64,000 nt of DNA, taken from NCBI RefSeq assembly GCF_014695725.1, contig NZ_JACJOU010000014.1, positions 1-64,000 on the forward strand, read 5' to 3'. Under the pieces are notes generated by a model. The model saw only the letters and a program-made list of their open reading frames with translations, did not search any database and was not told the origin of the DNA. Positions 1 to 64,000 of the stretch are shown in pieces (within the stretch, counting starts at the first letter, position 1; every line of letters starts with the position of its first letter). The translations under genes and the position numbers were made by a program. The stretch is from Microcoleus sp. FACHB-672 (GTDB lineage Bacteria; Cyanobacteriota; Cyanobacteriia; Cyanobacteriales; Oscillatoriaceae).

Positions 1-49
1 CGTAAGCATTGACTATTTTTTCTCGCAAATCTACTGAGTACGGTTTCAT
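1..49 (-). CDS. IS630-family transposase, N-terminus only (runs off window)
   Basis: Sixteen codons are visible, beginning MKPYSVDLREKIVNAY, the typical start of the helix-turn-helix DNA-binding domain of many cyanobacterial IS630 transposases. The ATG is at 49-47 on the minus strand and the frame is open to the edge. The start falls just inside the broken end of the neighbouring IS630 transposase, so this element probably inserted into the older one. Whether the rest is intact cannot be seen. Confidence 0.65.
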   Translation of the reverse strand, partial: MKPYSVDLREKIVNAY

Positions 50-85
50 TATGATTCTCAATACCTTTAATGTTCCCTTGAGTGT

Positions 86-759
86 ACCTCATATCTCTCA
101 AAAGCGCTGTATCTCCTCTTTCTAAGTGAGGCACTAGACTTTGCGCGAGCCAAGCCTCAACCAAATCTCGATGACACCCTCCAACAAATGTTAAAGGCGC
201 TAATAACCTCCCAGCTTTTAACGCACTAATCCAATTACTTCTCTCTCTTTTTCTTCCGGGTTTAAGCGCGTGACATCTTTCCCCTTTAGGGCTATAACCA
301 TAGGGATAGTATTCTCGCTCATCAAATCCTGCTTCATCGACATAAACTATTTTTTCTTCATCCACTTCTGACATTTTTTTGATGAACTGTACTCGGAGTT
401 CTTCATCTCTTTCTTGATACCCGTAAGTTTTTTCGAGTAATGCCTAGCTTTTTACACGCATAGCTTACATTTTGTTGAGTTAAATTCTCTCCCCATAATT
501 CGGCCATTCTCCCTTGAGTCAGCTCTTTATGTTCTTCAATAAACTTTTCAAACTTTGACTCATCTTTGATTTTGGGGGGTCTGCCTTTTTGTCTGTTTGT
601 GCTGGCTTGATAGTCTCCGGTTTCTTTTTCTTTTTTTAGCCACAAGTCTAAGCTATTGCGGCTAATTTGTAGCAAACGACATATTTCGCTTTTTCTTTGT
701 CCTCTCTTGAACGCCTCAATGGCTTTTGTTCGCAGATCATAACTATAGGGAACTGGCAT
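86..759 (-). pseudogene. IS630-family transposase, frameshifted and truncated
   Basis: The first 118 codons (759-403) encode the helix-turn-helix half, starting MPVPYSYDLRTKAIEAF, closely resembling ISY100-type transposases. The catalytic half continues in another frame from about 428: it reads KTYGYQERDEE, then YVDEAGFDE (first catalytic Asp of the DDE triad), YGYSPKGER, and GGCHRDLVEAWLAQ. The switch occurs in a run of six A residues on the coding strand (433-428), where a +1 (or -2) change restores the frame. Homology stops after about residue 220, just before the expected second catalytic Asp (IDNATFH-type motif), where the second element begins. The gene is therefore dead through both a frameshift and a truncation. 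A programmed frameshift cannot be excluded, but it would not rescue the missing end. Confidence 0.8.
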
Positions 760-962
760 ACTATTTTGACTGGCTTGGAACTTTCTTTTCTATTCTATCA
801 TTGTCCTAACCTTAACAGGTAGTGCTATACAAATCCAGCTCATTTGTTTTTTTAAAAGTCTAAGTAGATCGTTTTGAGAGCTTTCCTGCTTCTCAGACAT
901 CCTCTCAGAGCAAATTTCCATGACACTAGACAAATTATTCAGCATTCCTGATTGGATAGAAT

Positions 963-2585
963 TTATGGACGCTGCAATATTTTAATTTGACTATTGCGAG
1001 AGTATGGATCACCGATCATCCCGGCTAATAATTTGCCATCAGAACTAATCACTAAATTACTCATCTTATGTTTGTCCAGAATGGCTTCTAATTCGGCTGT
1101 TTGCAGATTCCACACTGTCAGCCCCTTGTAAGTGCCGGCAATGATGCGATCTTGACTGAGGGTAATGTTAGAGAGATGATTTTCGTTCGGAGATAAATTC
1201 AGCTTTGTACGTGCCTTAACCTTTCCTGTTTTTAGATCCCATACTTTCAGATTGATTGGTTTGCTAGAAAATGAAGTGGTGACGACTGTTTGTCCATCCA
1301 AACTGATACGTGAAGTGCCAATCGATTCAAAATTCCATTGTTTTGAAAGAACTCTTTGCCGGTTTGTCGCCAAATCCCACACAACCAGTTCGCTGTCCAA
1401 TTCAACCAATGCTATTTTGCCAGCGGAACTGATGGCTAGGGGATAAAAAGGTGGAGGCCCAGTTTTGATCGAAACTGAACCAATTGTGAACTCTGTTGGA
1501 GACGAATTAGGCAATGTTGTTTTTAGCTTGCCGGTTGTCAGATCCCACATTTTAAGTTCATCATAAGCGCTACTAATAATGGTTTTTCCATCAGATGAAA
1601 TCTCGACCTGACGGATATCGCTAGAATGTCCCTTGAGGATCTGGGGCCGCTGGTTTGAGGTAATATCCCAGATGCGAACCATGCGATCTCCACTGCCGGT
1701 GACGACGGTTTTGCTATCGGGAGCGATTGCGACAGCATCTATTTTACCTGAATCGCTTTGAAGTGTTTTTCTTAACTGTCCCGTTTGCAAATCCCAGATT
1801 TTAATTGCCTTATCTTCCCCACCACTAACCACGGTTTTACCATCAGCACTGATTGTAAAGGTAGAGGCTGTGGGATGTCCTTTTATGGTGCGAACAACGG
1901 AGAAATTGCAGTAAGGGGACTGGGTTGTCTTTTGAGAACAATAGTTCGGGACGATAGAAGACGATCTTTGTCGAACAAGGGGGGAAAAGTGCCAAAGGAC
2001 AACGTTCGAGAGAATAATGACGGCTACCATTAGAATCCGCGAGCCGGTGAAAGAGGCTTTACCTGACTGATTACCGAGTGGTTCTCCTAAAATAATTTGG
2101 GTTAATTCGTGCCGGCTGCGATTTGCTTCGTACCAAAAGGCGCACCACAAGGCAAATAATAGAAGAACCGGCAGTCCTACAAATTGGAAGGCTAGTAAGG
2201 CATCCACATCCCCAGATAACGCCCCGAACAGAAAAAACGGGATCGAAATGCTGTACCAGACTGCATACCAAAAAAGTAAGAAAGCGATGATAAAGGTAGG
2301 CACCCGCAGGGTGACATGAATAAGTGTTCCCTGAGATAACGGCTCAAATCGCCCCCGGATCTTTGGTAAAAATGAGTTTCGGTAGTGAATAATGCGACGG
2401 ATATCAAATCCCGAATCATTGATCGTGCCTTCATAGGGAGCATGATTGCGAGAAATACTCCATCGTATTGCCTTTGGAGGTTCGATTTGGGCATTTAGCT
2501 TGTCGATGACAGCCGGCAAGGGATATTCGGTTTTAATGGTAAAGCTATCAGAAGGTAAGAGTTTCACAAGCCGTAACTTCTCCAA
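963..2585 (-). CDS. WD40-repeat protein with N-terminal membrane domain
   Basis: 540 residues. The N-terminal ~205 residues form a domain with hydrophobic segments near residues 94-115, 118-150 and 183-202. The rest, from about residue 230, is a WD40 beta-propeller: repeats end in IWDL, MWDL, VWDL and VWNL after GKTVVSGG or GKTIISSA-type strands. WD40 propellers are protein-interaction platforms, so the protein probably presents a cytosolic propeller at the membrane. The start used is a TTG; a GTG six codons later is also possible, and a GGGAGG lies about 25 bases upstream, so the exact start is uncertain. It stands alone between the IS630 remnants and tkt. No enzyme domain is visible, and the partner is unknown. 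Confidence 0.8.
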   Translation of the reverse strand: MEKLRLVKLLPSDSFTIKTEYPLPAVIDKLNAQIEPPKAIRWSISRNHAPYEGTINDSGFDIRRIIHYRNSFLPKIRGRFEPLSQGTLIHVTLRVPTFIIAFLLFWYAVWYSISIPFFLFGALSGDVDALLAFQFVGLPVLLLFALWCAFWYEANRSRHELTQIILGEPLGNQSGKASFTGSRILMVAVIILSNVVLWHFSPLVRQRSSSIVPNYCSQKTTQSPYCNFSVVRTIKGHPTASTFTISADGKTVVSGGEDKAIKIWDLQTGQLRKTLQSDSGKIDAVAIAPDSKTVVTGSGDRMVRIWDITSNQRPQILKGHSSDIRQVEISSDGKTIISSAYDELKMWDLTTGKLKTTLPNSSPTEFTIGSVSIKTGPPPFYPLAISSAGKIALVELDSELVVWDLATNRQRVLSKQWNFESIGTSRISLDGQTVVTTSFSSKPINLKVWDLKTGKVKARTKLNLSPNENHLSNITLSQDRIIAGTYKGLTVWNLQTAELEAILDKHKMSNLVISSDGKLLAGMIGDPYSRNSQIKILQRP

Positions 2586-2813
2586 TCGGCGTAGAGCTAG
2601 CGAGATTTCCTCCCTACTTTTTTAACTTTATATTTGAAGATACGTTTCCATATTTAGCTATTTCTTAAGCAATTAATAATTACACAACTTATCCTTGCTT
2701 TCGTGCCCGTAATTGCTAGGAATTGTAGGGATTAGTTATAGCCGGCACAATAGAACCCAACAGCGCTCAAATAATACTTATTCCCATTCATCCAGGCTAT
2801 CTTCGCTATCCAT
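2586..2813. other. Intergenic spacer between tkt and the WD40 gene
   Basis: AT-rich spacer that must hold the promoter of the minus-strand WD40 gene. Nothing coding is visible. The terminator of tkt borders it at 2814. Confidence 0.5.
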
Positions 2814-2844
2814 AAAAAAAAGGGGCAGGCATCATGCCTACCCC
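2814..2844 (-). terminator. Rho-independent terminator of tkt (acpP-fabF-tkt)
   Basis: On the minus strand, a GC-rich hairpin (stem GGGGTAGGCAT pairing with ATGCCTGCCCC, with one wobble) is followed directly by eight T residues. It lies 22 bases after the tkt stop codon. This is the clearest intrinsic terminator in the window. Confidence 0.9.
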
Positions 2845-2866
2845 ACAAGAAACGATTACTTAGGTT

Positions 2867-4879
2867 TTAGCCTAACAGTGCTTTTGCCTTAGCTAAAACA
2901 TTGTCAGCGCTGAAGCCAAACTTCTCTAGACAGACACCGCCTGGAGCAGAAGCACCAAAGCGATCAATACTTACGGTATCGCCTTCCGTTCCGACGTACT
3001 TGTGCCAGCCAAAACTGCTGCCGGCTTCTACAAGTAAGCGCTTGGTAACAGATTTCGGCAGAATAGACTCTTTGTAAGCCGCATCTTGTCCATCAAACAC
3101 TTCGGTTGAAGGCATCGAAACGACACGGACTTTTTTACCTTCAGCCGTGAGTTTCTCGGCTGCTGTTACGCACAGGCTCACTTCTGAACCCGTACCAATC
3201 AAGATAACATCCGGTGTTCCCTCAGACTCAACCACCGTGTAGCCACCTTTTGCCACGCCTTCAATCGATGTGCCGGCTAAATTGGGCACATTTTGACGCG
3301 TGAAGGCTAACAAGGTGGGATGGTTTTGCTTGGCTTTTTCAATCGCTAATTTATAAGCACCAGAACATTCGTTTCCGTCTGCAGGACGAATCACCGTCAG
3401 GTTAGGAATCGCACGCAGGGAAGCAAGCGTTTCAATCGGTTGGTGGGTTGGGCCATCTTCACCTTGTCCGATAGAGTCGTGGGTCATCACCCAAATTACC
3501 CCAGCTTGGGACAAGGCAGATAAGCGAATGGCAGCCCGCATATAATCTGTGAAGATCAAGAAGGTTGCGCCGTAGGGAATTAATCCAGATTGATGCAGCG
3601 CGATCCCATTACAGATTGCGCCCATACCATGTTCCCGCACACCAAAGTGGATGTTGGGGTTTTGATATTGCCCTTTCTGGAAGTCACCACTTCCTTTGAT
3701 TTCAGTCAGGTTGGAGTGGGTTAAGTCAGCGGAACCCCCGATCAGTTCAGGCAAAACGGATGCCAATTTGTTGAGGCAGTTTTCGGAGTGCTTGCGGGTT
3801 GGCAGCGCCTTGTCTTCGGCGGTGTAGGTGGGGAGAACCTTATCCCAACCGTCAGGCAATTTGCCGCTGATGTAGCGGTCGAATTCAGCCCCTTCTTGGG
3901 GATATTTAGCTTTGTAGTCGGAAAAAGTCTTGTTCCACTCTGCTTCATAGCCTGCGCCGCGTTCCACGGCTTTGCGGGTATGGTTGAGTACATCTTCTGG
4001 GATTACGAAAGGCTCGTGTTGCCAGCCCAGTTTTTCGCGAGTCAATGCAATTTCATCTGCACCAAGGGCGGCACCATGAACACCGGCAGTGTTTTGTTTG
4101 TTGGGCGAACCATAACCGATGATGGTTGTCACCTTAATCATGGTTGGCTTGTCGGTGACGGCTTTAGCTTCGTTAATTGCTTTCTCAATGGCGGCTAAAT
4201 CGGTATTGCCATCTTCGACGTGGAGGACGTGCCAACCGTATGCTTCAAACCGCTTGGAAACATCTTCTGTGAAAGCCACATCGGTAGAACCATCGATGGA
4301 GATGTGGTTGTCGTCGTACAACGCGATGAGTTTACCTAATCCCAGGTGGCCGGCGAAAGAACACGCTTCACCAGAAATACCTTCCATGTTGCACCCATCA
4401 CCCAAAATCACATAAGTGTAGTGATCGACGATTGTGCTATCGGGCTTATTATACTTGGCCGCTAGGTGAGCTTCTGCCATTGCCAAACCGACGGCGTTGG
4501 CAATTCCTTGACCGAGAGGACCCGTGGTGACTTCCACACCTGGAGTCATAAAGTTTTCCGGGTGCCCAGGGGTTTTGGATTCCCACTGACGGAACTGCTT
4601 GATGTCTTCTATGGTGACGCTGTCGAAGCCCATCAGGTAGAGCAGGGCGTACTGTAGCATGGAGCCATGTCCAGCTGATAGCACGAAGCGATCGCGGTTA
4701 AACCACTTAGGATTTTTTGGGTTATACCGCATAAAGCGATCCCACAGCACAAACGCCATCGGCGCAGCGCCCATCGGTAGCCCTGGGTGACCGGACTTTG
4801 CCTTCTCTACGGCGTCAACGGCCAGAAAGCGGATGGAGTTGATGCAAAGTTCTTCGAGTGATTGGGTGGCAACAGGCAT
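2867..4879 (-). CDS. tkt: Transketolase
   Basis: 670 residues, the normal length for a bacterial transketolase. It transfers two-carbon ketol units between sugar phosphates, using thiamine diphosphate and a divalent metal, in the Calvin-Benson cycle and pentose phosphate pathway in the cytoplasm. Visible landmarks include [12 protein letters not shown] near the N-terminus, the ThDP/metal motif [13 protein letters not shown] near residue 160, and the transketolase signature region [11 protein letters not shown] near residue 470, followed by IRPADGNE. The ATG at 4879 fits family starts. It is the third gene of a minus-strand series after acpP and fabF, with a 197-bp spacer to fabF, so it may also have its own promoter; transcription ends at the hairpin just downstream. 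Confidence 0.97.
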
Positions 4880-5007
4880 GATCGTTTTCTTGAGTGCAAA
4901 CAGTGTGAGAGATCGATTGAATGACCTTGGGTGTTAGCGCTCTGGAATCGCCCCAAGACATTCTCACCCATCATCCCATTAGCGGGATCGATGGGCAAGT
5001 AGTTCTC

Positions 5008-5052
5008 ATGGGGAATGGGGAATGGGGAAGGGGAAATCGGGCATGGGTTCAG
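5008..5052. repeat. Purine-rich ATGGGG(A) low-complexity repeat
   Basis: Short tandem units of the type GGGGAAT/GGGCAT in the fabF-tkt spacer. Similar GGGCATGGG-type runs occur at 7986-8032 and, on the other strand, at 26575-26613. Such runs are common in spacers of filamentous cyanobacteria; no function is evident. Confidence 0.7.
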
Positions 5053-5076
5053 AAAAAATCACCGATGCCCGATGCC

Positions 5077-6327
5077 CTAAACGTACTTTTTAAAAGCTAG
5101 TGTGACGTTATGACCGCCAAACCCGAAGGAGTTGGACAGCGCCACTTCGACTTTTTGAGCGCGACTTTGGTGAGGCACATAATCTAAGTCGCAGTTTGGA
5201 TCGGGATCGTCCAAATTAATCGTCGGCGGAATTTGATCGTTGGCAATTGCCATTGCGGTTGCTACGGCTTCGATGCCGCCGGAACCGCCCAGCAGGTGGC
5301 CGGTCATTGACTTGGTTGAGCTAATGGCCACTTTGTAGGCACTCTCTCCCAAGGCTGTTTTAATGGCGGCGGTTTCTGTGGGGTCGTTCATCGGCGTGCT
5401 GGTGCCGTGGGCGTTAATGTAGCTGATTTGATCGGGGGTGATTCCCGCATCTTTCATCGCTAGCTGCATTGCCCGTGCAGCCCCTTCGCCACCAGGTACG
5501 GGGGAGGTCATGTGATAGGCGTCGCAAGTCATGCCGTAGCCAACGAGTTCGGCATAGATGCGGGCACCCCGACTGAGGGCGCATTCGAGTTCTTCGAGCA
5601 ATAGGATGCCGGCACCTTCGCCCATAACAAATCCATCCCGATTCCGGTCAAAAGGCCGGCTGGCGTGGGCGGGATCGTCGTTGCGCGTCGAAAGTGTCCG
5701 GGCTGCTGCGAAACCGGCAACAGACAGGGGCGTTACCGCCGCTTCCGTTCCGCCACAAATCATCGCTTGGGCGTAGCCGCGCTGAATCAGACGAAATGCT
5801 TCACCTACTGCATTTGAGCCAGCCGCACAGGCTGTAACTGTGCATGAATTTGGCCCCTTTGCGCCGGTGTGAATGGCGGTTAAACCGGCAGCCATATTGG
5901 CAATCATCATGGGAATCATGAAAGGGCTGCACCGATCTGGGCCTTTCGTGAGATAGATTTCTTGTTGATCTTCAAGAACTTTTAGCCCCCCGATGCCGGT
6001 GCCGATGATCGCGCCCACCTGTTCTGCATTCAGGTCATTAATTGTGAACTGGGCGTCGGCGATTGCCTGCTTGCTCGCTGAAATCGCAAACTGAGCAAAG
6101 CGATCCATCCGCTTGGCTTCTTTGCGTTCCAGATACTCGTAAGGGTCAAAGCCCTTCACTTCGCCGGCAATTCGACAGTCGTGCCGTGATGCGTCGAACA
6201 AGGTGATGGGGCCAATGCCACTTCTGCCGGCAATCAATCCTTCCCAATATTCAGCGAGGGTATTGCCAATTGGTGTGATCGCACCAAGGCCGGTGACAAC
6301 AACACGTTTCCGTTCAAAGTTGGTCAT
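5077..6327 (-). CDS. fabF: 3-oxoacyl-ACP synthase II (KAS II)
   Basis: 416 residues, full length for FabF. It condenses malonyl-ACP with a growing acyl-ACP in type II fatty-acid synthesis. The Cys-His-His catalytic triad is in place: Cys167 in [11 protein letters not shown], His307 in [11 protein letters not shown] and His344 in [12 protein letters not shown]. The C-terminal [10 protein letters not shown] loop is typical. It lies 135 bp downstream of acpP on the same strand, the usual pairing of carrier protein and condensing enzyme, and upstream of tkt. The spacer to acpP contains CTTCAGCCTT-type repeats that could fold and attenuate readthrough. Confidence 0.97.
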
Positions 6328-6389
6328 GATTCAATTTCGCGGGCTTCCACACCCAGAACGCAAAACACAGGGGCACGGGAGAAGGAAGT

Positions 6390-6460
6390 CAGACTGAACG
6401 CTGAAGGCTGAATTGATGCTTCAGCCTTTTTACTTCAGCCTTCATCCTTCAGCCTTGAGC
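6390..6460. repeat. CTTCAGCCTT-type short repeats in the acpP-fabF spacer
   Basis: Several copies of TTCAGCCTT and its complement AAGGCTGAA lie within 70 bp. Inverted copies (CTGAAGGCTGAA near 6397 and CTTCAGCC at 6419) can form stem-loops in the acpP-fabF transcript. This could be a processing or attenuation site giving more acpP than fabF message. The function is inferred. Confidence 0.45.
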
Positions 6461-6462
6461 GC

Positions 6463-6723
6463 TCACTCCTTCGCGGCGGAGGCTGAAACTTGGCTGTTGA
6501 TGTAGTCCACAGTTGCTTGAACTGTGAGAATCCCTTCTGCGGCTTCGTCCGGAATTTCGATATCAAATTCTTCTTCTAAAGCCATTACCAATTCCACAGT
6601 ATCTAAAGAGTCAGCTCCGAGATCGTTGGCGAAGTTGGATTCTGGCTTGATGTCGCTCGCCTCAACTTCCAGTTGATCCGCCACGATTTTCTTGACTCTT
6701 GAAAAAATTTCCTCTTGACTCAT
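6463..6723 (-). CDS. acpP: Acyl carrier protein
   Basis: 86 residues, acidic and helical. It carries acyl intermediates as thioesters on phosphopantetheine. The attachment serine is Ser39 in the motif [11 protein letters not shown], exactly as in the family. It is the first gene of the acpP-fabF-tkt series and is therefore transcribed from the 6724-7080 region. The C-terminal extension ending SASAAKE is typical of cyanobacterial ACP. Confidence 0.97.
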
Positions 6724-7080
6724 AGGGATGTCCTCAGTGTGCCGCAGCTGCTTATAAATTCGTGCGTTGTTAGTTTTTGTCTAACATTTATCCATTTGCC
6801 TTGACCTGTAAAGGTTTCACTTGTCCCTGGCAGTCGCTAGAACTTGGGAAAGGATTTTTACAGGTCAGGGCATTTGATCATCTTATCGGAAAGGGGGATC
6901 GCAAGGGAGACTGATCGCAGACGGTTTTAAAATTGACACCCTGTCGGTCAAAACTTTTGGGATTAAAGGTTTGTAAGGAATTGCTGTCGGTTGCCCGTCT
7001 GGAAGTCATCATAGAAAAAGAGCGTCCGCTCTGCTTACCCACATTATCCCAGGCTTAACGCTCGCTAGGGAATTCCAACT
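6724..7080. promoter_or_regulatory. Divergent promoter region of acpP and the HdrB-like gene, with an inverted repeat
   Basis: A 357-bp gene-free region between divergent genes. It contains a perfect 11-bp inverted repeat, TGACCTGTAAA at 6802-6812 and TTTACAGGTCA at 6857-6867, separated by 44 bp. Four helical turns between arms would suit a looping or dimeric regulator, or a stem in the acpP leader. I could not identify convincing -10/-35 boxes. Confidence 0.45.
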
Positions 7081-7986
7081 ATGCCATCCTCAACACTTAG
7101 ATACGCTTACTTTCCCGGCTGTGTTGCCCAAGGAGCCTGCCGAGAGCTTTACCAGTCTACTCAAGTTCTGACTGAAACTTTGGGCATTGAACTCGTTGAA
7201 TTGAAAAAAGCTTCCTGCTGCGGTTCTGGCACGTTTAAGGAAGACTCTCAGCTGCTAGAAGATACGGTGAATGCTCGTAATATTGCTTTGGCGGAAGAAT
7301 TGAATCTGCCGCTGCTGACTCATTGCAGCACGTGTCAGGGCGTCGTTGGCCATGTGGATGAGCGCCTCAAGGATTTGCAGAAAACTGACTCGGCTTATAT
7401 TGAGCGCGTGAACGGGTTATTGAAAAAAGAAGGCTGTTCGCCCTATCGGGGAACGACGGAGGTCAAACATCTCCTGTGGGCCTTAATCGCAGATTACGGT
7501 TTGGAGGAAATTCAAAACCGGGTGACGCGCAAGTTGAGTGACCTAAAATGTGCAGCGTTTTACGGGTGCTATCTGCTTCGCACCCAAACTTCGATGCCTT
7601 TCGATGATCCCTTCAAACCCGAATCAATGGAGAATGTATTTCGGACGGTTGGGGCGACACCGATTTATTATCGAGGGCGCACGCAATGTTGCGGTTGGCC
7701 TCTTTCTAGTTATGCGCCGGTTGAGTCGTTTAAGATGGCCGGCGCTCATATTCAAGAAGCGCTTGACGCGGGGGCGGATTGTCTGATAACGCCTTGTCCT
7801 TTGTGCCACCTCAATCTGGATTCTCGTCAACCAGAGGTGGAACAGGTGATTCAACGTAAACTGGGGCTGCCGGTGTTGCATTTGCCTCAGTTAATCTCGC
7901 TGGCTTTAGGGGTTGATCCGAAGCAGTTGGGACTCGACCGACACATTGTTTCAACCAAGCCGGTGTTGGAGAAATTGGGACTTTAG
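7081..7986 (+). CDS. HdrB-like (CoB-CoM heterodisulfide reductase subunit B family) cysteine-rich protein
   Basis: 301 residues with two CCG (DUF224) modules. The first has Cys14, the Cys46-Cys47-Gly48 pair, and HCSTC near residue 80. The second has YGCYLLR, then TQCCGWPLSS and CPLCHLNL. In HdrB proteins, these modules bind an unusual iron-sulfur cluster that acts on disulfides or quinones. Cyanobacteria lack methanogenic CoM chemistry; the family member there has been linked to succinate-dehydrogenase-type or other electron-transfer complexes, so the substrate is not known from sequence. No partner subunit (HdrA, HdrC, flavoprotein) lies nearby. The ATG at 7081 is well placed. Confidence 0.85.
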   Translation: MPSSTLRYAYFPGCVAQGACRELYQSTQVLTETLGIELVELKKASCCGSGTFKEDSQLLEDTVNARNIALAEELNLPLLTHCSTCQGVVGHVDERLKDLQKTDSAYIERVNGLLKKEGCSPYRGTTEVKHLLWALIADYGLEEIQNRVTRKLSDLKCAAFYGCYLLRTQTSMPFDDPFKPESMENVFRTVGATPIYYRGRTQCCGWPLSSYAPVESFKMAGAHIQEALDAGADCLITPCPLCHLNLDSRQPEVEQVIQRKLGLPVLHLPQLISLALGVDPKQLGLDRHIVSTKPVLEKLGL

Positions 7987-8032
7987 GGGGATTGGGCATG
8001 GGGCATGGGGGATGGGGCATGGGTGAAAGGGA
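7986..8032. repeat. GGGCATGGG low-complexity repeat
   Basis: Tandem GGGCATGG/GGGGATGG units directly after the HdrB-like stop codon, similar to those at 5008-5052 and 26575-26613. Confidence 0.7.
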
Positions 8033-8072
8033 GAAATTCATCCTTCATGCTTCGATCCCTCATTTTTGGGTT

Positions 8073-8140
8073 CTACGGTATGCACACAAGTCTTCTCTAC
8101 TGACGTTTGAGGTTGAGCAGCAGATGTGTGTACACCGTAG
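8073..8140. repeat. Imperfect 16-bp inverted repeat
   Basis: CTACGGTATGCACACA (8073-8088) is nearly the reverse complement of TGTGTGTACACCGTAG (8125-8140), with a 36-bp loop. It lies between two co-directional genes, 25 bp before the hydrolase start. It could be a terminator-like stem for the HdrB-like gene, a hairpin in the hydrolase leader, or a remnant of a small mobile repeat. Confidence 0.6.
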
Positions 8141-8164
8141 ATTTTTAGGTTAGGGGCATGGGGT

Positions 8165-9850
8165 ATGGATGAGCAAATAACAGGCAAAGATCCAAAATTT
8201 AACATTCTGGGACAAATCACCGGCTTGCTTTTAAGCTTTGTGCTGCTTGTTGTTGGGCTAGTGCTTTGTTTTGTTTTTAACCCGGCAACAGTTCAATCAG
8301 AGTCCCTCGCTATCCCACTCGAAGGCAACCGGCAACTCGTCGCACGCCTATTTATTCCGAAAGCGACTGCTGCCCCACAGCCAGTTATGGTGCTGTGTCA
8401 TGGCATCAATGCCAGTAAGGAGGTGATGACGCCCTTAGCAGTGGAATTGGCGCGTCATGGAATTGCAGGACTCGCTTTCGATTTTGGGGGATCGGGGGAA
8501 TCTTACCGGCTTTCAGGGGGTAAGGGTGCGATCCAAAATCTTGAGGAAAGCAATCTCGCGGATGCCCAGGCAGTTCTGACTTATCTGCGGGCAAATCCTG
8601 ATCGCTTTGATGTTAAGCGCATGGGAATTGCCGGCCACTCTTTGGGGGGCACTATTGCTTTACAGCTAGCTCAAACAGACCGGCAGTTGCGCTCTACGAT
8701 TGTGATGGGAATGAGCGGAGAAGCGGCCCCTTCTGTGCCCAAAAATCTTTTCCTGGGCGTGGGTGTGTATGAACAGCTTAATCCTGTGGCAGATGTCCGC
8801 CGGATGTACCAAGCGGCAACTGCCGGCAAAAATCAGGCAGGCGAGATTGTTGGAGATTTTAATACCGGCACTGCCCGGATGATGGTGATTTCTCCGACGG
8901 CTGATCATGTAATCGAACCCTACGATTCTTTTTTAATCGGGCAGGCGGTGAATTGGGCGCAACGATCTTTGAATGTGTCGGTTGCGCGTCTGCCGGCAGT
9001 ATTTCCTGGCTATATTTTAGGATTATTGGTTGCGTTCACGGGCGCTGTAGCAACCGGCGTTTTGATGTTTGTGCGAACTGGAAAGCCGGTGGAATATCCG
9101 GCTGCCCGTCAGCTTTTCCGGCGCTTTGTGGCTTTTACCCTTGTGGCGCTGATGGGTGTGGTGTGGAGGTTGGGAAGCAGTGGTTTAGGCCCGTCTAGAG
9201 CGGCTAGTAATTCGCTAATTTTATGCTATGTGCTGTTACTGGTTACGAATTACGCCCTGCTTTATTCTGAAAAATGGAAGCCGGCTTTACGGGTCGCCGG
9301 TTTATATAGTTTGGTGTTTTTAGAACCGTTTATGTTGCCGGCTTTACTGAGTGGTAGCAGCGAAGTTGTTAAAAATCCTGGTTATCTCATCGATTTGCCG
9401 CAATTTCTGCTGCAATGGCCGGTGTTTTTTATTTATAACTACACAACAGTTTTTAAACTTGCATTATTGCCGACTTACACCTTGAAATTGCAGCTAAGTT
9501 GGTTATTTTTGCTGCTGATATTGGTGGAATTTGTGTGGCCGGCAATTACTTTAACAACACTGGAACGGGCTGTTAAATGGGCTGTGCGGCAGTTGCGCCG
9601 GCCTTTTAGGGTTGCCGGTTACGGTAGCATTTCCCGCCGTTCAGCCGGCCTGCTGGGGGTGCTGGTGCTGTTGCTGGTTCTGATTGTGCATCAGCGCCTT
9701 CAGGATGGCGTGTTCTCCCTGGCAGCCGGTAGCGGGTTACTGGTGTTGCAGTTAATTAGCCAGATGGTGTTGCTGCCGGTGGCGGTAATTGTGGTTATTT
9801 TGCGCTCAGCCTGGTTTCGGCGTTTAGAGAGCCGGTGTTTAGAGAGATGA
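8165..9850 (+). CDS. Alpha/beta hydrolase fused to a multi-pass membrane domain
   Basis: 561 residues. One membrane segment is near residues 16-40, then comes an alpha/beta-hydrolase domain (about 45-275) with CHGINASKE (oxyanion region), the nucleophile elbow GHSLGG (Ser159) and a late His in SPTADHVIEP. From about residue 280 to the end are roughly eight hydrophobic segments. The fold predicts an esterase or acyl-transfer enzyme at the outer face of the plasma or thylakoid membrane; the substrate is not evident. It is GC-rich, with at least eight GCCGGC sites, so it is native in composition. The start ATG at 8165 lacks a strong ribosome-binding site. Confidence 0.85.
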   Translation: MDEQITGKDPKFNILGQITGLLLSFVLLVVGLVLCFVFNPATVQSESLAIPLEGNRQLVARLFIPKATAAPQPVMVLCHGINASKEVMTPLAVELARHGIAGLAFDFGGSGESYRLSGGKGAIQNLEESNLADAQAVLTYLRANPDRFDVKRMGIAGHSLGGTIALQLAQTDRQLRSTIVMGMSGEAAPSVPKNLFLGVGVYEQLNPVADVRRMYQAATAGKNQAGEIVGDFNTGTARMMVISPTADHVIEPYDSFLIGQAVNWAQRSLNVSVARLPAVFPGYILGLLVAFTGAVATGVLMFVRTGKPVEYPAARQLFRRFVAFTLVALMGVVWRLGSSGLGPSRAASNSLILCYVLLLVTNYALLYSEKWKPALRVAGLYSLVFLEPFMLPALLSGSSEVVKNPGYLIDLPQFLLQWPVFFIYNYTTVFKLALLPTYTLKLQLSWLFLLLILVEFVWPAITLTTLERAVKWAVRQLRRPFRVAGYGSISRRSAGLLGVLVLLLVLIVHQRLQDGVFSLAAGSGLLVLQLISQMVLLPVAVIVVILRSAWFRRLESRCLER

Positions 9851-9958
9851 GGGGAAGAGAATAAAGATTGAGGTATTAACTCGTTGCGAAAGGGAACTTA
9901 AAAACTGCTTTAGCAATATCAGGCAACCATTCACAAACCACACATTTTATTGATAATC

Positions 9959-10678
9959 ATGCACAAAGATCAACAAAACCTTGCTCAAGCTTGGTTTGAA
10001 CACGGCATAGCATTACGCAATGTAGGACGCACTGAAGAAGCGATTGCATCTTACGATAAAGCCCTTGAAATTAAACCGGACGATTATGAAACCTGGAACA
10101 GTCGGGGCAATGCTTTATATAATTTAAGACGTGATGAAGAAGCGATTACTTCTTACGAAAAAGCCCTTGAAATTAAACCGACTTATCATTTAGCCTGGAA
10201 CAATCGGGGTAATGCTTTATATAATTTAGGACGTGATGAAGAAGCGATTACTTCTTACGAAAAAGCCCTTGAAATTAAACCATACTATCATGAAGCCTGG
10301 TATTACCGAGGCCATGCGTTAGTTAATTTAGGACGCCATGAAGAAGCGATTACTTCCTACAACAAAGCTGTTGAAATTCAACCAGACTATCATGAAGCCT
10401 GGTACTGGCAGGGCTATGCTTTATATAATTTAGGACGCCATGAAGAAGCGATTGCATCTTATGACAAAGCACTTGAAATTCAACCAGACTATCATGAAGC
10501 CTGGTACAGCAAAGCTTACTGCTACGCCTTACAAGGCAACATTGAGTTAGCCCTAGAAAACCTCCAACACGTTATTTACCTCAACCCTGACGAATACCGG
10601 CAATTCGCAGAAAGCGACTCGGACTTTGATAACATCCGAGGGGATAGCCGGTTTCAAATGCTTATTCAGGGGAAATGA
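9959..10678 (+). CDS. TPR-repeat protein (shorter paralogue)
   Basis: 239 residues, almost entirely 34-residue TPR units of the form AW(Y/F)xxGxALxNLGRxEEAIxSYDKALEIKPDY, about five and a half copies, then a capping region ending SDFDNIRGDSRFQMLIQGK. TPR arrays bind proteins; there is no other domain. I chose the ATG at 9959 (MHKDQQ), which aligns exactly with the start of the neighbouring paralogue, rather than the TTG at 9950. The upstream ~85 bp and the C-terminal cap are nearly the same as those of the next gene, so the two arose by tandem duplication. The repeat units are also very alike at DNA level, so copy number can change by recombination. Confidence 0.88.
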   Translation: MHKDQQNLAQAWFEHGIALRNVGRTEEAIASYDKALEIKPDDYETWNSRGNALYNLRRDEEAITSYEKALEIKPTYHLAWNNRGNALYNLGRDEEAITSYEKALEIKPYYHEAWYYRGHALVNLGRHEEAITSYNKAVEIQPDYHEAWYWQGYALYNLGRHEEAIASYDKALEIQPDYHEAWYSKAYCYALQGNIELALENLQHVIYLNPDEYRQFAESDSDFDNIRGDSRFQMLIQGK

Positions 10679-10799
10679 GGGAGAGAAGGATGCCGGCATC
10701 TTGACTGATTGCCGGCATTCCCTGAATTATATTTCCTAATGCGCTTGGGAATTAGTAGATAGTTATTCTTGTATTTTGTTTGAGTCTGGGCTAAGATTT

Positions 10800-10904
10800 A
10801 TAAAAAAAAACTTATTAAGAACTAACTCGTTACAAAAGGAAAGTTAAAAACTGCTAGAGCAAGCTCAGTCAACCATTCACAGACCACACATTTTATTTAT
10901 AATT
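10800..10904 (+). repeat. Duplicated 5' leader of the TPR genes
   Basis: The block before the second TPR gene (containing TTAAAAACTGC, CAACCATTCACA and CCACACATTTTAT) matches the block at 9873-9958 before the first gene. The conserved length suggests that promoter and ribosome-binding site were copied together with the gene. Confidence 0.85.
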
Positions 10905-12137
10905 ATGCACAAATATCAACAAGACATTGCTCAAGCTTGGTTTGAACAGGGTATAGCATTAGCCAATGTAGGACGCTATGAAGAAGCAATGGCCTCTTAC
11001 GACAAAGCACTTGAAATTAAACCAGATTATCATGAAGCCTGGTATCACCGGGGCTTTGTCTTAGCTTATTTTTTAGGACGCGATGAGGAAGCAATGGCCT
11101 CTTACGACAAAGCACTTGAAATTAAACCAGATTATCATGAAGCCTGGAACAACCGGGGCATTGCCTTAGATTATTTAGGACGCTATGAAGATGCGATTGA
11201 ATCCTACGACAAAGCCCTTGAAATTAAACCGAACCTTCCTGAACCCTGGAACAACCGGGGCAATGCTTTAAAAAATTTAGGACGCTATGAAGAAGCGATT
11301 GCTGACTACGATAAAGCACTTGAAATTAAACCGGATTATGATGAAGCTTGGAACAAGCGGGGCGATTCCTTAAGTGATTTAGGACGCTATGAAGAAGCGA
11401 TTGCTGACTACGATAAAGTACTTGGCATTAAACCGGACTTTCCTGAAATCTGGTACATTCGTGGTCTTATCTTAGGAAATTTAGGACGCTATGAAGAAGG
11501 AATTACTTCCTACGATAAAGCACTTGAAATTAAACCTGGCTATCATGAAGCCTGGTACTGGCGGGGCGATGCTTTAGCTAATTTAGGACGCTATGAAGAA
11601 GTGATTGCTTCTTACGATAAAGCACTTGAAATTAAACCAGACTATCATGAAGCCTGGTTCTATCGGGGCTTTGCCTTAAATAATTTAGGACGCTATCACG
11701 AAGCGATTGCTTCTTACAATAAAGCCCTTGAAATTAAACCGGACTATTATGAAGCCTGGTGCAACCGGGGCTTTGCTTTATATAATTTAGAATGCTATGA
11801 AGAAGAGATTGCTTGCTACGATAAAGCACTTGAAATTAAACCGGACTTTCATCAAGCCTGGAACAAGCGGGGCAATGCCTTAGGCAAATTAGAACGCTAT
11901 GAAGAAGCGATTGCTTGCTTTGACCAAGCTATTGAAATTGAAGCGGACTTTCATGAAGCCTGGTACAACAAAGCTTGCTACAGCGCCTTACAAGGCAACA
12001 TTGATTTAGCCCTGGAAAACCTCCAGCACGCTATCCAACTCAACCCTGACGAATATCGGCAACTTGCAGAAACCGACTCGGACTTTGACAACATCCGAAA
12101 GGATAGCCGATTCCAAATGCTCATTCAGGGGAGATGA
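10905..12137 (+). CDS. TPR-repeat protein (longer paralogue)
   Basis: 410 residues with about eleven TPR units of the same consensus as the upstream neighbour, for example GRYEEAIASYDKALEIKPDY, and the same C-terminal cap (SDFDNIRKDSRFQMLIQGR). It probably acts as a protein-binding scaffold. It differs from its twin mainly in the number of internal repeats, roughly five more, which points to expansion or contraction by unequal recombination. One unit is longer by one residue (YFLGRDEEAM). The ATG at 10905 has the same context as 9959 in the paralogue. Confidence 0.9.
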   Translation: MHKYQQDIAQAWFEQGIALANVGRYEEAMASYDKALEIKPDYHEAWYHRGFVLAYFLGRDEEAMASYDKALEIKPDYHEAWNNRGIALDYLGRYEDAIESYDKALEIKPNLPEPWNNRGNALKNLGRYEEAIADYDKALEIKPDYDEAWNKRGDSLSDLGRYEEAIADYDKVLGIKPDFPEIWYIRGLILGNLGRYEEGITSYDKALEIKPGYHEAWYWRGDALANLGRYEEVIASYDKALEIKPDYHEAWFYRGFALNNLGRYHEAIASYNKALEIKPDYYEAWCNRGFALYNLECYEEEIACYDKALEIKPDFHQAWNKRGNALGKLERYEEAIACFDQAIEIEADFHEAWYNKACYSALQGNIDLALENLQHAIQLNPDEYRQLAETDSDFDNIRKDSRFQMLIQGR

Positions 12138-12235
12138 GGGAGAGAAGGGTGCCGGCATCTTTTATCATCTGTGTGCATCTGTGGTTAAGATCAAAATTTC
12201 CAACTTTGGCACGATATTTAATTTAAGTTGAGATC

Positions 12236-13408
12236 ATGCCTAATTTTGAATTTGGCAACGTGTCGAATCCTGAAGAAGCACAACGCCTAGGGGAAATTCT
12301 CTGCCAGTGCTTCAACTTTCCTACGAAAGATTGGCCTTTTTATCGAGATCGTTTGGGATTAGAGAGTTTTCGAGTTTTGCGTCAAGAGGGCAAAATTGCC
12401 GCCGGCTTGGGAATTTACCAGATGGGGCAGTGGTTTGGGGGGCAATCTGTGCCAATGGCGGGGATTGCAGCTGTGGGTGTGCCGCCGGAGTATCGGGGAA
12501 CCGGCGTGGCATTTGAACTGCTGAGTCAAACCCTCAAAGAACTTTATGACAGTGGGGTGCCGGTTTCTTCGCTTTATCCCGCCACTCAGCGCCTTTACCG
12601 GAAAGTGGGATATGAACAAGCCGGCACCCGTTGCACCTGGGAGTTGCCAACTCAGAGTATTCGCATGAGTGAACGCAGTATGCCGGTTCGTTCTGTAGAA
12701 TCATCTCAGCATGAAGTTTTTCACGAACTTTACCGGCAGCAGGCAAGCCGAAATAACGGGAATTTAGATCGCAATACAGCCATTTGGGAGAATGCTGTTC
12801 AACACCCAGACAATGCGGTTTATGCCTATATTGCCGGCAGTGAAAGCCAACCCGAAGGTTACATTATTTTTAGTCCCAAACAGGAAGTCGGTAGCAATCT
12901 ATTAACAATATGGGATTGGGCGGCTGTAACGCCGGCAGCGCAACGTCGTTTGTGGGCGTTTTTAGCAGATCATCGATCTCAGATCGACAAGGTTATTTGG
13001 CAGGGTTCAACTCTCGATTCTCGTCTGTTTCTGCTTGCAGAACAAACCGCTAAAATTCGCAGTTTAGACATCTGGTTTTTGCGAGTGGTGAATGTGGCGC
13101 TTGCCTTGGAAAAACGCGGCTATCCGGCGGCTATGGTTGCTGAGTTACATTTATCTGTCACTGACAATTTACTGCCGGCAAACAATGGCAATTTTGTTTT
13201 AAAGGTTTCTGGAGGGCGAGGCGAAGTCACTAAAGGCGGTAAAGGCGAACTACAGTTAGACATTCGCGCCCTCGCACCGCTTTACACGGGTTTATTTACA
13301 GCTTATCAACTGCACGCAAACGGCCAATTAGAAGCAACGGAGAATGCGTTATCTCTTGCGACTCAAATATTTGCCGGTTCTCAGCCTTGGATGCCAGACT
13401 TTTTTTGA
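12236..13408 (+). CDS. Eis-like GNAT N-acetyltransferase
   Basis: 390 residues, the length of the Eis (enhanced intracellular survival) family: an N-terminal GNAT domain (about 1-140), a second degenerate GNAT domain, and a C-terminal SCP2-like domain (about 285-390). The acetyl-CoA loop is seen in GVPPEYRGTGVAFELL near residue 85. Eis proteins acetylate amino groups on small molecules such as aminoglycosides, and sometimes on proteins; the substrate here cannot be told. It is convergent with mutS. The ATG at 12236 is the natural start. Confidence 0.85.
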   Translation: MPNFEFGNVSNPEEAQRLGEILCQCFNFPTKDWPFYRDRLGLESFRVLRQEGKIAAGLGIYQMGQWFGGQSVPMAGIAAVGVPPEYRGTGVAFELLSQTLKELYDSGVPVSSLYPATQRLYRKVGYEQAGTRCTWELPTQSIRMSERSMPVRSVESSQHEVFHELYRQQASRNNGNLDRNTAIWENAVQHPDNAVYAYIAGSESQPEGYIIFSPKQEVGSNLLTIWDWAAVTPAAQRRLWAFLADHRSQIDKVIWQGSTLDSRLFLLAEQTAKIRSLDIWFLRVVNVALALEKRGYPAAMVAELHLSVTDNLLPANNGNFVLKVSGGRGEVTKGGKGELQLDIRALAPLYTGLFTAYQLHANGQLEATENALSLATQIFAGSQPWMPDFF

Positions 13409-13423
13409 TGATTAATTTAATTA

Positions 13424-13454
13424 GGGAGTTAATGTGCCTTAACTTAAAACTCCC
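13424..13454. terminator. Possible stem-loop between convergent Eis-like gene and mutS
   Basis: GGGAGTT (13424-13430) pairs with AACTCCC (13448-13454), with a 17-base loop. It lies 16 bp after the Eis-like stop. There is no T tract, so terminator function is only suggested. Confidence 0.35.
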
Positions 13455-13588
13455 CAATATTCTAAATCATGCTGCTTAGTGAAAATACCAAAAGCAGTTA
13501 TCTCTATTCAAATTTTACCTGCGCTTCTGCTCAATGTAGATAAATTTATCTCGATTGTTTAGTTGTTTTCATAGAACATTCTCCTGTT

Positions 13589-16276
13589 TTACTTTTCAAA
13601 AATATCTAATTGTTCAAGAATCGGCTTACCATTTTTATTGTCTTTTTTCGCTCCGCCTTGACGCAAACCAACCGCAATCTTACTGTGCTTTTCTATTTGG
13701 CTCATGACTTGCCTTGCACGTTCAATCACAGAAGCCGGCAAACCAGCTAATCTTCCCGCTTCTATTCCATAAGAACGGTCAGCGCCTCCGGGATGAACTT
13801 GATGCAAAAACACTATTCTATCCGGAAATTCTTTCACTGTTACTTGATAGTTGGCGACATTGGATAAAATTGATGCCAATTCATTTAATTCATGGTAATG
13901 CGTCGCAAAAATTGTCCGTGAAGCGATATCCGTTGCCAGATATTCTGCAACCGACCAAGCAATTGAAAGACCGTCAAAGGTTGCCGTTCCTCTGCCAATT
14001 TCATCAAGCAGAACAAGGGATTTTGGTGTGGCGTGGTTGAGAATATTTGCGGTTTCATTCATTTCTACCATAAAGGTAGATTGTCCGGTTGCTAAATCAT
14101 CGACGGCACCGACACGGGTGAAAATGCGGTCAGAAATTCCCAAGGTTGCTGAAGCTGCCGGCACAAAACTACCAATTTGTGCCATTAATTGAATTAAACC
14201 AATTTGTCTTAAATAACAGCTTTTTCCACTAGCATTTGGGCCGGTGAGAATGATTAAATCAGGAGTAGGAGAGGCAGTTTCTGGAGTTCCTAAATGCGCT
14301 GAATTAGGGACAAAGAAACCGGCAGGTAAAGATTGCTCAACGACGGGGTGGCGTCCGTCAATAATTGCAATTTCTCGGCTTTCGACCATCGTAGGCCGGC
14401 AGTAACCTAGATGCACAGCAACTTCTGCTAAACCGCACAGGACATCGGCTGCGGCAACGGCTTTGGCGACTTTGCGAATTAGTTCTGCTTGTTCTCCCAC
14501 TTCTGCACGCAAGCCGGCAAAAACTTCGTATTCGAGTTGGTTTAAATCATCTCGTGCGGTGAGAATTCGAGCTTCTCTTTCTTTTAAATCTGTGGTGATA
14601 TATCTCTCTTCATTCGTCAGGGTTTGTTTGCGGAGATAATCTTTCGGGGCTTGCTCAGTTTTAGACTTACTAATGCTGATATAGTAGCCAAAGGTTTTAT
14701 TAAATCCAACTTTAAGATTGGGAATGCCGGTGCGTTCTCTTTCGGTTACTTCTAATTGAGCAATCCACTGCCGATCTTCCTCAACTTGCTGGCGCATGGC
14801 ATCAAGCTGAGGGTGAATGCCAGGGCGAATTAAATTGCCTTCAGTCAGATGGATGGGGGGGGAATCAACTAAATGTTCGCGCAGGCGATGTGCCAGTTGT
14901 TCAAGTACCTGCGGCACATTTTGCAAGGCTTTAAGATAAGGCGAGGTGCCGGCAGATGCCAAGTTTGCCAGTTCTGGAAGTTTTCCTAAAGATTCTGCTA
15001 AAGTTACTAAATCTTTTGCATTCGCTGTACCAGAGCCGGCCCGCCCTGCCAGCCTTTCAATATCATAAATTTGCCGTAATAACTGTTGCAAATCTTGGCG
15101 AAAGGAATTATTGTCTACCAATTCTTGAATCGTATCTTGTCGGGCGCTAATGCCTTTAATATCTAGCAAAGGTTGCAACAACCACCGGCGCAATGCCCTT
15201 CCACCCATTGCAGTGCCGGTTTTATCCAGCGCCCACAACAGTGAACCATAAAAAGTGCCATCCCGGACGGTTTGGGTAATTTCCAAATTGCGCCGGCTCT
15301 GATGATCAATAATCAGAAAATCAGCAAGTGTGTAGGTTCGCACCGGCTGTAAGGGAATTTTGGTTTTGGCGGTAAATTGGGGATTGGAAGATTTCAGCTT
15401 TTCCCCGGTTCCCTGTTCAAATGTATTTTCCAAATATTCCAGCAAACCGCCGGCGGCGCGGACTGCCAGGGGTAAATGTTCGCACCCCATCCCTTCCAGC
15501 GATCTCACTTTAAAGCGTTGCAACAGTCGTTGACGTGCTTCGACTTGAGTAAACGGTCTTTGCGATCTCAAGGCGTAACAAAAAGAAGGCGGCAGGCAGC
15601 TAGGCAAGTGTTCAGAAGTTTCGCCGGGACGCAGCAAACTGCCGATATCCGGCGCATCCGTGGGAATCAGCACTTCTGAGGGTTGCAGCCGCATCAATTC
15701 TTGGCTTAGCTGTTCCAAGTCATCCGCTTGGGTGGTTAAAAATTCGCCGGTGGAGATATCTGCATAGGCTAAACCCCAATGACTGCCGGTGATCACGGCG
15801 GCGGCGAGGAAGTTATTGCGCCGCGCTTTCAGCATTCCTTCTTCTAGAACCGTCCCTGGCGTGATGACGCGGGTGATTTGGCGTTCAACGATGCGGCGTT
15901 CTGCGGCGGCTTCTGCGGCGTCTTCCACTTGATCGCAGACTGCGATCGCATAGCCTTTTTCGACGAGTTGCGTAGAGTAGCGATCTAAGGCATGGTGAGG
16001 AACGCCGGTCATTGGCACACGCCCCACTTCTTTACCCCCTTCTTTGCTAGTGAGGACGAGTTCGAGTTCTCGTGAGACGGTAATTGCGTCTTGAAAGAAG
16101 GTTTCAAAGAAGTCCCCAACCCGATACAGCAGGATCGCATGAGGATATTTATCTTTCATATCCGCATAATGCCGGTACATGGGTGATAGCTGTTCACGAT
16201 CTATCAGCCGGTAGTCCGCATTTTTTATAGTCGGTTGGTTGGGTTGGTTGGGGGTAGATGCAGAGTAAAGGGTCAT
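13589..16276 (-). CDS. mutS: DNA mismatch repair protein MutS
   Basis: 895 residues, full length. The mismatch-recognition Phe-x-Glu-type motif is VGDFFETFF near residue 53. The ATPase has Walker A GPNASGKS near residue 680, and [17 protein letters not shown] (Walker B and D-loop) near 760, then THYHEL. It recognises base mismatches and starts repair, with ATP-driven clamp formation. The C-terminal tail ends LEQLDIFEK. It is transcribed alone; no mutL is nearby. The ATG at 16276 fits. Confidence 0.97.
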
Positions 16277-16454
16277 GGCCAGAAGTGGGCTGCGAGGATT
16301 AGGATCATTGTAATAGGCCGGTTTTTGATGACGAGCCTCTGTACCCTTGCTTTATACAGTAAAATTTCGATTTTTTCTCGTAAATTTTATGACGGCTTAT
16401 TGATGGACAGCGTCTTAAATGCTTTTGATGCGATCAGCGCAATTCTGACTTAAT

Positions 16455-16643
16455 TTATAGGTCAAAGGGTTTATTGGGGCGTTTTGCTGGTTTTTTCTGC
16501 CGGTTCTCTGCATTATTGAGGCGTTTGAGGAACAGCAGATCATGGAATCGTTTAATGGAGTCAATCAGCTTCGAGAGGCTCGGCGACCATAATCTATCCC
16601 AAATTTGCTCAACTTTTGAAGGCAGTTCTGAGTCAAAAAGCAT
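16455..16643 (-). pseudogene. N-terminal fragment of a type I restriction-modification subunit M (HsdM)
   Basis: 62 codons: residues 1-45 (LPSKVEQIWDRLWSPSLSK and LLFLKRLNN) resemble the N-terminal helical region of HsdM proteins, where a similar LxxKIDxLWxxxxxGGxxNP start precedes YLLFLRRLD. The conserved glycine-rich part is altered and the frame ends after a lysine-rich tail, with no methyltransferase domain downstream. It is best read as the stump of a lost type I restriction-modification locus, or a small derivative. The call rests on a short resemblance from memory. Confidence 0.5.
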
Positions 16644-16663
16644 AAGTTAAGTCTATTTTGAGA

Positions 16664-17989
16664 CTATTTAATAGTCCTTACTACCTTCTCTTGGCAAACC
16701 TCCACCAGACAATTAATAACATCATTAGCAAGCATCTCTATTGTCTCCTGACTAAGTGAAGGCTTAGAGGCTATGAAATTAAGAAACATTTTTTCGTTAA
16801 AAGTTGCCACGGCAACTGTAAATATCTTACCAAATATGGCATTACTGGAAACAAAACTTATTTCTTCTATTTCTAGATTTCCATACAAACGAGGGATATT
16901 GACTTTTCCAATATTAGTAACAGCAATTGTCAAGGGAGATTCATCTGGATGATCAATATAGTATTCAACAATCTTGCGAAATAGCATTAGAGGCTTAAAA
17001 AAATCTTTTCGCTTTAAACCTAATTTAATATTTTGAGTAACCTTCCTTGATAACTCCCAAAATGATGTATGGGGCTGTATATTATGTAGTGAAGTTAAAA
17101 ACAAAGCTAAAAACCCCATATTATTAGGATTAATAGGAGGTTCAAGATGCCTGCGTAAATCTACATAAGAACGAGATGAAACATTAATACTTCTCTGTTC
17201 TCCCATTCTAATTTTATTAGCTACTGTAATTAGCATTGCCGCACATAAAGCACCCTGTACTGTTGTATTTTCTTGACGACAAACTTCAATTAATTTTTGG
17301 GTTAATTCTTTTTCTAAAAATCTATGAGTCATGCCACAACTACGAGACTCTAGGGGAACCACCTCTTCAGATTCTAATCGTTCGGGTTTGTGCAAAAGCA
17401 TTTGTAATTTAAGTTTTAGCAAAAACCATTTTCCTTTACTGACCCCTTTTTTGCCTTTCATCCATATAGGTAGTAGTTCCTCTAGGTATGGAAGATTAGG
17501 CAAACAATCAACATCAATAGAATTTTCAGAAGCAATTATTTGGTAATATTTAAAAATTTCTGATTGTAGGCTTATACAAGATAACCCGTCTGATATGGCA
17601 TGATGTACAGTTGTAATCAAATAGCTTATGTTATTTTCAGATGGTTTGGAAATAAGACGGCACCGGAGCAAAACCTTACTGCTATCAATGCTTTCATTCA
17701 ATTCTTTTCTGACAATATCTTCCCAGCTTTCCTTGTTGCCACTTAAAACTACACGTAAAGGTATTCTATTTGTTCCTTCAGATGTAAATTCAAGATTATC
17801 CAGCGTTCCAACAATCCGAGAGCTAAGTAGAGGATGTCTTCTTTGAACTGCATCTAGTGCACCCCTCAAGCATTCTTCACTAATTTCGCCTTTTATCCGA
17901 CTAATTGTTACTATATTAAATGAACCATTATGGCGGTTCAATAGCTCCATTGCTTGTTCTGGTAATGAAAGCGTTCTGTTATTATTCAT
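16664..17989 (-). CDS. Condensation-domain-like acyltransferase
   Basis: 441 residues. The hallmark HHxxxDG motif is present (His129, His130, Asp134, Gly135 in TTVHHAISDGLS), as in nonribosomal peptide condensation domains, PapA-type acyltransferases and wax-ester synthases. Later, FLALFLTSLHN and the region around TNIGKVNIPRLYG fit the second half of that fold. It probably moves an acyl group from a thioester to an alcohol or amine; donor and acceptor are unknown. No carrier protein or adenylation domain is adjacent. The gene is AT-rich and I found no GCCGGC in it, unlike most of the window, so recent transfer is likely. The ATG at 17989 is used. Confidence 0.85.
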   Translation of the reverse strand: MNNNRTLSLPEQAMELLNRHNGSFNIVTISRIKGEISEECLRGALDAVQRRHPLLSSRIVGTLDNLEFTSEGTNRIPLRVVLSGNKESWEDIVRKELNESIDSSKVLLRCRLISKPSENNISYLITTVHHAISDGLSCISLQSEIFKYYQIIASENSIDVDCLPNLPYLEELLPIWMKGKKGVSKGKWFLLKLKLQMLLHKPERLESEEVVPLESRSCGMTHRFLEKELTQKLIEVCRQENTTVQGALCAAMLITVANKIRMGEQRSINVSSRSYVDLRRHLEPPINPNNMGFLALFLTSLHNIQPHTSFWELSRKVTQNIKLGLKRKDFFKPLMLFRKIVEYYIDHPDESPLTIAVTNIGKVNIPRLYGNLEIEEISFVSSNAIFGKIFTVAVATFNEKMFLNFIASKPSLSQETIEMLANDVINCLVEVCQEKVVRTIK

Positions 17990-18332
17990 AAATTAAATAA
18001 ATCCTTCATTTATCTAAACTCAATCATTAGTTGTTAACCTGCAAACTGCTCGATCAACTTCATCAACCCATCATTTCCTCCTAAATCAACCATCAACGGC
18101 CTTCTCCTTAAACCAATCCCACGGTTCTTCATAAAAGTCTACCACCTACGGCAATCCTTCAAAAACACGTCCTACACCGGCATTAAAAACCGGCTCTGAT
18201 TCAGATTAAACTACCCCTGGGTGATAAATTCTTCAAAATTCCGTCTCACCACCTCATGATAATCGGGCAATATCTCAATGTCCAGTCGCTCTTGCAAAAG
18301 TGCCGGCTAGCACTTCAGCACAATACTAATCT
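17990..18332. other. Spacer with decayed coding remnants (minus strand)
   Basis: No intact gene. On the minus strand, two open stretches look protein-like: one reads LLQERLDIEILPDYHEVVRR and on to FEEFITQG then a stop (about 18300-18208), another contains RRRPLMVDLGGNDGLMKLIE and stops near 18035. Stops and frame changes lie between them. They look like remains of one deleted gene that I do not recognise. Confidence 0.4.
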
Positions 18333-19373
18333 TTAATTCCAGGTGCCGTCACGTAAACTATCAGCCGTACTTTTAATAAAACTTGCTAGTGGAACAGCAA
18401 TTAAAAGTCCCAAGACTCCGCCTATTTTTGCCCCTAATAATAAGGAGACTAAAATCCACACTGGATTTAAGCCGGTGAATCCCCCCAGAATTCGAGGGGC
18501 AATTAAATTTGCATTAACCCAATCTATCGAAAAAGCAATTAATAAAACTTTCATTCCTAACCAAAAGTTTTGTAATGCTAACAGTAACCCGACTAAACTG
18601 ATTCCTACCCCAGTCATTAAAGGAAACAAACCCATTAAACCCAATCCAAATCCAAACAGCAGTGCTAGAGGAACTTGTATAGCCAAAAATGCCAAAGTCA
18701 TTGCCACTCCGCTCAAAGCAGCTAATGTTGATTGACCGATAAAATAATTGTGGAAATTCTGGCGAAGGGAACGCCGCACAATCGGCCCAATATTAGGAGG
18801 AAACCACAGGAAAATTCCATCCCAAAGACGCTCTCCATGCAAAACCAGATAGAAAGTTAGGACTGCCGTTAGAAATAGATTTAAAACACTGCCAAGCGTC
18901 TCGATGGCAAACCCAAGAATACTTCCAGTAACGCTATCAATCTGTCCTGATAATCGTTCCGTTTGTTTGGTTGCTACTTCACTTAGATCGAGAGGTAAAT
19001 TTCGCGTCACCGCCCATTTGTTCAAAACTTGAAGTTGTTTAATTCCCGAATCTATCCAACTTGGAAGACGCTTAGAAAACTCATTTAGCTGTTCAATAAT
19101 TAACGGAAAAAGAGTAATTGCTAAAGCTAAAAATACTAAAAGTGCAATTAAAAAAACTAAAACAACTGCATTAGTTCTGAGTACGCCTCTTTTTTGTAAA
19201 AATTTAACCGGATAATCTAAAATAAAAGCAAATAAAATAGAAGCAATAAAAAGACTGATAAGTGGTTGAAAATAATTAAAAATTAGAAGAGCAAGCCAGC
19301 CATATAGAACAAATACTGGAAAAGCTAATGTCCAAACTATGTATTTTGGCAGATTTCTAAAAAGAGCAATCAT
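18333..19373 (-). CDS. AI-2E family transporter (PerM/UPF0118)
   Basis: 346 residues with about eight hydrophobic segments. The pattern is typical of the family: two N-terminal helices, a soluble stretch (about 80-150, FPLIIEQLNEFSKRLPSWI), then a C-terminal membrane bundle with the conserved NLIAPRILGGFTGLNPVWIL segment near residue 285. Members have been linked to autoinducer-2 or other small-molecule export and to ion exchange; the substrate is not predictable. It is a single gene, AT-rich compared with neighbours. Confidence 0.9.
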   Translation of the reverse strand: MIALFRNLPKYIVWTLAFPVFVLYGWLALLIFNYFQPLISLFIASILFAFILDYPVKFLQKRGVLRTNAVVLVFLIALLVFLALAITLFPLIIEQLNEFSKRLPSWIDSGIKQLQVLNKWAVTRNLPLDLSEVATKQTERLSGQIDSVTGSILGFAIETLGSVLNLFLTAVLTFYLVLHGERLWDGIFLWFPPNIGPIVRRSLRQNFHNYFIGQSTLAALSGVAMTLAFLAIQVPLALLFGFGLGLMGLFPLMTGVGISLVGLLLALQNFWLGMKVLLIAFSIDWVNANLIAPRILGGFTGLNPVWILVSLLLGAKIGGVLGLLIAVPLASFIKSTADSLRDGTWN

Positions 19374-19766
19374 AATTTAGCGTCGATTGGCTGGTGTTTA
19401 TTTAAGAAATTTATTTTTATCAGACCTCTTAAAAAATAACTTCATCTGCGTTGAGCTGCGGTTAAAAAATCCCTGTTTTATCTGGCGAGCCGGCATCGAA
19501 TAATGTCTGTCAACTCATCTAGCAATCCTTCAAACCGAGCCGATAACTTGCAAATGCCCTAAATGACTGGTAAATTTTGAGGAATTTGACTTGTTTAGTT
19601 GCGTAAATTTTTAACTGCGTAACCGATTTAAGCAAATCTAAGATAGATTCACCGGCTCTCCATAAACGTGATTGCTGTAAATTTTAACAAGGATAGCTGA
19701 GAAAGCAAGCCAAGCATTTTTGTAAGCAATTTTAGACGTGTCAAAAAGGCTTTCGGGCATTCTGAC
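19374..19766. other. Intergenic spacer, 393 bp
   Basis: It lies between the upstream end of the AI-2E gene and the downstream end of the GGDEF gene. Only short open stretches are seen, such as a 21-codon minus-strand tail (RFEGLLDELTDIIR) near 19540. No RNA or repeat was recognised. Confidence 0.4.
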
Positions 19767-21107
19767 TTACCGTGCGCCATCTTCACCGGCATCGGCAAAG
19801 CAGCGATCACGTCCCCTCGTTTTGGCTTGATACAGCGCCCGATCCGCCGTAGCAATCAAATCAGCCACACTCCCATTGGGTGCCGGCACCACAGTTGCAA
19901 CACCGGCACTGAGCGTAACACAATCCCTCACCGCAGATCCCGCTTGGGGAATTGCCAGCGCCTTGACAGCCTCTAAAATCGCTTCCGCCACACCCATCGC
20001 TTCCTCTAAATCAGTTCCTGGCAAAACCACAGCAAATTCTTCACCCCCATAGCGAGCAACTAAATCTACTGGATGCTTGAGAACCTGACTAATTGCAGCC
20101 GCCACTTGTTTAAGACACTCATCTCCCGCTTGGTGTCCGTAAGTGTCGTTGTAAACTTTAAAAAAGTCAACATCGCACAGCAGCAGGGATAAAGGCATTT
20201 GTTCACCGGCACATTTGCCCCACGCCTGCTTCAAATACTCATCCAGCCGGCGGCGATTGGCAATTTGCGTCAAACAATCACACGATGCCAAACGCTGAAG
20301 TTCCTGATTCGCCAGCGCCATCTGTTGATACAGTTCTGCTTGCTGAGTTGCGATTGCTAACTGGTTTCCTAAAGATGCCATCAACTCAGTTTCCAACGGT
20401 TGCCACTGCCGGGAGGCGCGACTGTGATCAGCGAGCGGCAATCCCCAAACATAAGAAGCCGGAAAGAATTCCCCGGTTGTGTTGCCCCACTCTGGTGCAT
20501 CCCTGCTGCCCTGTCGAATCGGAACAAACCCCAACTCTCTAGCCTGATCTTCAGGATGCACCAGAGTCGCGCACGCGTCGAGGTGCTTTTTAACCGCGTC
20601 CTCATACCCCAGGATTTCCTGCCACCGCGCTGAATAGAAGGCATCGTTTTTTGCCATCTCTTGGTTATCTGAAGTCATTTTTGTGGAAAACACACACTCT
20701 AAGGTAAGTTCTGAAAGCATTTGCTCCGGCTGTTTGCTCTGCCGTTGCTCGGTGATATCCTGCGCCACCGCACAGGCGTTGTTTTCGTTAATAAATAAAA
20801 CGCGCCAAGCCAGCCACCTGTAGCTGCCATCTCTGTGCCGGCATCGCTGCTCAAACTCCCTCACCGTTTCTCCCTCACAGCTTTCCATCGTCGCCAAACT
20901 GGTTGAAACATCCTCTGGATGCACGAATTCTATCCAAGGTTGCGCCCTCACTTCATCTGCTGTCCAACCCAACACTCGTTCCCAAGCACAATTAAGTGGT
21001 TGCCAGTAGGGTTGCGATCCCCACAAGCAAAACAGCTCACAAGACAAGTCTAGTAAGGCTTGCAGGTGTGTGAGGTCAGTCGTCGCATCCTGGAAATAAA
21101 GCTTCAT
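19767..21107 (-). CDS. Diguanylate cyclase (GGDEF) with PAS and residual GAF sensor
   Basis: 446 residues. Residues 15-120 form a PAS domain (LFCLWGSQPYWQPLN, FVHPEDVS, YRWLAWRVLF, DITEQRQ). Residues 150-250 hold pieces of a second PAS and the end of a GAF domain (WQPLETELMASLGNQLAIA), but the core of each is missing, as if a deletion had fused them. The C-terminal GGDEF domain is intact: FFKVYNDTYGHQAGDECL and the active-site loop RYGGEEF. It should make cyclic di-GMP; an inhibitory RxxD site is not obvious. The gene is monocistronic, and the ATG at 21107 is used. Confidence 0.88.
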   Translation of the reverse strand: MKLYFQDATTDLTHLQALLDLSCELFCLWGSQPYWQPLNCAWERVLGWTADEVRAQPWIEFVHPEDVSTSLATMESCEGETVREFEQRCRHRDGSYRWLAWRVLFINENNACAVAQDITEQRQSKQPEQMLSELTLECVFSTKMTSDNQEMAKNDAFYSARWQEILGYEDAVKKHLDACATLVHPEDQARELGFVPIRQGSRDAPEWGNTTGEFFPASYVWGLPLADHSRASRQWQPLETELMASLGNQLAIATQQAELYQQMALANQELQRLASCDCLTQIANRRRLDEYLKQAWGKCAGEQMPLSLLLCDVDFFKVYNDTYGHQAGDECLKQVAAAISQVLKHPVDLVARYGGEEFAVVLPGTDLEEAMGVAEAILEAVKALAIPQAGSAVRDCVTLSAGVATVVPAPNGSVADLIATADRALYQAKTRGRDRCFADAGEDGAR

Positions 21108-21453
21108 TGTTCCCTGATATCGAATATTTAATAAAGTTAACTATCAGGCTTTTTGCAGAAGAGTCTGGTGATAGGGATGATTCGCCGGCGTGATAATTTG
21201 GCCCCTCGCGAAGGATGCAAAGCGCTGTTTTCGGGTGATCGTTATCACTGCGAGGCCCGTTCAATCTTTTTTATGGTGATGAAGAAGATAACAACAAAAT
21301 TCAGGAAGAAGTCTTGATAGAGATTTCAAGCGACGTTCACAGACAATGGAATGTCGGCGATTTTAAGGCTTTTAAACCCAATTTAGTGAGAATGCTATAC
21401 TTTTGTTCGGTGTGCGAGGCGCGAGCAAAGCGATGAACCGAGTGGGAGATTCA
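21108..21453. other. Intergenic region between divergent genes
   Basis: About 345 bp between the GGDEF gene and the substrate-binding lipoprotein gene. It should contain both promoters. The part from 21403 to 21453 is open in frame with the lipoprotein gene, from a TTG, but is probably untranslated. No repeats were seen. Confidence 0.4.
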
Positions 21454-22470
21454 ATGAGTTGTACGCGCCGGCAAGCGCTTTGGTTTCTCGTTGGTGCTGC
21501 TGGTGCCGGTGCCCTCCACGCTTGCACGACAGTCACCCCAACGCCCCCAGAAAATACCCTTTCCACTTCAATCGGAATCGTGACTTGGGTGGGACTGACA
21601 CCGTTTTACATCGCTCAGCAGAAAGGTTTCTTCAAAGAACTAGACATCAATTTAGAAATTAAAGACTTCAGCGCTAGTGCCGATTCTCTGGCATCTTTTG
21701 CAGCAGGAAACCTTCGGGGGCTTGCGCCGGTGACATCGGAGGCTATGCTGTTGGCTGCAAATGGCGTCAATTTTCGAGTTGTTTTAGTGGAAGATATTTC
21801 GGTTGGAGCTGATGGCATTTTAGCGCGAAATAGCATAGCAGATATTAAAGATTTTAAAGGCAAACAAATTGCTGTAGATCAAGGCAGTGTCAGCCACTAT
21901 TTCTTGCTGCAAGTGCTTAACGAATTTGGATTAAGTGCTGCCGATATTACCCTAGTGGCGATGACCCCATCTGCGGCAGCAACCGCTTATGAAGCCGGCG
22001 AAATTGATATTGCTGTAACTTATTCGCCTTATTTAGATAAAGCCAAGAACACGCAAAAAGATGGCAGAGTGATTTATGATTCTTCCCAAATGCCAAGTGC
22101 CATTGTTGATCTTTATGTCTTCGAGACAAAGTTTATTGAAAGCCACCCGGAAGCAGTAGGTGCATTTGTGCAAGGCATTTTTCAAGGTTTGGAGTTTTTG
22201 AAGACAAACCGACAGGAAGGATTGGAAATTGCAGCCAAATACCTTGATATTACCTCTGCCGAGTTAGATGAAAACTTAAAATTGTTGCAGTTGCCAGATC
22301 TTCAGATGAATTTAGAAATGCTGGGAAACCCTGCCAGTAAGCGGTACTTGCTGAAAACGATGCAAAACATGACAGAGTTTTTGAAACAGCAAAATCAAAT
22401 TAACCGAGTACCCGACTTTTCTAATTTATTAGCTCCTGAGTTTGTAAAAGCGGTTAAAAGTAGCGGTTAA
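21454..22470 (+). CDS. ABC transporter substrate-binding lipoprotein (NMT1/SsuA-like)
   Basis: 338 residues. The N-terminus CTRRQALWFLVGAAGAGALHAC has a lipobox ending at Cys24 and an Arg-Arg pair, so it is an exported lipoprotein, possibly via Tat. The mature part is of the NMT1/THI5-like type II binding fold: WVGLTPFYIAQQKGFFKEL at the N-terminus, then LKDFKGKQIAVDQGS-like segments and VTYSPYLDKA. This family feeds nitrate, sulfonate, taurine or pyrimidine-precursor importers. No permease or ATPase gene is adjacent, so it is an orphan component. I chose the ATG at 21454, which follows GGGAG at good spacing, over upstream ATG 21433 and TTG 21403. Confidence 0.85.
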   Translation: MSCTRRQALWFLVGAAGAGALHACTTVTPTPPENTLSTSIGIVTWVGLTPFYIAQQKGFFKELDINLEIKDFSASADSLASFAAGNLRGLAPVTSEAMLLAANGVNFRVVLVEDISVGADGILARNSIADIKDFKGKQIAVDQGSVSHYFLLQVLNEFGLSAADITLVAMTPSAAATAYEAGEIDIAVTYSPYLDKAKNTQKDGRVIYDSSQMPSAIVDLYVFETKFIESHPEAVGAFVQGIFQGLEFLKTNRQEGLEIAAKYLDITSAELDENLKLLQLPDLQMNLEMLGNPASKRYLLKTMQNMTEFLKQQNQINRVPDFSNLLAPEFVKAVKSSG

Positions 22471-22526
22471 AAACGCAAAGGAACCCAGAAAATAAAAATT
22501 AACGCTGAGTTCTTCTATTTTAAGTT

Positions 22527-22961
22527 TTATTTCTCTGCGCCGACCATGAAATCTAATAAAATTTTCTGGTGGATTTGCCCTAATGGCCGCACTTGGCCGG
22601 CACGTTCTGAATAACGTTCACCCGCCCTGATTTCTTCAGGAGTCAGTAGTCCCATATCCCACCCTTCATTAAGTACCAACTCGTTTAAATCTACCGTTAA
22701 AGGGCCATGATAGACATGGCGGATTGCTTTAGCATCTGAATACAAGCCAAATTCTGAAACTACCGATGCAGTGTAAGTGATTTCTTCGAGTAGTTCCCGC
22801 CTTAGAGCATCTTCTGGCTTTTCGCCGGCTTCGATATGTCCCCCAAAAAATCCCCAATACCCTGGATAAGCAATTCCCGGAATATTATCTCGCAGTTGCA
22901 GAAGAAACTTGTTATCTCGATATAAAATTGCAATTGCCACATGAACGAGTTCATCACCCAT
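22527..22961 (-). CDS. Nudix hydrolase
   Basis: 144 residues from the ATG at 22961 (a TTG ten codons earlier is possible). The Nudix box is complete: GHIEAGEKPEDALRRELLEE, fitting GX5EX7REUXEE. The enzyme cleaves nucleoside diphosphates linked to another group. The Trp-Gly-Phe-Phe-Gly-Gly strand before the box resembles ADP-ribose or nucleotide-sugar-type members, but the substrate is not certain. It converges on the substrate-binding gene. Confidence 0.9.
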   Translation of the reverse strand: MGDELVHVAIAILYRDNKFLLQLRDNIPGIAYPGYWGFFGGHIEAGEKPEDALRRELLEEITYTASVVSEFGLYSDAKAIRHVYHGPLTVDLNELVLNEGWDMGLLTPEEIRAGERYSERAGQVRPLGQIHQKILLDFMVGAEK

Positions 22962-23106
22962 AATTACTGGTTTTTTCCTTAAATTTTTCAAGGTTAATTA
23001 TCACAAATAACCCAACCGAAAACTTCAAATTCAAGCAAATTCTAACCTAACCGCTTTTTCTCCCTAGCCCTAGTAGCATCCCTCTGATGATTTTCAGGCG
23101 GGGGCG

Positions 23107-23478
23107 CTACAGTTTCTCAACTTCCGTTAGATAAACTTCTCCTAAATCTTGTCCGCCTACCGGAATGCTTTTATACTGAACTTCACCTTTAATCAAAACT
23201 TCATCTCCTTTATTGGGTAAAGCTTTTGTGGTAATCACCCAAATACTGCCGGTAGCATCTCGCACTTCATAAGCGCCGGTGCCTAAGAAGGGAGCTTGAT
23301 TTTCTACGCGTCCTTTTAGGTAAACTGTCGAGTAAGCTGTCCGATTTTGCTGGAGATCGCGGATGTTGGTGATATTAACATTCGCACCAATTTTGGCTAG
23401 CTGCCCGCAACTGATCAACCCCCCTAGCAGCAGTGTGAGGGTTCCAAGCTGCCATCCCTGTTGCTTTGCCGTCATCAT
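23107..23478 (-). CDS. OB-fold lipoprotein
   Basis: 123 residues from the tandem ATG at 23478/23475, which follows GTGGGAACTGCA. The signal sequence ends in GGLISC, a lipobox. The rest (about 30-120) has a single OB-fold-like pattern: TVYLKGRVENQAPFLGTGAYEV, SIWVITTKALPNKGDEVLIKG and GEVYLTEVEKL, resembling bacterial nucleic-acid or ligand-binding OB domains in exported proteins. The function is unknown. It is probably anchored to the outer face of the plasma membrane or in the outer membrane. Confidence 0.75.
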   Translation of the reverse strand: MMTAKQQGWQLGTLTLLLGGLISCGQLAKIGANVNITNIRDLQQNRTAYSTVYLKGRVENQAPFLGTGAYEVRDATGSIWVITTKALPNKGDEVLIKGEVQYKSIPVGGQDLGEVYLTEVEKL

Positions 23479-24002
23479 TGCAGTTCCCACGTTCAATCCA
23501 CTCTCCACTTAATGTTTTATACGGCGCCAAACTGGGGAATGCCCAGCGTGTGCCGGCAGTCTATAATCTTCAAATATTGCCATCCTTGCCTGAAAACATC
23601 AAGGAAATTGATCAAGAAGGCTGATAAGGTAGAGCCGGCAACCGACAGAAGACTTTTTGACGCTTGTTAAGGAGTTTTCACTCATTTAAAATTTATGACA
23701 GTCAATTCTATGAAAGATAAGGGATAGGCAGAGAAAAGCATTTACAAAAGTTTTTCACGCTCTCAATGAGGACGCAGTTCCTTCACCATTCTTTAATTAA
23801 AAAATAATTGCAATTAATTTCTCTCCCTTCCTCCCTCTCTCCTCGACTCCCCCTCTCTTTTCAATCCCTCTTCCCTCAATCCCAAGAAAGGGCAACCGGC
23901 AAAAATTAATATTACGTTTATAAAAAGTCTCAAAAAGTAACTAAATCTGCGAAACTGGTAAAGCGGAAACGCACCGCAGATGTAGACGCTGTTTGAACCG
24001 CG
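23479..24002. other. Divergent intergenic region with pyrimidine-rich tract and leader hairpin
   Basis: About 520 bp between the OB-fold lipoprotein gene and folD. A CT-rich tract spans 23820-23880. Just before folD, ATCTGCG (23945-23951) and CGCAGAT (23975-23981) form a perfect 7-bp inverted repeat in the probable folD leader. No gene is supported. Confidence 0.5.
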
Positions 24003-24881
24003 ATGGATGCCAAAACTGCTCAGATATTAGATGGTAAAGCGCTCGCCCAGAAAATCCAAGCCGAACTGCGAGATCGCATCCAAACCCTGCAAGCTAAACG
24101 GGAACGCCCGCCGGGACTAGCCGTAGTCATGGTGGGAGATAATCCCGCGAGTGCGGCGTATGTCCGCAATAAAGAGCGTGCTTGTGAGAAAACCGGCATT
24201 GCTTCTTTAGGCAAACATTTGCCGGCACAAACCACCCAGACAGAATTAGAAGAATTAATTGAACAGCTCAATCAAGATGAGCGCGTGGATGGAATTCTCG
24301 TGCAATTACCACTACCGGCACATCTGGACGCTGTGGCGGCACTGAATAAAATTGATCCCAAAAAAGATGCCGACGGACTCCACCCGACTAATATGGGGCG
24401 ACTGGTGCGGGGAGAAGCCGGTTTACGCAGTTGCACACCGGCAGGGGTGATGCGACTGCTGGAAGAATATGACATTGACCCAGCCGGCAAACACGCGGTG
24501 ATTATCGGACGCAGCATTTTGGTAGGTAAACCGATGGCGCTGATGCTGTTAGAGGCAAATGCCACAGTTACGATTGCCCATTCACGAACGCCAGACTTAG
24601 CCGCAATGACTCGCAGCGCTGATATTCTAGTCGCGGCAACAGGCCGCTCGGAAATGATTACAGCAGAAATGGTTAAACCTGGGGCGGTGGTTGTGGATGT
24701 GGGGATCAACAGCGTCAGCGATGGTGCCGGCAAAAGTCGCTTAGTGGGAGATGTCCACTTTGAATCGGTTCAAACCGTAGCGCAGTTTCTCACGCCGGTG
24801 CCGGGTGGGGTTGGCCCGATGACAGTGGCAATGCTATTGTGCAACACCGTTTTCAGCTACAGCCAGGGTGGAGAAGTTTAG
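24003..24881 (+). CDS. folD: Bifunctional methylenetetrahydrofolate dehydrogenase/cyclohydrolase
   Basis: 292 residues, full length. It oxidises 5,10-methylene-THF to methenyl-THF with NADP+ and hydrolyses it to 10-formyl-THF, supplying one-carbon units. Visible motifs are [20 protein letters not shown] (with the catalytic Tyr and Lys), [10 protein letters not shown], the NADP-binding stretch [15 protein letters not shown], and [12 protein letters not shown] at the C-terminus. It is the first gene of a co-directional folD-crtE-DUF212 cluster often seen in cyanobacteria. Confidence 0.97.
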
Positions 24882-24999
24882 ATTTTAGAGTAATCTCAAC
24901 TCCAAAATTTAAAATCCAAAATTCGGGCATCCCCAAGCCACGTAGAATGATGAGAGGCTGAATTCAGCAGTGGTATCCAAAAGCACAAAGGTGATCGGG

Positions 25000-25932
25000 A
25001 TGGTATCAATAAAGAACATTCATTCGCCTCAGCAGGAAGAGGAATCGACCTTTGACTTATCGGCCTATTTAGCAGGGCGACAAGTTCAGGTGGAAGCGGC
25101 GCTTGACCGTGCCATCCCCCTCACTTATCCTGAAAAAATTTATGAGGCTATGCGCTACTCCGTCTTAGCTGGGGGCAAGCGCCTACGTCCGATTTTATGT
25201 CTAGCGACGTGTGAACTAACCGGCGGCACCCTGGAAATGGCCATGCCGACCGCCTGCGCCTTGGAAATGATCCACACCATGTCGTTGATTCATGATGACT
25301 TGCCGGCAATGGATAATGACGATTACCGGCGGGGCAAACTGACCAATCACAAGGTATACGGCGAAGATATCGCGATTTTGGCAGGAGATGGCTTACTGGC
25401 TTATGCCTTTGAATTCATTGCCGGCCAAACTCAAGGCGTTCCCGCCGAAAGAGTCTTACAGGTGATTGCTAAACTGGGCAATGCAGTTGGGGCGGCTGGA
25501 TTGGTCGGGGGGCAAGTGGTGGATCTCGAATCTGAGGGCAAGCCGGATATTTCTTTGGAAACCCTCAACTTTATCCATACCCACAAAACGGGTGCGCTAC
25601 TAGAATCTTGTGTGGTTTGTGGGGCGATTTTGGCCGGATCGCCGGCTGAAGATTTGCAACGGTTGTCTCGCTACGCCCAGAATATTGGCTTGGCATTTCA
25701 GATTGTCGATGACATTCTGGATATCACCGCCACCCAAGAAGCACTGGGCAAAACTGCCGGTAAAGACTTGCAAGCCCAAAAAGCAACTTATCCCAGCCTT
25801 TGGGGACTAGAAGAATCTGAACGTCAAGCCCGCCAACTCGTAGAAGCCGCGAAGGCAGAACTTGCAAGCTTTGGGCCAAAGGCTCAACCGCTTCAGGCGA
25901 TCGCAGATTTCATTACCAATCGCAATCATTAA
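25000..25932 (+). CDS. crtE: Geranylgeranyl diphosphate synthase
   Basis: 310 residues from the ATG at 25000; a GTG at 24970 is possible but the ATG has a better match to family starts. It is a trans-polyprenyl synthase with the first Asp-rich motif DDLPAMD (residues 99-105), the substrate-binding GGKRLRP before it, and the second Asp-rich motif DDILD near residue 234. It makes C20 prenyl diphosphate for carotenoids, the phytyl tail of chlorophyll, and quinones. The small residues before the first motif fit a C20 product. It lies 118 bp downstream of folD. Confidence 0.95.
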
Positions 25933-25975
25933 GCGAGAATGAAAAATTAAGAATTGAGAAAAAAGCAATTTAATT

Positions 25976-26013
25976 TTTCATTCTTCATTCTTCATTCTTC
26001 ATTCTTCATTCTT
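25976..26013. repeat. TTCATTC heptamer tandem repeat
   Basis: About five perfect 7-bp units TTCATTC in the crtE-DUF212 spacer, ending just upstream of the DUF212 ATG. The array lies in the ribosome-binding region, so a change in unit number could alter translation of the next gene. Confidence 0.85.
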
Positions 26014-26020
26014 TACTCTT

Positions 26021-26476
26021 ATGCAGGACTTTGGCCGTATTCTCGACAACCAGGTGCTGGCGGTTGCACTCACCGCGTGTCTGATCGCTCAAATATTAAA
26101 GGTGATCTTTGAATTAGTCACACATGGCAAGGTAAATCTGCGCGTCTTGGTAACCACCGGCGGAATGCCTAGCGCTCATTCTGCGCTGGTGACTGCCCTA
26201 GCTACCAGTGTCGGGCAGTCTGTGGGATGGGAAACACCTGAGTTTGCCCTTGCGGCAATTTTTGCGATTATCGTCATGTACGATGCAGCAGGCGTGCGCT
26301 TAGCTGCCGGCAAGCAGGCACGCATCCTCAATCAAATTATTGATGAGCTGTTTCAAGAACACCCCAAGTTTAACGAAAACCGCCTGAAGGAATTGCTAGG
26401 GCACACTCCTGTTCAGGTAATAGTGGGTTCCACTCTCGGCGCTGCCATCTCTTGCTTAGCAGGGCCGGCCTATTAA
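26021..26476 (+). CDS. Divergent PAP2 family protein (DUF212/YuiD-like)
   Basis: 151 residues with about four membrane segments. The conserved block TTGGMPSAHSALVTALATSVG and MYDAAGVRLAAGKQA are hallmarks of the family, distantly related to PAP2 phosphatases. It may dephosphorylate lipid or prenyl phosphates, which would suit its place behind crtE; this is inference. Its ribosome-binding site is displaced by the TTCATTC repeat. Confidence 0.9.
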   Translation: MQDFGRILDNQVLAVALTACLIAQILKVIFELVTHGKVNLRVLVTTGGMPSAHSALVTALATSVGQSVGWETPEFALAAIFAIIVMYDAAGVRLAAGKQARILNQIIDELFQEHPKFNENRLKELLGHTPVQVIVGSTLGAAISCLAGPAY

Positions 26477-26510
26477 TTGTTCCCTTGCCCTTTAGAGAAT
26501 ATCTATGAGG

Positions 26511-26613
26511 GAGTGCTGAGTGCTGAAGTTCTGAGTGGGGGAGTGGGGGAGTGGAGGAGTGGAGGAGTGGGAGTGCCCATGCCCCATGCCCAATCCCCCA
26601 TGCCCCATGCCCA
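26511..26613. repeat. Compound low-complexity repeat (GGAGTGG and GCCCCAT units)
   Basis: A run of GAGTGGGG/GGAGTGGA units followed by CCCATGCCCCATGCCC units, in the spacer between convergent DUF212 and ycf54. The second part is the reverse complement of the GGGCATGG repeats at 5008 and 7986. Confidence 0.8.
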
Positions 26614-26658
26614 ACAGTGTTCTTACAAAAGACACCGCAGCCTCCCTCCTGACGTTGC

Positions 26659-26988
26659 TTAAGATGCCGGCGTTAGGGATGCCAAGGGTTCTGGGATCGC
26701 CTCTGAAGGTGCTTGAAATTCGCCGGTATGTACAAATTCCAGGCGCAATTTTAACCAGGTAATGAACTGGGGATTAGTAGAAATGACCGCAACTGCCGGC
26801 TGTGGACATTTGGCTTTAACGGGTGCCATCGCCGGCGCTTCTAAAAATGCCGGCTCTTTGACTAGCCAAAAATCAATTTCTTTTTCCAGTTCTTTGTAGT
26901 GACGGTGACGCTCTTGGAGAACTTCTTCAAAGGGTTCTTCCTCTAACAAAAAGCGCTGGCTGGCCAGAATGAAGTAGTAAGTTTGCAT
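26659..26988 (-). CDS. ycf54: Ycf54, MgPME-cyclase complex accessory protein
   Basis: 109 residues, with the family's characteristic start (TYYFILASQRFLLEEEPFEEV), IDFWLVKEPAFLEAP and ITWLKLRLEFVHTGEF. Ycf54 (Slr1780 in Synechocystis) assembles with the oxygen-dependent Mg-protoporphyrin IX monomethyl ester cyclase and is needed to make protochlorophyllide, so this marks a chlorophyll-producing cyanobacterium. It lies 80 bp downstream of pdxJ on the same strand. The C-terminal ~15 residues are less conserved. Confidence 0.93.
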   Translation of the reverse strand: MQTYYFILASQRFLLEEEPFEEVLQERHRHYKELEKEIDFWLVKEPAFLEAPAMAPVKAKCPQPAVAVISTNPQFITWLKLRLEFVHTGEFQAPSEAIPEPLASLTPAS

Positions 26989-27068
26989 CTCAAATTATTC
27001 CAATTGTTGTCAGATGTGGCTGTTTGAGTTGACATTTTAAATTCTGAATACATTCAAAATTCAGAGAT

Positions 27069-27791
27069 TTAAAATTCTCCTCGCATGGCTTGCTTCATCT
27101 CGCGGACGGCTCGCTCCATACCCACTAAAACAGCTCGACTGATAATTGTATGACCAATGTTGAGCTCTTCCATGCCTTCAATGCCGGCAATGGGATAAAC
27201 GTTCCAGTAGGTCAAACCGTGGCCGGCATTCACTCGCAAGCCGGCAGCGAGTGCTTGTTCGCAGCCTTGGGCTAACACCGCTAATTCTTTCTGCCGGCTC
27301 ACTTCATCTGCTGCTTCAGCATAGCGACCCGTGTGCAGTTCAATAAACTTCGCCTTCACAATCGCCGATGCTGCTATCTGAACGGGATCGGCGTCAATAA
27401 ACAAGCTAACCGGAATTCCCGCCCCTTGCAAAGTCCCTACAATCTCACCGAGGCGGTGCATTTGGCCGTTAATATCCAGCCCTCCCTCAGTGGTCACTTC
27501 TTCTCGGCGTTCCGGTACGAGGGTGACGTAGTCGGGTTGAATATCGAGTGCGATGGCCACCATTTCCGATGTCGCTGCCATCTCTAAATTCAAATGGGTG
27601 CGAACCGTCTGCCGCAGCAAGCGCACATCTCGGTCTTGAATATGCCGCCGATCTTCTCGCAAATGCACGGTGATGCCATCAGCGCCGGCAAGTTCTGCCA
27701 GCACCGCTGCGGCAACCGGATCTGGCTCAACCGTCCGCCGCGCCTGCCGGATCGTGGCAATATGGTCAATGTTGACGCCAAGTGTAGGCAA
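27069..27791 (-). CDS. pdxJ: Pyridoxine 5'-phosphate synthase
   Basis: 240 residues from a TTG at 27791 (encoding [16 protein letters not shown]), preceded by GAGGGAGAG at good spacing; an earlier TTG at 27809 would add six residues not usual in the family. It is a TIM barrel that joins 3-amino-2-oxopropyl phosphate and deoxyxylulose 5-phosphate into vitamin B6. Landmarks are [23 protein letters not shown] and [12 protein letters not shown]. It is probably cotranscribed with ycf54. Confidence 0.95.
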
Positions 27792-27939
27792 GCTGAATCT
27801 CTCCCTCAAACCAGAGTTTTTCGCCTTTGATCTTACCTGAAATCGCTCCAGCCTCTTGTCGTGATAACCCCTGATGTCAAAAGTGCTGATTTCAGACGGT
27901 TCGCGCCTGGAGGGAAAGAGGCGCGAAACCGCTTAACAC

Positions 27940-28965
27940 TCAGTAGCTATTCGCTGCATTTTGCTGAGCGTAGTTAAGGTTGGACTGATAGCTAACCACC
28001 CTATCTTGAGCCGCTTGATAATTAGGGCTGGACTGGGGCACCTTTTTCATCAGCTCAATTGCTTGCTGCCACTGAGCCGCGACGGCATCCCACTCTGCCT
28101 GAGTGCTAGCGGTTTGAGCCAAATTTGCTGCCTTTGTGGCGTTGTTAACCCCCTCACGCCAGGGATCAGACTGAGCTGCCGGCGCGGGAGTTGGAGTTGT
28201 CGGCTTGTTCGGTGTTGCTGCCGGCACGGGAGTTACTGGCTTGTTTGCTGTCGCTGCCGGCACGGGAGTTGCCGGTTTATTCCCTGTTGCTGCCGGTGCT
28301 GCCGGTGCTGCCGGCTTTGCTGGGGCTGTCTGAGGGTCGGCTGGCGCTGAAGCCTCTTCAGCGTCATTTCCAGACGGTAAACCGGGGATAGGCGGCTTGA
28401 GCACTACAATTGCCGCAACTGCAGCAAGGGCAGCAAGCGCCCCAATGCCTCCAAGCAGCAGCCCTTTATTGATGGGACGCTTACCCTTAGCCGGTGGGGC
28501 TTCTTCTGCTTCTTCCCCATCCTCCTCAACTTCGTAACCATTGATATCGTCAATTCCTGCTGACTCAGGATACTCATCATCAATTCCGGGTGAGTGCAGA
28601 TCCTCATCCTCGTAAGATTGAGTCTCCTCAATAGGCGGCATCACGTCTGAGTGGAATAGAGCAGCCGTTTCTAGGCCAAATTCGTCGCTCCAAGCTGGAG
28701 TATCTTGTCCGTTCTGATACCCATCAATTCTGACCGTGTGTATCGCTTCGCTCTCCAACTTCGTCATTCCCTGATGGATGAAGGTAACAACGGCTTGTTG
28801 ATTGGGCACTTGAGCCGCCTTCAGAATGATTTGTAAAAAACCATCTTCCTGCTCAGCTGAGGCGGTGATGCCTTTGGGTTGAAGGGTGCGGTTGAGCAGG
28901 GCGGCGATGGCGTTCGGATCGCCCTGTTTAGCAAGTTCGAGGGGGTTAGATTTTGATGATGACAT
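27940..28965 (-). CDS. Membrane protein with conserved N-domain, Pro/Ala linker and helical tail (paralogue A)
   Basis: 341 residues from the ATG at 28965 (a GTG at 28986 is less likely). Residues 1-100 form an alpha/beta domain (AIAALLNRTLQPKGITASA, LQIILKAAQVPNQQAVVTFI). An acidic stretch follows, then one membrane segment near residue 170 (LLLGGIGALAALAAVAAIVVL), a Pro/Ala/Thr linker with repeats of the type ANKPVTPVPAAT, and a C-terminal helical part (NNATKAANLAQTASTQAEWDA). It is the same plan as the next upstream gene at 29124. I do not recognise a named family; similar N-domains occur in many cyanobacterial proteins. The linker is built from near-identical DNA repeats. Confidence 0.75.
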   Translation of the reverse strand: MSSSKSNPLELAKQGDPNAIAALLNRTLQPKGITASAEQEDGFLQIILKAAQVPNQQAVVTFIHQGMTKLESEAIHTVRIDGYQNGQDTPAWSDEFGLETAALFHSDVMPPIEETQSYEDEDLHSPGIDDEYPESAGIDDINGYEVEEDGEEAEEAPPAKGKRPINKGLLLGGIGALAALAAVAAIVVLKPPIPGLPSGNDAEEASAPADPQTAPAKPAAPAAPAATGNKPATPVPAATANKPVTPVPAATPNKPTTPTPAPAAQSDPWREGVNNATKAANLAQTASTQAEWDAVAAQWQQAIELMKKVPQSSPNYQAAQDRVVSYQSNLNYAQQNAANSY

Positions 28966-29123
28966 AGATCGCAAGGGTAGGCGCACAGAAGTGGGTGAGT
29001 GTTCTTACCAATCAGAATACCCTCTATTTAACGGCTGCTTTGCTTGCTTGCGGTGTGCGTGTTACATACGCCTGAGAGCTGAATGCAGGGGTAGCCGTGC
29101 TTAGGGGCGAACTAACCTCAAGC

Positions 29124-29921
29124 TTAGGGGCTAGTCTTTGCTTTTTGCTGGGCATATTCTAACTTGCGCTGATACTCCTTTACTTTTTGCTGGGCTAACT
29201 CGTGTTTGGGATCAGACACCGGCACTGCTTGCATCAACCTCAGTGCTTCCTGCCACTGAGTGGCGATTGCTTTCCAGTCTTGTCGCGTTTTAGCGGTTTG
29301 AGCTTGGTTGGAGGCGCGGGTGGCTTGGTTAACAGCTTGCTGTAGGAAATTCGCCGATGGCGACGCGGTTGTCGGTGCCGGCACAGATTGGGTAGGCAAA
29401 GACGGTTCTCGCTTGAAGTTAAGCAATAAAACTGCACCGGCAACGATAAAAACTGGCAAGATCACCAGCATTTTCTCTCGCTTTGTATCTAACCAACTGG
29501 GAGGTTGCAATTTTGCTAAAGCACCCACTGATTGATCTATCTTATTCGTTGTTGGCTCAGCGATTTCCCAACCGGCTGCCGGTGTGATGCTCCCATCCCT
29601 ATCTAGGGGCAACTTGGCCTGTGGCTTCAGTGCAATTTCTTCGTAACATACGGGTGAAGTTTCTCCTGGCAAATATACAGAAATCTTTACAGTCTTAATC
29701 GCAACCACTCCTAAATTTAGAATAACTTTGCGAATAAAAGTTATCAAAACTTTTAAGTTGGGGATTTGATTTGCCTCAAAGATTACGTGCAAGCAATTCT
29801 CTTCTCTCGTCGCTGTTGCAGTCATCCCTCTAGGTTTCAGCCAACGGTTCATCAAGGTTGCAAGCGCTTGGGCATTTTCTTGTTTGGCAATTTCTAGGGT
29901 GTCGGGCGTTGATTTCGTCAT
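29124..29921 (-). CDS. Membrane protein with conserved N-domain and helical tail (paralogue B)
   Basis: 265 residues. The N-domain (ALATLMNRWLKPRGMTATA, LHVIFEANQIPNLKVLITFI) and C-terminal helices (VNQATRASNQAQTAKTRQDWKAIATQWQEALRL, AQQKVKEYQRKLEYAQQKA) match the downstream gene at 27940. One membrane segment is near residue 155-170. It lacks the long Pro-rich linker of its twin. The two genes are tandem on the minus strand, 158 bp apart, and arose by duplication followed by divergence. The function is unknown; the arrangement suggests a cytosolic domain and a periplasmic coiled tail. Confidence 0.75.
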   Translation of the reverse strand: MTKSTPDTLEIAKQENAQALATLMNRWLKPRGMTATATREENCLHVIFEANQIPNLKVLITFIRKVILNLGVVAIKTVKISVYLPGETSPVCYEEIALKPQAKLPLDRDGSITPAAGWEIAEPTTNKIDQSVGALAKLQPPSWLDTKREKMLVILPVFIVAGAVLLLNFKREPSLPTQSVPAPTTASPSANFLQQAVNQATRASNQAQTAKTRQDWKAIATQWQEALRLMQAVPVSDPKHELAQQKVKEYQRKLEYAQQKAKTSP

Positions 29922-30451
29922 AATAGAAATAAATAATTGACAAGGAAAACCTTAAGTAATTTTACTCTTTAATTTAAGTAAAAGTTACTGTATAATTGCT
30001 ATTTTTTTGATAGCATATCGTCCTTTCTTCTCTATTATTCGTTATTTGTCAAGGGTGTAAATGAGAAAACGCAAATAACGAATAATAACCAGGACATCGC
30101 ATAAAGTCAGTGATAAATAGATGCTATCTAAACTGTATGGCAAATACTGGGGAATTGACGATGCCGGCCTAGGATCTGAGAAAATGTTCAGGGTGTAATC
30201 ATTTGGCCTGAGTAGTTCGCCCGACTCTAGGGTTCTCCATCGCAATGAGAGTGCCGGCAGATGTGGCCTTTGCAACAATATTTAATGCAAATGGGCAAAA
30301 ATTCGGAGGATGCCGGCACTCGCCAAGAGGCAACAATCTCAGCTTTCCGCCGGCATCTGCCCATCAAAAATTCAAAAAGGTATAAATTGAAGGAATCAAA
30401 ACTGGAGACGCTGTTAAAATCCAGTTAACCTCTGTGCTGAAGCTCCATGAC
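29922..30451. other. Divergent intergenic region with perfect 16-bp inverted repeat
   Basis: 530 bp between paralogue B and the ABC ATPase gene. It contains the inverted repeat at 30033-30087 (listed separately) and several GCCGGC sites. An open stretch of 78 codons at 30278-30042 on the minus strand has no protein character. Confidence 0.5.
30033..30087. repeat. Perfect 16-bp inverted repeat, 23-bp loop
   Basis: TATTATTCGTTATTTG (30033-30048) is the exact reverse complement of CAAATAACGAATAATA (30072-30087). It is AT-rich, unlike a GC-rich terminator stem, and could be a MITE-like remnant, a recombination site or an operator. Confidence 0.85.
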
Positions 30452-32530
30452 ATGACCGAAACCGTTTTAGATGTTCGCAACCTGCAAGTCCTGTTTCAAA
30501 CCGACGAGAAACTGCTCAAAGCCGTTGACGGCATTTCCTTTGAGGTCAAGCGAGGCCAAACCCTAGGGATTGTGGGCGAATCGGGTTCAGGCAAATCCGT
30601 GACGTCCCTCGCCGTCATGGGTTTAGTGCCGAGTCCACCGGGCAAAATTGCTGGTGGCGAAATTTGGTTTCGGGGAGTAACACCGGCAGGGGAACTGCAA
30701 GAACCCGTGAATCTGCTACAGTTGCCGGCAGAAAAAATGCAGCAGTACAGAGGGGGTCAGCTAGCCACGATCTTCCAAGAACCGATGAGTGCACTCAATC
30801 CGGTGTATGACATCGGATTTCAGCTCACAGAAGCAATTCGGCTGCACCAAAATGTCTCGCCGGCACAGGCACGTCGTCTAGCTACTTCCTTGCTGCAAGA
30901 AGTGAAACTCCTCCCCAGCGATGAAGAATTGCGCCAGCGTTACCTAGAAACTCGCCAAACCTCCGATGAGCGAGAAATTCAGCAGCACATCAACGAGCAA
31001 AAACAAGCCATTCTTAAGCGCTATCCCCACGAACTGTCCGGCGGCCAAATTCAGCGGGTAACGATTGCAATGGCTATTTCCTGCAATCCGACTTTGCTGA
31101 TTGCCGATGAACCCACGACTGCTTTGGATGTGACGGTACAAGCGACTATCTTGGCGCTGCTGCGGGAGTTACGGGATCAGCGGCAGATGACGATGATGTT
31201 TATCACCCACGATTTGAGCGTCATTGCCGAAGTTGCTGATTCGGTGGCAGTGATGTACCGGGGAAAAATTGTCGAGTACGGTTCAGTGTTGGAGATTTTC
31301 TCGAACCCGCAGCATCCATACACCAAAGGGTTGCTGGCTTGCCGGCCCCAGTTAAACAGGCGATTGCGTTATCTACCGACGGTTTCTGACTTTATGGAAA
31401 TTGTCACCACCGGCAGCGGCGAAGTTGAGATTCGAGAAAAGACTCAAGGGAATGGAGGAGTTGGGACAGCGCTTCCCTACTTACCGGGTGAACAGAACCG
31501 TGCCGGTAGCGTCCCTGTACCCCCTAGCGGTGCGCCGGTGCCATTTACAAACACGGCTCCCCTGCTTGATATGGGCACAGAAGAAGCGCCGGTTATGGGC
31601 ACTAGCTATGAGATTGCCTCCAATTCTGAGGTAGTGCCGGTGGAGGTGAGTGAGGCGGAAATGGATCAACGGCTGGCAAAATTGCAGCAGCAAGCCCCCC
31701 TCGTCAGCATCCGCGAGCTTCAAGTTGGCTTCCCGGTCAGGGGGATGTTCGGCCAAACTAAGCGCTATATGATGGCTGTGAATGGGGTTTCCTTTGATGT
31801 TTATCCTGGTGAAACGCTTGGTTTGGTGGGTGAGTCGGGTTGCGGCAAAACCACTTTGGCAAGAACCTTATTGCGGCTGATCGAACCGATGAGCGGTCAG
31901 ATGATGTTTGAAGGGCAAGATATTACCGGCCTTCAGGGGAACGCGCTGCGCCGGCTGCGTCGGGAAATGCAAATTATTTTCCAAGATCCGTTTAGTTCTC
32001 TCAACCCGCGTATGAATATTGGCGACGCGGTGATGGAACCGTTAAAGATTCACTCTGCGGAGAAAAATGCTCGGCAGCAGCGGGAACGCGCTGCCTATTT
32101 GTTAGAACGGGTGGGTTTGAATCCGGGGTTAATGAAGCGCTATCCCCATGAATTTTCTGGGGGACAACGGCAAAGAATTTCTATCGCTCGCGCTTTGGCT
32201 TTAAACCCTAAGTTTATTGTTTGTGATGAATCGGTTTCGGCTCTGGATGTGTCGGTGCAGGCGCAAGTGCTGAATTTGTTAAAAGAGCTGCAGGGTGAGT
32301 TTGGCCTGACTTACATCTTTATTTCTCACGATTTAAGTGTGGTTAAGTTTATGAGTGATCGAATTGTCGTGATGAATAAAGGGAAAATTGAAGAAGTTGG
32401 CTCTTCTGAGCGACTTTACCGCGAACCGAAACAGGCTTATACACGCCAGCTAATTGCCTCGATTCCCACCGGCACCCTTGAGCGAATTCAGCAGCAGCAA
32501 GCGGCACGGGAAGAATTAAGAGTTAAGTGA
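30452..32530 (+). CDS. Fused oligopeptide/dipeptide-type ABC transporter ATPase (DppD-DppF-like)
   Basis: 692 residues from the ATG at 30452 (a GTG at 30434 is less likely). Two complete ATPase domains are joined: the first has Walker A GESGSGKS, LSGGQIQRV and LLIADEPTTALD; the second has GESGCGKT, FSGGQRQRI and IVCDESVSALD. Each half ends in an oligopeptide-transporter C-terminal motif (HPYTKGLLACRP). Odd features are an insertion of about 35 residues before the first signature motif (TRQTSDEREIQQHINEQKQ) and a linker of more than 100 residues between the halves. It should energise peptide, nickel or similar import, but no permease or binding protein is nearby. A second fused ATPase lies at 60018. 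Confidence 0.93.
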   Translation: MTETVLDVRNLQVLFQTDEKLLKAVDGISFEVKRGQTLGIVGESGSGKSVTSLAVMGLVPSPPGKIAGGEIWFRGVTPAGELQEPVNLLQLPAEKMQQYRGGQLATIFQEPMSALNPVYDIGFQLTEAIRLHQNVSPAQARRLATSLLQEVKLLPSDEELRQRYLETRQTSDEREIQQHINEQKQAILKRYPHELSGGQIQRVTIAMAISCNPTLLIADEPTTALDVTVQATILALLRELRDQRQMTMMFITHDLSVIAEVADSVAVMYRGKIVEYGSVLEIFSNPQHPYTKGLLACRPQLNRRLRYLPTVSDFMEIVTTGSGEVEIREKTQGNGGVGTALPYLPGEQNRAGSVPVPPSGAPVPFTNTAPLLDMGTEEAPVMGTSYEIASNSEVVPVEVSEAEMDQRLAKLQQQAPLVSIRELQVGFPVRGMFGQTKRYMMAVNGVSFDVYPGETLGLVGESGCGKTTLARTLLRLIEPMSGQMMFEGQDITGLQGNALRRLRREMQIIFQDPFSSLNPRMNIGDAVMEPLKIHSAEKNARQQRERAAYLLERVGLNPGLMKRYPHEFSGGQRQRISIARALALNPKFIVCDESVSALDVSVQAQVLNLLKELQGEFGLTYIFISHDLSVVKFMSDRIVVMNKGKIEEVGSSERLYREPKQAYTRQLIASIPTGTLERIQQQQAAREELRVK

Positions 32531-32610
32531 AGGAATATTGTGAAGTAAGTTGGGTTTTCTGCCTCAACCCAACCTACTTTCTCTAGCATTGAAAATTAGC
32601 AATTATTCTC

Positions 32611-33372
32611 TTAATTTTCTTGGCTAACCGCCTTTCTGGGTTCGCGTGTTGCTAATAAAGCTCTCCACGCAAATACGGGTAAAACTAACATCCGCCGCCA
32701 GCGCCAAGGTTCTTGATAGAGCCGATAGAGCCATTCTAAGTGAAGATTTTGCATCCAAACCGGCGCACGAGTTTTGATGGCGGCCCAAATATCGAAGCTG
32801 CCACCGACGCCGATCCAGGTTGCTTGGGGACACAGGTGCCGGTTTTGGGCGATCCAAAATTCCTGACGCGGCACGCCTAAACCGACTAAAATTAAACGCG
32901 GCTGGAGCTGTTGCAGCGTTTGACACAGTTGTTGCTGTTCCTCTGGGGACATATAACCATGTTGCACTCCCACCAGGTTTAAGCCGGGAACTTGCCGGTG
33001 CCATAACTCGGCTGCTGTCTCAGCCACTCCCGGTGCACCGCCAAAGAAAAACACGGGACACTCATTTCCCATTTCTCCTGCCTGTCGCACCAGAGAATCT
33101 GCTAGTTCAATTCCCGGACAGCGCTGTACGGGTTGGCCTTTCAGCCGCGAGTAAAGCACAATGCCGGCACCATCTGGAATCACGAGTTCCGCTTGATGAA
33201 TCACATTTGCCAAGGCTGCATTCTCGGTTGCCTGGATGGTCATTTCCGCATTCAGCGTCACTACATGACATCCTAGCCCTTGATGCAAACGCGACATCAA
33301 CCAGTCTGGATAGTTATCTAGCAAATGAACCGGCAGTCCTAGTACCGAAAGTTGTTTTGGCACTTCTGACAT
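32611..33372 (-). CDS. WecG/TagA/CpsF-family glycosyltransferase
   Basis: 253 residues from the ATG at 33372 (GTG at 33393 is possible). It is a GT26-type transferase: VVTLNAEMTIQA near the N-terminus (with the Thr-x-Asn motif), PDGAGIVLYSRLKG, and LGVPRQEFWIAQNR with VGGSFDIWA. The family adds N-acetylmannosaminuronic acid or N-acetylmannosamine to lipid-linked sugars for surface polysaccharides. The end of the protein (about 215-253) is Arg/Trp-rich and probably holds the membrane-targeting appendage. No polysaccharide cluster surrounds it. Confidence 0.9.
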   Translation of the reverse strand: MSEVPKQLSVLGLPVHLLDNYPDWLMSRLHQGLGCHVVTLNAEMTIQATENAALANVIHQAELVIPDGAGIVLYSRLKGQPVQRCPGIELADSLVRQAGEMGNECPVFFFGGAPGVAETAAELWHRQVPGLNLVGVQHGYMSPEEQQQLCQTLQQLQPRLILVGLGVPRQEFWIAQNRHLCPQATWIGVGGSFDIWAAIKTRAPVWMQNLHLEWLYRLYQEPWRWRRMLVLPVFAWRALLATREPRKAVSQEN

Positions 33373-34064
33373 TATCCACTCTCTCACAACCACACCTCAT
33401 CAACCTATTATCTCGAAGGACGGGCTTTTAGCAAGGGGCGTCAGCGATTATTGATGCTTTGCTCTCTTGCGAATTGCCTTTTTGCAATTGCTCTGTGCCA
33501 TTCTCTACACCCCATTTGTTTACAATTGGTTTGATAGAGCCATCTGATGATTTCACCGGCACGACTTCGACTTTGCCACTACTCCTGACTTTAAACCGGA
33601 TACTTTTGAGGACTGTAATTGTTTTTGCCGGCACTGATTAAGCATATTAATGCTTAATGTCTGTTCAAAGTGAACGATTAAAAGATTTTTTTGCCAAGTC
33701 TTTAAAGAAGTCGCTTTTAACATTAAACTTTTCTTAATCTTATTTCTATTTTCTCCAAAATCAGTTAAAGATAAGAAAGGCATGAGTCGGCTTTTGATGA
33801 AGATTTGGATAAACAACGGGCTAGCGCCGGCAGCCAGTCGTTTTTCATCTGTTCCAATGCCGGTGAGGCAAGAAAGGGATTTAGGAGAAAATTCAACGCT
33901 ACCCCTTAGCCGAAACTCCGACAACTTTTTTTGCTGACAACGTTTACACACAAGAAATCCTCAAAGCTAAAGCCCCAGAGAATATCTTGTAAGCGTGTTC
34001 CCCAATTAGTGATCAATCAGTTCAAGCTGAGTGCGTTAAAGTCCGGAAATTGCCGGTGAATACT
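33373..34064. other. Intergenic region of about 690 bp
   Basis: It lies between the divergent glycosyltransferase and GH15 genes. Only weak candidate ORFs are present: a 68-codon one listed at 33428-33634 and an overlapping 132-codon frame (33553-33951, minus) with no protein-like pattern. Promoters for both flanking genes should be here. Confidence 0.4.
33428..33634 (-). CDS. Possible small protein, unrecognised
   Basis: 68 codons from a GTG. It is hydrophilic, with regular basic/hydrophobic alternation at the start (TITVLKSIRFKVRSSGKVEV), suggesting beta strands, and a Ser/Asn-rich second half. It has no clear ribosome-binding site and no family match that I know. It may be real because its composition is balanced and it has native-style codons, but it may be chance. 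Confidence 0.28.
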   Translation of the reverse strand: MPAKTITVLKSIRFKVRSSGKVEVVPVKSSDGSIKPIVNKWGVENGTEQLQKGNSQESKASIIADAPC

Positions 34065-37000
34065 ATGTCAAAAACAGCAACCCAACTGCAAGCCCGTCTC
34101 GATGATTACTACCAGCAAATTACGACAGTGATCGTCGCCCGTCAGAATCCTATCACCGGCTTGTTGCCGGCTTCCACAGCAATTAATGCTCATGGCGACT
34201 ATACCGACGCCTGGGTGAGAGATAACGTTTACAGCATTTTAGCAGTTTGGGGATTAGCGCTGGCTTACCGCAAAATCGATGATTATTCCGGACGCAGTTT
34301 TGAACTCGAACACAGCGTTGTCAAACTCATGCGTGGATTGCTGTTTTGTATGATGCGGCAATCTGACAAAGTGGAGCGTTTTAAAGAAACACAATCTCTC
34401 TTAGATTGCTTGCACGCCAAATATAACACCGGCACGGGCGATGTTGTGGTGGGGGATCGAGAGTGGGGGCATTTGCAAGTAGATGCAACCTCACTCTTTT
34501 TATTAATGCTGGCTCAAATGACCGCTTCTGGGTTGCACATCATCTATAGTATTGATGAAGTTAATTTTATTCAAAATTTAGTTTATTACATTGGCAGAGC
34601 TTACCGGACGCCCGATTATGGAATTTGGGAACGGGGCAACAAAATAAATGTTGGCAATCCCGAATTAAATGCTAGTTCAATTGGCATGGCAAAAGCCGCC
34701 TTGGAAGCGATTAATGGTCTAAATCTTTTTGGGGTACGCGGTTCTCAAGCATCGGTGATTCATGTGCTGCCAGATGAAATTGCGCGGGCGCGGATGACCT
34801 TGGAATCGTTGTTGCCGAGGGAATCACTGTCAAAAGAAATTGATGCAGCTTTGTTAAGCATTATTAGTTTTCCTGCGTTTGCCGTAGAAAACCTTGATTT
34901 AATGAATCGCACGCGCACGGATATTATTAACAAGCTTCAGGGAAAATACGGTTGCAAACGCTTTCTGCGAGATGGGCATCAAACGGTTTTGGAAGATACG
35001 AAACGCTTGCATTATGAACCGTGGGAATTGAAACAATTTGAGCATATTGAAAGCGAGTGGCCGTTATTTTTTACCTACCTATTTTTAGATGGCTTATGTC
35101 GGGGAGATAGGGAGCAAACCAAGGAATATAAGGAACGTTTAGAATCTTTATTGGTGGAACGGGAAGGATTGCGACTGTTGCCAGAGTTGTATTATGTCCC
35201 GGCGGAAAAGGTGGAAGCAGAAAGGCAAAATCCTCAGAGCCAAACGCGCTTGCCGAATGAAAATCTTCCCTTGGTTTGGGCGCAGTCTTTGTTCATGTTA
35301 GGACAATTGTTAGATGAGGGATTAATTGCAGTCGGAGATATCGATCCCTTGGGGCGTCATTTATGTGTAGGAAAATACCGGCAGCCCATTGTGCAAATTG
35401 CTTTATTAGCAGAAAATGACGAGTTACGAGACAAATTAGCAACGCATGGGATTGCCACCCAAACACCGAAACAAGTAGGACCCATTCAGGTTCGTCAATC
35501 CACAGAACTTTCAGCCGCTTACACTCAAATCGGGCGCAATGATAAACTTAATCTTACTGGCAGACCTGTGCGCCGGCTGCGAAGTTTGACAACTTCAAGA
35601 GTATTTCGCATTAAAGGAGAAACGATTGCTTTTCTGCCGGCATTCTTAGATTTACAGCAGTTTTATATTACCCTAGATTATCACTTTTTAGTGGCTCAAA
35701 TAAAAAGTGAACTGGCTTATGTTTATCGACACTGGTATCAGTTAGGGCGACCCTTAATGACTTTATTATTAACGGAAGCTATGCTGGAATCTGGGACGAC
35801 AGCACTGCTGGAACTCATGCAGGAACTTCAAGGAGGCGAGTGTAATGGGGTGCCGGTGAGGTTAGGGCAGTTAAATCAACTCTTGCTGACAGCCGGAACG
35901 GAGAGAATTGATTTTCTACATAATTTTGATTTTACCCAATCACCTGTGAAAGATGCAGCGCCAAGCTGTTATTATTTAGCCTATCAACCGGGGAAAAATT
36001 GGCCGTTAAACCATACCCAAGAATTCACATTAGAAACGGAGACCAATTTAAGCTTATTGCTGAAAAGTTTGCGCGAATCTGAAAACTTATACGAACAAAT
36101 TGAGTTATTGCACACCCTGAATCGCCGAGAAGGATTAGACTTTGATACCGGCTTTGGAGGGCCAAATGATCGGGTAACTGTGGCAGATTTACTCAATGAA
36201 GTGTATTCCAAAGCCAGTCAAGGTTCGCAATCTGAAATCGCTTGGGCGGTGGTACGTCGGGCTGCCGGCTTGTTGAATAAGGTTGATATTAGTTTATCCG
36301 ATTCAGTCACAGATATTTTAGTGCGACAGAAACAAATTGCGGTAGGTAAAGCTTACAGTGAAGCCTCCTTAATGACTCGTCCAAAGCCGCACACGGAAAT
36401 TATCGATAAAATTTCCCAATTCTGTCGAGAAGATATTCGAGATCGCGTTCTCACTCAGGAAATTCTGATTTACTTGGGAATTTTAATTAAGTCGGAACCT
36501 GAATTATTTGATGGGTTACTGACGCTGCGCGTAGGATATTTTATCTTGTTGCTGACAAGCGAACTGGCGCAAGAATTAAGAGTGACTCAAGATGAAGCTT
36601 ATGAGCGATTAATGCAATTAAGTCCGTTTGAAGTGAAGATGCGGCTGCGGCAGGTTTTGGCTGGATATGAGGGGATGAACCGGCTATTACAACAGCAAGA
36701 ATCTTTGCACGTTAAACAGCAAGAGCAAGAAATTGAATGGGTGGTGATGCCGGCAGATAATGACACCCAATTAGCAGCCGGCAACTGGCACCGGCAGCGA
36801 CAGATGGACGGTTCACGGGGTCGCGTTCCCGAAGACTTTTTCAAACGAATTTGGATTTTAATGAAGCACTGCAAAGGCTTGGTTATTGGGGATAAATTAG
36901 AGCGACGCAATCGCTTAGATAGCGAATTAATTCTTTCGGAAATGACACCTGGGGAAAAGAATTTTGCCCTTAAAGTCGAGCATTTACTAAATAAAATCGA

Positions 37001-37289
37001 AGCACCAGAATATCGGCAAGCGAATATTGAGACCCTGATGGAATTGGCAGCAATTGTCGAACGTAACCCGACTTTGCAAATCGAAGAATATATCGTTCTC
37101 GATGTTTTAATCGGTCATGCGGTGCGGCAAGCTTGGTTAGACAGCTTTCCAGAGAAGGCGGATCGATATGATGAGGATAAGGCATCGGCTTGGCGGGCTT
37201 TTTATAACACGTCCCCAACTGAATGTGCCGGCAGTATTGTTAAAGCATTCCGCTTCTTAACGCGATTTGGAGGGGGAATTGCCGGTTAG
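34065..37289 (+). CDS. GH15-type / phosphorylase-kinase-alpha-like protein
   Basis: 1074 residues from the ATG at 34065. The N-terminal ~450 residues are an (alpha/alpha)6 barrel of the glucoamylase/phosphorylase kinase alpha-beta type: PITGLLPASTAINAHGDYTD, AWVRDNVYSILAVWGLAL, QVDATSLFLLML and DYGIWERG. The rest, about 600 residues with LHTLNRREGLDF and WHRQRQMDGSRGRVPEDF, resembles the C-terminal regions of phosphorylase kinase regulatory subunits. In eukaryotes these subunits regulate glycogen phosphorylase kinase; bacterial versions are thought to bind or hydrolyse alpha-glucans. A role in glycogen metabolism is inferred. It is a single gene. Confidence 0.88.
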   Translation: MSKTATQLQARLDDYYQQITTVIVARQNPITGLLPASTAINAHGDYTDAWVRDNVYSILAVWGLALAYRKIDDYSGRSFELEHSVVKLMRGLLFCMMRQSDKVERFKETQSLLDCLHAKYNTGTGDVVVGDREWGHLQVDATSLFLLMLAQMTASGLHIIYSIDEVNFIQNLVYYIGRAYRTPDYGIWERGNKINVGNPELNASSIGMAKAALEAINGLNLFGVRGSQASVIHVLPDEIARARMTLESLLPRESLSKEIDAALLSIISFPAFAVENLDLMNRTRTDIINKLQGKYGCKRFLRDGHQTVLEDTKRLHYEPWELKQFEHIESEWPLFFTYLFLDGLCRGDREQTKEYKERLESLLVEREGLRLLPELYYVPAEKVEAERQNPQSQTRLPNENLPLVWAQSLFMLGQLLDEGLIAVGDIDPLGRHLCVGKYRQPIVQIALLAENDELRDKLATHGIATQTPKQVGPIQVRQSTELSAAYTQIGRNDKLNLTGRPVRRLRSLTTSRVFRIKGETIAFLPAFLDLQQFYITLDYHFLVAQIKSELAYVYRHWYQLGRPLMTLLLTEAMLESGTTALLELMQELQGGECNGVPVRLGQLNQLLLTAGTERIDFLHNFDFTQSPVKDAAPSCYYLAYQPGKNWPLNHTQEFTLETETNLSLLLKSLRESENLYEQIELLHTLNRREGLDFDTGFGGPNDRVTVADLLNEVYSKASQGSQSEIAWAVVRRAAGLLNKVDISLSDSVTDILVRQKQIAVGKAYSEASLMTRPKPHTEIIDKISQFCREDIRDRVLTQEILIYLGILIKSEPELFDGLLTLRVGYFILLLTSELAQELRVTQDEAYERLMQLSPFEVKMRLRQVLAGYEGMNRLLQQQESLHVKQQEQEIEWVVMPADNDTQLAAGNWHRQRQMDGSRGRVPEDFFKRIWILMKHCKGLVIGDKLERRNRLDSELILSEMTPGEKNFALKVEHLLNKIEAPEYRQANIETLMELAAIVERNPTLQIEEYIVLDVLIGHAVRQAWLDSFPEKADRYDEDKASAWRAFYNTSPTECAGSIVKAFRFLTRFGGGIAG

Positions 37290-37308
37290 CCGAATTAGTT
37301 AAATTTAT

Positions 37309-37343
37309 AGGGAATGGGCAAAGTTACGACTGCTCCATTCCCT
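37309..37343. terminator. Stem-loop between convergent GH15 and protease genes
   Basis: AGGGAATGG (37309-37317) pairs perfectly with CCATTCCCT (37335-37343), followed on the plus strand by a T-rich stretch after a few bases. It lies 20 bp after the GH15 stop, so it probably ends that transcript. Confidence 0.65.
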
Positions 37344-37464
37344 GTAATTAATCGTTTTATTTTTGCGAATAGGTATTAAGAAATGAGTTCACCCGCACCT
37401 AGGCAAAATTGTATTGATAAAAGCTTGTAATTCAGGGTATATATACTTGAGAGGAATTATTGAA

Positions 37465-38520
37465 TTACTTGCGCCGGCGCAACAAACCTAGCAACCCACC
37501 TAACGAAAGCAAACCAAGCGCTGTGGAAGGTTCAGGCACTTTGGCCGAGTTACTATAAATATCCTCATACATGGCTATTGTCAGTAAATCTTCTAATCGT
37601 TCTGACTCTGCCATATCCGCAGCCATTAAAGTATTAGTAGTGGAAGTAGTTGCCGGCAATCCGGCAGTCGTAATTCCTGACGATACCAATCCCTGATTCA
37701 TCACATTTTGGATCCAATGATTAAAAGATGAAACGCGAGTTGCCAGGGAGTAATCGTTATAATCACTCCACATGGAATTCGCGTTGCTGTTATAAACGAC
37801 TGTGCTAACACCGGCAAGAAGTCCATTAATAAATAATCCCCCGCCGCTATCTCCTTGGGCGATGCCATATTCTAAATTTCGGGCGTTGGAACCGGCTCTG
37901 CGAGGATCGCTAAAATCCGAGAGCAGTAAGTTGCTAGACCAATCCAAAATGGTGCCATTGGCAATTGTATTTTCCCCTGCACGTTTCGTGCCGGCAGTCC
38001 CGGCAATTTGGCCGGTTAAACCTGTCCCCCGATTGCCAAACCCCACATAAGTTCCCACCTGCAACGCTTCGTTTGTGCCGGTGAACCGCGAAGCCGCTGT
38101 GACATTTGAGACATTACTGCTGAGCTGCAAGAGTCCAATGTCAGCGCCGGCAGTTGGATTGCGATTGTTATTTAACCAGCCACTATATTTAACGCCACCG
38201 CGAATGGAATAGCTGTTACCGCCGATTGAAAAACTCCCAGTGGTAACGTTTTGGGAATTCGCTGCTTGATCCTCCAAGCAGTGGGCGGCGGTGAGCAACC
38301 AATTTGAACCGATCAGCGTTCCTGAACAACTCCAAGTGCTCGCAGGGCCTCTCAAAGACAGCCGGCCTACGTTGGGAAACAAGTTTGCCCGGGTTCGGTA
38401 GTCAGTGTCAGATCGGTCGTGACGAATCGTGCCGGCTTCAGCAATCGCGCTCATGCCGACTGTAGCGACTGCGGCGGCAAGTGTTGAGGCGATCAGGCGA
38501 TTAGTTTGCACGGCACCCAT
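37465..38520 (-). CDS. Trypsin-like serine protease with PEP-CTERM sorting signal
   Basis: 351 residues. It has a signal peptide (residues 1-29, ending AIAEAG), then an S1-type protease domain with His80 (LLTAAHC), Asp127 (GADIGLLQL) and Ser225 (GDSGGG). The C-terminus has VPEPSTALGLLSLGGLLGLL followed by RRRK, a PEP-CTERM anchor: motif, helix, basic tail. PEP-CTERM proteins are recognised by exosortase and sent to the cell envelope or exopolysaccharide. The mature protein is therefore probably a surface or matrix protease. No exosortase is seen in the window. It is monocistronic. Confidence 0.92.
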   Translation of the reverse strand: MGAVQTNRLIASTLAAAVATVGMSAIAEAGTIRHDRSDTDYRTRANLFPNVGRLSLRGPASTWSCSGTLIGSNWLLTAAHCLEDQAANSQNVTTGSFSIGGNSYSIRGGVKYSGWLNNNRNPTAGADIGLLQLSSNVSNVTAASRFTGTNEALQVGTYVGFGNRGTGLTGQIAGTAGTKRAGENTIANGTILDWSSNLLLSDFSDPRRAGSNARNLEYGIAQGDSGGGLFINGLLAGVSTVVYNSNANSMWSDYNDYSLATRVSSFNHWIQNVMNQGLVSSGITTAGLPATTSTTNTLMAADMAESERLEDLLTIAMYEDIYSNSAKVPEPSTALGLLSLGGLLGLLRRRK

Positions 38521-39166
38521 CTTAGGTTAATTTTTTTGGTGTTCTCAGTATTTACCGTAACATTGATTTCTCGGATGGCATTTAAAGCTTGTATAAAGTC
38601 TTCCGTAAGTTTTATTAATAATTGATAAAGGCAGGGTTCTGCTTTGTTTACATCTGTTGAAGGATTTATTTTTAAAACCTTAGAAGTAAGCTTTTCAGGA
38701 TGCCGGCTTCACAGATAAATCTGATGGATAAATGAAGCTGAATCTTCTATCTGGGAATTTTTGTAAGAAATTAATTGTATAGGTTTATTGATTCTGTAAT
38801 CTTAAATCGCGCCGATTCTAGTTTATTTACATATTTAATGTTTTTAGTCAATCTGTAAGATTTACTTAGTCAGAAGCTGACTTGAGCGGGTTGCCGGAAT
38901 CGGGATGATTTAGACAGGGCCAGCCAACGGCAGAATTAGGGTTTTGTGCTATAAGTGATTATTGGTTATCTATGACTGCTTAGATAATTACTTAGAAATT
39001 AACTATAAAAAATTAATCTGGTTTACTATAAAAACATAAAACTTAAACCTTGTCAAATGGCGCGAAATTGTTAAAAAAATAAGAAAGATTTTCAATAAGA
39101 TTTTACAAAAATTCTCATAAAAGTTTAAATGTTAAATCGAGAAGAGAAAATTTAAAAGCGATTCTT
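38521..39166. promoter_or_regulatory. AT-rich divergent region with direct repeats upstream of the histidine kinase
   Basis: 646 bp between the PEP-CTERM protease and the histidine kinase, strongly AT-rich in its second half. AAGATTTT occurs at 39085-39092 and again at 39097-39104, twelve bases apart, with looser copies following (AAATTCTC, AAAGTTTA). Direct repeats of about 11-12 bp are the usual binding mode of OmpR/PhoB-type regulators. No gene is visible. Confidence 0.35.
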
Positions 39167-40537
39167 ATGTTTCAAGCGACTCGCCGGCGGTTAGCAATTT
39201 GGTATAGTGCCGTAACTGCTGTGCTGCTATTGCTCTTTGCCACCGGCGTCTACCTTTATGTCCGCAGCACCTTGATTGAGCGGATTGATGACACCCTGAA
39301 CCATGTGGTGGAAGTGGTGGAGCGGTCGCTTGTGATTGAACCAGTCGGGCCGGCAACCGCTGCGGCACCGCAACTGCGAATCAACGTGGAAGCCAGTTTT
39401 CGAGACAATTCAGACGCCTTAGAAGACGACCACATCGACCTAGAATGGTTCAGTCCCACCGGCGAATTGCTGTGGTCAACCCTGCCGGTACGAATCAACA
39501 TTCCCCTGCATCCCAACCGCACCGGCGAAACCGTACAACTCCCCGGCAGTCATCTGTTGCGACAGGTTACGGAACGGGTGCAAATCGGGCGTCAAGTGCT
39601 GGGATACCTGCGCGTCAGTCATCCTTGGTTTGAGGTGACAAAACCGATCCGCCAGCTGCTCGTCGATCTCAGCTTAGGCACAAGTTTCATGGTGCTGGGT
39701 GTCGGCGGGATTGGCTGGTTGCTTTCCGGACTGGCAATGGAGCCGGTGCGAGAGTCTTACCAAAGGTTAAAGCAGTTCACCGCCGACGCCTCCCACGAAC
39801 TGAGAAATCCCATCGCCACGATTCAAACCAATGTGCAAGTGGCGCTTTCTGACCCAGAGTTAAACTCGCCACCCCACCGGCAGCAACTCCAGCTGATCGA
39901 AAGGCTAACGCGCCGGTTAGGGCGTCTGGTGGATGATTTGCTATTTCTGGCGAGACAGGATAGCGGCATGGTGCAGCGCAGTTGGGTTGAGGTGCCTCTG
40001 GACGCGCTGCTCATGGAAGTAATGGAAGAACAGCAGGCAATTGCCACAGAAAAAGGCGTCACCCTTTCCCTAGACTTGCTCGATCCTCCCGCCCCACTTG
40101 TCGGCAACTTTGAACTGTCGAATCTCTTCACCCTCCAGGGAGACTGGGATCAGTTAGCGCGGCTATTTACCAATCTTGTCAGTAATGGGGTGCAATATAC
40201 CCCCGCCGGCGGACAGGTGCGGGTGGAATTGCGTGCCGGTTCTCTCCTCTCCCGCAGCACCGGCATCCATTTGCAGGTGAGTGTCAGCGATACAGGTGCC
40301 GGTATTCCCGAATACGCCTTGCCTCACCTGTTTGATCGCTTCTATCGAGTCGATCCTGCCCGTACGCATGGGGCAGCCGCAGGATCGGGGTTAGGGTTGG
40401 CAATCGCTCAGGCAATTGTGGAGAATCATCAAGGACACATTCGCGTTGAAAGTCAGTTGCAGCGCGGCACGACTGTTACCGTTACGCTGCCGGTGTCTAA
40501 ACCCGATGAATTGTGGTTGAATGTTGAAAAATTATAG
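39167..40537 (+). CDS. Membrane sensor histidine kinase
   Basis: 456 residues. TM1 is at about 11-32, an extracytoplasmic sensor at about 33-163, TM2 at about 165-190, then a short linker, HisKA with His210 (DASHELRNPIATIQ), and HATPase (NLVSNGVQYTP, DTGAGIPEYALPHLF, GSGLGLAIAQAIVENH). It is an EnvZ/PhoR-type kinase that should phosphorylate an OmpR-type regulator. None is encoded within the window on either side, so it is an orphan. The N-terminal layout resembles cyanobacterial RppB-type kinases, but I do not assign that name. Confidence 0.92.
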   Translation: MFQATRRRLAIWYSAVTAVLLLLFATGVYLYVRSTLIERIDDTLNHVVEVVERSLVIEPVGPATAAAPQLRINVEASFRDNSDALEDDHIDLEWFSPTGELLWSTLPVRINIPLHPNRTGETVQLPGSHLLRQVTERVQIGRQVLGYLRVSHPWFEVTKPIRQLLVDLSLGTSFMVLGVGGIGWLLSGLAMEPVRESYQRLKQFTADASHELRNPIATIQTNVQVALSDPELNSPPHRQQLQLIERLTRRLGRLVDDLLFLARQDSGMVQRSWVEVPLDALLMEVMEEQQAIATEKGVTLSLDLLDPPAPLVGNFELSNLFTLQGDWDQLARLFTNLVSNGVQYTPAGGQVRVELRAGSLLSRSTGIHLQVSVSDTGAGIPEYALPHLFDRFYRVDPARTHGAAAGSGLGLAIAQAIVENHQGHIRVESQLQRGTTVTVTLPVSKPDELWLNVEKL

Positions 40538-40594
40538 AAATTGGGGTTAGAAGCAAACTGTTTTTCAAAGGCAGCTATGGGACGTTTGGCAATT

Positions 40595-40939
40595 TCAAGT
40601 CTCATCATCTATTTCCGATAAAATTTGTACAATTTTCGGTTTTAACTCTGGCAAATTCCGTTCAACCACATTCCAAACTTCATCTAAATCTATGCCGGTG
40701 TAGTCGTGAATCAGGACATCTCGAAATCCAGCAATTCTTCGCCAAGGAATTTCTGGATAAGTTTGCCTCAACTTGGGAGAAAGCCGCTTCACCGCTTCTC
40801 CTATCACTTCAAAATTGCGAATCACTGCATCTTGAATTAAAGAAGATTGCCAAAATTCTGCTTTTCCCCCTTGAGTATAAGTCTCAATGCGACTGATGCG
40901 CTCACAGATATCTTGTAAATACATCCTGTCATCTGTCAT
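40595..40939 (-). CDS. hepT: HepT-type (HEPN, DUF86) toxin ribonuclease
   Basis: 114 residues, all alpha, with the RX4HXY catalytic motif (Arg73, His78, Tyr80 in FRDVLIHDY). HEPN toxins cut RNA. In the HepT/MntA system the nucleotidyltransferase partner neutralises the toxin by adding AMP to the motif tyrosine. The start ATG overlaps the stop of the partner gene by four bases, so the pair is translationally coupled, with the antitoxin first. Both motifs are intact and the system is probably active. Confidence 0.93.
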   Translation of the reverse strand: MTDDRMYLQDICERISRIETYTQGGKAEFWQSSLIQDAVIRNFEVIGEAVKRLSPKLRQTYPEIPWRRIAGFRDVLIHDYTGIDLDEVWNVVERNLPELKPKIVQILSEIDDET

Positions 40940-41226
40940 AGGGGGATAGCTTGGCTCAAAATTCGTTCTCGAAAATATTCTCGCAATCCCTTAACCGTTG
41001 CCACATCAACTTTCCGTCCTAACAAGTCTTCTAAATCTTGGATTAAACCAATCCGATCAAGTAAACTGCGATCACTATTCATGTCCACCAGAAAATCTAC
41101 ATCGCTATCCTCTCGTTCTTCACCTTTGGCGACTGAGCCAAATATTCGCACGTTGGATGCTCCATGTTGAGCAGCGAGGAGTAGAATCTCTTCTCGCTTT
41201 TGTTGCAGGATTTCTCTAATTTTCAT
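40936..41226 (-). CDS. mntA: MntA-type minimal nucleotidyltransferase antitoxin
   Basis: 96 residues from the ATG at 41226 (MKIREILQQ), preceded by GAGAG; the frame is open to an ATG at 41265 that lacks a good ribosome-binding site. The nucleotidyltransferase motif is complete: Gly30-Ser31 then Asp42-x-Asp44 in FGSVAKGEEREDSDVDFLVD, matching GSX10DXD. It is the partner of the HepT toxin directly downstream and probably AMPylates it. Confidence 0.93.
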   Translation of the reverse strand: MKIREILQQKREEILLLAAQHGASNVRIFGSVAKGEEREDSDVDFLVDMNSDRSLLDRIGLIQDLEDLLGRKVDVATVKGLREYFRERILSQAIPL

Positions 41227-41257
41227 ACTCTCAATCGTGATGTTCTTGTCAAAGTGA

Positions 41258-41461
41258 TTAAGCATAGTAATCTACAACACTTCCCCTTAAAAATTTAATC
41301 GCATTTTGTAAACCCAAGTGATTAAATTTAAACATCGGTATTAACTTCGCCATCTTTTCAGTAATAGTATTTAACCGACGATATTGAGGAAACAGATTAA
41401 GCCAAGCAATATGATAGCGTAATCGTTGTTGAAACTGCCTCAGAAATGGAGAGCATCTCAT
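41258..41461 (-). pseudogene. Possible C-terminal remnant, unrecognised
   Basis: An open frame of about 67 codons (RLRYHIAWLNLFPQYRRLN to KFNHLGLQNAIKFLRGS) ending at 41258. Its upstream part (41462-41527) is the dispersed repeat and not coding. The stop overlaps the alternative mntA ATG at 41265. The sequence is protein-like, with balanced helices, but I do not recognise it. It may be a leftover of the gene disrupted by the repeat. Confidence 0.25.
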
Positions 41462-41512
41462 TTTTGTAAATTGGTAGCTTGCCGTGATCTTAGGGAGCAA
41501 GATGCTCCCACT
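41459..41512 (-). repeat. Dispersed repeat copy A (GGGAGCATCTTGCTCCC)
   Basis: Read on the minus strand it contains GGGAGCA-TCT-TGCTCCC, a 7-bp stem with a 3-base loop (41493-41509), followed by a GGCAAGCTACCAATTTACAA-type tail. The same order of motifs occurs at 45376-45445 on the plus strand. The two copies flank the accessory genes in opposite orientation. Confidence 0.8.
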
Positions 41513-41554
41513 TCCATATTTTGACAAATCTGAAATGCCCCCAAGTGAGTAGAC

Positions 41555-41731
41555 TTACTGGGCATCTCCAATTAAAATAAATGGAGACCAGAAAAAAGGA
41601 TGCTTGTTAATTTGACTAATTTTTGCTTGCCGCAGGGCTTCCCCTTTGCTCATTCCTTGCTTTAAGTTGTTATAAAATTTAACCATTAAATCTTTCGTTG
41701 AAGTATCTTCTACACTCCACAAACTTGCCAT
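41555..41731 (-). pseudogene. CHAT-domain protein, C-terminal fragment
   Basis: 58 codons: MASLWSVEDTSTKDLM, then FYNNLKQGMSKGEALRQAK, and HPFFWSPFILIGDAQ before the stop. This is the last segment of a CHAT (caspase HetF-associated with TPR) protease domain, which normally ends in exactly such HPFFWAPFILIGD motifs. The catalytic His and Cys lie upstream in intact proteins and are absent here. Its frame is open only to about 41756, into the truncated antitoxin sequence. It is too short to act as a protease, so it is a remnant. Confidence 0.8.
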
Positions 41732-41817
41732 CACTGCAAAACTTCTTGCCCATCCGGAATATCAACCTCTTCTAACAGTTCAATAGTTTTACCACGCTTA
41801 ATGCCTTTTAACTGCAT
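41731..41817 (-). pseudogene. Truncated antitoxin (AbrB/VapB-like, PIN-associated)
   Basis: 28 codons, MQLKGIKRGKTIELLEEVDI then PDGQEVLQ and stop. This matches the start of short cyanobacterial antitoxins of the type MQLKGIKRGKTIELLE..IPDG that accompany PIN toxins. The stop TGA overlaps the CHAT fragment's ATG by one base (TGATG). It lacks the C-terminal toxin-binding part and no PIN gene follows, so it is a remnant. Confidence 0.6.
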
Positions 41818-42006
41818 AATTTAACCTCATTGTGTCACTTCAAAATTTTTTATCACTCTTTAAATTGTATTAAAAAATTAAATAAAAAAACAAAGAAAAA
41901 TAGCAATTCGGGCGAAAAATGATGGCTCAAACTCAACATTTCCAACCCGAATGCTTTGACCTATAAAATTGAGATGCTCATCCAAAATCCAACAACCAAA
42001 AGTGTA

Positions 42007-42357
42007 CTATGCTGCAAGACTTGTCTGAGCATTGCAAGCTGCACACCCACACCGAAGTTGATCTTTGATTGAATCACCGGCACCTGAATTTCCGATCAGT
42101 ACCGCATCTGAGAATTCTCCATGATTTAGCCAAGCTTGAGCGATGCTACCGCGCACCGAGTTGAGTGACTTTGCCGTTGCTAAAGTATTTACGCTACGGT
42201 TGGGTTTGGCCGTGTTTAAATTAAGCTGATGCGTAGAGGTTGCGACAAAGCTGCCGGTGTCGTAAGCAGCTAAGCGGGGTTGTGCTAACCCAACAATTAA
42301 AGCAATAGCAGCGGTTAAGACGAAAGCCAGACAAGAAGAGAGGATTGCTCGTTTCAT
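42007..42357 (-). CDS. Small exported protein with CxCxxC tail
   Basis: 116 residues. An N-terminal signal or anchor helix (ILSSCLAFVLTAAIALIVGL, with cleavage likely near Ala30), then a hydrophilic region rich in Asn/Thr/Ser, and a C-terminal CGCAACNAQ motif with three Cys in nine residues. The Cys group might bind metal or form a disulfide. I do not recognise a family. It lies between the toxin-antitoxin remnants and the HELVH protein, both on the same strand. Confidence 0.6.
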   Translation of the reverse strand: MKRAILSSCLAFVLTAAIALIVGLAQPRLAAYDTGSFVATSTHQLNLNTAKPNRSVNTLATAKSLNSVRGSIAQAWLNHGEFSDAVLIGNSGAGDSIKDQLRCGCAACNAQTSLAA

Positions 42358-42610
42358 ACTGATAAACTAGAAGGACAATTTGACTTAACTGCAATAGAAA
42401 CCGGCAGACAATTTCGCTAAAGTTATGCCGGCATTAATCTCTGAGAATCGCTTCGCTGACAGAGAGTTCCCGATTTTTAACACACCCGCTATTATAATCG
42501 ATACTAACGTTGGCTTGAATGGACGGAGGGCTGATAGATCCCAATCCAACAGCAATATCAGAAAAATTGTTACATTCTTAAAAACTTAAAAAGCCAGTTC
42601 AGTGGTTTTG
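42358..42610. other. Intergenic spacer
   Basis: About 250 bp, AT-rich with no recognised motif; it holds the promoter of the small exported protein. Confidence 0.3.
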
Positions 42611-43315
42611 TCAGTCAAGTTGTCGGCTTTCAAACAAGTCTTTTTTTAAATCTAAAACTTTGGGCTTCTCATAAGGCTTTCTCAGTTCCAGAGATAGCCA
42701 CTTGGCGAACTCTGCTTCAAACTCAAAAGCCTCCCGTTCCATGATATTGTGCCGATAGCTTTGTCCCGCCCGCTCGTATTCCTTAAAATATTCATAACCA
42801 AATTCATTTAAACTGCCCAATTTTTCATACTGCTCAACGTGAACTAGCTCATGGGCGAGTAAAATTAATTGCTTAACACTCCCTCTTTTATAAGCCGATT
42901 TTACATAAATTTTATCCCCATAAACCTGAGCATTAGACTTGCCAAAATTTAATCTTAAACTCGCAGCCGCCCATTCATCTAGTAATGTGGCATTATAAAC
43001 AACATCTACCCGATCAACTAAATCCCCAAAATGGGGCCGCAAGTATTCCTTCTGAATTTCATCTAAGCCTTGGCCTTTTCCATTATGTGATGTCATCCAT
43101 TGAGCTGCTGCCTGATATCCGCCAGCACCCACCTTTCCCCACGCTGCCTCGGAATACTTTTTCGGGACTTTTCCTTTCCCCAATTTTACCGCAAGAGTTT
43201 CAGAAGAATATTCAATATCAATCGAATTATTAGCTAAAGGATAATAAATTCCTAAAACAAAAATCGCTAAGCTGAGCAACGCTCCGCCAATGCCAATTTT
43301 TTCAGTTAGTTTCAT
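42611..43315 (-). CDS. Membrane-anchored HELVH zinc-metallopeptidase-like protein
   Basis: 234 residues. One N-terminal membrane helix (about 9-27) is followed by a soluble domain. The zinc motif HExxH is at His155-Glu156-Leu-Val-His159 in ILLAHELVHVEQY, in the style of DUF4157-type domains. An acidic helix follows (EREAFEFEAEFA near residue 200) that could supply a third ligand. It probably faces the periplasm. The substrate is unknown; DUF4157 domains are also found in contractile injection effector proteins, but nothing else of such a system is here. Confidence 0.72.
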   Translation of the reverse strand: MKLTEKIGIGGALLSLAIFVLGIYYPLANNSIDIEYSSETLAVKLGKGKVPKKYSEAAWGKVGAGGYQAAAQWMTSHNGKGQGLDEIQKEYLRPHFGDLVDRVDVVYNATLLDEWAAASLRLNFGKSNAQVYGDKIYVKSAYKRGSVKQLILLAHELVHVEQYEKLGSLNEFGYEYFKEYERAGQSYRHNIMEREAFEFEAEFAKWLSLELRKPYEKPKVLDLKKDLFESRQLD

Positions 43316-43822
43316 AATTTAATCGCTCAATCTCTTCTCTATTTATTCTTTAAAATATTTTCAATTTCGTCAAATATTCATATTTCTTAAAATTTAAATA
43401 TTTACAGTAAATTTACTGAGTTGAAAGTTAATGAACGGTTAAATTACATTTTTAGATTGATCCCGTACAGAAACTCCCCCCTTGCCGGCGCACCCGTGCC
43501 GGTCTTGAGCGCTTCAAAAAAGGAGCAATCTCAAGCATAAGCGTTAAACCCAAGGATTTCATCCTGATATCCGTACAACATCAGTATGCAACTTAGATGT
43601 GGAGAAGCAGAAGCTTGACAGCACTCAGGCTTACTGTCAGGACAAACTTGAAGGCACAGCAGCCTCAAGCAAGCACATCCATAACGCTCAGCTTGCTCGC
43701 AACAAAATTGGCGACGCTCATTGAGCATCGCCGGTTCCAAGGCTATTCAATTACCGCAAATTGATAGGATAAACCTTGCTGCCGGCTCATCTAGAAACCG
43801 GCTGTCAGACTTTTATCCCCCT
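43316..43822. other. Region between metallopeptidase-like and sigma-like genes
   Basis: About 500 bp. It is AT-rich from 43316 to 43470, then native in composition. It contains only the Cys-rich ORF listed separately at 43531-43728. Short GCGCCGGCAAG-type sequences lie near 43490. Confidence 0.4.
43531..43728 (-). CDS. Possible small cysteine-rich protein
   Basis: 65 residues from the ATG at 43728 (a TTG at 43740 would add four). It contains ten Cys, mostly in the first half (FCCEQAERYGCACLRLLCLQ, then VCPDSKPECC). The pattern could be a metal- or disulfide-stabilised peptide. There is no signal peptide, and the ribosome-binding site is weak. No family is known to me. Confidence 0.33.
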   Translation of the reverse strand: MLNERRQFCCEQAERYGCACLRLLCLQVCPDSKPECCQASASPHLSCILMLYGYQDEILGFNAYA

Positions 43823-44485
43823 TCAAGCCTTAACCGCAGAGGTTTGCCCAAATTCAGTGGGAAGGGTATCGAGATAGATCTCTCGAATATCCACCGGCAA
43901 CTCTTTTTCTAGCAGGTGGTGGCCTTCTTTCAGTACCCGTTTAATCTCAGCAGGTGTAATTTCATCGCCCTCAGCTTGCAAATAGCCGGCAATCCGGGAT
44001 TCACTCCACTGGAAAGTCTCAGCCATTAAAACCACCACCCGCGCCAAAGCCGGCAGCACTTCCAGCGCTTGTTGGATATAACACCATAACGGTGGCGATG
44101 CCGCCTGTAGTGAATAGTGGATCGACTCAACCGGCGGCAACTCCACGGAGTTAACGCACAAAGCCGTCATATTGATCAACCAATTTTGTAGCGTCAAAGC
44201 CGGCTCATTTGCGCCATTTTCTTGATTTTCCCGCAAATCCAGACCCCGCAATTCATAATAAATATGCCGCCAGGTCAAAGCAAACAGATAATCAGCCTGC
44301 ACAGGCGACTTGCAAGCGTGGGAAATCAGGCTATAGACAATTGGACTGTAGCGGCAGAAAATTGCTGTAAAATACTTGCCCTGCTCAGGATGGCGCTGAA
44401 ACAGCGTCAGCAACTCCCCATCCGAGTGATGAAACAGGGACTTGACAAGAGGATGATTGCTTTCAGAAAAATTAGGCGGTTGCAC
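43823..44485 (-). CDS. Sigma-70-like factor (divergent, cyanobacterial)
   Basis: About 220 residues from a GTG at 44485 (encoding MQPPNFSESNHPLVKSL); the frame is open to 44593 but that extension looks non-coding. Residues 20-80 (YFTAIFCRYSPIVYSLISHA, DYLFALTWRHIYYELRGLDL) resemble sigma region 2. Residues 145-215 (ALEVLPALARVVVLM, SESRIAGYLQAEGDEITPAE, LPVDIREIYL) resemble region 4 with its helix-turn-helix. It is probably an ECF-like or SigI-like factor, or a derivative used in stress responses. It is divergent from the glyoxalase-fold gene. Confidence 0.6.
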   Translation of the reverse strand: MQPPNFSESNHPLVKSLFHHSDGELLTLFQRHPEQGKYFTAIFCRYSPIVYSLISHACKSPVQADYLFALTWRHIYYELRGLDLRENQENGANEPALTLQNWLINMTALCVNSVELPPVESIHYSLQAASPPLWCYIQQALEVLPALARVVVLMAETFQWSESRIAGYLQAEGDEITPAEIKRVLKEGHHLLEKELPVDIREIYLDTLPTEFGQTSAVKA

Positions 44486-44769
44486 AGTTTCTACCCACCA
44501 ACAGCGATTTCTAAATAAATATATCCAGTGTTTCCCACAATTACAAACTCCCTTGCCGCCAAAAAAACAGAAAAATCCCTGTTGCGCCTCCACTTTGCGC
44601 GGTTTTCCTGGGGAAGCGCTGCCGGCGCTGAAAACTCATCGAGACGCAACCAGATCGATGCGGCCTTGATAAAATTATTAACAATGCTATCGTTTTGTCC
44701 TATAAAGTCCCTAAAAGCAGATCGGCTGCCGATTGATACCGCTGAGTGTTGTTCATCCCTTCTTGGTTC

Positions 44770-45348
44770 ATGATTCTAACCTTTAGTATTACTCCTACCT
44801 TGAGTGCCTTTTTGCCATCCCTGCCCCTGGATAGCCTGTTATCCACCCAGGGGATCATGGTGATGCTGCTGGCTGCCTATGCCGGGGCGATGTGGATGTT
44901 TCTCACCAGCGCCCCCAAAGTTCACACCATCATGGTGTCCGATCTGGAAGTCGCGCGACAGTTTTATGAAGGTTTGCTGGATCTGCCGGTGGCAGATGTG
45001 CCCCTGCACTACTACTACAACTACGAGCAAACCCTCGGTGCCACCGGCATCGATCCCCTGTATATGTCCACCACTATGGGAGCAACCCCCACAAGAAATC
45101 TTGATACCCCAGACGGATTGTGGTATCAAATGCAAAAAAATACCCAATTGCACATTATTTCAGGAGCGAGTCTCGGTCAAAAAAATCGGCAGCGTCATGT
45201 CTGTTTTGACAGCGAGTGTTTGGAACTGGTGCTGATGCGTGTCCAGACACGAGGCATTAAATACAAAATTCGTCGGGAAAAGCCGCTGAATTTTTTGGTC
45301 AAGGATCTTGAAAGTCGCGTGCTTGAGATATCTGAAGTCTCCAATTAA
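44770..45348 (+). CDS. Membrane-tethered VOC (glyoxalase-fold) protein
   Basis: 192 residues from the ATG at 44770 (an in-frame TTG at 44746 is less likely). Residues 1-48 contain a membrane segment (IMVMLLAAYAGAMWMFLTSA). From about residue 50 comes a VOC domain: KVHTIMVSDLEVARQFYEGL, LPVADVPLHYYYNYE, LHIISG and RHVCFDSECLELVLMRVQTR. VOC proteins use metal for isomerase, dioxygenase or resistance reactions, or only bind ligand. An N-terminal membrane anchor is unusual for the family. The substrate is unknown. Confidence 0.75.
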   Translation: MILTFSITPTLSAFLPSLPLDSLLSTQGIMVMLLAAYAGAMWMFLTSAPKVHTIMVSDLEVARQFYEGLLDLPVADVPLHYYYNYEQTLGATGIDPLYMSTTMGATPTRNLDTPDGLWYQMQKNTQLHIISGASLGQKNRQRHVCFDSECLELVLMRVQTRGIKYKIRREKPLNFLVKDLESRVLEISEVSN

Positions 45349-45375
45349 AAAACTGAGACTTTCTAACAAAAGTAT

Positions 45376-45445
45376 TGGCACTGGGAGCATCTTGCTCCCT
45401 AAGCGGGCAAGATGCCGGCACTACAAATTGACAAAAATGGGATTT
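45376..45445 (+). repeat. Dispersed repeat copy B (GGGAGCATCTTGCTCCC)
   Basis: GGGAGCA-TCT-TGCTCCC (45383-45399) followed by GGGCAAGATGCCGGCACTAC and ACAAATTGACAAAAATGGG. It matches copy A at 41459-41512 in the opposite orientation. This kind of unit is a common dispersed spacer repeat in filamentous cyanobacteria. Confidence 0.8.
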
Positions 45446-45459
45446 CCATTTCCTATCAA

Positions 45460-45492
45460 GACTGCAACCTTTACTCGTTAAGGGTTGCAGTC
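45460..45492 (+). terminator. 14-bp stem-loop, possible terminator of the VOC gene
   Basis: GACTGCAACCTTTA (45460-45473) pairs with TAAGGGTTGCAGTC (45479-45492), with one G-T pair and a five-base loop. It is the strongest hairpin in the window. There is no T tract, so it may be a bidirectional barrier or processing site instead of a classical terminator. Confidence 0.55.
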
Positions 45493-45660
45493 AACGTTAT
45501 TAGGGAAAAAACATAAAGAGTTTATGAATAAATAACGATACACTCACCGTTGTTTAATCAGCAGTCAAGATTTCTATTTTGTAAAGTCCTGCCCTTTGGC
45601 AAAGAAACAAGCGTTAGACTTTAGCCACTGTTTGACTGACGCTTCGACTCAGGACTAACG

Positions 45661-48600
45661 ATGAACCCCCACACCGGCTCTCTAGATCCTAACCCTTCTG
45701 AGGATTCAGACACTTCTCTGCGGCAGCAGTTGGCACAGTGGCAAGCGAGATGCCAGCAAATGGAAACCGCCCTCGCGCAAACCGAAGCCGAACTCAAACA
45801 ATACCGGCAGCAGGTAGAGCATCTGGCGCAAAACAGTGCCGGTGAAACAGCAACCTTGATTGCTTCCTTACAAAGCGCTCTCAACCCGATTGTCACCGCA
45901 GCCGGCACATGGCGGGATGACAACCCCATCTTTGAAGAGGCGCAGATGGCAGACAGCGTTTGCATTCCTGTAGCGTGCTTAAATACAACCAGCGTTAGGC
46001 AAGATATTCTCGACTGTCAAAGCACCGAAGCAGCACTGCGCGAGAGCCAGCAACGGTTGTACACCATCATCGGCAATTTGCCTGGAGTCGTCTATCGCTG
46101 GGTGTTTGATGCCGCCGGCAAAATTTCTATCCCCTATGTCAGCACCGGCTTGTTAGAACTACTCGGCATTTCGGCAGAGGAAAGGATGGCACATCCTGAA
46201 AGCTTGTTCGATGCAGTTCATCCTGAGGATCTCGCGCCTTTGCAAAAGGCACTGGCAACCTCAAGGAAAACGCTGGCACCCCTCAATCATCAATACCGTC
46301 TCCGTACCCCTTCAGGACAGTGGAAATGGCTGCGGGCGATTGCACGGGTACACGCCACAGACACCGGCGAGATCGTCTTTGACGGATTGAACCTGGATAT
46401 CACTGCCCACAAGTTTGCTGAAGAGGCGCTGCGCGAGAGTGAAGCCATGAATCGCGCTTTAATCTCGGCGCTTCCTGATCTCCTGTTCCGCATCGCCAGA
46501 GATGGCACCTTTTTGGACTGCATCCCTGCCGCAGATATCGCGATGGATGTACCCCTTTATGAGTTTTTAGACAAAAAAGTAACAGACCTACTGCCGGCTG
46601 CGGTAGCGGTAGAATTCATCAACGCCATCGAGCTAGCTCTGCAAACCGGCAACACCCAACTCCTTGAATTTCAGATGCCGGTGCAAGGCAATTCCTTCGA
46701 TTACGAAGCCCGGATCGCCGCTAGTGGCAAAGCTCGAAATGAAGTTTTAGCGATTGTGCGCGACATTACAGATCGTAAGCAAGCTGAGCGCTTGTTGCAA
46801 GTGCAAATACAGCGCACGGATGTGATTCTGCAAACTGCTCTCGATGGCTTCTGCATTCTCAATCTAAGCCGGCACTTTCTGGAAGTTAACCCGGCATTTT
46901 GCGTCCTTGTGGGCTACTCGCGGCAAGAACTCCTTGGAATACACGTCAGTGTTTTAGAAGCCGTTGAAAGCCCCCTAGCCTGCCCCAAATACATCAAAAC
47001 CCTGATTCAAACCGGCTCGGCTCGATTTGAACTGGTGCTGCGTCATAAAAACGGGAAAACGGTGAGTGCAGAAGTCAGCATTACCTTTGCCGAAATTAAT
47101 CAAGAGAGATTTTTCTTTGCCTTTGTTCGCGATATCAGCGAACGTAAACAAGCGGAAGAGGAACTGCAACGGCAAGCGCAAATTATTAGCCAGATCCATG
47201 ACTCAGTAATTTCTACCGATTTAGAGGGTTATATCACCAGTTGGAATTCAGGTGCAGAAAGATTATTTGAATATTCAAAAGCAGAAGCAATCGGGCAGAA
47301 TATCTCTTGCCTCTACCCCTTAGAACACCGAGAAGCTGTGCGAGAGCGAGTGTTTTATCCTGCTCTAGAAAAAGGCAGTCATGAAATAGAATTGCTGAAG
47401 CTTAACAAGAGCGGAGAAACTCTCTGGGTTCATTTGTCGCTGTCGCTGCAAAAAAATTTGGCCGGTGAGAACATCGGAATGATCGGTTACTCGATTAACA
47501 TTAGCGAACGTAAACGAGCAGAAGAAGCACTCAGGGAAAGTCAAGAACGCTTCCGCCAGCTTGCAGAAAACCTCAGCGATGTATTTTGGATGATGAATGC
47601 CGACAAAACGCAGTTCCTCTATGTCAGTCCTGCCTACGAGCAAATTTGGGGCCGAACTTGCGAGAGTTTATACGAGCAACCTTCCTCTTTTGTAGACGCC
47701 ATCCATCCAGATGATCGCCAGAGCATCATTACCCTCTGTAAAAACCAAAACCAAGACAATTTTGATCAAGAATATCGAGTCATTCAGCCCGACGGCTCAG
47801 TTCGTTGGATCAGAACCCGCGCCTTTCCAGTTTGTAACGAACAGGGAGAAGTTTACCGCATCGTCGGCATCTCCCAAGACATCACCCTCGCCAAGCAAGC
47901 AACAGAAGAACGGGATCGCTTTTTTAGTCTTTCTCTCGATATTTTAGGAGTTGCCGGTTTTGACGGCTATTTCAAGCGTGTAAATCCCGCTATCTCTACC
48001 ATTCTTGGCTATACCCCCGAAGAATTTCTCGCAATCCGGTTTCTAGAGATTATTCATCCCGACGAGTACGACGTTACCGTAGCAGAGCTAAAAAAATTAA
48101 GAAACGGAAATCCAACATTTTATTTTGAAAACCGCTACCGCTGTAAAGATGGCGCTTACAAGTGGATATCTTGGACAGCATTTCCGGTTCTAGAAGAACA
48201 GTTGATTTATATAGTTGCTCGCGATATGACAGAGCAGAAACTAACCGAAGCAGCACTTACAGAAAACCATGAAAAATACAAGCTATTATTTGAAAGTTTC
48301 CCCATTGGTATTTCAATAACAGATGAAGTTGGCAATATTATTGATACGAATGCTGCTTCAGAAAAAATGTTGGGAATGCCCCGAAAAGAACAGATCGAAA
48401 GAAATTGTGAAAGCCCAGAATGGTATAGAATACACGCTGATGGAACACCGATGCCATTGCATGAGTTTCCCTGTGTGAAAGCTTTGCGAGAAAACAAAGT
48501 TTTTGAAAATGTAGAATTTGGACTTGTTAAAGACAATCAGAAAATTACCTGGCTCAGTGTTACCACCGCTCCCATTCCCCTTGAAGGTTATGGGGTGGCA

Positions 48601-51465
48601 ATTGCTTATACTGACATTACTGAACGCAAACTGGCAACAGAAGCATTACGCCGCAGCGAACAAAAATTTAGAACCCTAGCCGAACATATTCCTGATATTA
48701 TTGCTCGCTTTGATCGACAATTACGCCATCTCTATGCGAATCCCGCTGCTGAAAGAGCAAGTGGATTGTCGCCTCAAGGATTAATCGGCAAAACCAACCG
48801 CGAGCTAGGCTTTCCAGAAACCATTGTATCTGCTTGGGAAAAAGCAATGAAGCAGGTATTTGAAACCGGCTCTGAAGCGGTTATCGAATTTGAGTTTGCC
48901 ACCGCTCATACAATTAAATATTATGAAGCTCGAATCGTACCAGAATTTTCCATAGATGGGGAACGGCATCCAGACGGGGAGGTGCAATCAACTTTGTGCA
49001 TCACTCGCGATATGACTGAGCGCAAACAGATGGAAAATTCGCTAAAAATTGCTCAGGCTCGTCTGGAACATTTGCTCACTGCTAGCCCAGCCGTCATCTA
49101 CAGCTGCACATTATCAGAGGATTACGGTGCCACCTTTATCAGCAAAAACATCAAGACTCAACTAGGCTACGAAGCGCGAGATTTTATAGAAAACTCAAGT
49201 TTCTGGATTGAGCGTATTCATCCAGAAGATGCCACTAGGGTTCTTGCCCAGATGCAAAGGGTATCTGAAAGGGGGCAGGGCACCTTTGAATATCGCTTTC
49301 AACATCAGGACGGAACTTATCGGTGGATGTATGAGCAGACGCAGGTTGTGCGCGACGAGTCCGGCAACCCTTTGGAAGTCGTTGGTTTTTGGATAGATAT
49401 TACCGAACGCAAGCAGGCAGAGGCTCAGCTAATTCGCATCAGCCAAGCGGTGGAAAGTGCTAGCGATGCAGTGAATATTGTGGATATAACGACGCAACAT
49501 ATCTACCAAAACCCAGCGTTTCAAGAATTGTTTGGTTACACGATTAAGGAACTTGTCGCCTTTGGCGGTGCATCGATTCTCTTCTGCGACAAGGCGGTTG
49601 CAAAACAAGTGTTTGAGACAATTAGCCAGGGGGGCTTTTGGAGTGGAGAAGTCAAGATGCAAAGCCGGCAGGGAAAAATCTTAGACATCTTGCTGCGGGC
49701 GTATGCTATTAAAGATAATTCCGGTCAGATGATCGGGCTAGTTGGTATTCATACAGATATTAGCGAACGCAAGCGAACTTTGGAAGCGCTGCAAGAACGA
49801 GAAATGAGATTTCGCACATTAACGGAAACCGTTACAGCCGCGATCTTCATTTCTCAAGGCACCCAGTTGCGCTATGTCAACTCGGCAGCCGAAGAACTCA
49901 CCGGCTACACGCGAGAAGAGTTGCTTGCCGGCGGCACAGAACTGATCCACCCCAAGTTTCGAGAATTCTTTATCAATCGAATAGGAGAGGGATTTTCTCT
50001 GCCCTACCTGCGCCAGCAAGGTCAGCAACTCGCTTCGCGCTATGAATTGCAACTGCTGACCAAAACCGGCCAAGAACGTTGGGTAAACTTGTCAGTTGCC
50101 CTCATGGAGTTTGATGGGCAAATTGCTGCCCTTTCTGCTGCTTTTGATATTACCGAGCGCAAGCAGGCAGAGCAATCTCTTAAATATCGCCTTGTCTTGG
50201 AACAACTGATCAGCGATATCTCAACTCACTTTCTCAACCTGCCGCCGGCTGAGATTGATAAAGGCATTAATGAGGCGCTGTATGCCCTTGGAGAATTTAT
50301 CAATGTTGAGCGCACTTATGTGTTTTTGTTCAACGAATCCGGCACCGAGATGAGCAACACCCATGAATGGTGTGCCCCCGGCATTGAACCTTACATCCAC
50401 AAATTGCAAAATGTGCCGGTGAGTACCTTTCCTTGGCTAGTGGAAATCCTTCGCCGGGGCGAAGTGATTCAAATCTCTGATCTGGCTGAACTGCCACCGG
50501 AAGCTAGGGCGGAAAAAGCTGAGTGTGAGTTGGCAGGCATTCAATCAATGGTGAATGTCTCCCTCGTGGCCGGTGGAGAAGTTGTGGGATTTATTGGCGG
50601 TGATAGCGTACCCGCCGGCAAAGCCTGGACAGAAGACCATATCACCCTGCTAAGAATTGTTGGAGAAATTATTGTGACGGCAATGGAACGCCGGCGCGCC
50701 CAAGAGGAAAAAACGCAACTGATCGCCTCTCTCGAAGAACGGGCGGCAGATTTGGCGCGTTCCAATGCCGAGTTAGAACAATTTGCTTATGTTGCCTCCC
50801 ACGACTTGCAAGAGCCATTGCGTGCCGTCACCGGCTACACTCAGCTCTTAGCCAGACGCTATAGCGGCCAACTGGATACCAAAGCTGACGAATATATTGC
50901 CTTTGCCGTTGATGGCGCAACTCGGATGCAGAAACTTATTCAAGACTTGCTGCTGTTTTCTCGCGTCGGGAGGCGGGCTAAAGCCTATAGGCCGGTAGAA
51001 TTGGAAAGTGTCTTGAACACGGCTGTGGCGAATCTCCAGGTTGCGATTGCAGAAACTAGCGCCACCATTACCCACAGCGAGTTGCCAACTGTCCAAGGTG
51101 ATTCCACACAATTGGTGCAATTGTTACAAAACATTATTAGTAATGCAATCAAGTACCGCAGCCTAGAGCCACCAATTATTCATATCAGCGCTGAGCGACA
51201 AGACGAGCAATGGCAGTTGTCTATTTGTGATAATGGGATCGGGATTGATCTCAAATACGCCGAGCGGATTTTTCTCGTATTTCAGCGCTTGCACACGCGG
51301 GAAGAGTATCCTGGCACCGGCATCGGTTTGGCTATTTGCCAAAAGATTGTTGAGCGGCACGGAGGTAGAATTTGGGTTGATTCGCGTCTAGCTGAAGGCT
51401 CAACCTTTTATTTCACGATTCCTGATGGGAAAGAGCTTCATGAGGAACACGACAGCCATCAATAA
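45661..51465 (+). CDS. Giant soluble histidine kinase with 11 PAS domains and a GAF domain
   Basis: 1934 residues with no membrane segment. A coiled coil (about 10-60) is followed by eleven PAS/PAC units in a row (about 120-1515), most ending in a DITERK(Q/R)AE linker; several have the HPED motif of PAS_3. Then come a GAF domain (about 1520-1680, YVFLFNESG, VNVSLVAGGEVVGFIGGDS), HisKA with His1714 (ASHDLQEPLR) and HATPase (NIISNAIKY, DNGIGID, GTGIGLA). The kinase core is of the phytochrome-like type. No bilin-binding Cys is obvious in the GAF. The PAS units could bind flavin, haem or small ligands, but none shows the LOV-type NCRFL motif. It is the first gene of a four-gene operon; the next gene overlaps its end. 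Confidence 0.95.
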   Translation: MNPHTGSLDPNPSEDSDTSLRQQLAQWQARCQQMETALAQTEAELKQYRQQVEHLAQNSAGETATLIASLQSALNPIVTAAGTWRDDNPIFEEAQMADSVCIPVACLNTTSVRQDILDCQSTEAALRESQQRLYTIIGNLPGVVYRWVFDAAGKISIPYVSTGLLELLGISAEERMAHPESLFDAVHPEDLAPLQKALATSRKTLAPLNHQYRLRTPSGQWKWLRAIARVHATDTGEIVFDGLNLDITAHKFAEEALRESEAMNRALISALPDLLFRIARDGTFLDCIPAADIAMDVPLYEFLDKKVTDLLPAAVAVEFINAIELALQTGNTQLLEFQMPVQGNSFDYEARIAASGKARNEVLAIVRDITDRKQAERLLQVQIQRTDVILQTALDGFCILNLSRHFLEVNPAFCVLVGYSRQELLGIHVSVLEAVESPLACPKYIKTLIQTGSARFELVLRHKNGKTVSAEVSITFAEINQERFFFAFVRDISERKQAEEELQRQAQIISQIHDSVISTDLEGYITSWNSGAERLFEYSKAEAIGQNISCLYPLEHREAVRERVFYPALEKGSHEIELLKLNKSGETLWVHLSLSLQKNLAGENIGMIGYSINISERKRAEEALRESQERFRQLAENLSDVFWMMNADKTQFLYVSPAYEQIWGRTCESLYEQPSSFVDAIHPDDRQSIITLCKNQNQDNFDQEYRVIQPDGSVRWIRTRAFPVCNEQGEVYRIVGISQDITLAKQATEERDRFFSLSLDILGVAGFDGYFKRVNPAISTILGYTPEEFLAIRFLEIIHPDEYDVTVAELKKLRNGNPTFYFENRYRCKDGAYKWISWTAFPVLEEQLIYIVARDMTEQKLTEAALTENHEKYKLLFESFPIGISITDEVGNIIDTNAASEKMLGMPRKEQIERNCESPEWYRIHADGTPMPLHEFPCVKALRENKVFENVEFGLVKDNQKITWLSVTTAPIPLEGYGVAIAYTDITERKLATEALRRSEQKFRTLAEHIPDIIARFDRQLRHLYANPAAERASGLSPQGLIGKTNRELGFPETIVSAWEKAMKQVFETGSEAVIEFEFATAHTIKYYEARIVPEFSIDGERHPDGEVQSTLCITRDMTERKQMENSLKIAQARLEHLLTASPAVIYSCTLSEDYGATFISKNIKTQLGYEARDFIENSSFWIERIHPEDATRVLAQMQRVSERGQGTFEYRFQHQDGTYRWMYEQTQVVRDESGNPLEVVGFWIDITERKQAEAQLIRISQAVESASDAVNIVDITTQHIYQNPAFQELFGYTIKELVAFGGASILFCDKAVAKQVFETISQGGFWSGEVKMQSRQGKILDILLRAYAIKDNSGQMIGLVGIHTDISERKRTLEALQEREMRFRTLTETVTAAIFISQGTQLRYVNSAAEELTGYTREELLAGGTELIHPKFREFFINRIGEGFSLPYLRQQGQQLASRYELQLLTKTGQERWVNLSVALMEFDGQIAALSAAFDITERKQAEQSLKYRLVLEQLISDISTHFLNLPPAEIDKGINEALYALGEFINVERTYVFLFNESGTEMSNTHEWCAPGIEPYIHKLQNVPVSTFPWLVEILRRGEVIQISDLAELPPEARAEKAECELAGIQSMVNVSLVAGGEVVGFIGGDSVPAGKAWTEDHITLLRIVGEIIVTAMERRRAQEEKTQLIASLEERAADLARSNAELEQFAYVASHDLQEPLRAVTGYTQLLARRYSGQLDTKADEYIAFAVDGATRMQKLIQDLLLFSRVGRRAKAYRPVELESVLNTAVANLQVAIAETSATITHSELPTVQGDSTQLVQLLQNIISNAIKYRSLEPPIIHISAERQDEQWQLSICDNGIGIDLKYAERIFLVFQRLHTREEYPGTGIGLAICQKIVERHGGRIWVDSRLAEGSTFYFTIPDGKELHEEHDSHQ

Positions 51466-51901
51466 ACCCATTGAAATTCTATTAGTGGAAGATTCCCCCA
51501 GCGATGCTTACCTGATGAACGAAATTTTCAGGGAAACTAGCTCGGTTGAACACTTGCACATTGTCCGTGATGGTGTTGAGGCGCTGCAATTTTTGCGCCG
51601 GCAGGGTCACTATCAATCCGCGCCGGCTGTCGGTTTGATCCTGCTCGATTTGAACTTGCCTAAGCTGGACGGTAAGGAATTGCTCTGCGAAATAAAATCT
51701 GATCCCCTTCTGCAAACAATCCCTGTGGTGGTTCTCACCACCTCTCCTGCCGCTGCTGACATCCTTAGCAGCTATAAACACCATGCAAACTGTTATATTA
51801 TCAAACCTTTAGATTTAGATGAGTTTATCAAGATCGTCCAAGCAATTACCTATTTTTGGCTCAGCGTTGTTACCTTGCCCTCAGATGCAGGAATGGACTG
51901 A
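51440..51901 (+). CDS. Rcp1-like single-domain response regulator
   Basis: 153 residues from the ATG at 51440, which has GGGAAAGAG upstream; an in-frame ATG at 51425 is also possible. It is a CheY-type receiver with acidic residues in LLVEDSPSD, phosphoacceptor Asp70 (LILLDLNLP), Thr in VVVLTTS and Lys in YIIKPLDLDEF. The insert after beta-3 is typical of Rcp1-type partners of phytochrome-like kinases. It overlaps the kinase gene by 26 bases, so it is very probably its direct phosphotransfer target. It has no output domain. Confidence 0.95.
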   Translation: MRNTTAINKPIEILLVEDSPSDAYLMNEIFRETSSVEHLHIVRDGVEALQFLRRQGHYQSAPAVGLILLDLNLPKLDGKELLCEIKSDPLLQTIPVVVLTTSPAAADILSSYKHHANCYIIKPLDLDEFIKIVQAITYFWLSVVTLPSDAGMD

Positions 51902-52111
51902 TTGATCTCAAAACAGTTTTTTTATTTTTTAATAAAAAATAAATTATGTTACCCGCCAAGGTGCAAACCCGAAACTTATCTTAAAATTTGTAATAGCAGA
52001 AACTCACGGGAAAGCGAGCTAAAGAGCAGCAAAAAAAATTTGCCCTACAAGCCGAACCCTATAGAAAGTCTGAACTGGCATGGTTGCCGACAATATGGCT
52101 GACTTACAAGT
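51902..52111. other. Spacer inside the signalling operon
   Basis: About 210 bp between the response regulator and the first receiver-kinase. It is AT-rich at the start with a short A/T stretch; no ORF, repeat or terminator is clear. Confidence 0.35.
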
Positions 52112-54559
52112 ATGAAAAATGCTTTGATTCAACTTCTTTTAGTAGAAGACAACTGCGCGGATGTGGCTATCTTAAATGAGCTTTTGGCAGAAGACCCAGC
52201 AGTGCCGGTTCAGGTGACGCATGAAAAACAACTCACTGAAGTTCTCAACCGGCTCCAGACACAAGCGTTTGACATTATTTTGCTGGATCTTTCGCTTCCA
52301 GACGTGCAGGGACTAGAGACGCTCCTACAGGTGCAATTGGCTGCGCCGGCTCTGCCGATTGTGGTGATGACCGGCCTAGATAATGAAGAGTTAGCTCTGG
52401 CAGCGGTTCGGCAAGGAGCGCAAGACTATCTGATTAAAGGGCAAGTTAACTGCCAGCTACTCGTGCGTGCTATCCGCTATGCCATTGAACGCAAACGAAC
52501 CGCAGAAGCTTTGGGGCAGCAAGTTGAGCGAGCGCATCTGTTGGGGTCAATTTCCCAGCGTATCCGCCAGTCGTTGGATTTAGGGGCAGTTTTGCACACA
52601 ACGGTCACGGAAATCCGGCATTTTCTCCACACAGATCGCGTGCTGGTTTACCGCTTTAACCCAGACTGGAGCGGGCTCGTTGTAGCAGAATCCGTAGCCA
52701 ATGATTGCAACGCAATTTATGGAATTACCATTCAAGAAACCTGCTTTATTCAACAAGGCTATGCGCGCCGCTACGGAGAGGGACGAGTGCGGGCTATCGA
52801 GAATATTTATGAGGCCGGTTTAGATCCGTGTCATCTCAAGTTATTGGCTAGTTTACAGGTCAGAGCTAACTTGGTTGTTCCCATTCTTTTCAATGAAGAA
52901 TTAAAAGTTAAACAGGGAGAAAAAACCCTCGATTCTGCAACTTCAACACCCAAGTCGCAATTGTGGGGGCTGCTGATTGCTCACCAGTGTCGCGGGAATC
53001 GATCCTGGCAACCTTGGGAACTAGATCTGCTTACTTCCCTTGCAACCCAAGTGGGAATTGCCATTCAACAATCAGAACTTTACCAGCAGGTACAGCAGCT
53101 CAACACCGGCTTAGAAACCCAAGTGCAAGAGCGCACCGCCGAGCTACAACAAGCGCTTGAACAACTGCAACAGGCGCTGCATCTGGAGGCGATGCTAAAG
53201 CGGATTACCGACAAGGTTCGCGATAGTTTAGATGAAGACCTAATTTTGCCAACGGCTGTGCGGGAGTTAGCTTTAGGATTGGGCGCACAAAGCTGTCAGG
53301 CTGCTTTGTATGATCTTGAGCAAGGAACGGCAACGATCCGCTATGAATACAGCCAAATAGAGCCGGCGCTGACGGGGCATGAGGTAGATTTGTCTGACTT
53401 TGCCGAGATATACTCTCAGTTGTTGCCTTGTTTAGCCGACAAGGACGCGGATAAGCCGGCGGTTCAATCGAGAAGCTTTCAACAAAATCCACCCTTTCAG
53501 TTTTGCGAGTTTGTCCCCACGCGCAATGAGTCTCGTTCAATGATTCTCGCCAGCGCTTTAGTTGACGATCAAGAAGTGCTGGGGGATTTGTGGTTGTTCA
53601 AGCCGGCAGATGAAACTTTTAATCAATTAGAAATCCGGCTGGTGCAGCAAGTCGCCAATCAATGTGCCATCGCTTTACGGCAAGCCAGACTCTACCAGGA
53701 AGCTCAAGCGCAAGTTAAGGAACTCGAACGGCTTAATCGCTTAAAAGATGATTTTCTCTGTACCGTTTCCCATGAACTTCGCACACCGATTGCCAATATA
53801 AAAATGGGGATTCAGATGTTGGAAGTCGCCATTAGCCACCAGCAATCTGCTGTCAGATCTGTGCTGTCTGCACAGAATTCCCCAGTCCATGATCACGCTT
53901 ACAGTTCAATTACTGATAAAACCACTCACTACTTCGAGGTTTTGCACGACGAGTGTAACCGAGAAATTAACTTGATTAACGATCTACTCGACTTGCAAAG
54001 ACTCAATGCCGGTGTTCAACCTTTAGAGTTGAGCGTGATTCAAATGCAAAATTGGATTCCCCATCTCGTTGAGCCATTTACACAACGAGTTGAGAGTAGC
54101 GAGCAAATCCTATCTATTGATATTTCTCCTGCACTGCCTCCAGTTGTCTGTGACACTTTAGGATTAGGTCGGATCTTGACAGAGTTACTGAATAATGCTC
54201 ATAAGTACACACCCCCAGGCGAGCACATCACACTTAAAGTTTGCGCTCAAGAAGGTAAACTGCAATTACAAGTTATAAATTCAGGCATTGAAATTCCCAG
54301 CACTGAGTTAGGCCGCATTTTTGATAAGTTTTATCGCATCCCCAGTAACGATCCCTGGAAGCAAGGAGGAACAGGCTTGGGGTTAGCCCTGGTAGAAAAA
54401 CTTAGCGAACATTTAGGCGGAACGATCCAAGTGGCGAGTGCTTTGGGTGAGACTTGCTTTACAGTAGAATTACCGCTCACCCCAGCCGCCGTCACCGCAT
54501 CGGCTTTGGAGTTACAGGCGAGAGATGGACGCTCAAACTATCAAAATTCTGCTAGTTGA
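52112..54559 (+). CDS. Receiver-GAF-GAF-histidine kinase
   Basis: 815 residues. It starts with a receiver (1-125, phosphoacceptor Asp59 in ILLDLSLPD), then a phytochrome-style GAF (about 145-330, SQRIRQSLDLGAVLHTTVTE, DRVLVYRFNPDWSGLVVAES, WGLLIAHQCRGNRSW), a coiled coil (about 330-365, QVQERTAELQQALEQLQ), a second, divergent GAF (about 370-530), HisKA with His554 (TVSHELRTPIANIK) and HATPase (NNAHKYTPP, GTGLGLALVEKL). The receiver is upstream of the kinase, the reverse of ordinary hybrids, so it may be an input that accepts phosphate from elsewhere. It ends inside the next gene. Confidence 0.94.
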   Translation: MKNALIQLLLVEDNCADVAILNELLAEDPAVPVQVTHEKQLTEVLNRLQTQAFDIILLDLSLPDVQGLETLLQVQLAAPALPIVVMTGLDNEELALAAVRQGAQDYLIKGQVNCQLLVRAIRYAIERKRTAEALGQQVERAHLLGSISQRIRQSLDLGAVLHTTVTEIRHFLHTDRVLVYRFNPDWSGLVVAESVANDCNAIYGITIQETCFIQQGYARRYGEGRVRAIENIYEAGLDPCHLKLLASLQVRANLVVPILFNEELKVKQGEKTLDSATSTPKSQLWGLLIAHQCRGNRSWQPWELDLLTSLATQVGIAIQQSELYQQVQQLNTGLETQVQERTAELQQALEQLQQALHLEAMLKRITDKVRDSLDEDLILPTAVRELALGLGAQSCQAALYDLEQGTATIRYEYSQIEPALTGHEVDLSDFAEIYSQLLPCLADKDADKPAVQSRSFQQNPPFQFCEFVPTRNESRSMILASALVDDQEVLGDLWLFKPADETFNQLEIRLVQQVANQCAIALRQARLYQEAQAQVKELERLNRLKDDFLCTVSHELRTPIANIKMGIQMLEVAISHQQSAVRSVLSAQNSPVHDHAYSSITDKTTHYFEVLHDECNREINLINDLLDLQRLNAGVQPLELSVIQMQNWIPHLVEPFTQRVESSEQILSIDISPALPPVVCDTLGLGRILTELLNNAHKYTPPGEHITLKVCAQEGKLQLQVINSGIEIPSTELGRIFDKFYRIPSNDPWKQGGTGLGLALVEKLSEHLGGTIQVASALGETCFTVELPLTPAAVTASALELQARDGRSNYQNSAS

Positions 54560-56054
54560 AGATAACCGCGCCGACATCGTGATGCTGCAAGAGTTGCTCT
54601 CGGAAGTCAGCACGGTTCAGTTTAACGTCGTGCCGGCACAGTTTTTGAGTGCGGCAACCACTCAGCTGAAACAAGCCAGTTTTGATGTCATTTTACTGGA
54701 TCTCTCGCTCCCAGACGCTCAAGGGCTGGAGACGATAGTACAAGTGCAGGCAGAAGCCCCCTCTGTCCCAATCGTAGTCATGACAGGCTTAGACAATGAA
54801 GAGTTAGCGGTGGACGCAGTTCGCCAAGGGGCGCAGGATTACCTCGTGAAAGGGCAGGTAGACGCCCATTTGTTAGTTCGCGCCATCCGCTATGCGATTG
54901 AGCGTAAGCACAGCTTAGAGGCGCTGAGAGAGAGTGAGGAGCGCTTCCGCCTGCTGGTTGCCGGTGGCAAGGATTATGCTATTTTTACCCTCGCCCCCAA
55001 TGGATGTGTGATGAGTTGGAATGCTGGGGCGCAACGCACCCACGGCTACCCAGCTGAAGAAATTATCGGCCAAGATTTTTCCGGTTTCTACGTGCCTGAA
55101 GAAATTGATGCCGGTAAGCCGCAGCAAGATTTACAACTAGCAACCGCTGAAGGGCGATTTGAAGAGGAAGGCTGGCGGGTGCGTAAAGGCGGCTTGCGGT
55201 TTTGGGCGGCGGTTGCCATCAGCACGTTACGCGATGAAAGTGGGCAGATGCGAGGCTTCGCCCAAGTCACGCGTGACTTAACGGAACGCCAGCGAGCTGA
55301 GGTGGAAATTCGCAAGCTCCATGAAGATTTAAAGCGTCGAGCTGTTGAATTGGAATTTGCCAACAAAGAATTGGAAGCTTTCAATTATTCAGTCTCCCAC
55401 GATCTGCGAAATCCCCTGTCAGTAATTGATGGTTTTAGCGCATTGCTCTTAAGAAACTATGCCCAAAAGCTAGACGAGAAAGAGCGACACTACCTGCAAC
55501 GGATACATCATGCCTGCAAGCGCATGGAGCAGCTAATCGAAGATTTATTGACTCTGTCGCGCATCTCTCGCAGTAAGGTGCAGATTGAGACGGTTCAGTT
55601 AAGTTCCTTGGTAGAAAAAATTGCCTTGGTGCTACAGCAAACACAGCCGCAACGCCAAGTTGAGTTTCGCATTGCTGCCGGTGTAATGGCTCAGGGAGAT
55701 GGGCGTCTATTAGAAATTGTTCTGGAAAATTTATTAGGAAATGCTTGGAAATATACCGGAAAAAAAGCGCACACTTGCATTGAATTTGGCACGATCCAGC
55801 AAGAAGGGCAAACTGTGTATTTTGTGCGTGACAACGGTGCCGGTTTTTCTATGGCTGATGCGGATAAATTGTTCTATGCTTTTCAGCGGCTGCACCAACA
55901 AACTGAGTTTGAAGGCACCGGCATTGGGCTAGCGACTGTACAGCGGATTATCCACCGGCACGGGGGCAAGATTTGGGCTGAAGCGGTTGTTGATGCCGGT
56001 GCGACGTTTTACTTTACGCTGGCACAGGGAGGAGTCCTGAGCGCTGAGTCCTGA
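54525..56054 (+). CDS. Receiver-PAS-histidine kinase
   Basis: 509 residues. The N-terminal receiver (1-125, Asp59 in ILLDLSLPDAQGLET) is very like that of the preceding gene. It is followed by a PAS domain (about 140-260), a short coiled coil, HisKA with His292 (SVSHDLRNPLSVIDGF) and HATPase (ENLLGNAWKYTGK, DNGAGFSMADADKLF, GTGIGLATVQRII). The core is phytochrome-like. Its ATG lies 35 bases inside the previous gene, so translation is coupled. As in its neighbour, the receiver comes first. It is the last gene of the operon. Confidence 0.94.
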   Translation: MDAQTIKILLVEDNRADIVMLQELLSEVSTVQFNVVPAQFLSAATTQLKQASFDVILLDLSLPDAQGLETIVQVQAEAPSVPIVVMTGLDNEELAVDAVRQGAQDYLVKGQVDAHLLVRAIRYAIERKHSLEALRESEERFRLLVAGGKDYAIFTLAPNGCVMSWNAGAQRTHGYPAEEIIGQDFSGFYVPEEIDAGKPQQDLQLATAEGRFEEEGWRVRKGGLRFWAAVAISTLRDESGQMRGFAQVTRDLTERQRAEVEIRKLHEDLKRRAVELEFANKELEAFNYSVSHDLRNPLSVIDGFSALLLRNYAQKLDEKERHYLQRIHHACKRMEQLIEDLLTLSRISRSKVQIETVQLSSLVEKIALVLQQTQPQRQVEFRIAAGVMAQGDGRLLEIVLENLLGNAWKYTGKKAHTCIEFGTIQQEGQTVYFVRDNGAGFSMADADKLFYAFQRLHQQTEFEGTGIGLATVQRIIHRHGGKIWAEAVVDAGATFYFTLAQGGVLSAES

Positions 56055-56343
56055 GGGAATGAGGATCATTATTAGCTACGTCCTATAAAAAACGACCCGA
56101 TTAAACTATTGACTAAAAAATCAACACGGGTTATAATAGAGTTTAGTAAGCCCAATTTAGAGCAGTTTACAAGTTGCCACGACAAAGGTGAAAACCGGGT
56201 TTGAAAGATGCTTTTTTCTTTCAAACTTGAGAAAGTTTGCTGAAATATGCCCTGATAGATTGTCGGCAACTTACTGATGTGAAAACCGCTAAATAACTCA
56301 GGCTTACTTATTTAATGGCTCAATTTTTGGAGGAAAAATTCGC
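56055..56343 (+). promoter_or_regulatory. Structured leader of the KTSC gene
   Basis: About 290 bp. An inner hairpin has stem GTTTGAAAG (56199-56207) and CTTTCAAAC (56218-56226) around a T-rich loop. An outer pair, AAGTTGCC (56171-56178) and GGCAACTT (56265-56272), could enclose it. A good ribosome-binding site, TGGAGGA, stands before the GTG start. It looks like a regulated 5' leader or a processed RNA; no known riboswitch family was recognised. Confidence 0.4.
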
Positions 56344-56838
56344 GTGAAGTTATCCAAAATTGATTTAACCAATATCCTCGCTATCGGCCATTCTAACGGT
56401 CAGTTGGGGCTGTTAATCGACCGGGGGGAGGAAGTGGAATATATTGAAATTTCCGCGCCGGCTGCCGCTTACAATGGACTGCAACAAGTTCATTACATCG
56501 CAAATAATGAACTCAGTGCGTTTCCGCCTAAGCTGGAAAACCAAGAAGAAATAGAAAGTGCTCAGTCAATTGCCATGTTGCCGGTTGCCTCATCTATGGC
56601 AAATGGAATTGGATATGATGAGGAGCGAAAAGTTTTACAAGTCGAATTTAAAAACGGATCGGTTTATCAATATAGTGAAGTAGAGTCTGAAACTTGGGAA
56701 TGTTTTCAGAGCGCGGATTCAGTCGGACAGTTTTTCAATGCTGAGATTAGAGGTAGTTATTACTCTGAGCGCATTGATGAGGTGAATATGATTGCCACCG
56801 GCACGTTAGATTGCAGCAATTTTGAAGAAGATTGCTGA
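56344..56838 (+). CDS. KTSC-domain protein
   Basis: 164 residues, GTG start with TGGAGGA upstream. The C-terminal ~65 residues are a KTSC domain (SSMANGIGYDEERKVLQVEF, NGSVYQYSEVESETWECFQS, VGQFFNAEIRGSY). KTSC domains often appear alone or fused to lysyl-tRNA synthetase or phage-related proteins, and their role is unclear. The N-terminal half (IGHSNGQLGLLIDRGEE, IEISAPAAAYNGLQQ) is a separate, cyanobacteria-type region. It follows the signalling operon but has its own leader. Confidence 0.85.
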   Translation: MKLSKIDLTNILAIGHSNGQLGLLIDRGEEVEYIEISAPAAAYNGLQQVHYIANNELSAFPPKLENQEEIESAQSIAMLPVASSMANGIGYDEERKVLQVEFKNGSVYQYSEVESETWECFQSADSVGQFFNAEIRGSYYSERIDEVNMIATGTLDCSNFEEDC

Positions 56839-56919
56839 AATCAATCTAATTTTTTAGGCTGTTGGAGTTGCCGGCACTCTAGCGGGATTCAAACAGCCTG
56901 ATTGCAACAGCGGTAAACT

Positions 56920-59187
56920 TTACTCTTCTACTTGAGTGAGCCGGCGCAAATTCAAGATATCGCTCATCTTTTTAATTTGACAGAATGTGCGTTCAAGTTG
57001 GTCAACATCACGAATATCAATGCACAGGTTGATCAAAGCCGGGAATCCCGGATAAGTTTTGACTTGAGCACTGCGAACATTGATATTGTTATCCTTTAAG
57101 CGAGACAAAATATCGTTGAGTACACCGACACGGTCAATCGCTTCAATTTGAACATCAATCGGGTAAGTTTTGGGACGCGCAGTTTCGGTGGTAGGATTCC
57201 AGCTCACCGGCACAAAGCGATCACCTTGGATATTTTCCACATTCGGACAACCTTGCCGATGGATAGAGATGCCGCGACTGCTGCGAGTCACCACCCCGAT
57301 AATCGGTTCACCGGGGATCGGGTGACAGCAGCCGGCAAGGTGATAAAGTAACCCTTCAACCCCGGCGATTGGAGATTTACCGCCGGGTGTTGAAGGGCTG
57401 GTTATCTCCCGCAGCGCCCGTGTAGAGGAAGCCGGTGGCGGTAGCGTCTCGGCGTCTGCTTCCATCGGCTGTTTCGCCTTAACCGCATCGCGCAGCCGGT
57501 TTACCACTTGGTTAAGGGGCACTTCCCCATAACCCAAGCCGGCGAGTAAATCATCAACACTGTGATAGTTACTGCGATGGGCCACCGCCTGCATCGGCTC
57601 AGATTTGATCAGTGCTTCCAGGCCATTTTTGCCTAGTTCTTTTTCCAGCAGTTCTCGCCCACGGGCCACATTTTCATCTCGGTGTGAGCGCTTGTACCAC
57701 TGGCGGATGCGGTTGCGCGCGCCGGTGGTGACAGCAAAATTCAGCCATCCTAGACTCGGACGGCTATTTTTCTGCGTGATAATCTCAACAATGTCACCGT
57801 TTTTCAGCTGGGAGTCTAGTGTCACCATGCGCCCGTCAACTCGTGCGCCGGTACAGTGATTTCCCACCTCTGTGTGAATGCGATAGGCAAAATCTACAGG
57901 TGTGGCACCCCGACTGAGTGCAACCACATCCCCTTTAGGCGTGAACACATAGACATCATCCTCAAACAGGTTATCCTTGACACTTTCCAGGTATTCTTGA
58001 GCGTCTTTGAGGTCACTCTGCCAGTCCAGCAATTGCCGCAGCCAGGTGAATTTCTCCTCTTCGGCTTTCATGTGGGTGTGGTTGGATGAGCCGCTTTCTT
58101 TGTATTTCCAGTGCGCGGCGATCCCATATTCCGCGACATGGTGCATTGCCAGGGTGCGGATTTGGATTTCTAAAGGACGCCCGGTGAAGCCAACGACAAC
58201 CGTATGCAGGGATTGATAGCGGTTGGGTTTGGGTAAACCGATATAGTCTTTAAACCGGCCTGGAATGGGGCGGAAAGCATCGTGAACGATGGCCAAAGTT
58301 CGGTAGCACTCATCGTTGTTTTGTACGATGATCCGCACCGCTGCAATATCATAAATTTCATGGAATTCTTTCTGCTGGCGTTGCATCTTTTGGTAAATTC
58401 CATAAAGGTGCTTAGGCCGCCCACTGACTTCGACACACTCGATCCCCACTTGATCGAGGCGCTGCCGCAGAATTTCTGTCACTTTCGTTAATCTGGCTTC
58501 CCGATCCGCTCGTTTTTCTGCAACCAACTCTTGGGTTGCCCGATAGGCTTCGGGTTCAAGATATTTAAAGGCTAAATCTTCTAATTCCCACTTAAAACGA
58601 CCGATCCCCAAGCGATTTGCCAAAGGCGCAAAGATTTCTCGCGTTTCCTGGGCAATTCGCCGCCGTTTTTCATCGGACAGGTGTTCCAGCGTCCTCATAT
58701 TGTGGAGCCGGTCTGCTAGCTTCACGACAATTACCCGGATATCCTTTGCCATTGCCAAGAACATTCGGCGGAAGTTCTCGGCTTGGCGTTCGGTTTTACT
58801 AGAAAATTTAAATTTAGACAGCTTGGTGACGCCTTCAACCAGCAGGCGCACTTCCGTACCAAACCGCTGCTCAATTTCTTCTAAACTTACTTCTGTATCT
58901 TCTACTACATCATGTAAAAAGCCGGCGGCGATCATAGCGCTGCTGCCTCCCAGATCCCGCAACAAGCCGGCAACTGCGATGGGATGGCAAATGTACGGTT
59001 CGCCTGATTTACGACACTGACCTTCGTGCAGCCGGTAACCAAATTCAAACGCCCGACAGATTAAGGAGTTATCTGCCGCTGAGGTATCGGGTGCTGTAGA
59101 GTCAGAGGATTGTTGCTGGGTAAGCAAACACGCTTGCAGCCAGTCAGGAAGTTGAACAATGGGGCAAGTAGGGGCAGTGGTGTTCAT
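56920..59187 (-). CDS. spoT: Bifunctional (p)ppGpp synthetase/hydrolase (RelA/SpoT homologue)
   Basis: 755 residues with the standard long RSH plan: hydrolase HD domain (GFLHDVVEDTEV, RLHNMRTL), synthetase domain (KDYIGLPKPNRYQSLHTVVVG), TGS (VFTPKGDVVALSRGATPVDF), a central helical/zinc-finger region (LAGCCHPIPGEPIIG) and a C-terminal ACT domain (IDRVGVLNDILSRLKDNNI). The hydrolase motifs look complete, so it can probably both make and destroy the alarmone, as expected of the single RSH of cyanobacteria. It is divergent from patD. Confidence 0.95.
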   Translation of the reverse strand: MNTTAPTCPIVQLPDWLQACLLTQQQSSDSTAPDTSAADNSLICRAFEFGYRLHEGQCRKSGEPYICHPIAVAGLLRDLGGSSAMIAAGFLHDVVEDTEVSLEEIEQRFGTEVRLLVEGVTKLSKFKFSSKTERQAENFRRMFLAMAKDIRVIVVKLADRLHNMRTLEHLSDEKRRRIAQETREIFAPLANRLGIGRFKWELEDLAFKYLEPEAYRATQELVAEKRADREARLTKVTEILRQRLDQVGIECVEVSGRPKHLYGIYQKMQRQQKEFHEIYDIAAVRIIVQNNDECYRTLAIVHDAFRPIPGRFKDYIGLPKPNRYQSLHTVVVGFTGRPLEIQIRTLAMHHVAEYGIAAHWKYKESGSSNHTHMKAEEEKFTWLRQLLDWQSDLKDAQEYLESVKDNLFEDDVYVFTPKGDVVALSRGATPVDFAYRIHTEVGNHCTGARVDGRMVTLDSQLKNGDIVEIITQKNSRPSLGWLNFAVTTGARNRIRQWYKRSHRDENVARGRELLEKELGKNGLEALIKSEPMQAVAHRSNYHSVDDLLAGLGYGEVPLNQVVNRLRDAVKAKQPMEADAETLPPPASSTRALREITSPSTPGGKSPIAGVEGLLYHLAGCCHPIPGEPIIGVVTRSSRGISIHRQGCPNVENIQGDRFVPVSWNPTTETARPKTYPIDVQIEAIDRVGVLNDILSRLKDNNINVRSAQVKTYPGFPALINLCIDIRDVDQLERTFCQIKKMSDILNLRRLTQVEE

Positions 59188-59479
59188 AGTGTCACACTTA
59201 AAGCTTATGAATAGGTGGACGGGTGATAGGAGGATCTGCCAATTCTACGGCATTTATTGTATTCAAGGATACAGACACGCCGGCGGCGTTAAGGATTTCG
59301 TCTGCAAACCTAGACGGTAGAATTAAGACTTTGCTGACAGGGGGATGAATCAGGAGCGGCAGCTATCAATAATGCTCTCAGACATAAGGTCGCTGCAACC
59401 CAAATTTTGATCTTCCTTTAAGGTTTATAAAGCTTAAAGAGTACCCCTTTCATACAATATAGACAAAATTCTTTACATC
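59188..59479. promoter_or_regulatory. Divergent promoter region of spoT and patD
   Basis: About 290 bp. A TACAAT-like -10 box is seen in CATACAATATAGAC about 20 bp upstream of patD. No other motif was recognised. Confidence 0.35.
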
Positions 59480-59848
59480 ATGCTGCCAGAAATTCATCGC
59501 CAACACTATCAGCGATTGTACGAACTGCTAGAGAGGCTGCAACAGATCGCCCTGCCAGAGGGAGTTCCAGATAAGGCGACCTTCTCAAAAGCACTCCCAC
59601 AAGTGTGGCAATTTTTTCAGGAGCAAATTTTGAGTTTGCCGGCAGATGAGTTAGACCGGCAAACCGCATCAAAGGTACAGTCTTACCAAACAGAAATGCA
59701 CAAGCAACTGAAGCTTTTGGACACAGATGTAATGTTATTGCAAGCGTCACGGCAGCCGGCAACCATTCAACAACGGCAGGCTCAGCTAGGGGATCGCATT
59801 AAAACTTTGATGGGATACTGTGAGGCGGTATTGGGGAGTGAAGAGTGA
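59480..59848 (+). CDS. patD: PatD-like heterocyst frequency control protein
   Basis: 122 residues, all helical. The order of conserved pieces (HRQHYQRLYELLERLQ, FFQEQILSLPADELD, KVQSYQTEMHKQLKLLDTDV and a C-terminal LMGYCEAVL) matches PatD, a small protein that affects heterocyst frequency in Anabaena. Relatives occur in filamentous cyanobacteria without heterocysts. It is probably monocistronic; the frame ends before a GGAG-rich spacer. Confidence 0.72.
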   Translation: MLPEIHRQHYQRLYELLERLQQIALPEGVPDKATFSKALPQVWQFFQEQILSLPADELDRQTASKVQSYQTEMHKQLKLLDTDVMLLQASRQPATIQQRQAQLGDRIKTLMGYCEAVLGSEE

Positions 59849-60017
59849 GGAGTCGAGGAGGAAAGGGGATAAGGAGGTTTCGCGCAACACCCTAGCGGCA
59901 TAGGGAGATGAGGGGAGGCGGAGACTGAAGCGCTTGGTAGATCGATTAACGGTGGGAACCGATTATAAAAGGATAAAACCCGCCACACAACTAGACAACT
60001 GACAAGTGACAAACAGA

Positions 60018-61694
60018 ATGAGCGAAGCGTTATTTTGTGTCGAAAATTTGCGGGTTTCCTATCCTTATGGGCGGGGTGCCGGCGAAGCGAGCTGGGCGGT
60101 GGATGACGTGTCTTTGACGCTGCAACCGGGCGAAAGATTGGGATTGGTGGGAGAGTCCGGTTGCGGGAAGTCAACGCTGGGACGGGCGGCAATGCGGTTG
60201 TTACCGGCAACAACGCGCATCGAGGGACGAGTGAGATTTGCCGGCCAATCAGTTTTTGAACTGACACCGGCACAGTTGAGACGCTTTCGCGGTGAAGCGG
60301 TGGCGCTGATTTTCCAAGATCCGATGACGCGCCTCGATCCCCTGATGACGATTGGGGATCACTGTGTAGAAACACTTTTAAGTCACCAACCCGAGTTAAG
60401 CCGGCGGCAAGCAAAAGATAAAGCGATTGAAACCTTAGCAGCCGTCAAAATCCCGGCTTCACGATGGACACAATATCCCCATGAATTTAGTGGCGGAATG
60501 CGGCAGCGGGTGGCCATTGCCCTGGCGTTGATGCTAGAACCCAAGATGATTGTGGCGGATGAACCGACGACAAGTTTAGATGTGACGGTGTCGGCTGAAA
60601 TCTGTCGGGAACTGACGCGGTTGTGCAACGAACGGGATCTGGCGCTGCTGTTGATTTCCCACGATTTGGCAATGGTGGGGGAATATTGTGATCGCATTGC
60701 GGTGATGTATGCCGGCAAGGTGGTGGAAACCGGCAAAGTGCAAGACGTTCTCCAAAATCCCCAGCATCCTTATACCCAATCACTACTCAAGGCAGCGCTG
60801 CACATTCAGGCAGTGGGTGATCAGGGTGAAGGGGAGAGGGATAGAGGGGGAGATAAGCTTCAAGCTGTGATCCCCACTGCTGAATCCCCTTTACTACGGG
60901 TTCACGAATTGCAGCAGCATTACACCTTGGAAGCCAATTTTATTGAGCGGCTATTTTCTGGGCAAAACCAGACAATCCGTGCCGTTGATGGGGTCAGCTT
61001 TGAGCTGTATCCGGGGGAGATTCTGGGATTAGTGGGAGAATCGGGTTGCGGCAAAAGTACACTATCTCGCACCATTTTGCAGCTAATTCGGCCCACCGGC
61101 GGCAAGGTGGAATTTCTCGGTCAAAATTTAATGGAATTGCCGGCTGAATCGTTGCGGCAGCGCCGGCGGCAAATGCAGATGGTGTTTCAAGATCCCCACG
61201 CTTGTCTTAATCCCATGATGACGGTGGGGCAAAGCATTGCTGATCCCCTATTCATTCACCAGCTAGCAAAGCCGGCAGAAGCGAAAGAGCAAGTGATGCA
61301 GATGCTGGAACGCGTCGGATTAAGCCCAAAGGAATTTTATCACCGCTATCCCTCTGAGCTGTCTGGAGGGCAGCAGCAACGGGTTGCCATCGCACGGGCG
61401 TTGATTACCCGTCCCCAATTGCTGATTTGTGATGAGCCGGTGAGTATGCTGGATGCGAGTGTTCAGACGCAAGTGCTGGAGTTGATGCTGGAGTTGAAGG
61501 AGGAATTCGAGCTGACGTATTTGTTTATCACTCACGATCTCTGGGTGGCCAGATTTTTCTGTGATCGAATTGCTGTAATGAATGCCGGTCAGATTGTGGA
61601 AATTGGCCCAACACGGAAAATTTTTACCAATCCCCAGCACCCTTACACGCAAACCTTACTTCAAGCGGCACCGTTACTCGCGCGTACTAGCTGA
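60018..61694 (+). CDS. Fused oligopeptide/dipeptide-type ABC transporter ATPase, second copy
   Basis: 558 residues from the ATG at 60018 (GTG at 60006 is possible). Two ATPase domains in one chain: Walker A GESGCGKS, signature FSGGMRQRV and MIVADEPTTSLD in the first half; GESGCGKS, LSGGQQQRVAIARAL and LLICDEPVSMLD in the second. Each half has the HPYTQSLLKAA or HPYTQTLLQAAP oligopeptide-family tail. The linker is shorter than in the paralogue at 30452 and the signature insert is absent. No permease or binding protein is near. It overlaps the HD-domain gene tail to tail by 34 bp. Confidence 0.93.
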   Translation: MSEALFCVENLRVSYPYGRGAGEASWAVDDVSLTLQPGERLGLVGESGCGKSTLGRAAMRLLPATTRIEGRVRFAGQSVFELTPAQLRRFRGEAVALIFQDPMTRLDPLMTIGDHCVETLLSHQPELSRRQAKDKAIETLAAVKIPASRWTQYPHEFSGGMRQRVAIALALMLEPKMIVADEPTTSLDVTVSAEICRELTRLCNERDLALLLISHDLAMVGEYCDRIAVMYAGKVVETGKVQDVLQNPQHPYTQSLLKAALHIQAVGDQGEGERDRGGDKLQAVIPTAESPLLRVHELQQHYTLEANFIERLFSGQNQTIRAVDGVSFELYPGEILGLVGESGCGKSTLSRTILQLIRPTGGKVEFLGQNLMELPAESLRQRRRQMQMVFQDPHACLNPMMTVGQSIADPLFIHQLAKPAEAKEQVMQMLERVGLSPKEFYHRYPSELSGGQQQRVAIARALITRPQLLICDEPVSMLDASVQTQVLELMLELKEEFELTYLFITHDLWVARFFCDRIAVMNAGQIVEIGPTRKIFTNPQHPYTQTLLQAAPLLARTS

Positions 61695-62545
61695 GCTTCT
61701 GGAGACTCTTCATTGCCAATCTGTTCGTGTTCTAAAACAAACACATTTGCTTGCAGGTTGGCAATGATTTGTTTGCCCTGTTGTGTCAGAGATAAGTAAC
61801 GCAGTGCATCTTGAATATAGGGGTAAACACTCCGCCAGAAATACTTGGGATAGTGATGGCGTAAATCTCCAGGGTTGTTATAGCCTAATTCTTTGGTTAA
61901 ACCAATTTCTTCAAATTCATAATACAGCGCCCCAATCTTTTTAAAGTATCGGGGATCGCAGAGTTGACCGATTAATGCAGAGGCGCGTACCAAGCCGGGA
62001 AAGTTAACGCTATCCAGTTCGTCTGCTCCGCTTGGCATCGGGAAACGAGTGAGTTCAATGTTACGTTTAATTTGCTCAACATCGATCAGTTTGTGACCGC
62101 CAAAGCGTTCATCAACAAATAGTTTTCCCCGATCCACACGGTAGGGGGTAAGGCTAGCATCAGTGGAACCATCGGGCAGGACGACGGTTTTCCCGTCTTT
62201 TCCGGTTGCGTAAGAACCGGCTTGATCCTGCCGGCAAACGCCTTTAACATAGCCAATGTTATGGCACACTAAGGAGATAATAAAATGCAACCAATCCTCA
62301 CAGGTAACTCCTCCTTCACGGATGTGTTTGCCCCGCAGAATTTCTTGCCCAACTAAGCTAACTAAAATGGTGTGTTCCATGTTGTGATAGAGAGCATCGC
62401 TGTTGGCGAGGTTCTCTAACGCCATGTTGCCGGCCCAACCGATGATATCTTCATACTGAGGTTTGTAGCCCCCATAAGTTCGGTGGTAGCCGGCTTTCAG
62501 TTTTTCCACGAATGCATCTATCAGCAGTTCAACGGTATTGAGCAT
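61661..62545 (-). CDS. HD-domain metalloprotein (Npun_R2479-type family)
   Basis: 294 residues. The metal-binding residues of an HD phosphohydrolase fold are visible as YHNMEHT, then LVCHNIGYVKGVC with a Cys, then NFPGLVRASALIGQL. This order fits a cyanobacterial HD family named after a Nostoc punctiforme protein; I recall the name but cannot check it. HD proteins hydrolyse phosphate esters, often of nucleotides, and the substrate here is unknown. The last 11 codons overlap the end of the ABC ATPase gene on the other strand. Confidence 0.75.
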   Translation of the reverse strand: MLNTVELLIDAFVEKLKAGYHRTYGGYKPQYEDIIGWAGNMALENLANSDALYHNMEHTILVSLVGQEILRGKHIREGGVTCEDWLHFIISLVCHNIGYVKGVCRQDQAGSYATGKDGKTVVLPDGSTDASLTPYRVDRGKLFVDERFGGHKLIDVEQIKRNIELTRFPMPSGADELDSVNFPGLVRASALIGQLCDPRYFKKIGALYYEFEEIGLTKELGYNNPGDLRHHYPKYFWRSVYPYIQDALRYLSLTQQGKQIIANLQANVFVLEHEQIGNEESPEAQLVRASNGAA

Positions 62546-63413
62546 ATTTTGTTCTCCTTTTATACCAATTTCCTGTAAATGATCAATCTTTAATGTCTGG
62601 TTGCTGTCTGGGATTTAACTTATTAATCGAAACATCTCCCATTGATTAAATATTTGTTTTTCCACGGCAGCACTGGATACGCGCTCGCTTTTAAAGTAAC
62701 TCATGCCGTCAAATTATCTACAGGTGCTGTTAGTGTCATAGCGCTAGCCAAACTGGCGGTAGAGAAGAGCAGAGTCCTTTAAACACTCACCCACTCACAC
62801 TGAGCCGATTCTGTCTGCATCAGATGACGCTGATGGATGTAACTGAACCGAAAGGGGGGTTTCATCCAGTAGAACTCTCTCCTGGTCACATACAAATCTA
62901 GACGTATCACAGAGCGATTGTCTAGGTTGTCGGACTTCCTTTACGCGATTTCCCGGATAAGTCTGTAAAAATACCGAGATCTCTCTTCGTTAGTTTCACG
63001 CAACAACCGTCTTTTCACCGCAAGCTAGCACCGAATTTCTTTAATTGCCCCGAATTCATGCAACTTTGGCCAGTTCAAGCCGGCTACTTCGTTAAGGCTG
63101 CCGGTTAGCACGACATTGTTGCGATTGGAAATATCGCTATATTTCATTGTAGTAAATCTATCTGCCGGTAGATCAAAATAACTCGATTGTTGTCAGCGAT
63201 ACCATTTGTGATTCTTAAGATATTAGTTGTGGGTTAAAATGCCTCAGTTTCAATTCATAAAACTCTAAACTTTTACTTATTAAAGCAGGAAATCATCAGA
63301 AGCATTTAAGCAACAAATCAAAAAAATTTAAAGAATTTTCGTATAGCTGAAACCCTTGACTAATTAAATATCAATTTTTTATCACTAAAACCTGGCGCTA
63401 CTTTTAAACCGGA
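62546..63413. other. Gene-poor region of about 870 bp
   Basis: It lies between the HD-domain gene and the oxidoreductase gene, both on the minus strand. No long ORF. It holds a 40-codon minus-strand ORF (listed at 63025-63147) and a small inverted repeat CATCAG...CTGATG near 62819. The last 250 bp are AT-rich. No tRNA or known RNA was recognised. It may hold a decayed gene, an unrecognised ncRNA, or only promoters. Confidence 0.4.
63025..63147 (-). pseudogene. 40-codon ORF or gene remnant, unrecognised
   Basis: It reads MKYSDISNRNNVVLTGSLNE, then VAGLNWPKLHEFGAIKEIRC and a stop. The run is protein-like with balanced polarity and native GCCGGC usage. No ribosome-binding site stands out. It may be a small gene or the end of a deleted one. 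Confidence 0.28.
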
Positions 63414-64000
63414 TTAGGTAGGTTCTTCTGAAACTTTAACAAGTAGTTTTCCCTTCTTATTCCCGTCGAACAGTTTTAGAAGAGCTAAGGGTGCATTTTC
63501 TAAGCCCTCGACAATCTCAACAGCATATTTAATTTTACCTTGGTTGAGCCATAGTCCCATATCGGTTATGGCTTCAGACAACCTAGGCAAATAATCAAGA
63601 ATAATAAACCCTTGTACGCGAACACGCTTCATCAAAATCTGACTGTAATTATACGGGCCGGGAACAGGCTCGGTTGCATTATAAGCTGAAATTAATCCAC
63701 ATAGAGGAATGCGTGCATTCAGATTAACCTTCATTAACACGGCATCCAGAATAGAACCCCCAACATTATCAAAATACACATCAATTCCATTGGGACACGA
63801 TTCAGCAAGCGCACTTTCTAAATCAACTGTTTTATAGTTAATCGCTGCATCAAAGCCAAGTTCTTGTGTCAACCAATGGCATTTTTCATCACTGCCGGTT
63901 ATACCAACAACACGGCAACCTTTTATCTTGGCAATTTGTCCAGCAACCGAACCCACTGCTCCTGATGCTGCGGAAATAACCACCGTTTCACCTTCTTTCG
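63414..64000 (-). CDS. NADP-dependent medium-chain oxidoreductase, C-terminal part (runs off window)
   Basis: 195 codons are visible, entering from the right edge. The nucleotide-binding fold starts with VISAASGAVGSVAGQIAKIKG, then VGITGSDEKC, with YFDNVGGSILDAVL and a C-terminal KIKYAVEIVEGLENAPLALLKLF. This pattern is of the zinc-free CurA/leukotriene B4 dehydrogenase-like branch of the MDR superfamily, reducing enone or quinone double bonds with NADPH. The N-terminal catalytic domain is outside the window. The in-frame GTG at 63983 is internal and not the start. Confidence 0.9.
   Translation of the reverse strand, partial: KEGETVVISAASGAVGSVAGQIAKIKGCRVVGITGSDEKCHWLTQELGFDAAINYKTVDLESALAESCPNGIDVYFDNVGGSILDAVLMKVNLNARIPLCGLISAYNATEPVPGPYNYSQILMKRVRVQGFIILDYLPRLSEAITDMGLWLNQGKIKYAVEIVEGLENAPLALLKLFDGNKKGKLLVKVSEEPT

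Follow-up and report, generated by a model that had tools for sequence, protein, structure and literature searches.

Four adjacent genes in the window, the 64,000-nucleotide stretch of Microcoleus sp. FACHB-672 DNA analyzed here, seem to represent a local variant of a widespread type of signalling cassette, a sensor kinase followed by a lone response regulator and further kinases. Judging from the sequences, we consider it fairly probable that the locus encodes a branched two-component cassette, in which the upstream kinase (K1) would feed the lone regulator (RR) and the receiver (REC) domains of two downstream kinases (K2 and K3), with K2 being light-gated as well. Unknown signals perceived by the PAS array of K1 would trigger autophosphorylation at His1714, the phosphate would pass to Asp70 of RR and to Asp59 of both K2 and K3, and the phosphorylated receivers would switch the kinase cores of K2 and K3 up or down. 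Light would be read by a cyanobacteriochrome GAF domain of K2, so that a protein with both this domain and a K1-fed receiver would combine the K1 signal with the light signal; K2 and K3 would then act on regulators encoded elsewhere. We infer every phosphotransfer in the locus, the sign of its effect and the final outputs. Kinases headed by a receiver are common and their inputs are rarely known; the locus is a testable case, in which one protein should receive both light and the output of a multi-PAS kinase.

Gene layout and the multi-PAS kinase

The four open reading frames (Table 1) are co-directional and lie where an earlier note on this DNA had placed them. That note also gave the overlaps correctly, 51440/51465 for K1 and RR and 54525/54559 for K2 and K3, as well as the three receiver aspartates, and described the lone regulator as Rcp1-like, with which we agree: Response_reg is the sole Pfam family found in RR, and the protein matches PDB 1i3c with an E value of 2.2e-42. 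An alternative in-frame ATG start of RR, at 51425, would add 5 amino acids. The note did not mention that RR and K2 do not overlap and are separated by 210 nt.

Table 1. Features of the locus, with positions in the window
Feature	Position	Strand	Basis
K1, sensor histidine kinase, 1934 aa: 11 PAS, GAF, HisKA (His1714), HATPase	45661..51465	+	ORF, Pfam, residue pattern
Array of 11 PAS modules (in K1)	46033..50181	+	linker pattern, Pfam segment scans
K1 GAF, no sign of bilin-binding type	50269..50682	+	Pfam GAF 1537-1674; PDB search
K1 kinase core, H-box SHDLQEP, His1714	50773..51426	+	HisKA 1705-1769, HATPase 1813-1922
RR, lone Rcp1-type response regulator, 153 aa, Asp70	51440..51901	+	ORF, Pfam, PDB
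210-nt spacer between RR and K2	51902..52111	+	conserved in genus
K2, REC-GAF-GAF-HisKA-HATPase kinase, 815 aa, His554	52112..54559	+	ORF, Pfam
K2 receiver, Asp59, K3-type	52112..52543	+	own-genome search, tree
K2 first GAF, cyanobacteriochrome type, Cys240-His241 and Cys211 (ETCF)	52577..53065	+	Pfam, PDB, alignment
K2 second GAF (GAF_2)	53234..53677	+	Pfam
K3, REC (Asp59)-PAS-HisKA (His292)-HATPase kinase, 509 aa	54525..56054	+	ORF, Pfam

The eleven PAS modules claimed for K1 are borne out by a pattern search, which finds 11 linkers. Ten of the segments were scanned singly and each matched a PAS family; the remaining one contains the best PAS_8 stretch, at residues 1383-1424 (Pfam). Eleven such domains are neither unique nor fixed. 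The K1 orthologues of two congeners (1757 and 1761 aa) have 9 linkers by the same pattern, and seven of the PAS_4-bearing frames listed for its own genome (150 of the 393 candidates scored) are longer than K1, which ranks 8th, so a kinase with 11 PAS domains is nothing unusual in this genome; on these grounds, we rejected the number of PAS domains as a special feature of the locus. A phytochrome identity of K1 was likewise rejected, given that no PHY domain occurs among its Pfam matches and that its GAF region (residues 1515-1690) matches no PDB chain at E 0.001; by Pfam, the PAS_2-GAF-PHY region is missing from K1. The earlier description of the operon as phytochrome-style thus suits the gene order, which in two loci checked by Pfam includes a true phytochrome, but not K1 itself. 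Similarly, the GAF domain that had been assigned to K1 is present (Pfam), but the photoreceptor-type GAF, previously overlooked, resides in K2.

The spacer that precedes K2 is conserved in the genus, its block 51980-52019 being identical at 95% of the positions in three species. It could be the site of a second promoter, in which case the locus may be transcribed as two units. A pattern search of 51902-52111 found no terminator-like or sigma70-like site; across the whole region, the counts of promoter and terminator patterns are below the shuffled means. We also considered the spacer as a structured RNA and rejected this candidate, since its folding is nothing unusual (z 0.42) and no Rfam family matches it at E 1.

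Recurrence of the gene order and related systems

The gene order is of an already known kind, namely, a sensor kinase, an Rcp1-type RR and a REC-headed protein, and the present locus has the co-directional order of kinase, Rcp1-type RR and REC-headed kinase seen in BphP1-AgR-ExsG. A search across genomes for the four-gene set, which the earlier note had singled out, found it in both congeners searched; only the sensor combination is peculiar to the genus. Among relatives from the same order, we analyzed 76 regions (the first 76 of 97 matches and one later match), 75 of which contained a total of 77 RRs scoring above 85 bits. A kinase lies upstream of 70 of these 77 Rcp1-type RRs, and the complete order of kinase, RR and REC-headed protein surrounds 57, in 48 cases with kinase output. 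In a draw of 214 genomes across the phylum, 48 had an RR at E<=1e-36, giving 59 matches, of which 15 were already in the other sets and 40 of the 44 new ones were used; here, the order was found in 34 of 41 cases. For a named set spanning many phyla, 80 loci were kept out of at least 573 confirmed, 55 of the 80 having an RR above 85 bits, and the order occurs in 39 of 61 cases among the loci listed (38 when the ends of reading frames were treated in a slightly different way), a figure biased upward because the query alignment (A1) was built partly from cassettes. As a control for adjacency, a REC-headed protein comes next after RR in 57/75 and 36/39 cases, compared with 62/378 and 34/185 for other genes, the latter figures being inflated by upstream kinases. 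According to Pfam, some of the REC-headed proteins next to RR are REC-GGDEF(-EAL) proteins rather than kinases; the output types were counted apart by BLAST thresholds.

A member of this kind that has been studied is the BphP1-AgR-ExsG-ExsF system of Rhizobium NT-26 and Agrobacterium (PMC3899027, PMC1552090), which shares with the present locus a sensor kinase, a single-domain RR and a kinase with an N-terminal receiver. The pathway is branched: BphP1 has been shown biochemically to phosphorylate both AgR and the ExsG receiver (PMC3899027). Compared by description rather than by sequence, the two systems differ in that BphP1 is a phytochrome whereas K1 is a PAS-array kinase, that ExsG, of the HWE type, has nothing but a receiver ahead of its kinase core whereas K2 and K3 have HisKA cores and sensor domains, and that the place of the regulator ExsF is taken here by the second REC-kinase. 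In contrast to that system, no obvious target of K2 or K3 is encoded beside them. Another parallel, also drawn by description and not by sequence, is the Leptospira pair LvrA-LvrB, in which a receiver-headed kinase is under the control of an upstream kinase (PMC13269768).

The cyanobacterial Cph1-Rcp1 pair resembles the locus in its regulator, RR being Rcp1-like (1i3c), and in gene order, since the same order occurs in relatives with true phytochromes. Two such loci, L116 and L131, were checked with Pfam: both have a PAS_2-GAF-PHY-HisKA-HATPase phytochrome upstream of their Rcp1-type RR, and a REC-HisKA-HATPase protein lies downstream in L116. The phytochrome kinase cores of these loci match the K1 core with 282 and 284 bits, although K1, unlike Cph1, is devoid of the PAS_2-GAF-PHY region.

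The earlier note had left the choice between a branched and a sequential phosphorelay. For a serial route from K1 through RR to K2 and K3, which we regard as highly improbable, only the gene order speaks. Transfer of phosphate from one Asp to another requires a His intermediate, and the Pfam matches include no HPt domain, which makes such a route unlikely. Furthermore, the ExsG system starts both of its branches at the first kinase (PMC3899027). The branched half of the claim draws on this precedent and on the docking covariation described below.

Within the branched model, the role of RR can be understood in another way, with which that model is compatible: RR might chiefly draw off or compete for phosphate and thereby tune the supply to K2 and K3, instead of having an output of its own. 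This is possible but rather doubtful. The receiver is the only Pfam domain of RR, and one genome (G004) retains adjacent K1 and K3 genes in the absence of RR, an arrangement that also counts against the branched model; against the sink, RR is 94-96% conserved within the genus and is kept in the cassette generally.

Covariation of docking residues

We compared position His+19 of the upstream kinase with position acid+10 of the receivers in 84 non-redundant cassettes out of 130, the tested block being defined by docking positions described in the literature for kinases and receivers. Kinases with a basic residue at His+19 (n=63) never face a basic residue: the RRs have 54 acidic and 9 neutral residues, and the REC domains of the next gene (REC-X) 51 acidic and 12 neutral. 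Conversely, kinases with an acidic His+19 (n=16) face a basic residue in 16/16 RRs and 13/16 REC-X, the other 3 being neutral. In a joint alignment, RR and REC-X are 0.406 identical in helix alpha-1 within a locus and 0.278 between loci, whereas the rest of the domain shows 0.247 and 0.243, respectively. At the locus itself, K1 has Arg at His+19, and RR, K3 and K2 all have Glu at acid+10. At the second docking pair, the Glu of K1 faces Tyr in RR, Val in K3 and Ala in K2, so the second bridge is absent here.

The two docking pairs were picked after the scan. In the block test, a weak one, the label-shift p was 0.10 for RR, the positive control, and 0.044 for REC-X. Among the top 40 pairs, the negative control (REC-kinase DHp vs RR) contributed 6 with 2.0 expected, as enriched as kinase vs REC-X (6, with 2.1 expected), so this count does not separate the two. 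Parsimony on the tree of the kinase catalytic domain gives 6 sign changes at His+19 and one independent pair on well-supported branches; with so few independent reversals, the cassette counts overstate independence. With these limits, the upstream kinase changes charge at two docking positions in step with both RR and the next-gene REC, which lends indirect support to branched phosphotransfer.

The same data bear on the alternative that two independent systems merely adjoin, such that K1 would serve RR only, in the style of Cph1-Rcp1, K2 and K3 would be fed by other kinases, and their adjacency would be historical. The well conserved block in the 210-nt spacer and the many other PAS-bearing frames in the genome speak for this explanation, which we nevertheless find unlikely. 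The order of kinase, RR and REC-protein recurs across many phyla, and, relative to shuffled pairings, covariation of the upstream kinase is seen with the next-gene REC (z 5.57) as well as with RR (z 3.97), whereas the control, the REC-kinase's own core vs RR, reaches much less (z 1.07), although the top-40 count fails to set this control apart. Conservation of the cassette, together with charges that change in concert, points to the kinase that should drive a REC-headed one, and thus branch points are predicted in many genomes.

The predicted light sensor and the receiver of K2

The first GAF domain of K2 is a predicted cyanobacteriochrome-type light sensor. The best PDB match of K2 is PPHK (6oap), a dual-sensor histidine kinase of Leptolyngbya sp. 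JSC-1, with E 1.1e-66 over residues 9-328, and the matches of the first GAF include both PPHK and RcaE (7ckv). By Pfam and PDB, K2 has the architecture of a PPHK-like kinase, with a REC domain and a cyanobacteriochrome GAF at the N-terminus; it differs from PPHK in having an additional GAF domain and an inserted loop, Cys211 where PPHK has Tyr, and Glu at receiver acid+10 where PPHK has Arg (alignment). The title of the PPHK study reportedly refers to a dual-sensor kinase with OR logic.

Cys240-His241 of K2 aligns with the Cys-His of PPHK at the canonical chromophore position and is kept in three members of the genus; from this, we infer chromophore binding by K2. The second cysteine, Cys211, is part of a DXCF-like ETCF motif. 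The DXCF subgroup of cyanobacteriochromes is defined by the DXCF motif with its second Cys, and the replacement of DXCF by ETCF in K2 makes the behaviour of the chromophore uncertain. Among five more distant relatives of the K2 body, this position reads DPCF in L015, L017 and L018 and DHCF in L019, and the motif is missing from L016. Such variation, together with the loop insertion, would accord with a degenerate cyanobacteriochrome that does not bind bilin, leaving K2 under the control of its receiver alone; with Cys240-His241 and its surroundings intact and retained in the genus, degeneration appears improbable to us.

The receiver of K2 seems to have a history of its own. Its sole other match in the same genome at E<=1e-20 is the REC domain of K3 (134 candidates scored), and in the tree the K2 receiver is of the K3 type; the body of K2 comes from a separate GAF-GAF-kinase family. 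Probably, a GAF-GAF-kinase of an expanded paralogue family gained a K3-type receiver, a gain that would have put K2 under K1 control.

We offer, as a tentative proposal with slightly less than even confidence, a broader scenario of receiver capture. A light-sensing GAF-GAF-kinase would have come under a multi-PAS sensor by way of a neighbour-type receiver that already carried the K1 docking code in alpha-1, the outcome being a branched circuit of four proteins in which a single master kinase serves three receivers and one branch depends on light. Rcp1-type cassettes would keep one docking code common to RR and the REC-protein, its charge reversing in concert, and REC-kinases gated by light would have entered them on two or more occasions with opposite codes: Glu is present in K2, and Arg in PPHK and in the PPHK-like light-sensor REC-kinases of Tychonema (L036) and Nostoc (L104) from the named set. 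The pathway here seems to have grown through the takeover of a single receiver domain and, if capture and the docking code hold true, the kinase that donates phosphate to PPHK should be acidic at His+19.

Among 60 relatives searched for K2, with 16 candidates of each genome scored, no full-length K2 was found in the 57 others. At E 1e-40, K2 also has matches in two plasmid records, both of which fall short of 80% of the protein.

Architecture of the locus and the probable origin of K2

The four co-directional reading frames of the earlier note, with their overlaps at 51440/51465 and 54525/54559, were confirmed by a reading-frame check, and domain scans bore out the eleven PAS domains and the GAF domain that it had assigned to the first kinase, K1. 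The phospho-acceptor histidines of the three kinases and the receiver aspartates that it had named, in the Rcp1-type regulator (RR), K2 and K3, are all intact in sequence. The GAF domain of K1 had no match in the PDB at E 0.001. The PAS repertoire of the host assembly (6.37 Mb, 34 contigs) is large, with at least 150 PAS_4 matches (150/150 scored, of 393 candidates) and frames of up to 2680 aa among those scored.

Features of the locus and its surroundings (window coordinates; architectures of the four genes from domain scans)
Feature	Coordinates	Strand	Description
234-aa ORF	42614-43315		weak eCIS_core match (E 3.5e-05)
200-aa ORF	44746-45348		5' of K1; kept in both congeners and in the relative G004; no Pfam match at E 0.01
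K1	45661-51465	+	11 PAS, GAF, HisKA, HATPase; His1714
RR	51440-51901	+	single receiver domain; Asp70
Spacer block	51980-52019		identity at 95% of positions, three congeners
K2	52112-54559	+	REC-GAF-GAF-HisKA-HATPase; Asp59, His554
K3	54525-56054	+	REC-PAS-HisKA-HATPase; Asp59, His292
KTSC-domain gene	56109-56838		preceded by the region's best sigma70-like site (11/12)

A pattern scan found no promoter- or terminator-like patterns between the four genes. The 210 nt between RR and K2, conserved from somewhat below to about equally with the coding flanks, gave an unremarkable fold and matched nothing in Rfam; the spacer block is a possible promoter of K2-K3.

The whole neighbourhood is kept in both other genus genomes searched, with identities of 94-96% for RR, 91% for K2, 92-93% for K3 and 72-73% for K1 (residues 246-1934), the K1 orthologues being shorter (1757 and 1761 aa, with 9 linkers vs 11). 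In the sister genus (G003, G006), a K1-like kinase, RR and K3 stand side by side and K2 is missing, and among 60 relatives, matches to K2 from residue 1 across the protein are listed for the three members of the genus alone. K1-RR-K3 therefore looks like the older set, to which K2 seems to have been added in the genus of Microcoleus sp. FACHB-672. The REC-GAF part of K2 alone was matched, among the matches listed, in four further relatives of the same 60. In G004, K1 adjoins K3 without RR, and the 425-nt interval between them (L022:4222-4646) holds no open frame for RR.

Residues 9-328 of K2 match PPHK, a dual-sensor REC-cyanobacteriochrome kinase (PDB 6oap; E 1.1e-66), whose Cys-His falls on Cys240-His241 of K2 in the alignment. 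The PDB search also returned other cyanobacteriochromes, RcaE among them. A second cysteine, Cys211, lies in an ETCF motif, whereas PPHK has DQYF; five more distant relatives of the K2 body have DPCF (three) or DHCF (one) at this site or lack the motif (L016). At least 7 other places in the same genome match the K2 body or part of it (16 of 312 candidates scored), none including the receiver, and the sole other match to the K2 receiver at E<=1e-20, among 134 candidates, is the receiver of K3. Elsewhere, relatives of the K2 body are headed, as judged by eye, by a receiver of another kind (L015-L017) or by other domains (L018, L019). A tree of 101 receivers groups the K2 and K3 receivers of this locus type together (SH-aLRT 83) and places the K2 receivers nearest to the K3 receivers of the sister genus (94), the exact branching being loose with only 144 columns. 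Taken together, the own-genome matches, the differing fronts and the tree fit a scenario in which a GAF-GAF-kinase would have acquired a K3-type receiver, giving rise to K2.

Recurrence of the kinase-regulator-receiver cassette

A search across genomes, which the earlier note had proposed for the four-gene order, found the order of kinase, RR and REC-headed protein recurring in cyanobacterial relatives and in other phyla. Among RRs gathered by RR similarity alone, a kinase lies directly upstream of 70/77 in the order set and 39/41 in the phylum draw, and the full order is present at 57/77 (outputs: 48 kinase, 6 GGDEF, 3 unassigned) and 34/41 (kinase in 34/34), respectively. In a named set of 80 loci of at least 573, retrieved by means of a K3-type alignment, an RR is present at 55, and the full order occurs at 39/61 RRs (30 kinase, 5 GGDEF, 4 unassigned) in Cyanobacteriota, Pseudomonadota, Acidobacteriota, Chloroflexota, Bacteroidota, Gemmatimonadota, Armatimonadota, Planctomycetota and others. 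The next gene is REC-headed after 57/75 and 36/39 RRs, vs 62/378 and 34/185 after other genes, a control rate inflated by the inclusion of upstream kinases. The gene set is genuine, well described and of a kind already known; its sensor combination is new.

Two tandem REC-kinases follow RR in the three genomes of the genus and at the named loci L051, L078 and L087 (kinase called by BLAST), and at none in the phylum set; mixed or GGDEF tandems occur at L170, L098 and L107. In Methylotenera mobilis (L098:9398-15262), a protoglobin-PAS kinase, RR and two tandem REC-GGDEF-EAL proteins form a single run. Pfam identifies true phytochromes as the upstream kinases of the two loci examined (L116, L131), and the downstream protein of L116 is REC-HisKA-HATPase. 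The Microcoleus genome itself has a second Rcp1-type cassette (L142, G000:C33:331425-331856), comprising a 541-aa kinase, RR and a 1481-aa REC-headed kinase.

A cyanobacteriochrome-like GAF (cut-off 60 bits) was detected in 8 of 139 REC-headed proteins adjoining RRs (57, 46 and 36 in three sets): three of K2's genus, three REC-GGDEF proteins and two REC-kinases. At L030, L168 and L170, REC-GAF-GGDEF proteins with such a GAF lie directly 3' of Rcp1-type RRs, as if c-di-GMP synthesis were jointly gated by light and phosphorylation. The two REC-kinases, which are PPHK-like, stand in Rcp1-type cassettes of Tychonema (L036; 1107 aa, RR at 3702) and Nostoc (L104; 1125 aa, RR at 10762).

Kinase-receiver covariation and a proposed branched phosphotransfer scheme

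Of 130 cassettes, 84 were kept below 80% identity, 68 of them with a REC-kinase. Judged against shuffled pairings, the mutual information of the upstream kinase with either receiver, that of RR or of the following gene, was raised in the docking block (kinase and receiver positions from the literature) over the other positions. For the His-bearing domain (DHp) of the upstream kinase, the docking-block z was 3.97 vs RR and 5.57 vs the receiver of the following gene (REC-X), and 4.35 and 4.62 in the 68 REC-kinase cassettes, where the REC-kinase's own DHp gave 1.07 vs RR and 1.00 vs its own REC. Circular block shifts yielded p 0.10 (RR) and 0.044 (REC-X); of the top-40 pairs, the block held 9 for RR (expected 2.6) and 6 for REC-X (expected 2.1) with the upstream DHp, and, with the REC-kinase DHp, 6 for RR (expected 2.0; this pairing is the negative control) and 1 for its own REC (expected 1.8). 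Given the shift p values and the negative control's count, the block statistics on their own are not decisive.

The residue pattern is clearer. The position 19 residues from the phospho-His (His+19) is basic in 63 of the 84 upstream kinases and acidic in 16, with 5 neutral. Where His+19 is basic, receiver docking position acid+10 never is: 54 RRs and 51 REC-X have an acidic residue there and the rest a neutral one. Where His+19 is acidic, acid+10 is basic in 16/16 RRs and 13/16 REC-X, the remaining 3 being neutral. At His+30 and acid+6 (n=84), charges are opposite in 43 (RR) and 45 (REC-X) cases, with 2 and 1 cases of like charge. In the control, which takes His+19 from the REC-kinase itself, like charges are seen with RR in 8/68 and with its own REC in 7/68. 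Both residue pairs were picked from the top of the covariation scan, and the 6 sign changes of His+19 by parsimony include just one contrast on well-supported branches.

RR and REC-X are also alike in alpha-1 (identity 0.406 within a locus, 0.278 between loci). Recent duplication of RR does not account for this, since the likeness is confined to alpha-1, the other 120 columns giving 0.247 and 0.243.

The earlier note suggested a branched or sequential relay, and the branched part has demonstrated precedent in the same gene order, BphP1-AgR-ExsG. The Rhizobium NT-26 study (PMC3899027) reports that the BphP1 kinase core phosphorylates AgR as well as Asp62 of the ExsG receiver, that phosphorylation of this receiver inhibits ExsG, and that ExsG phosphate goes to ExsF, not AgR; the A. 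tumefaciens genes agp1, agR and exsG make up a single operon, according to PMC1552090. Unlike ExsG, LvrB is activated by receiver phosphorylation, according to PMC13269768. In the present locus, K1 has Arg at His+19 and acid+10 is Glu in RR, K3 and K2 (the last read from the alignment); the His+30 and acid+6 pair does not match here. We adopt a branched model, all steps of which we infer: K1 would phosphorylate RR and the receivers of K2 and K3, K2 would combine this phosphate input with light, and K2 and K3 would target regulators encoded elsewhere. The wiring history of the gene set is plausible.

At L036 and L104, the upstream kinase has an acidic His+19 and acid+10 is Arg in RR and REC; the PPHK receiver, read from the alignment, likewise has Arg where K2 has Glu, so the docking charge of the PPHK-like proteins appears to be opposite to that of K2.
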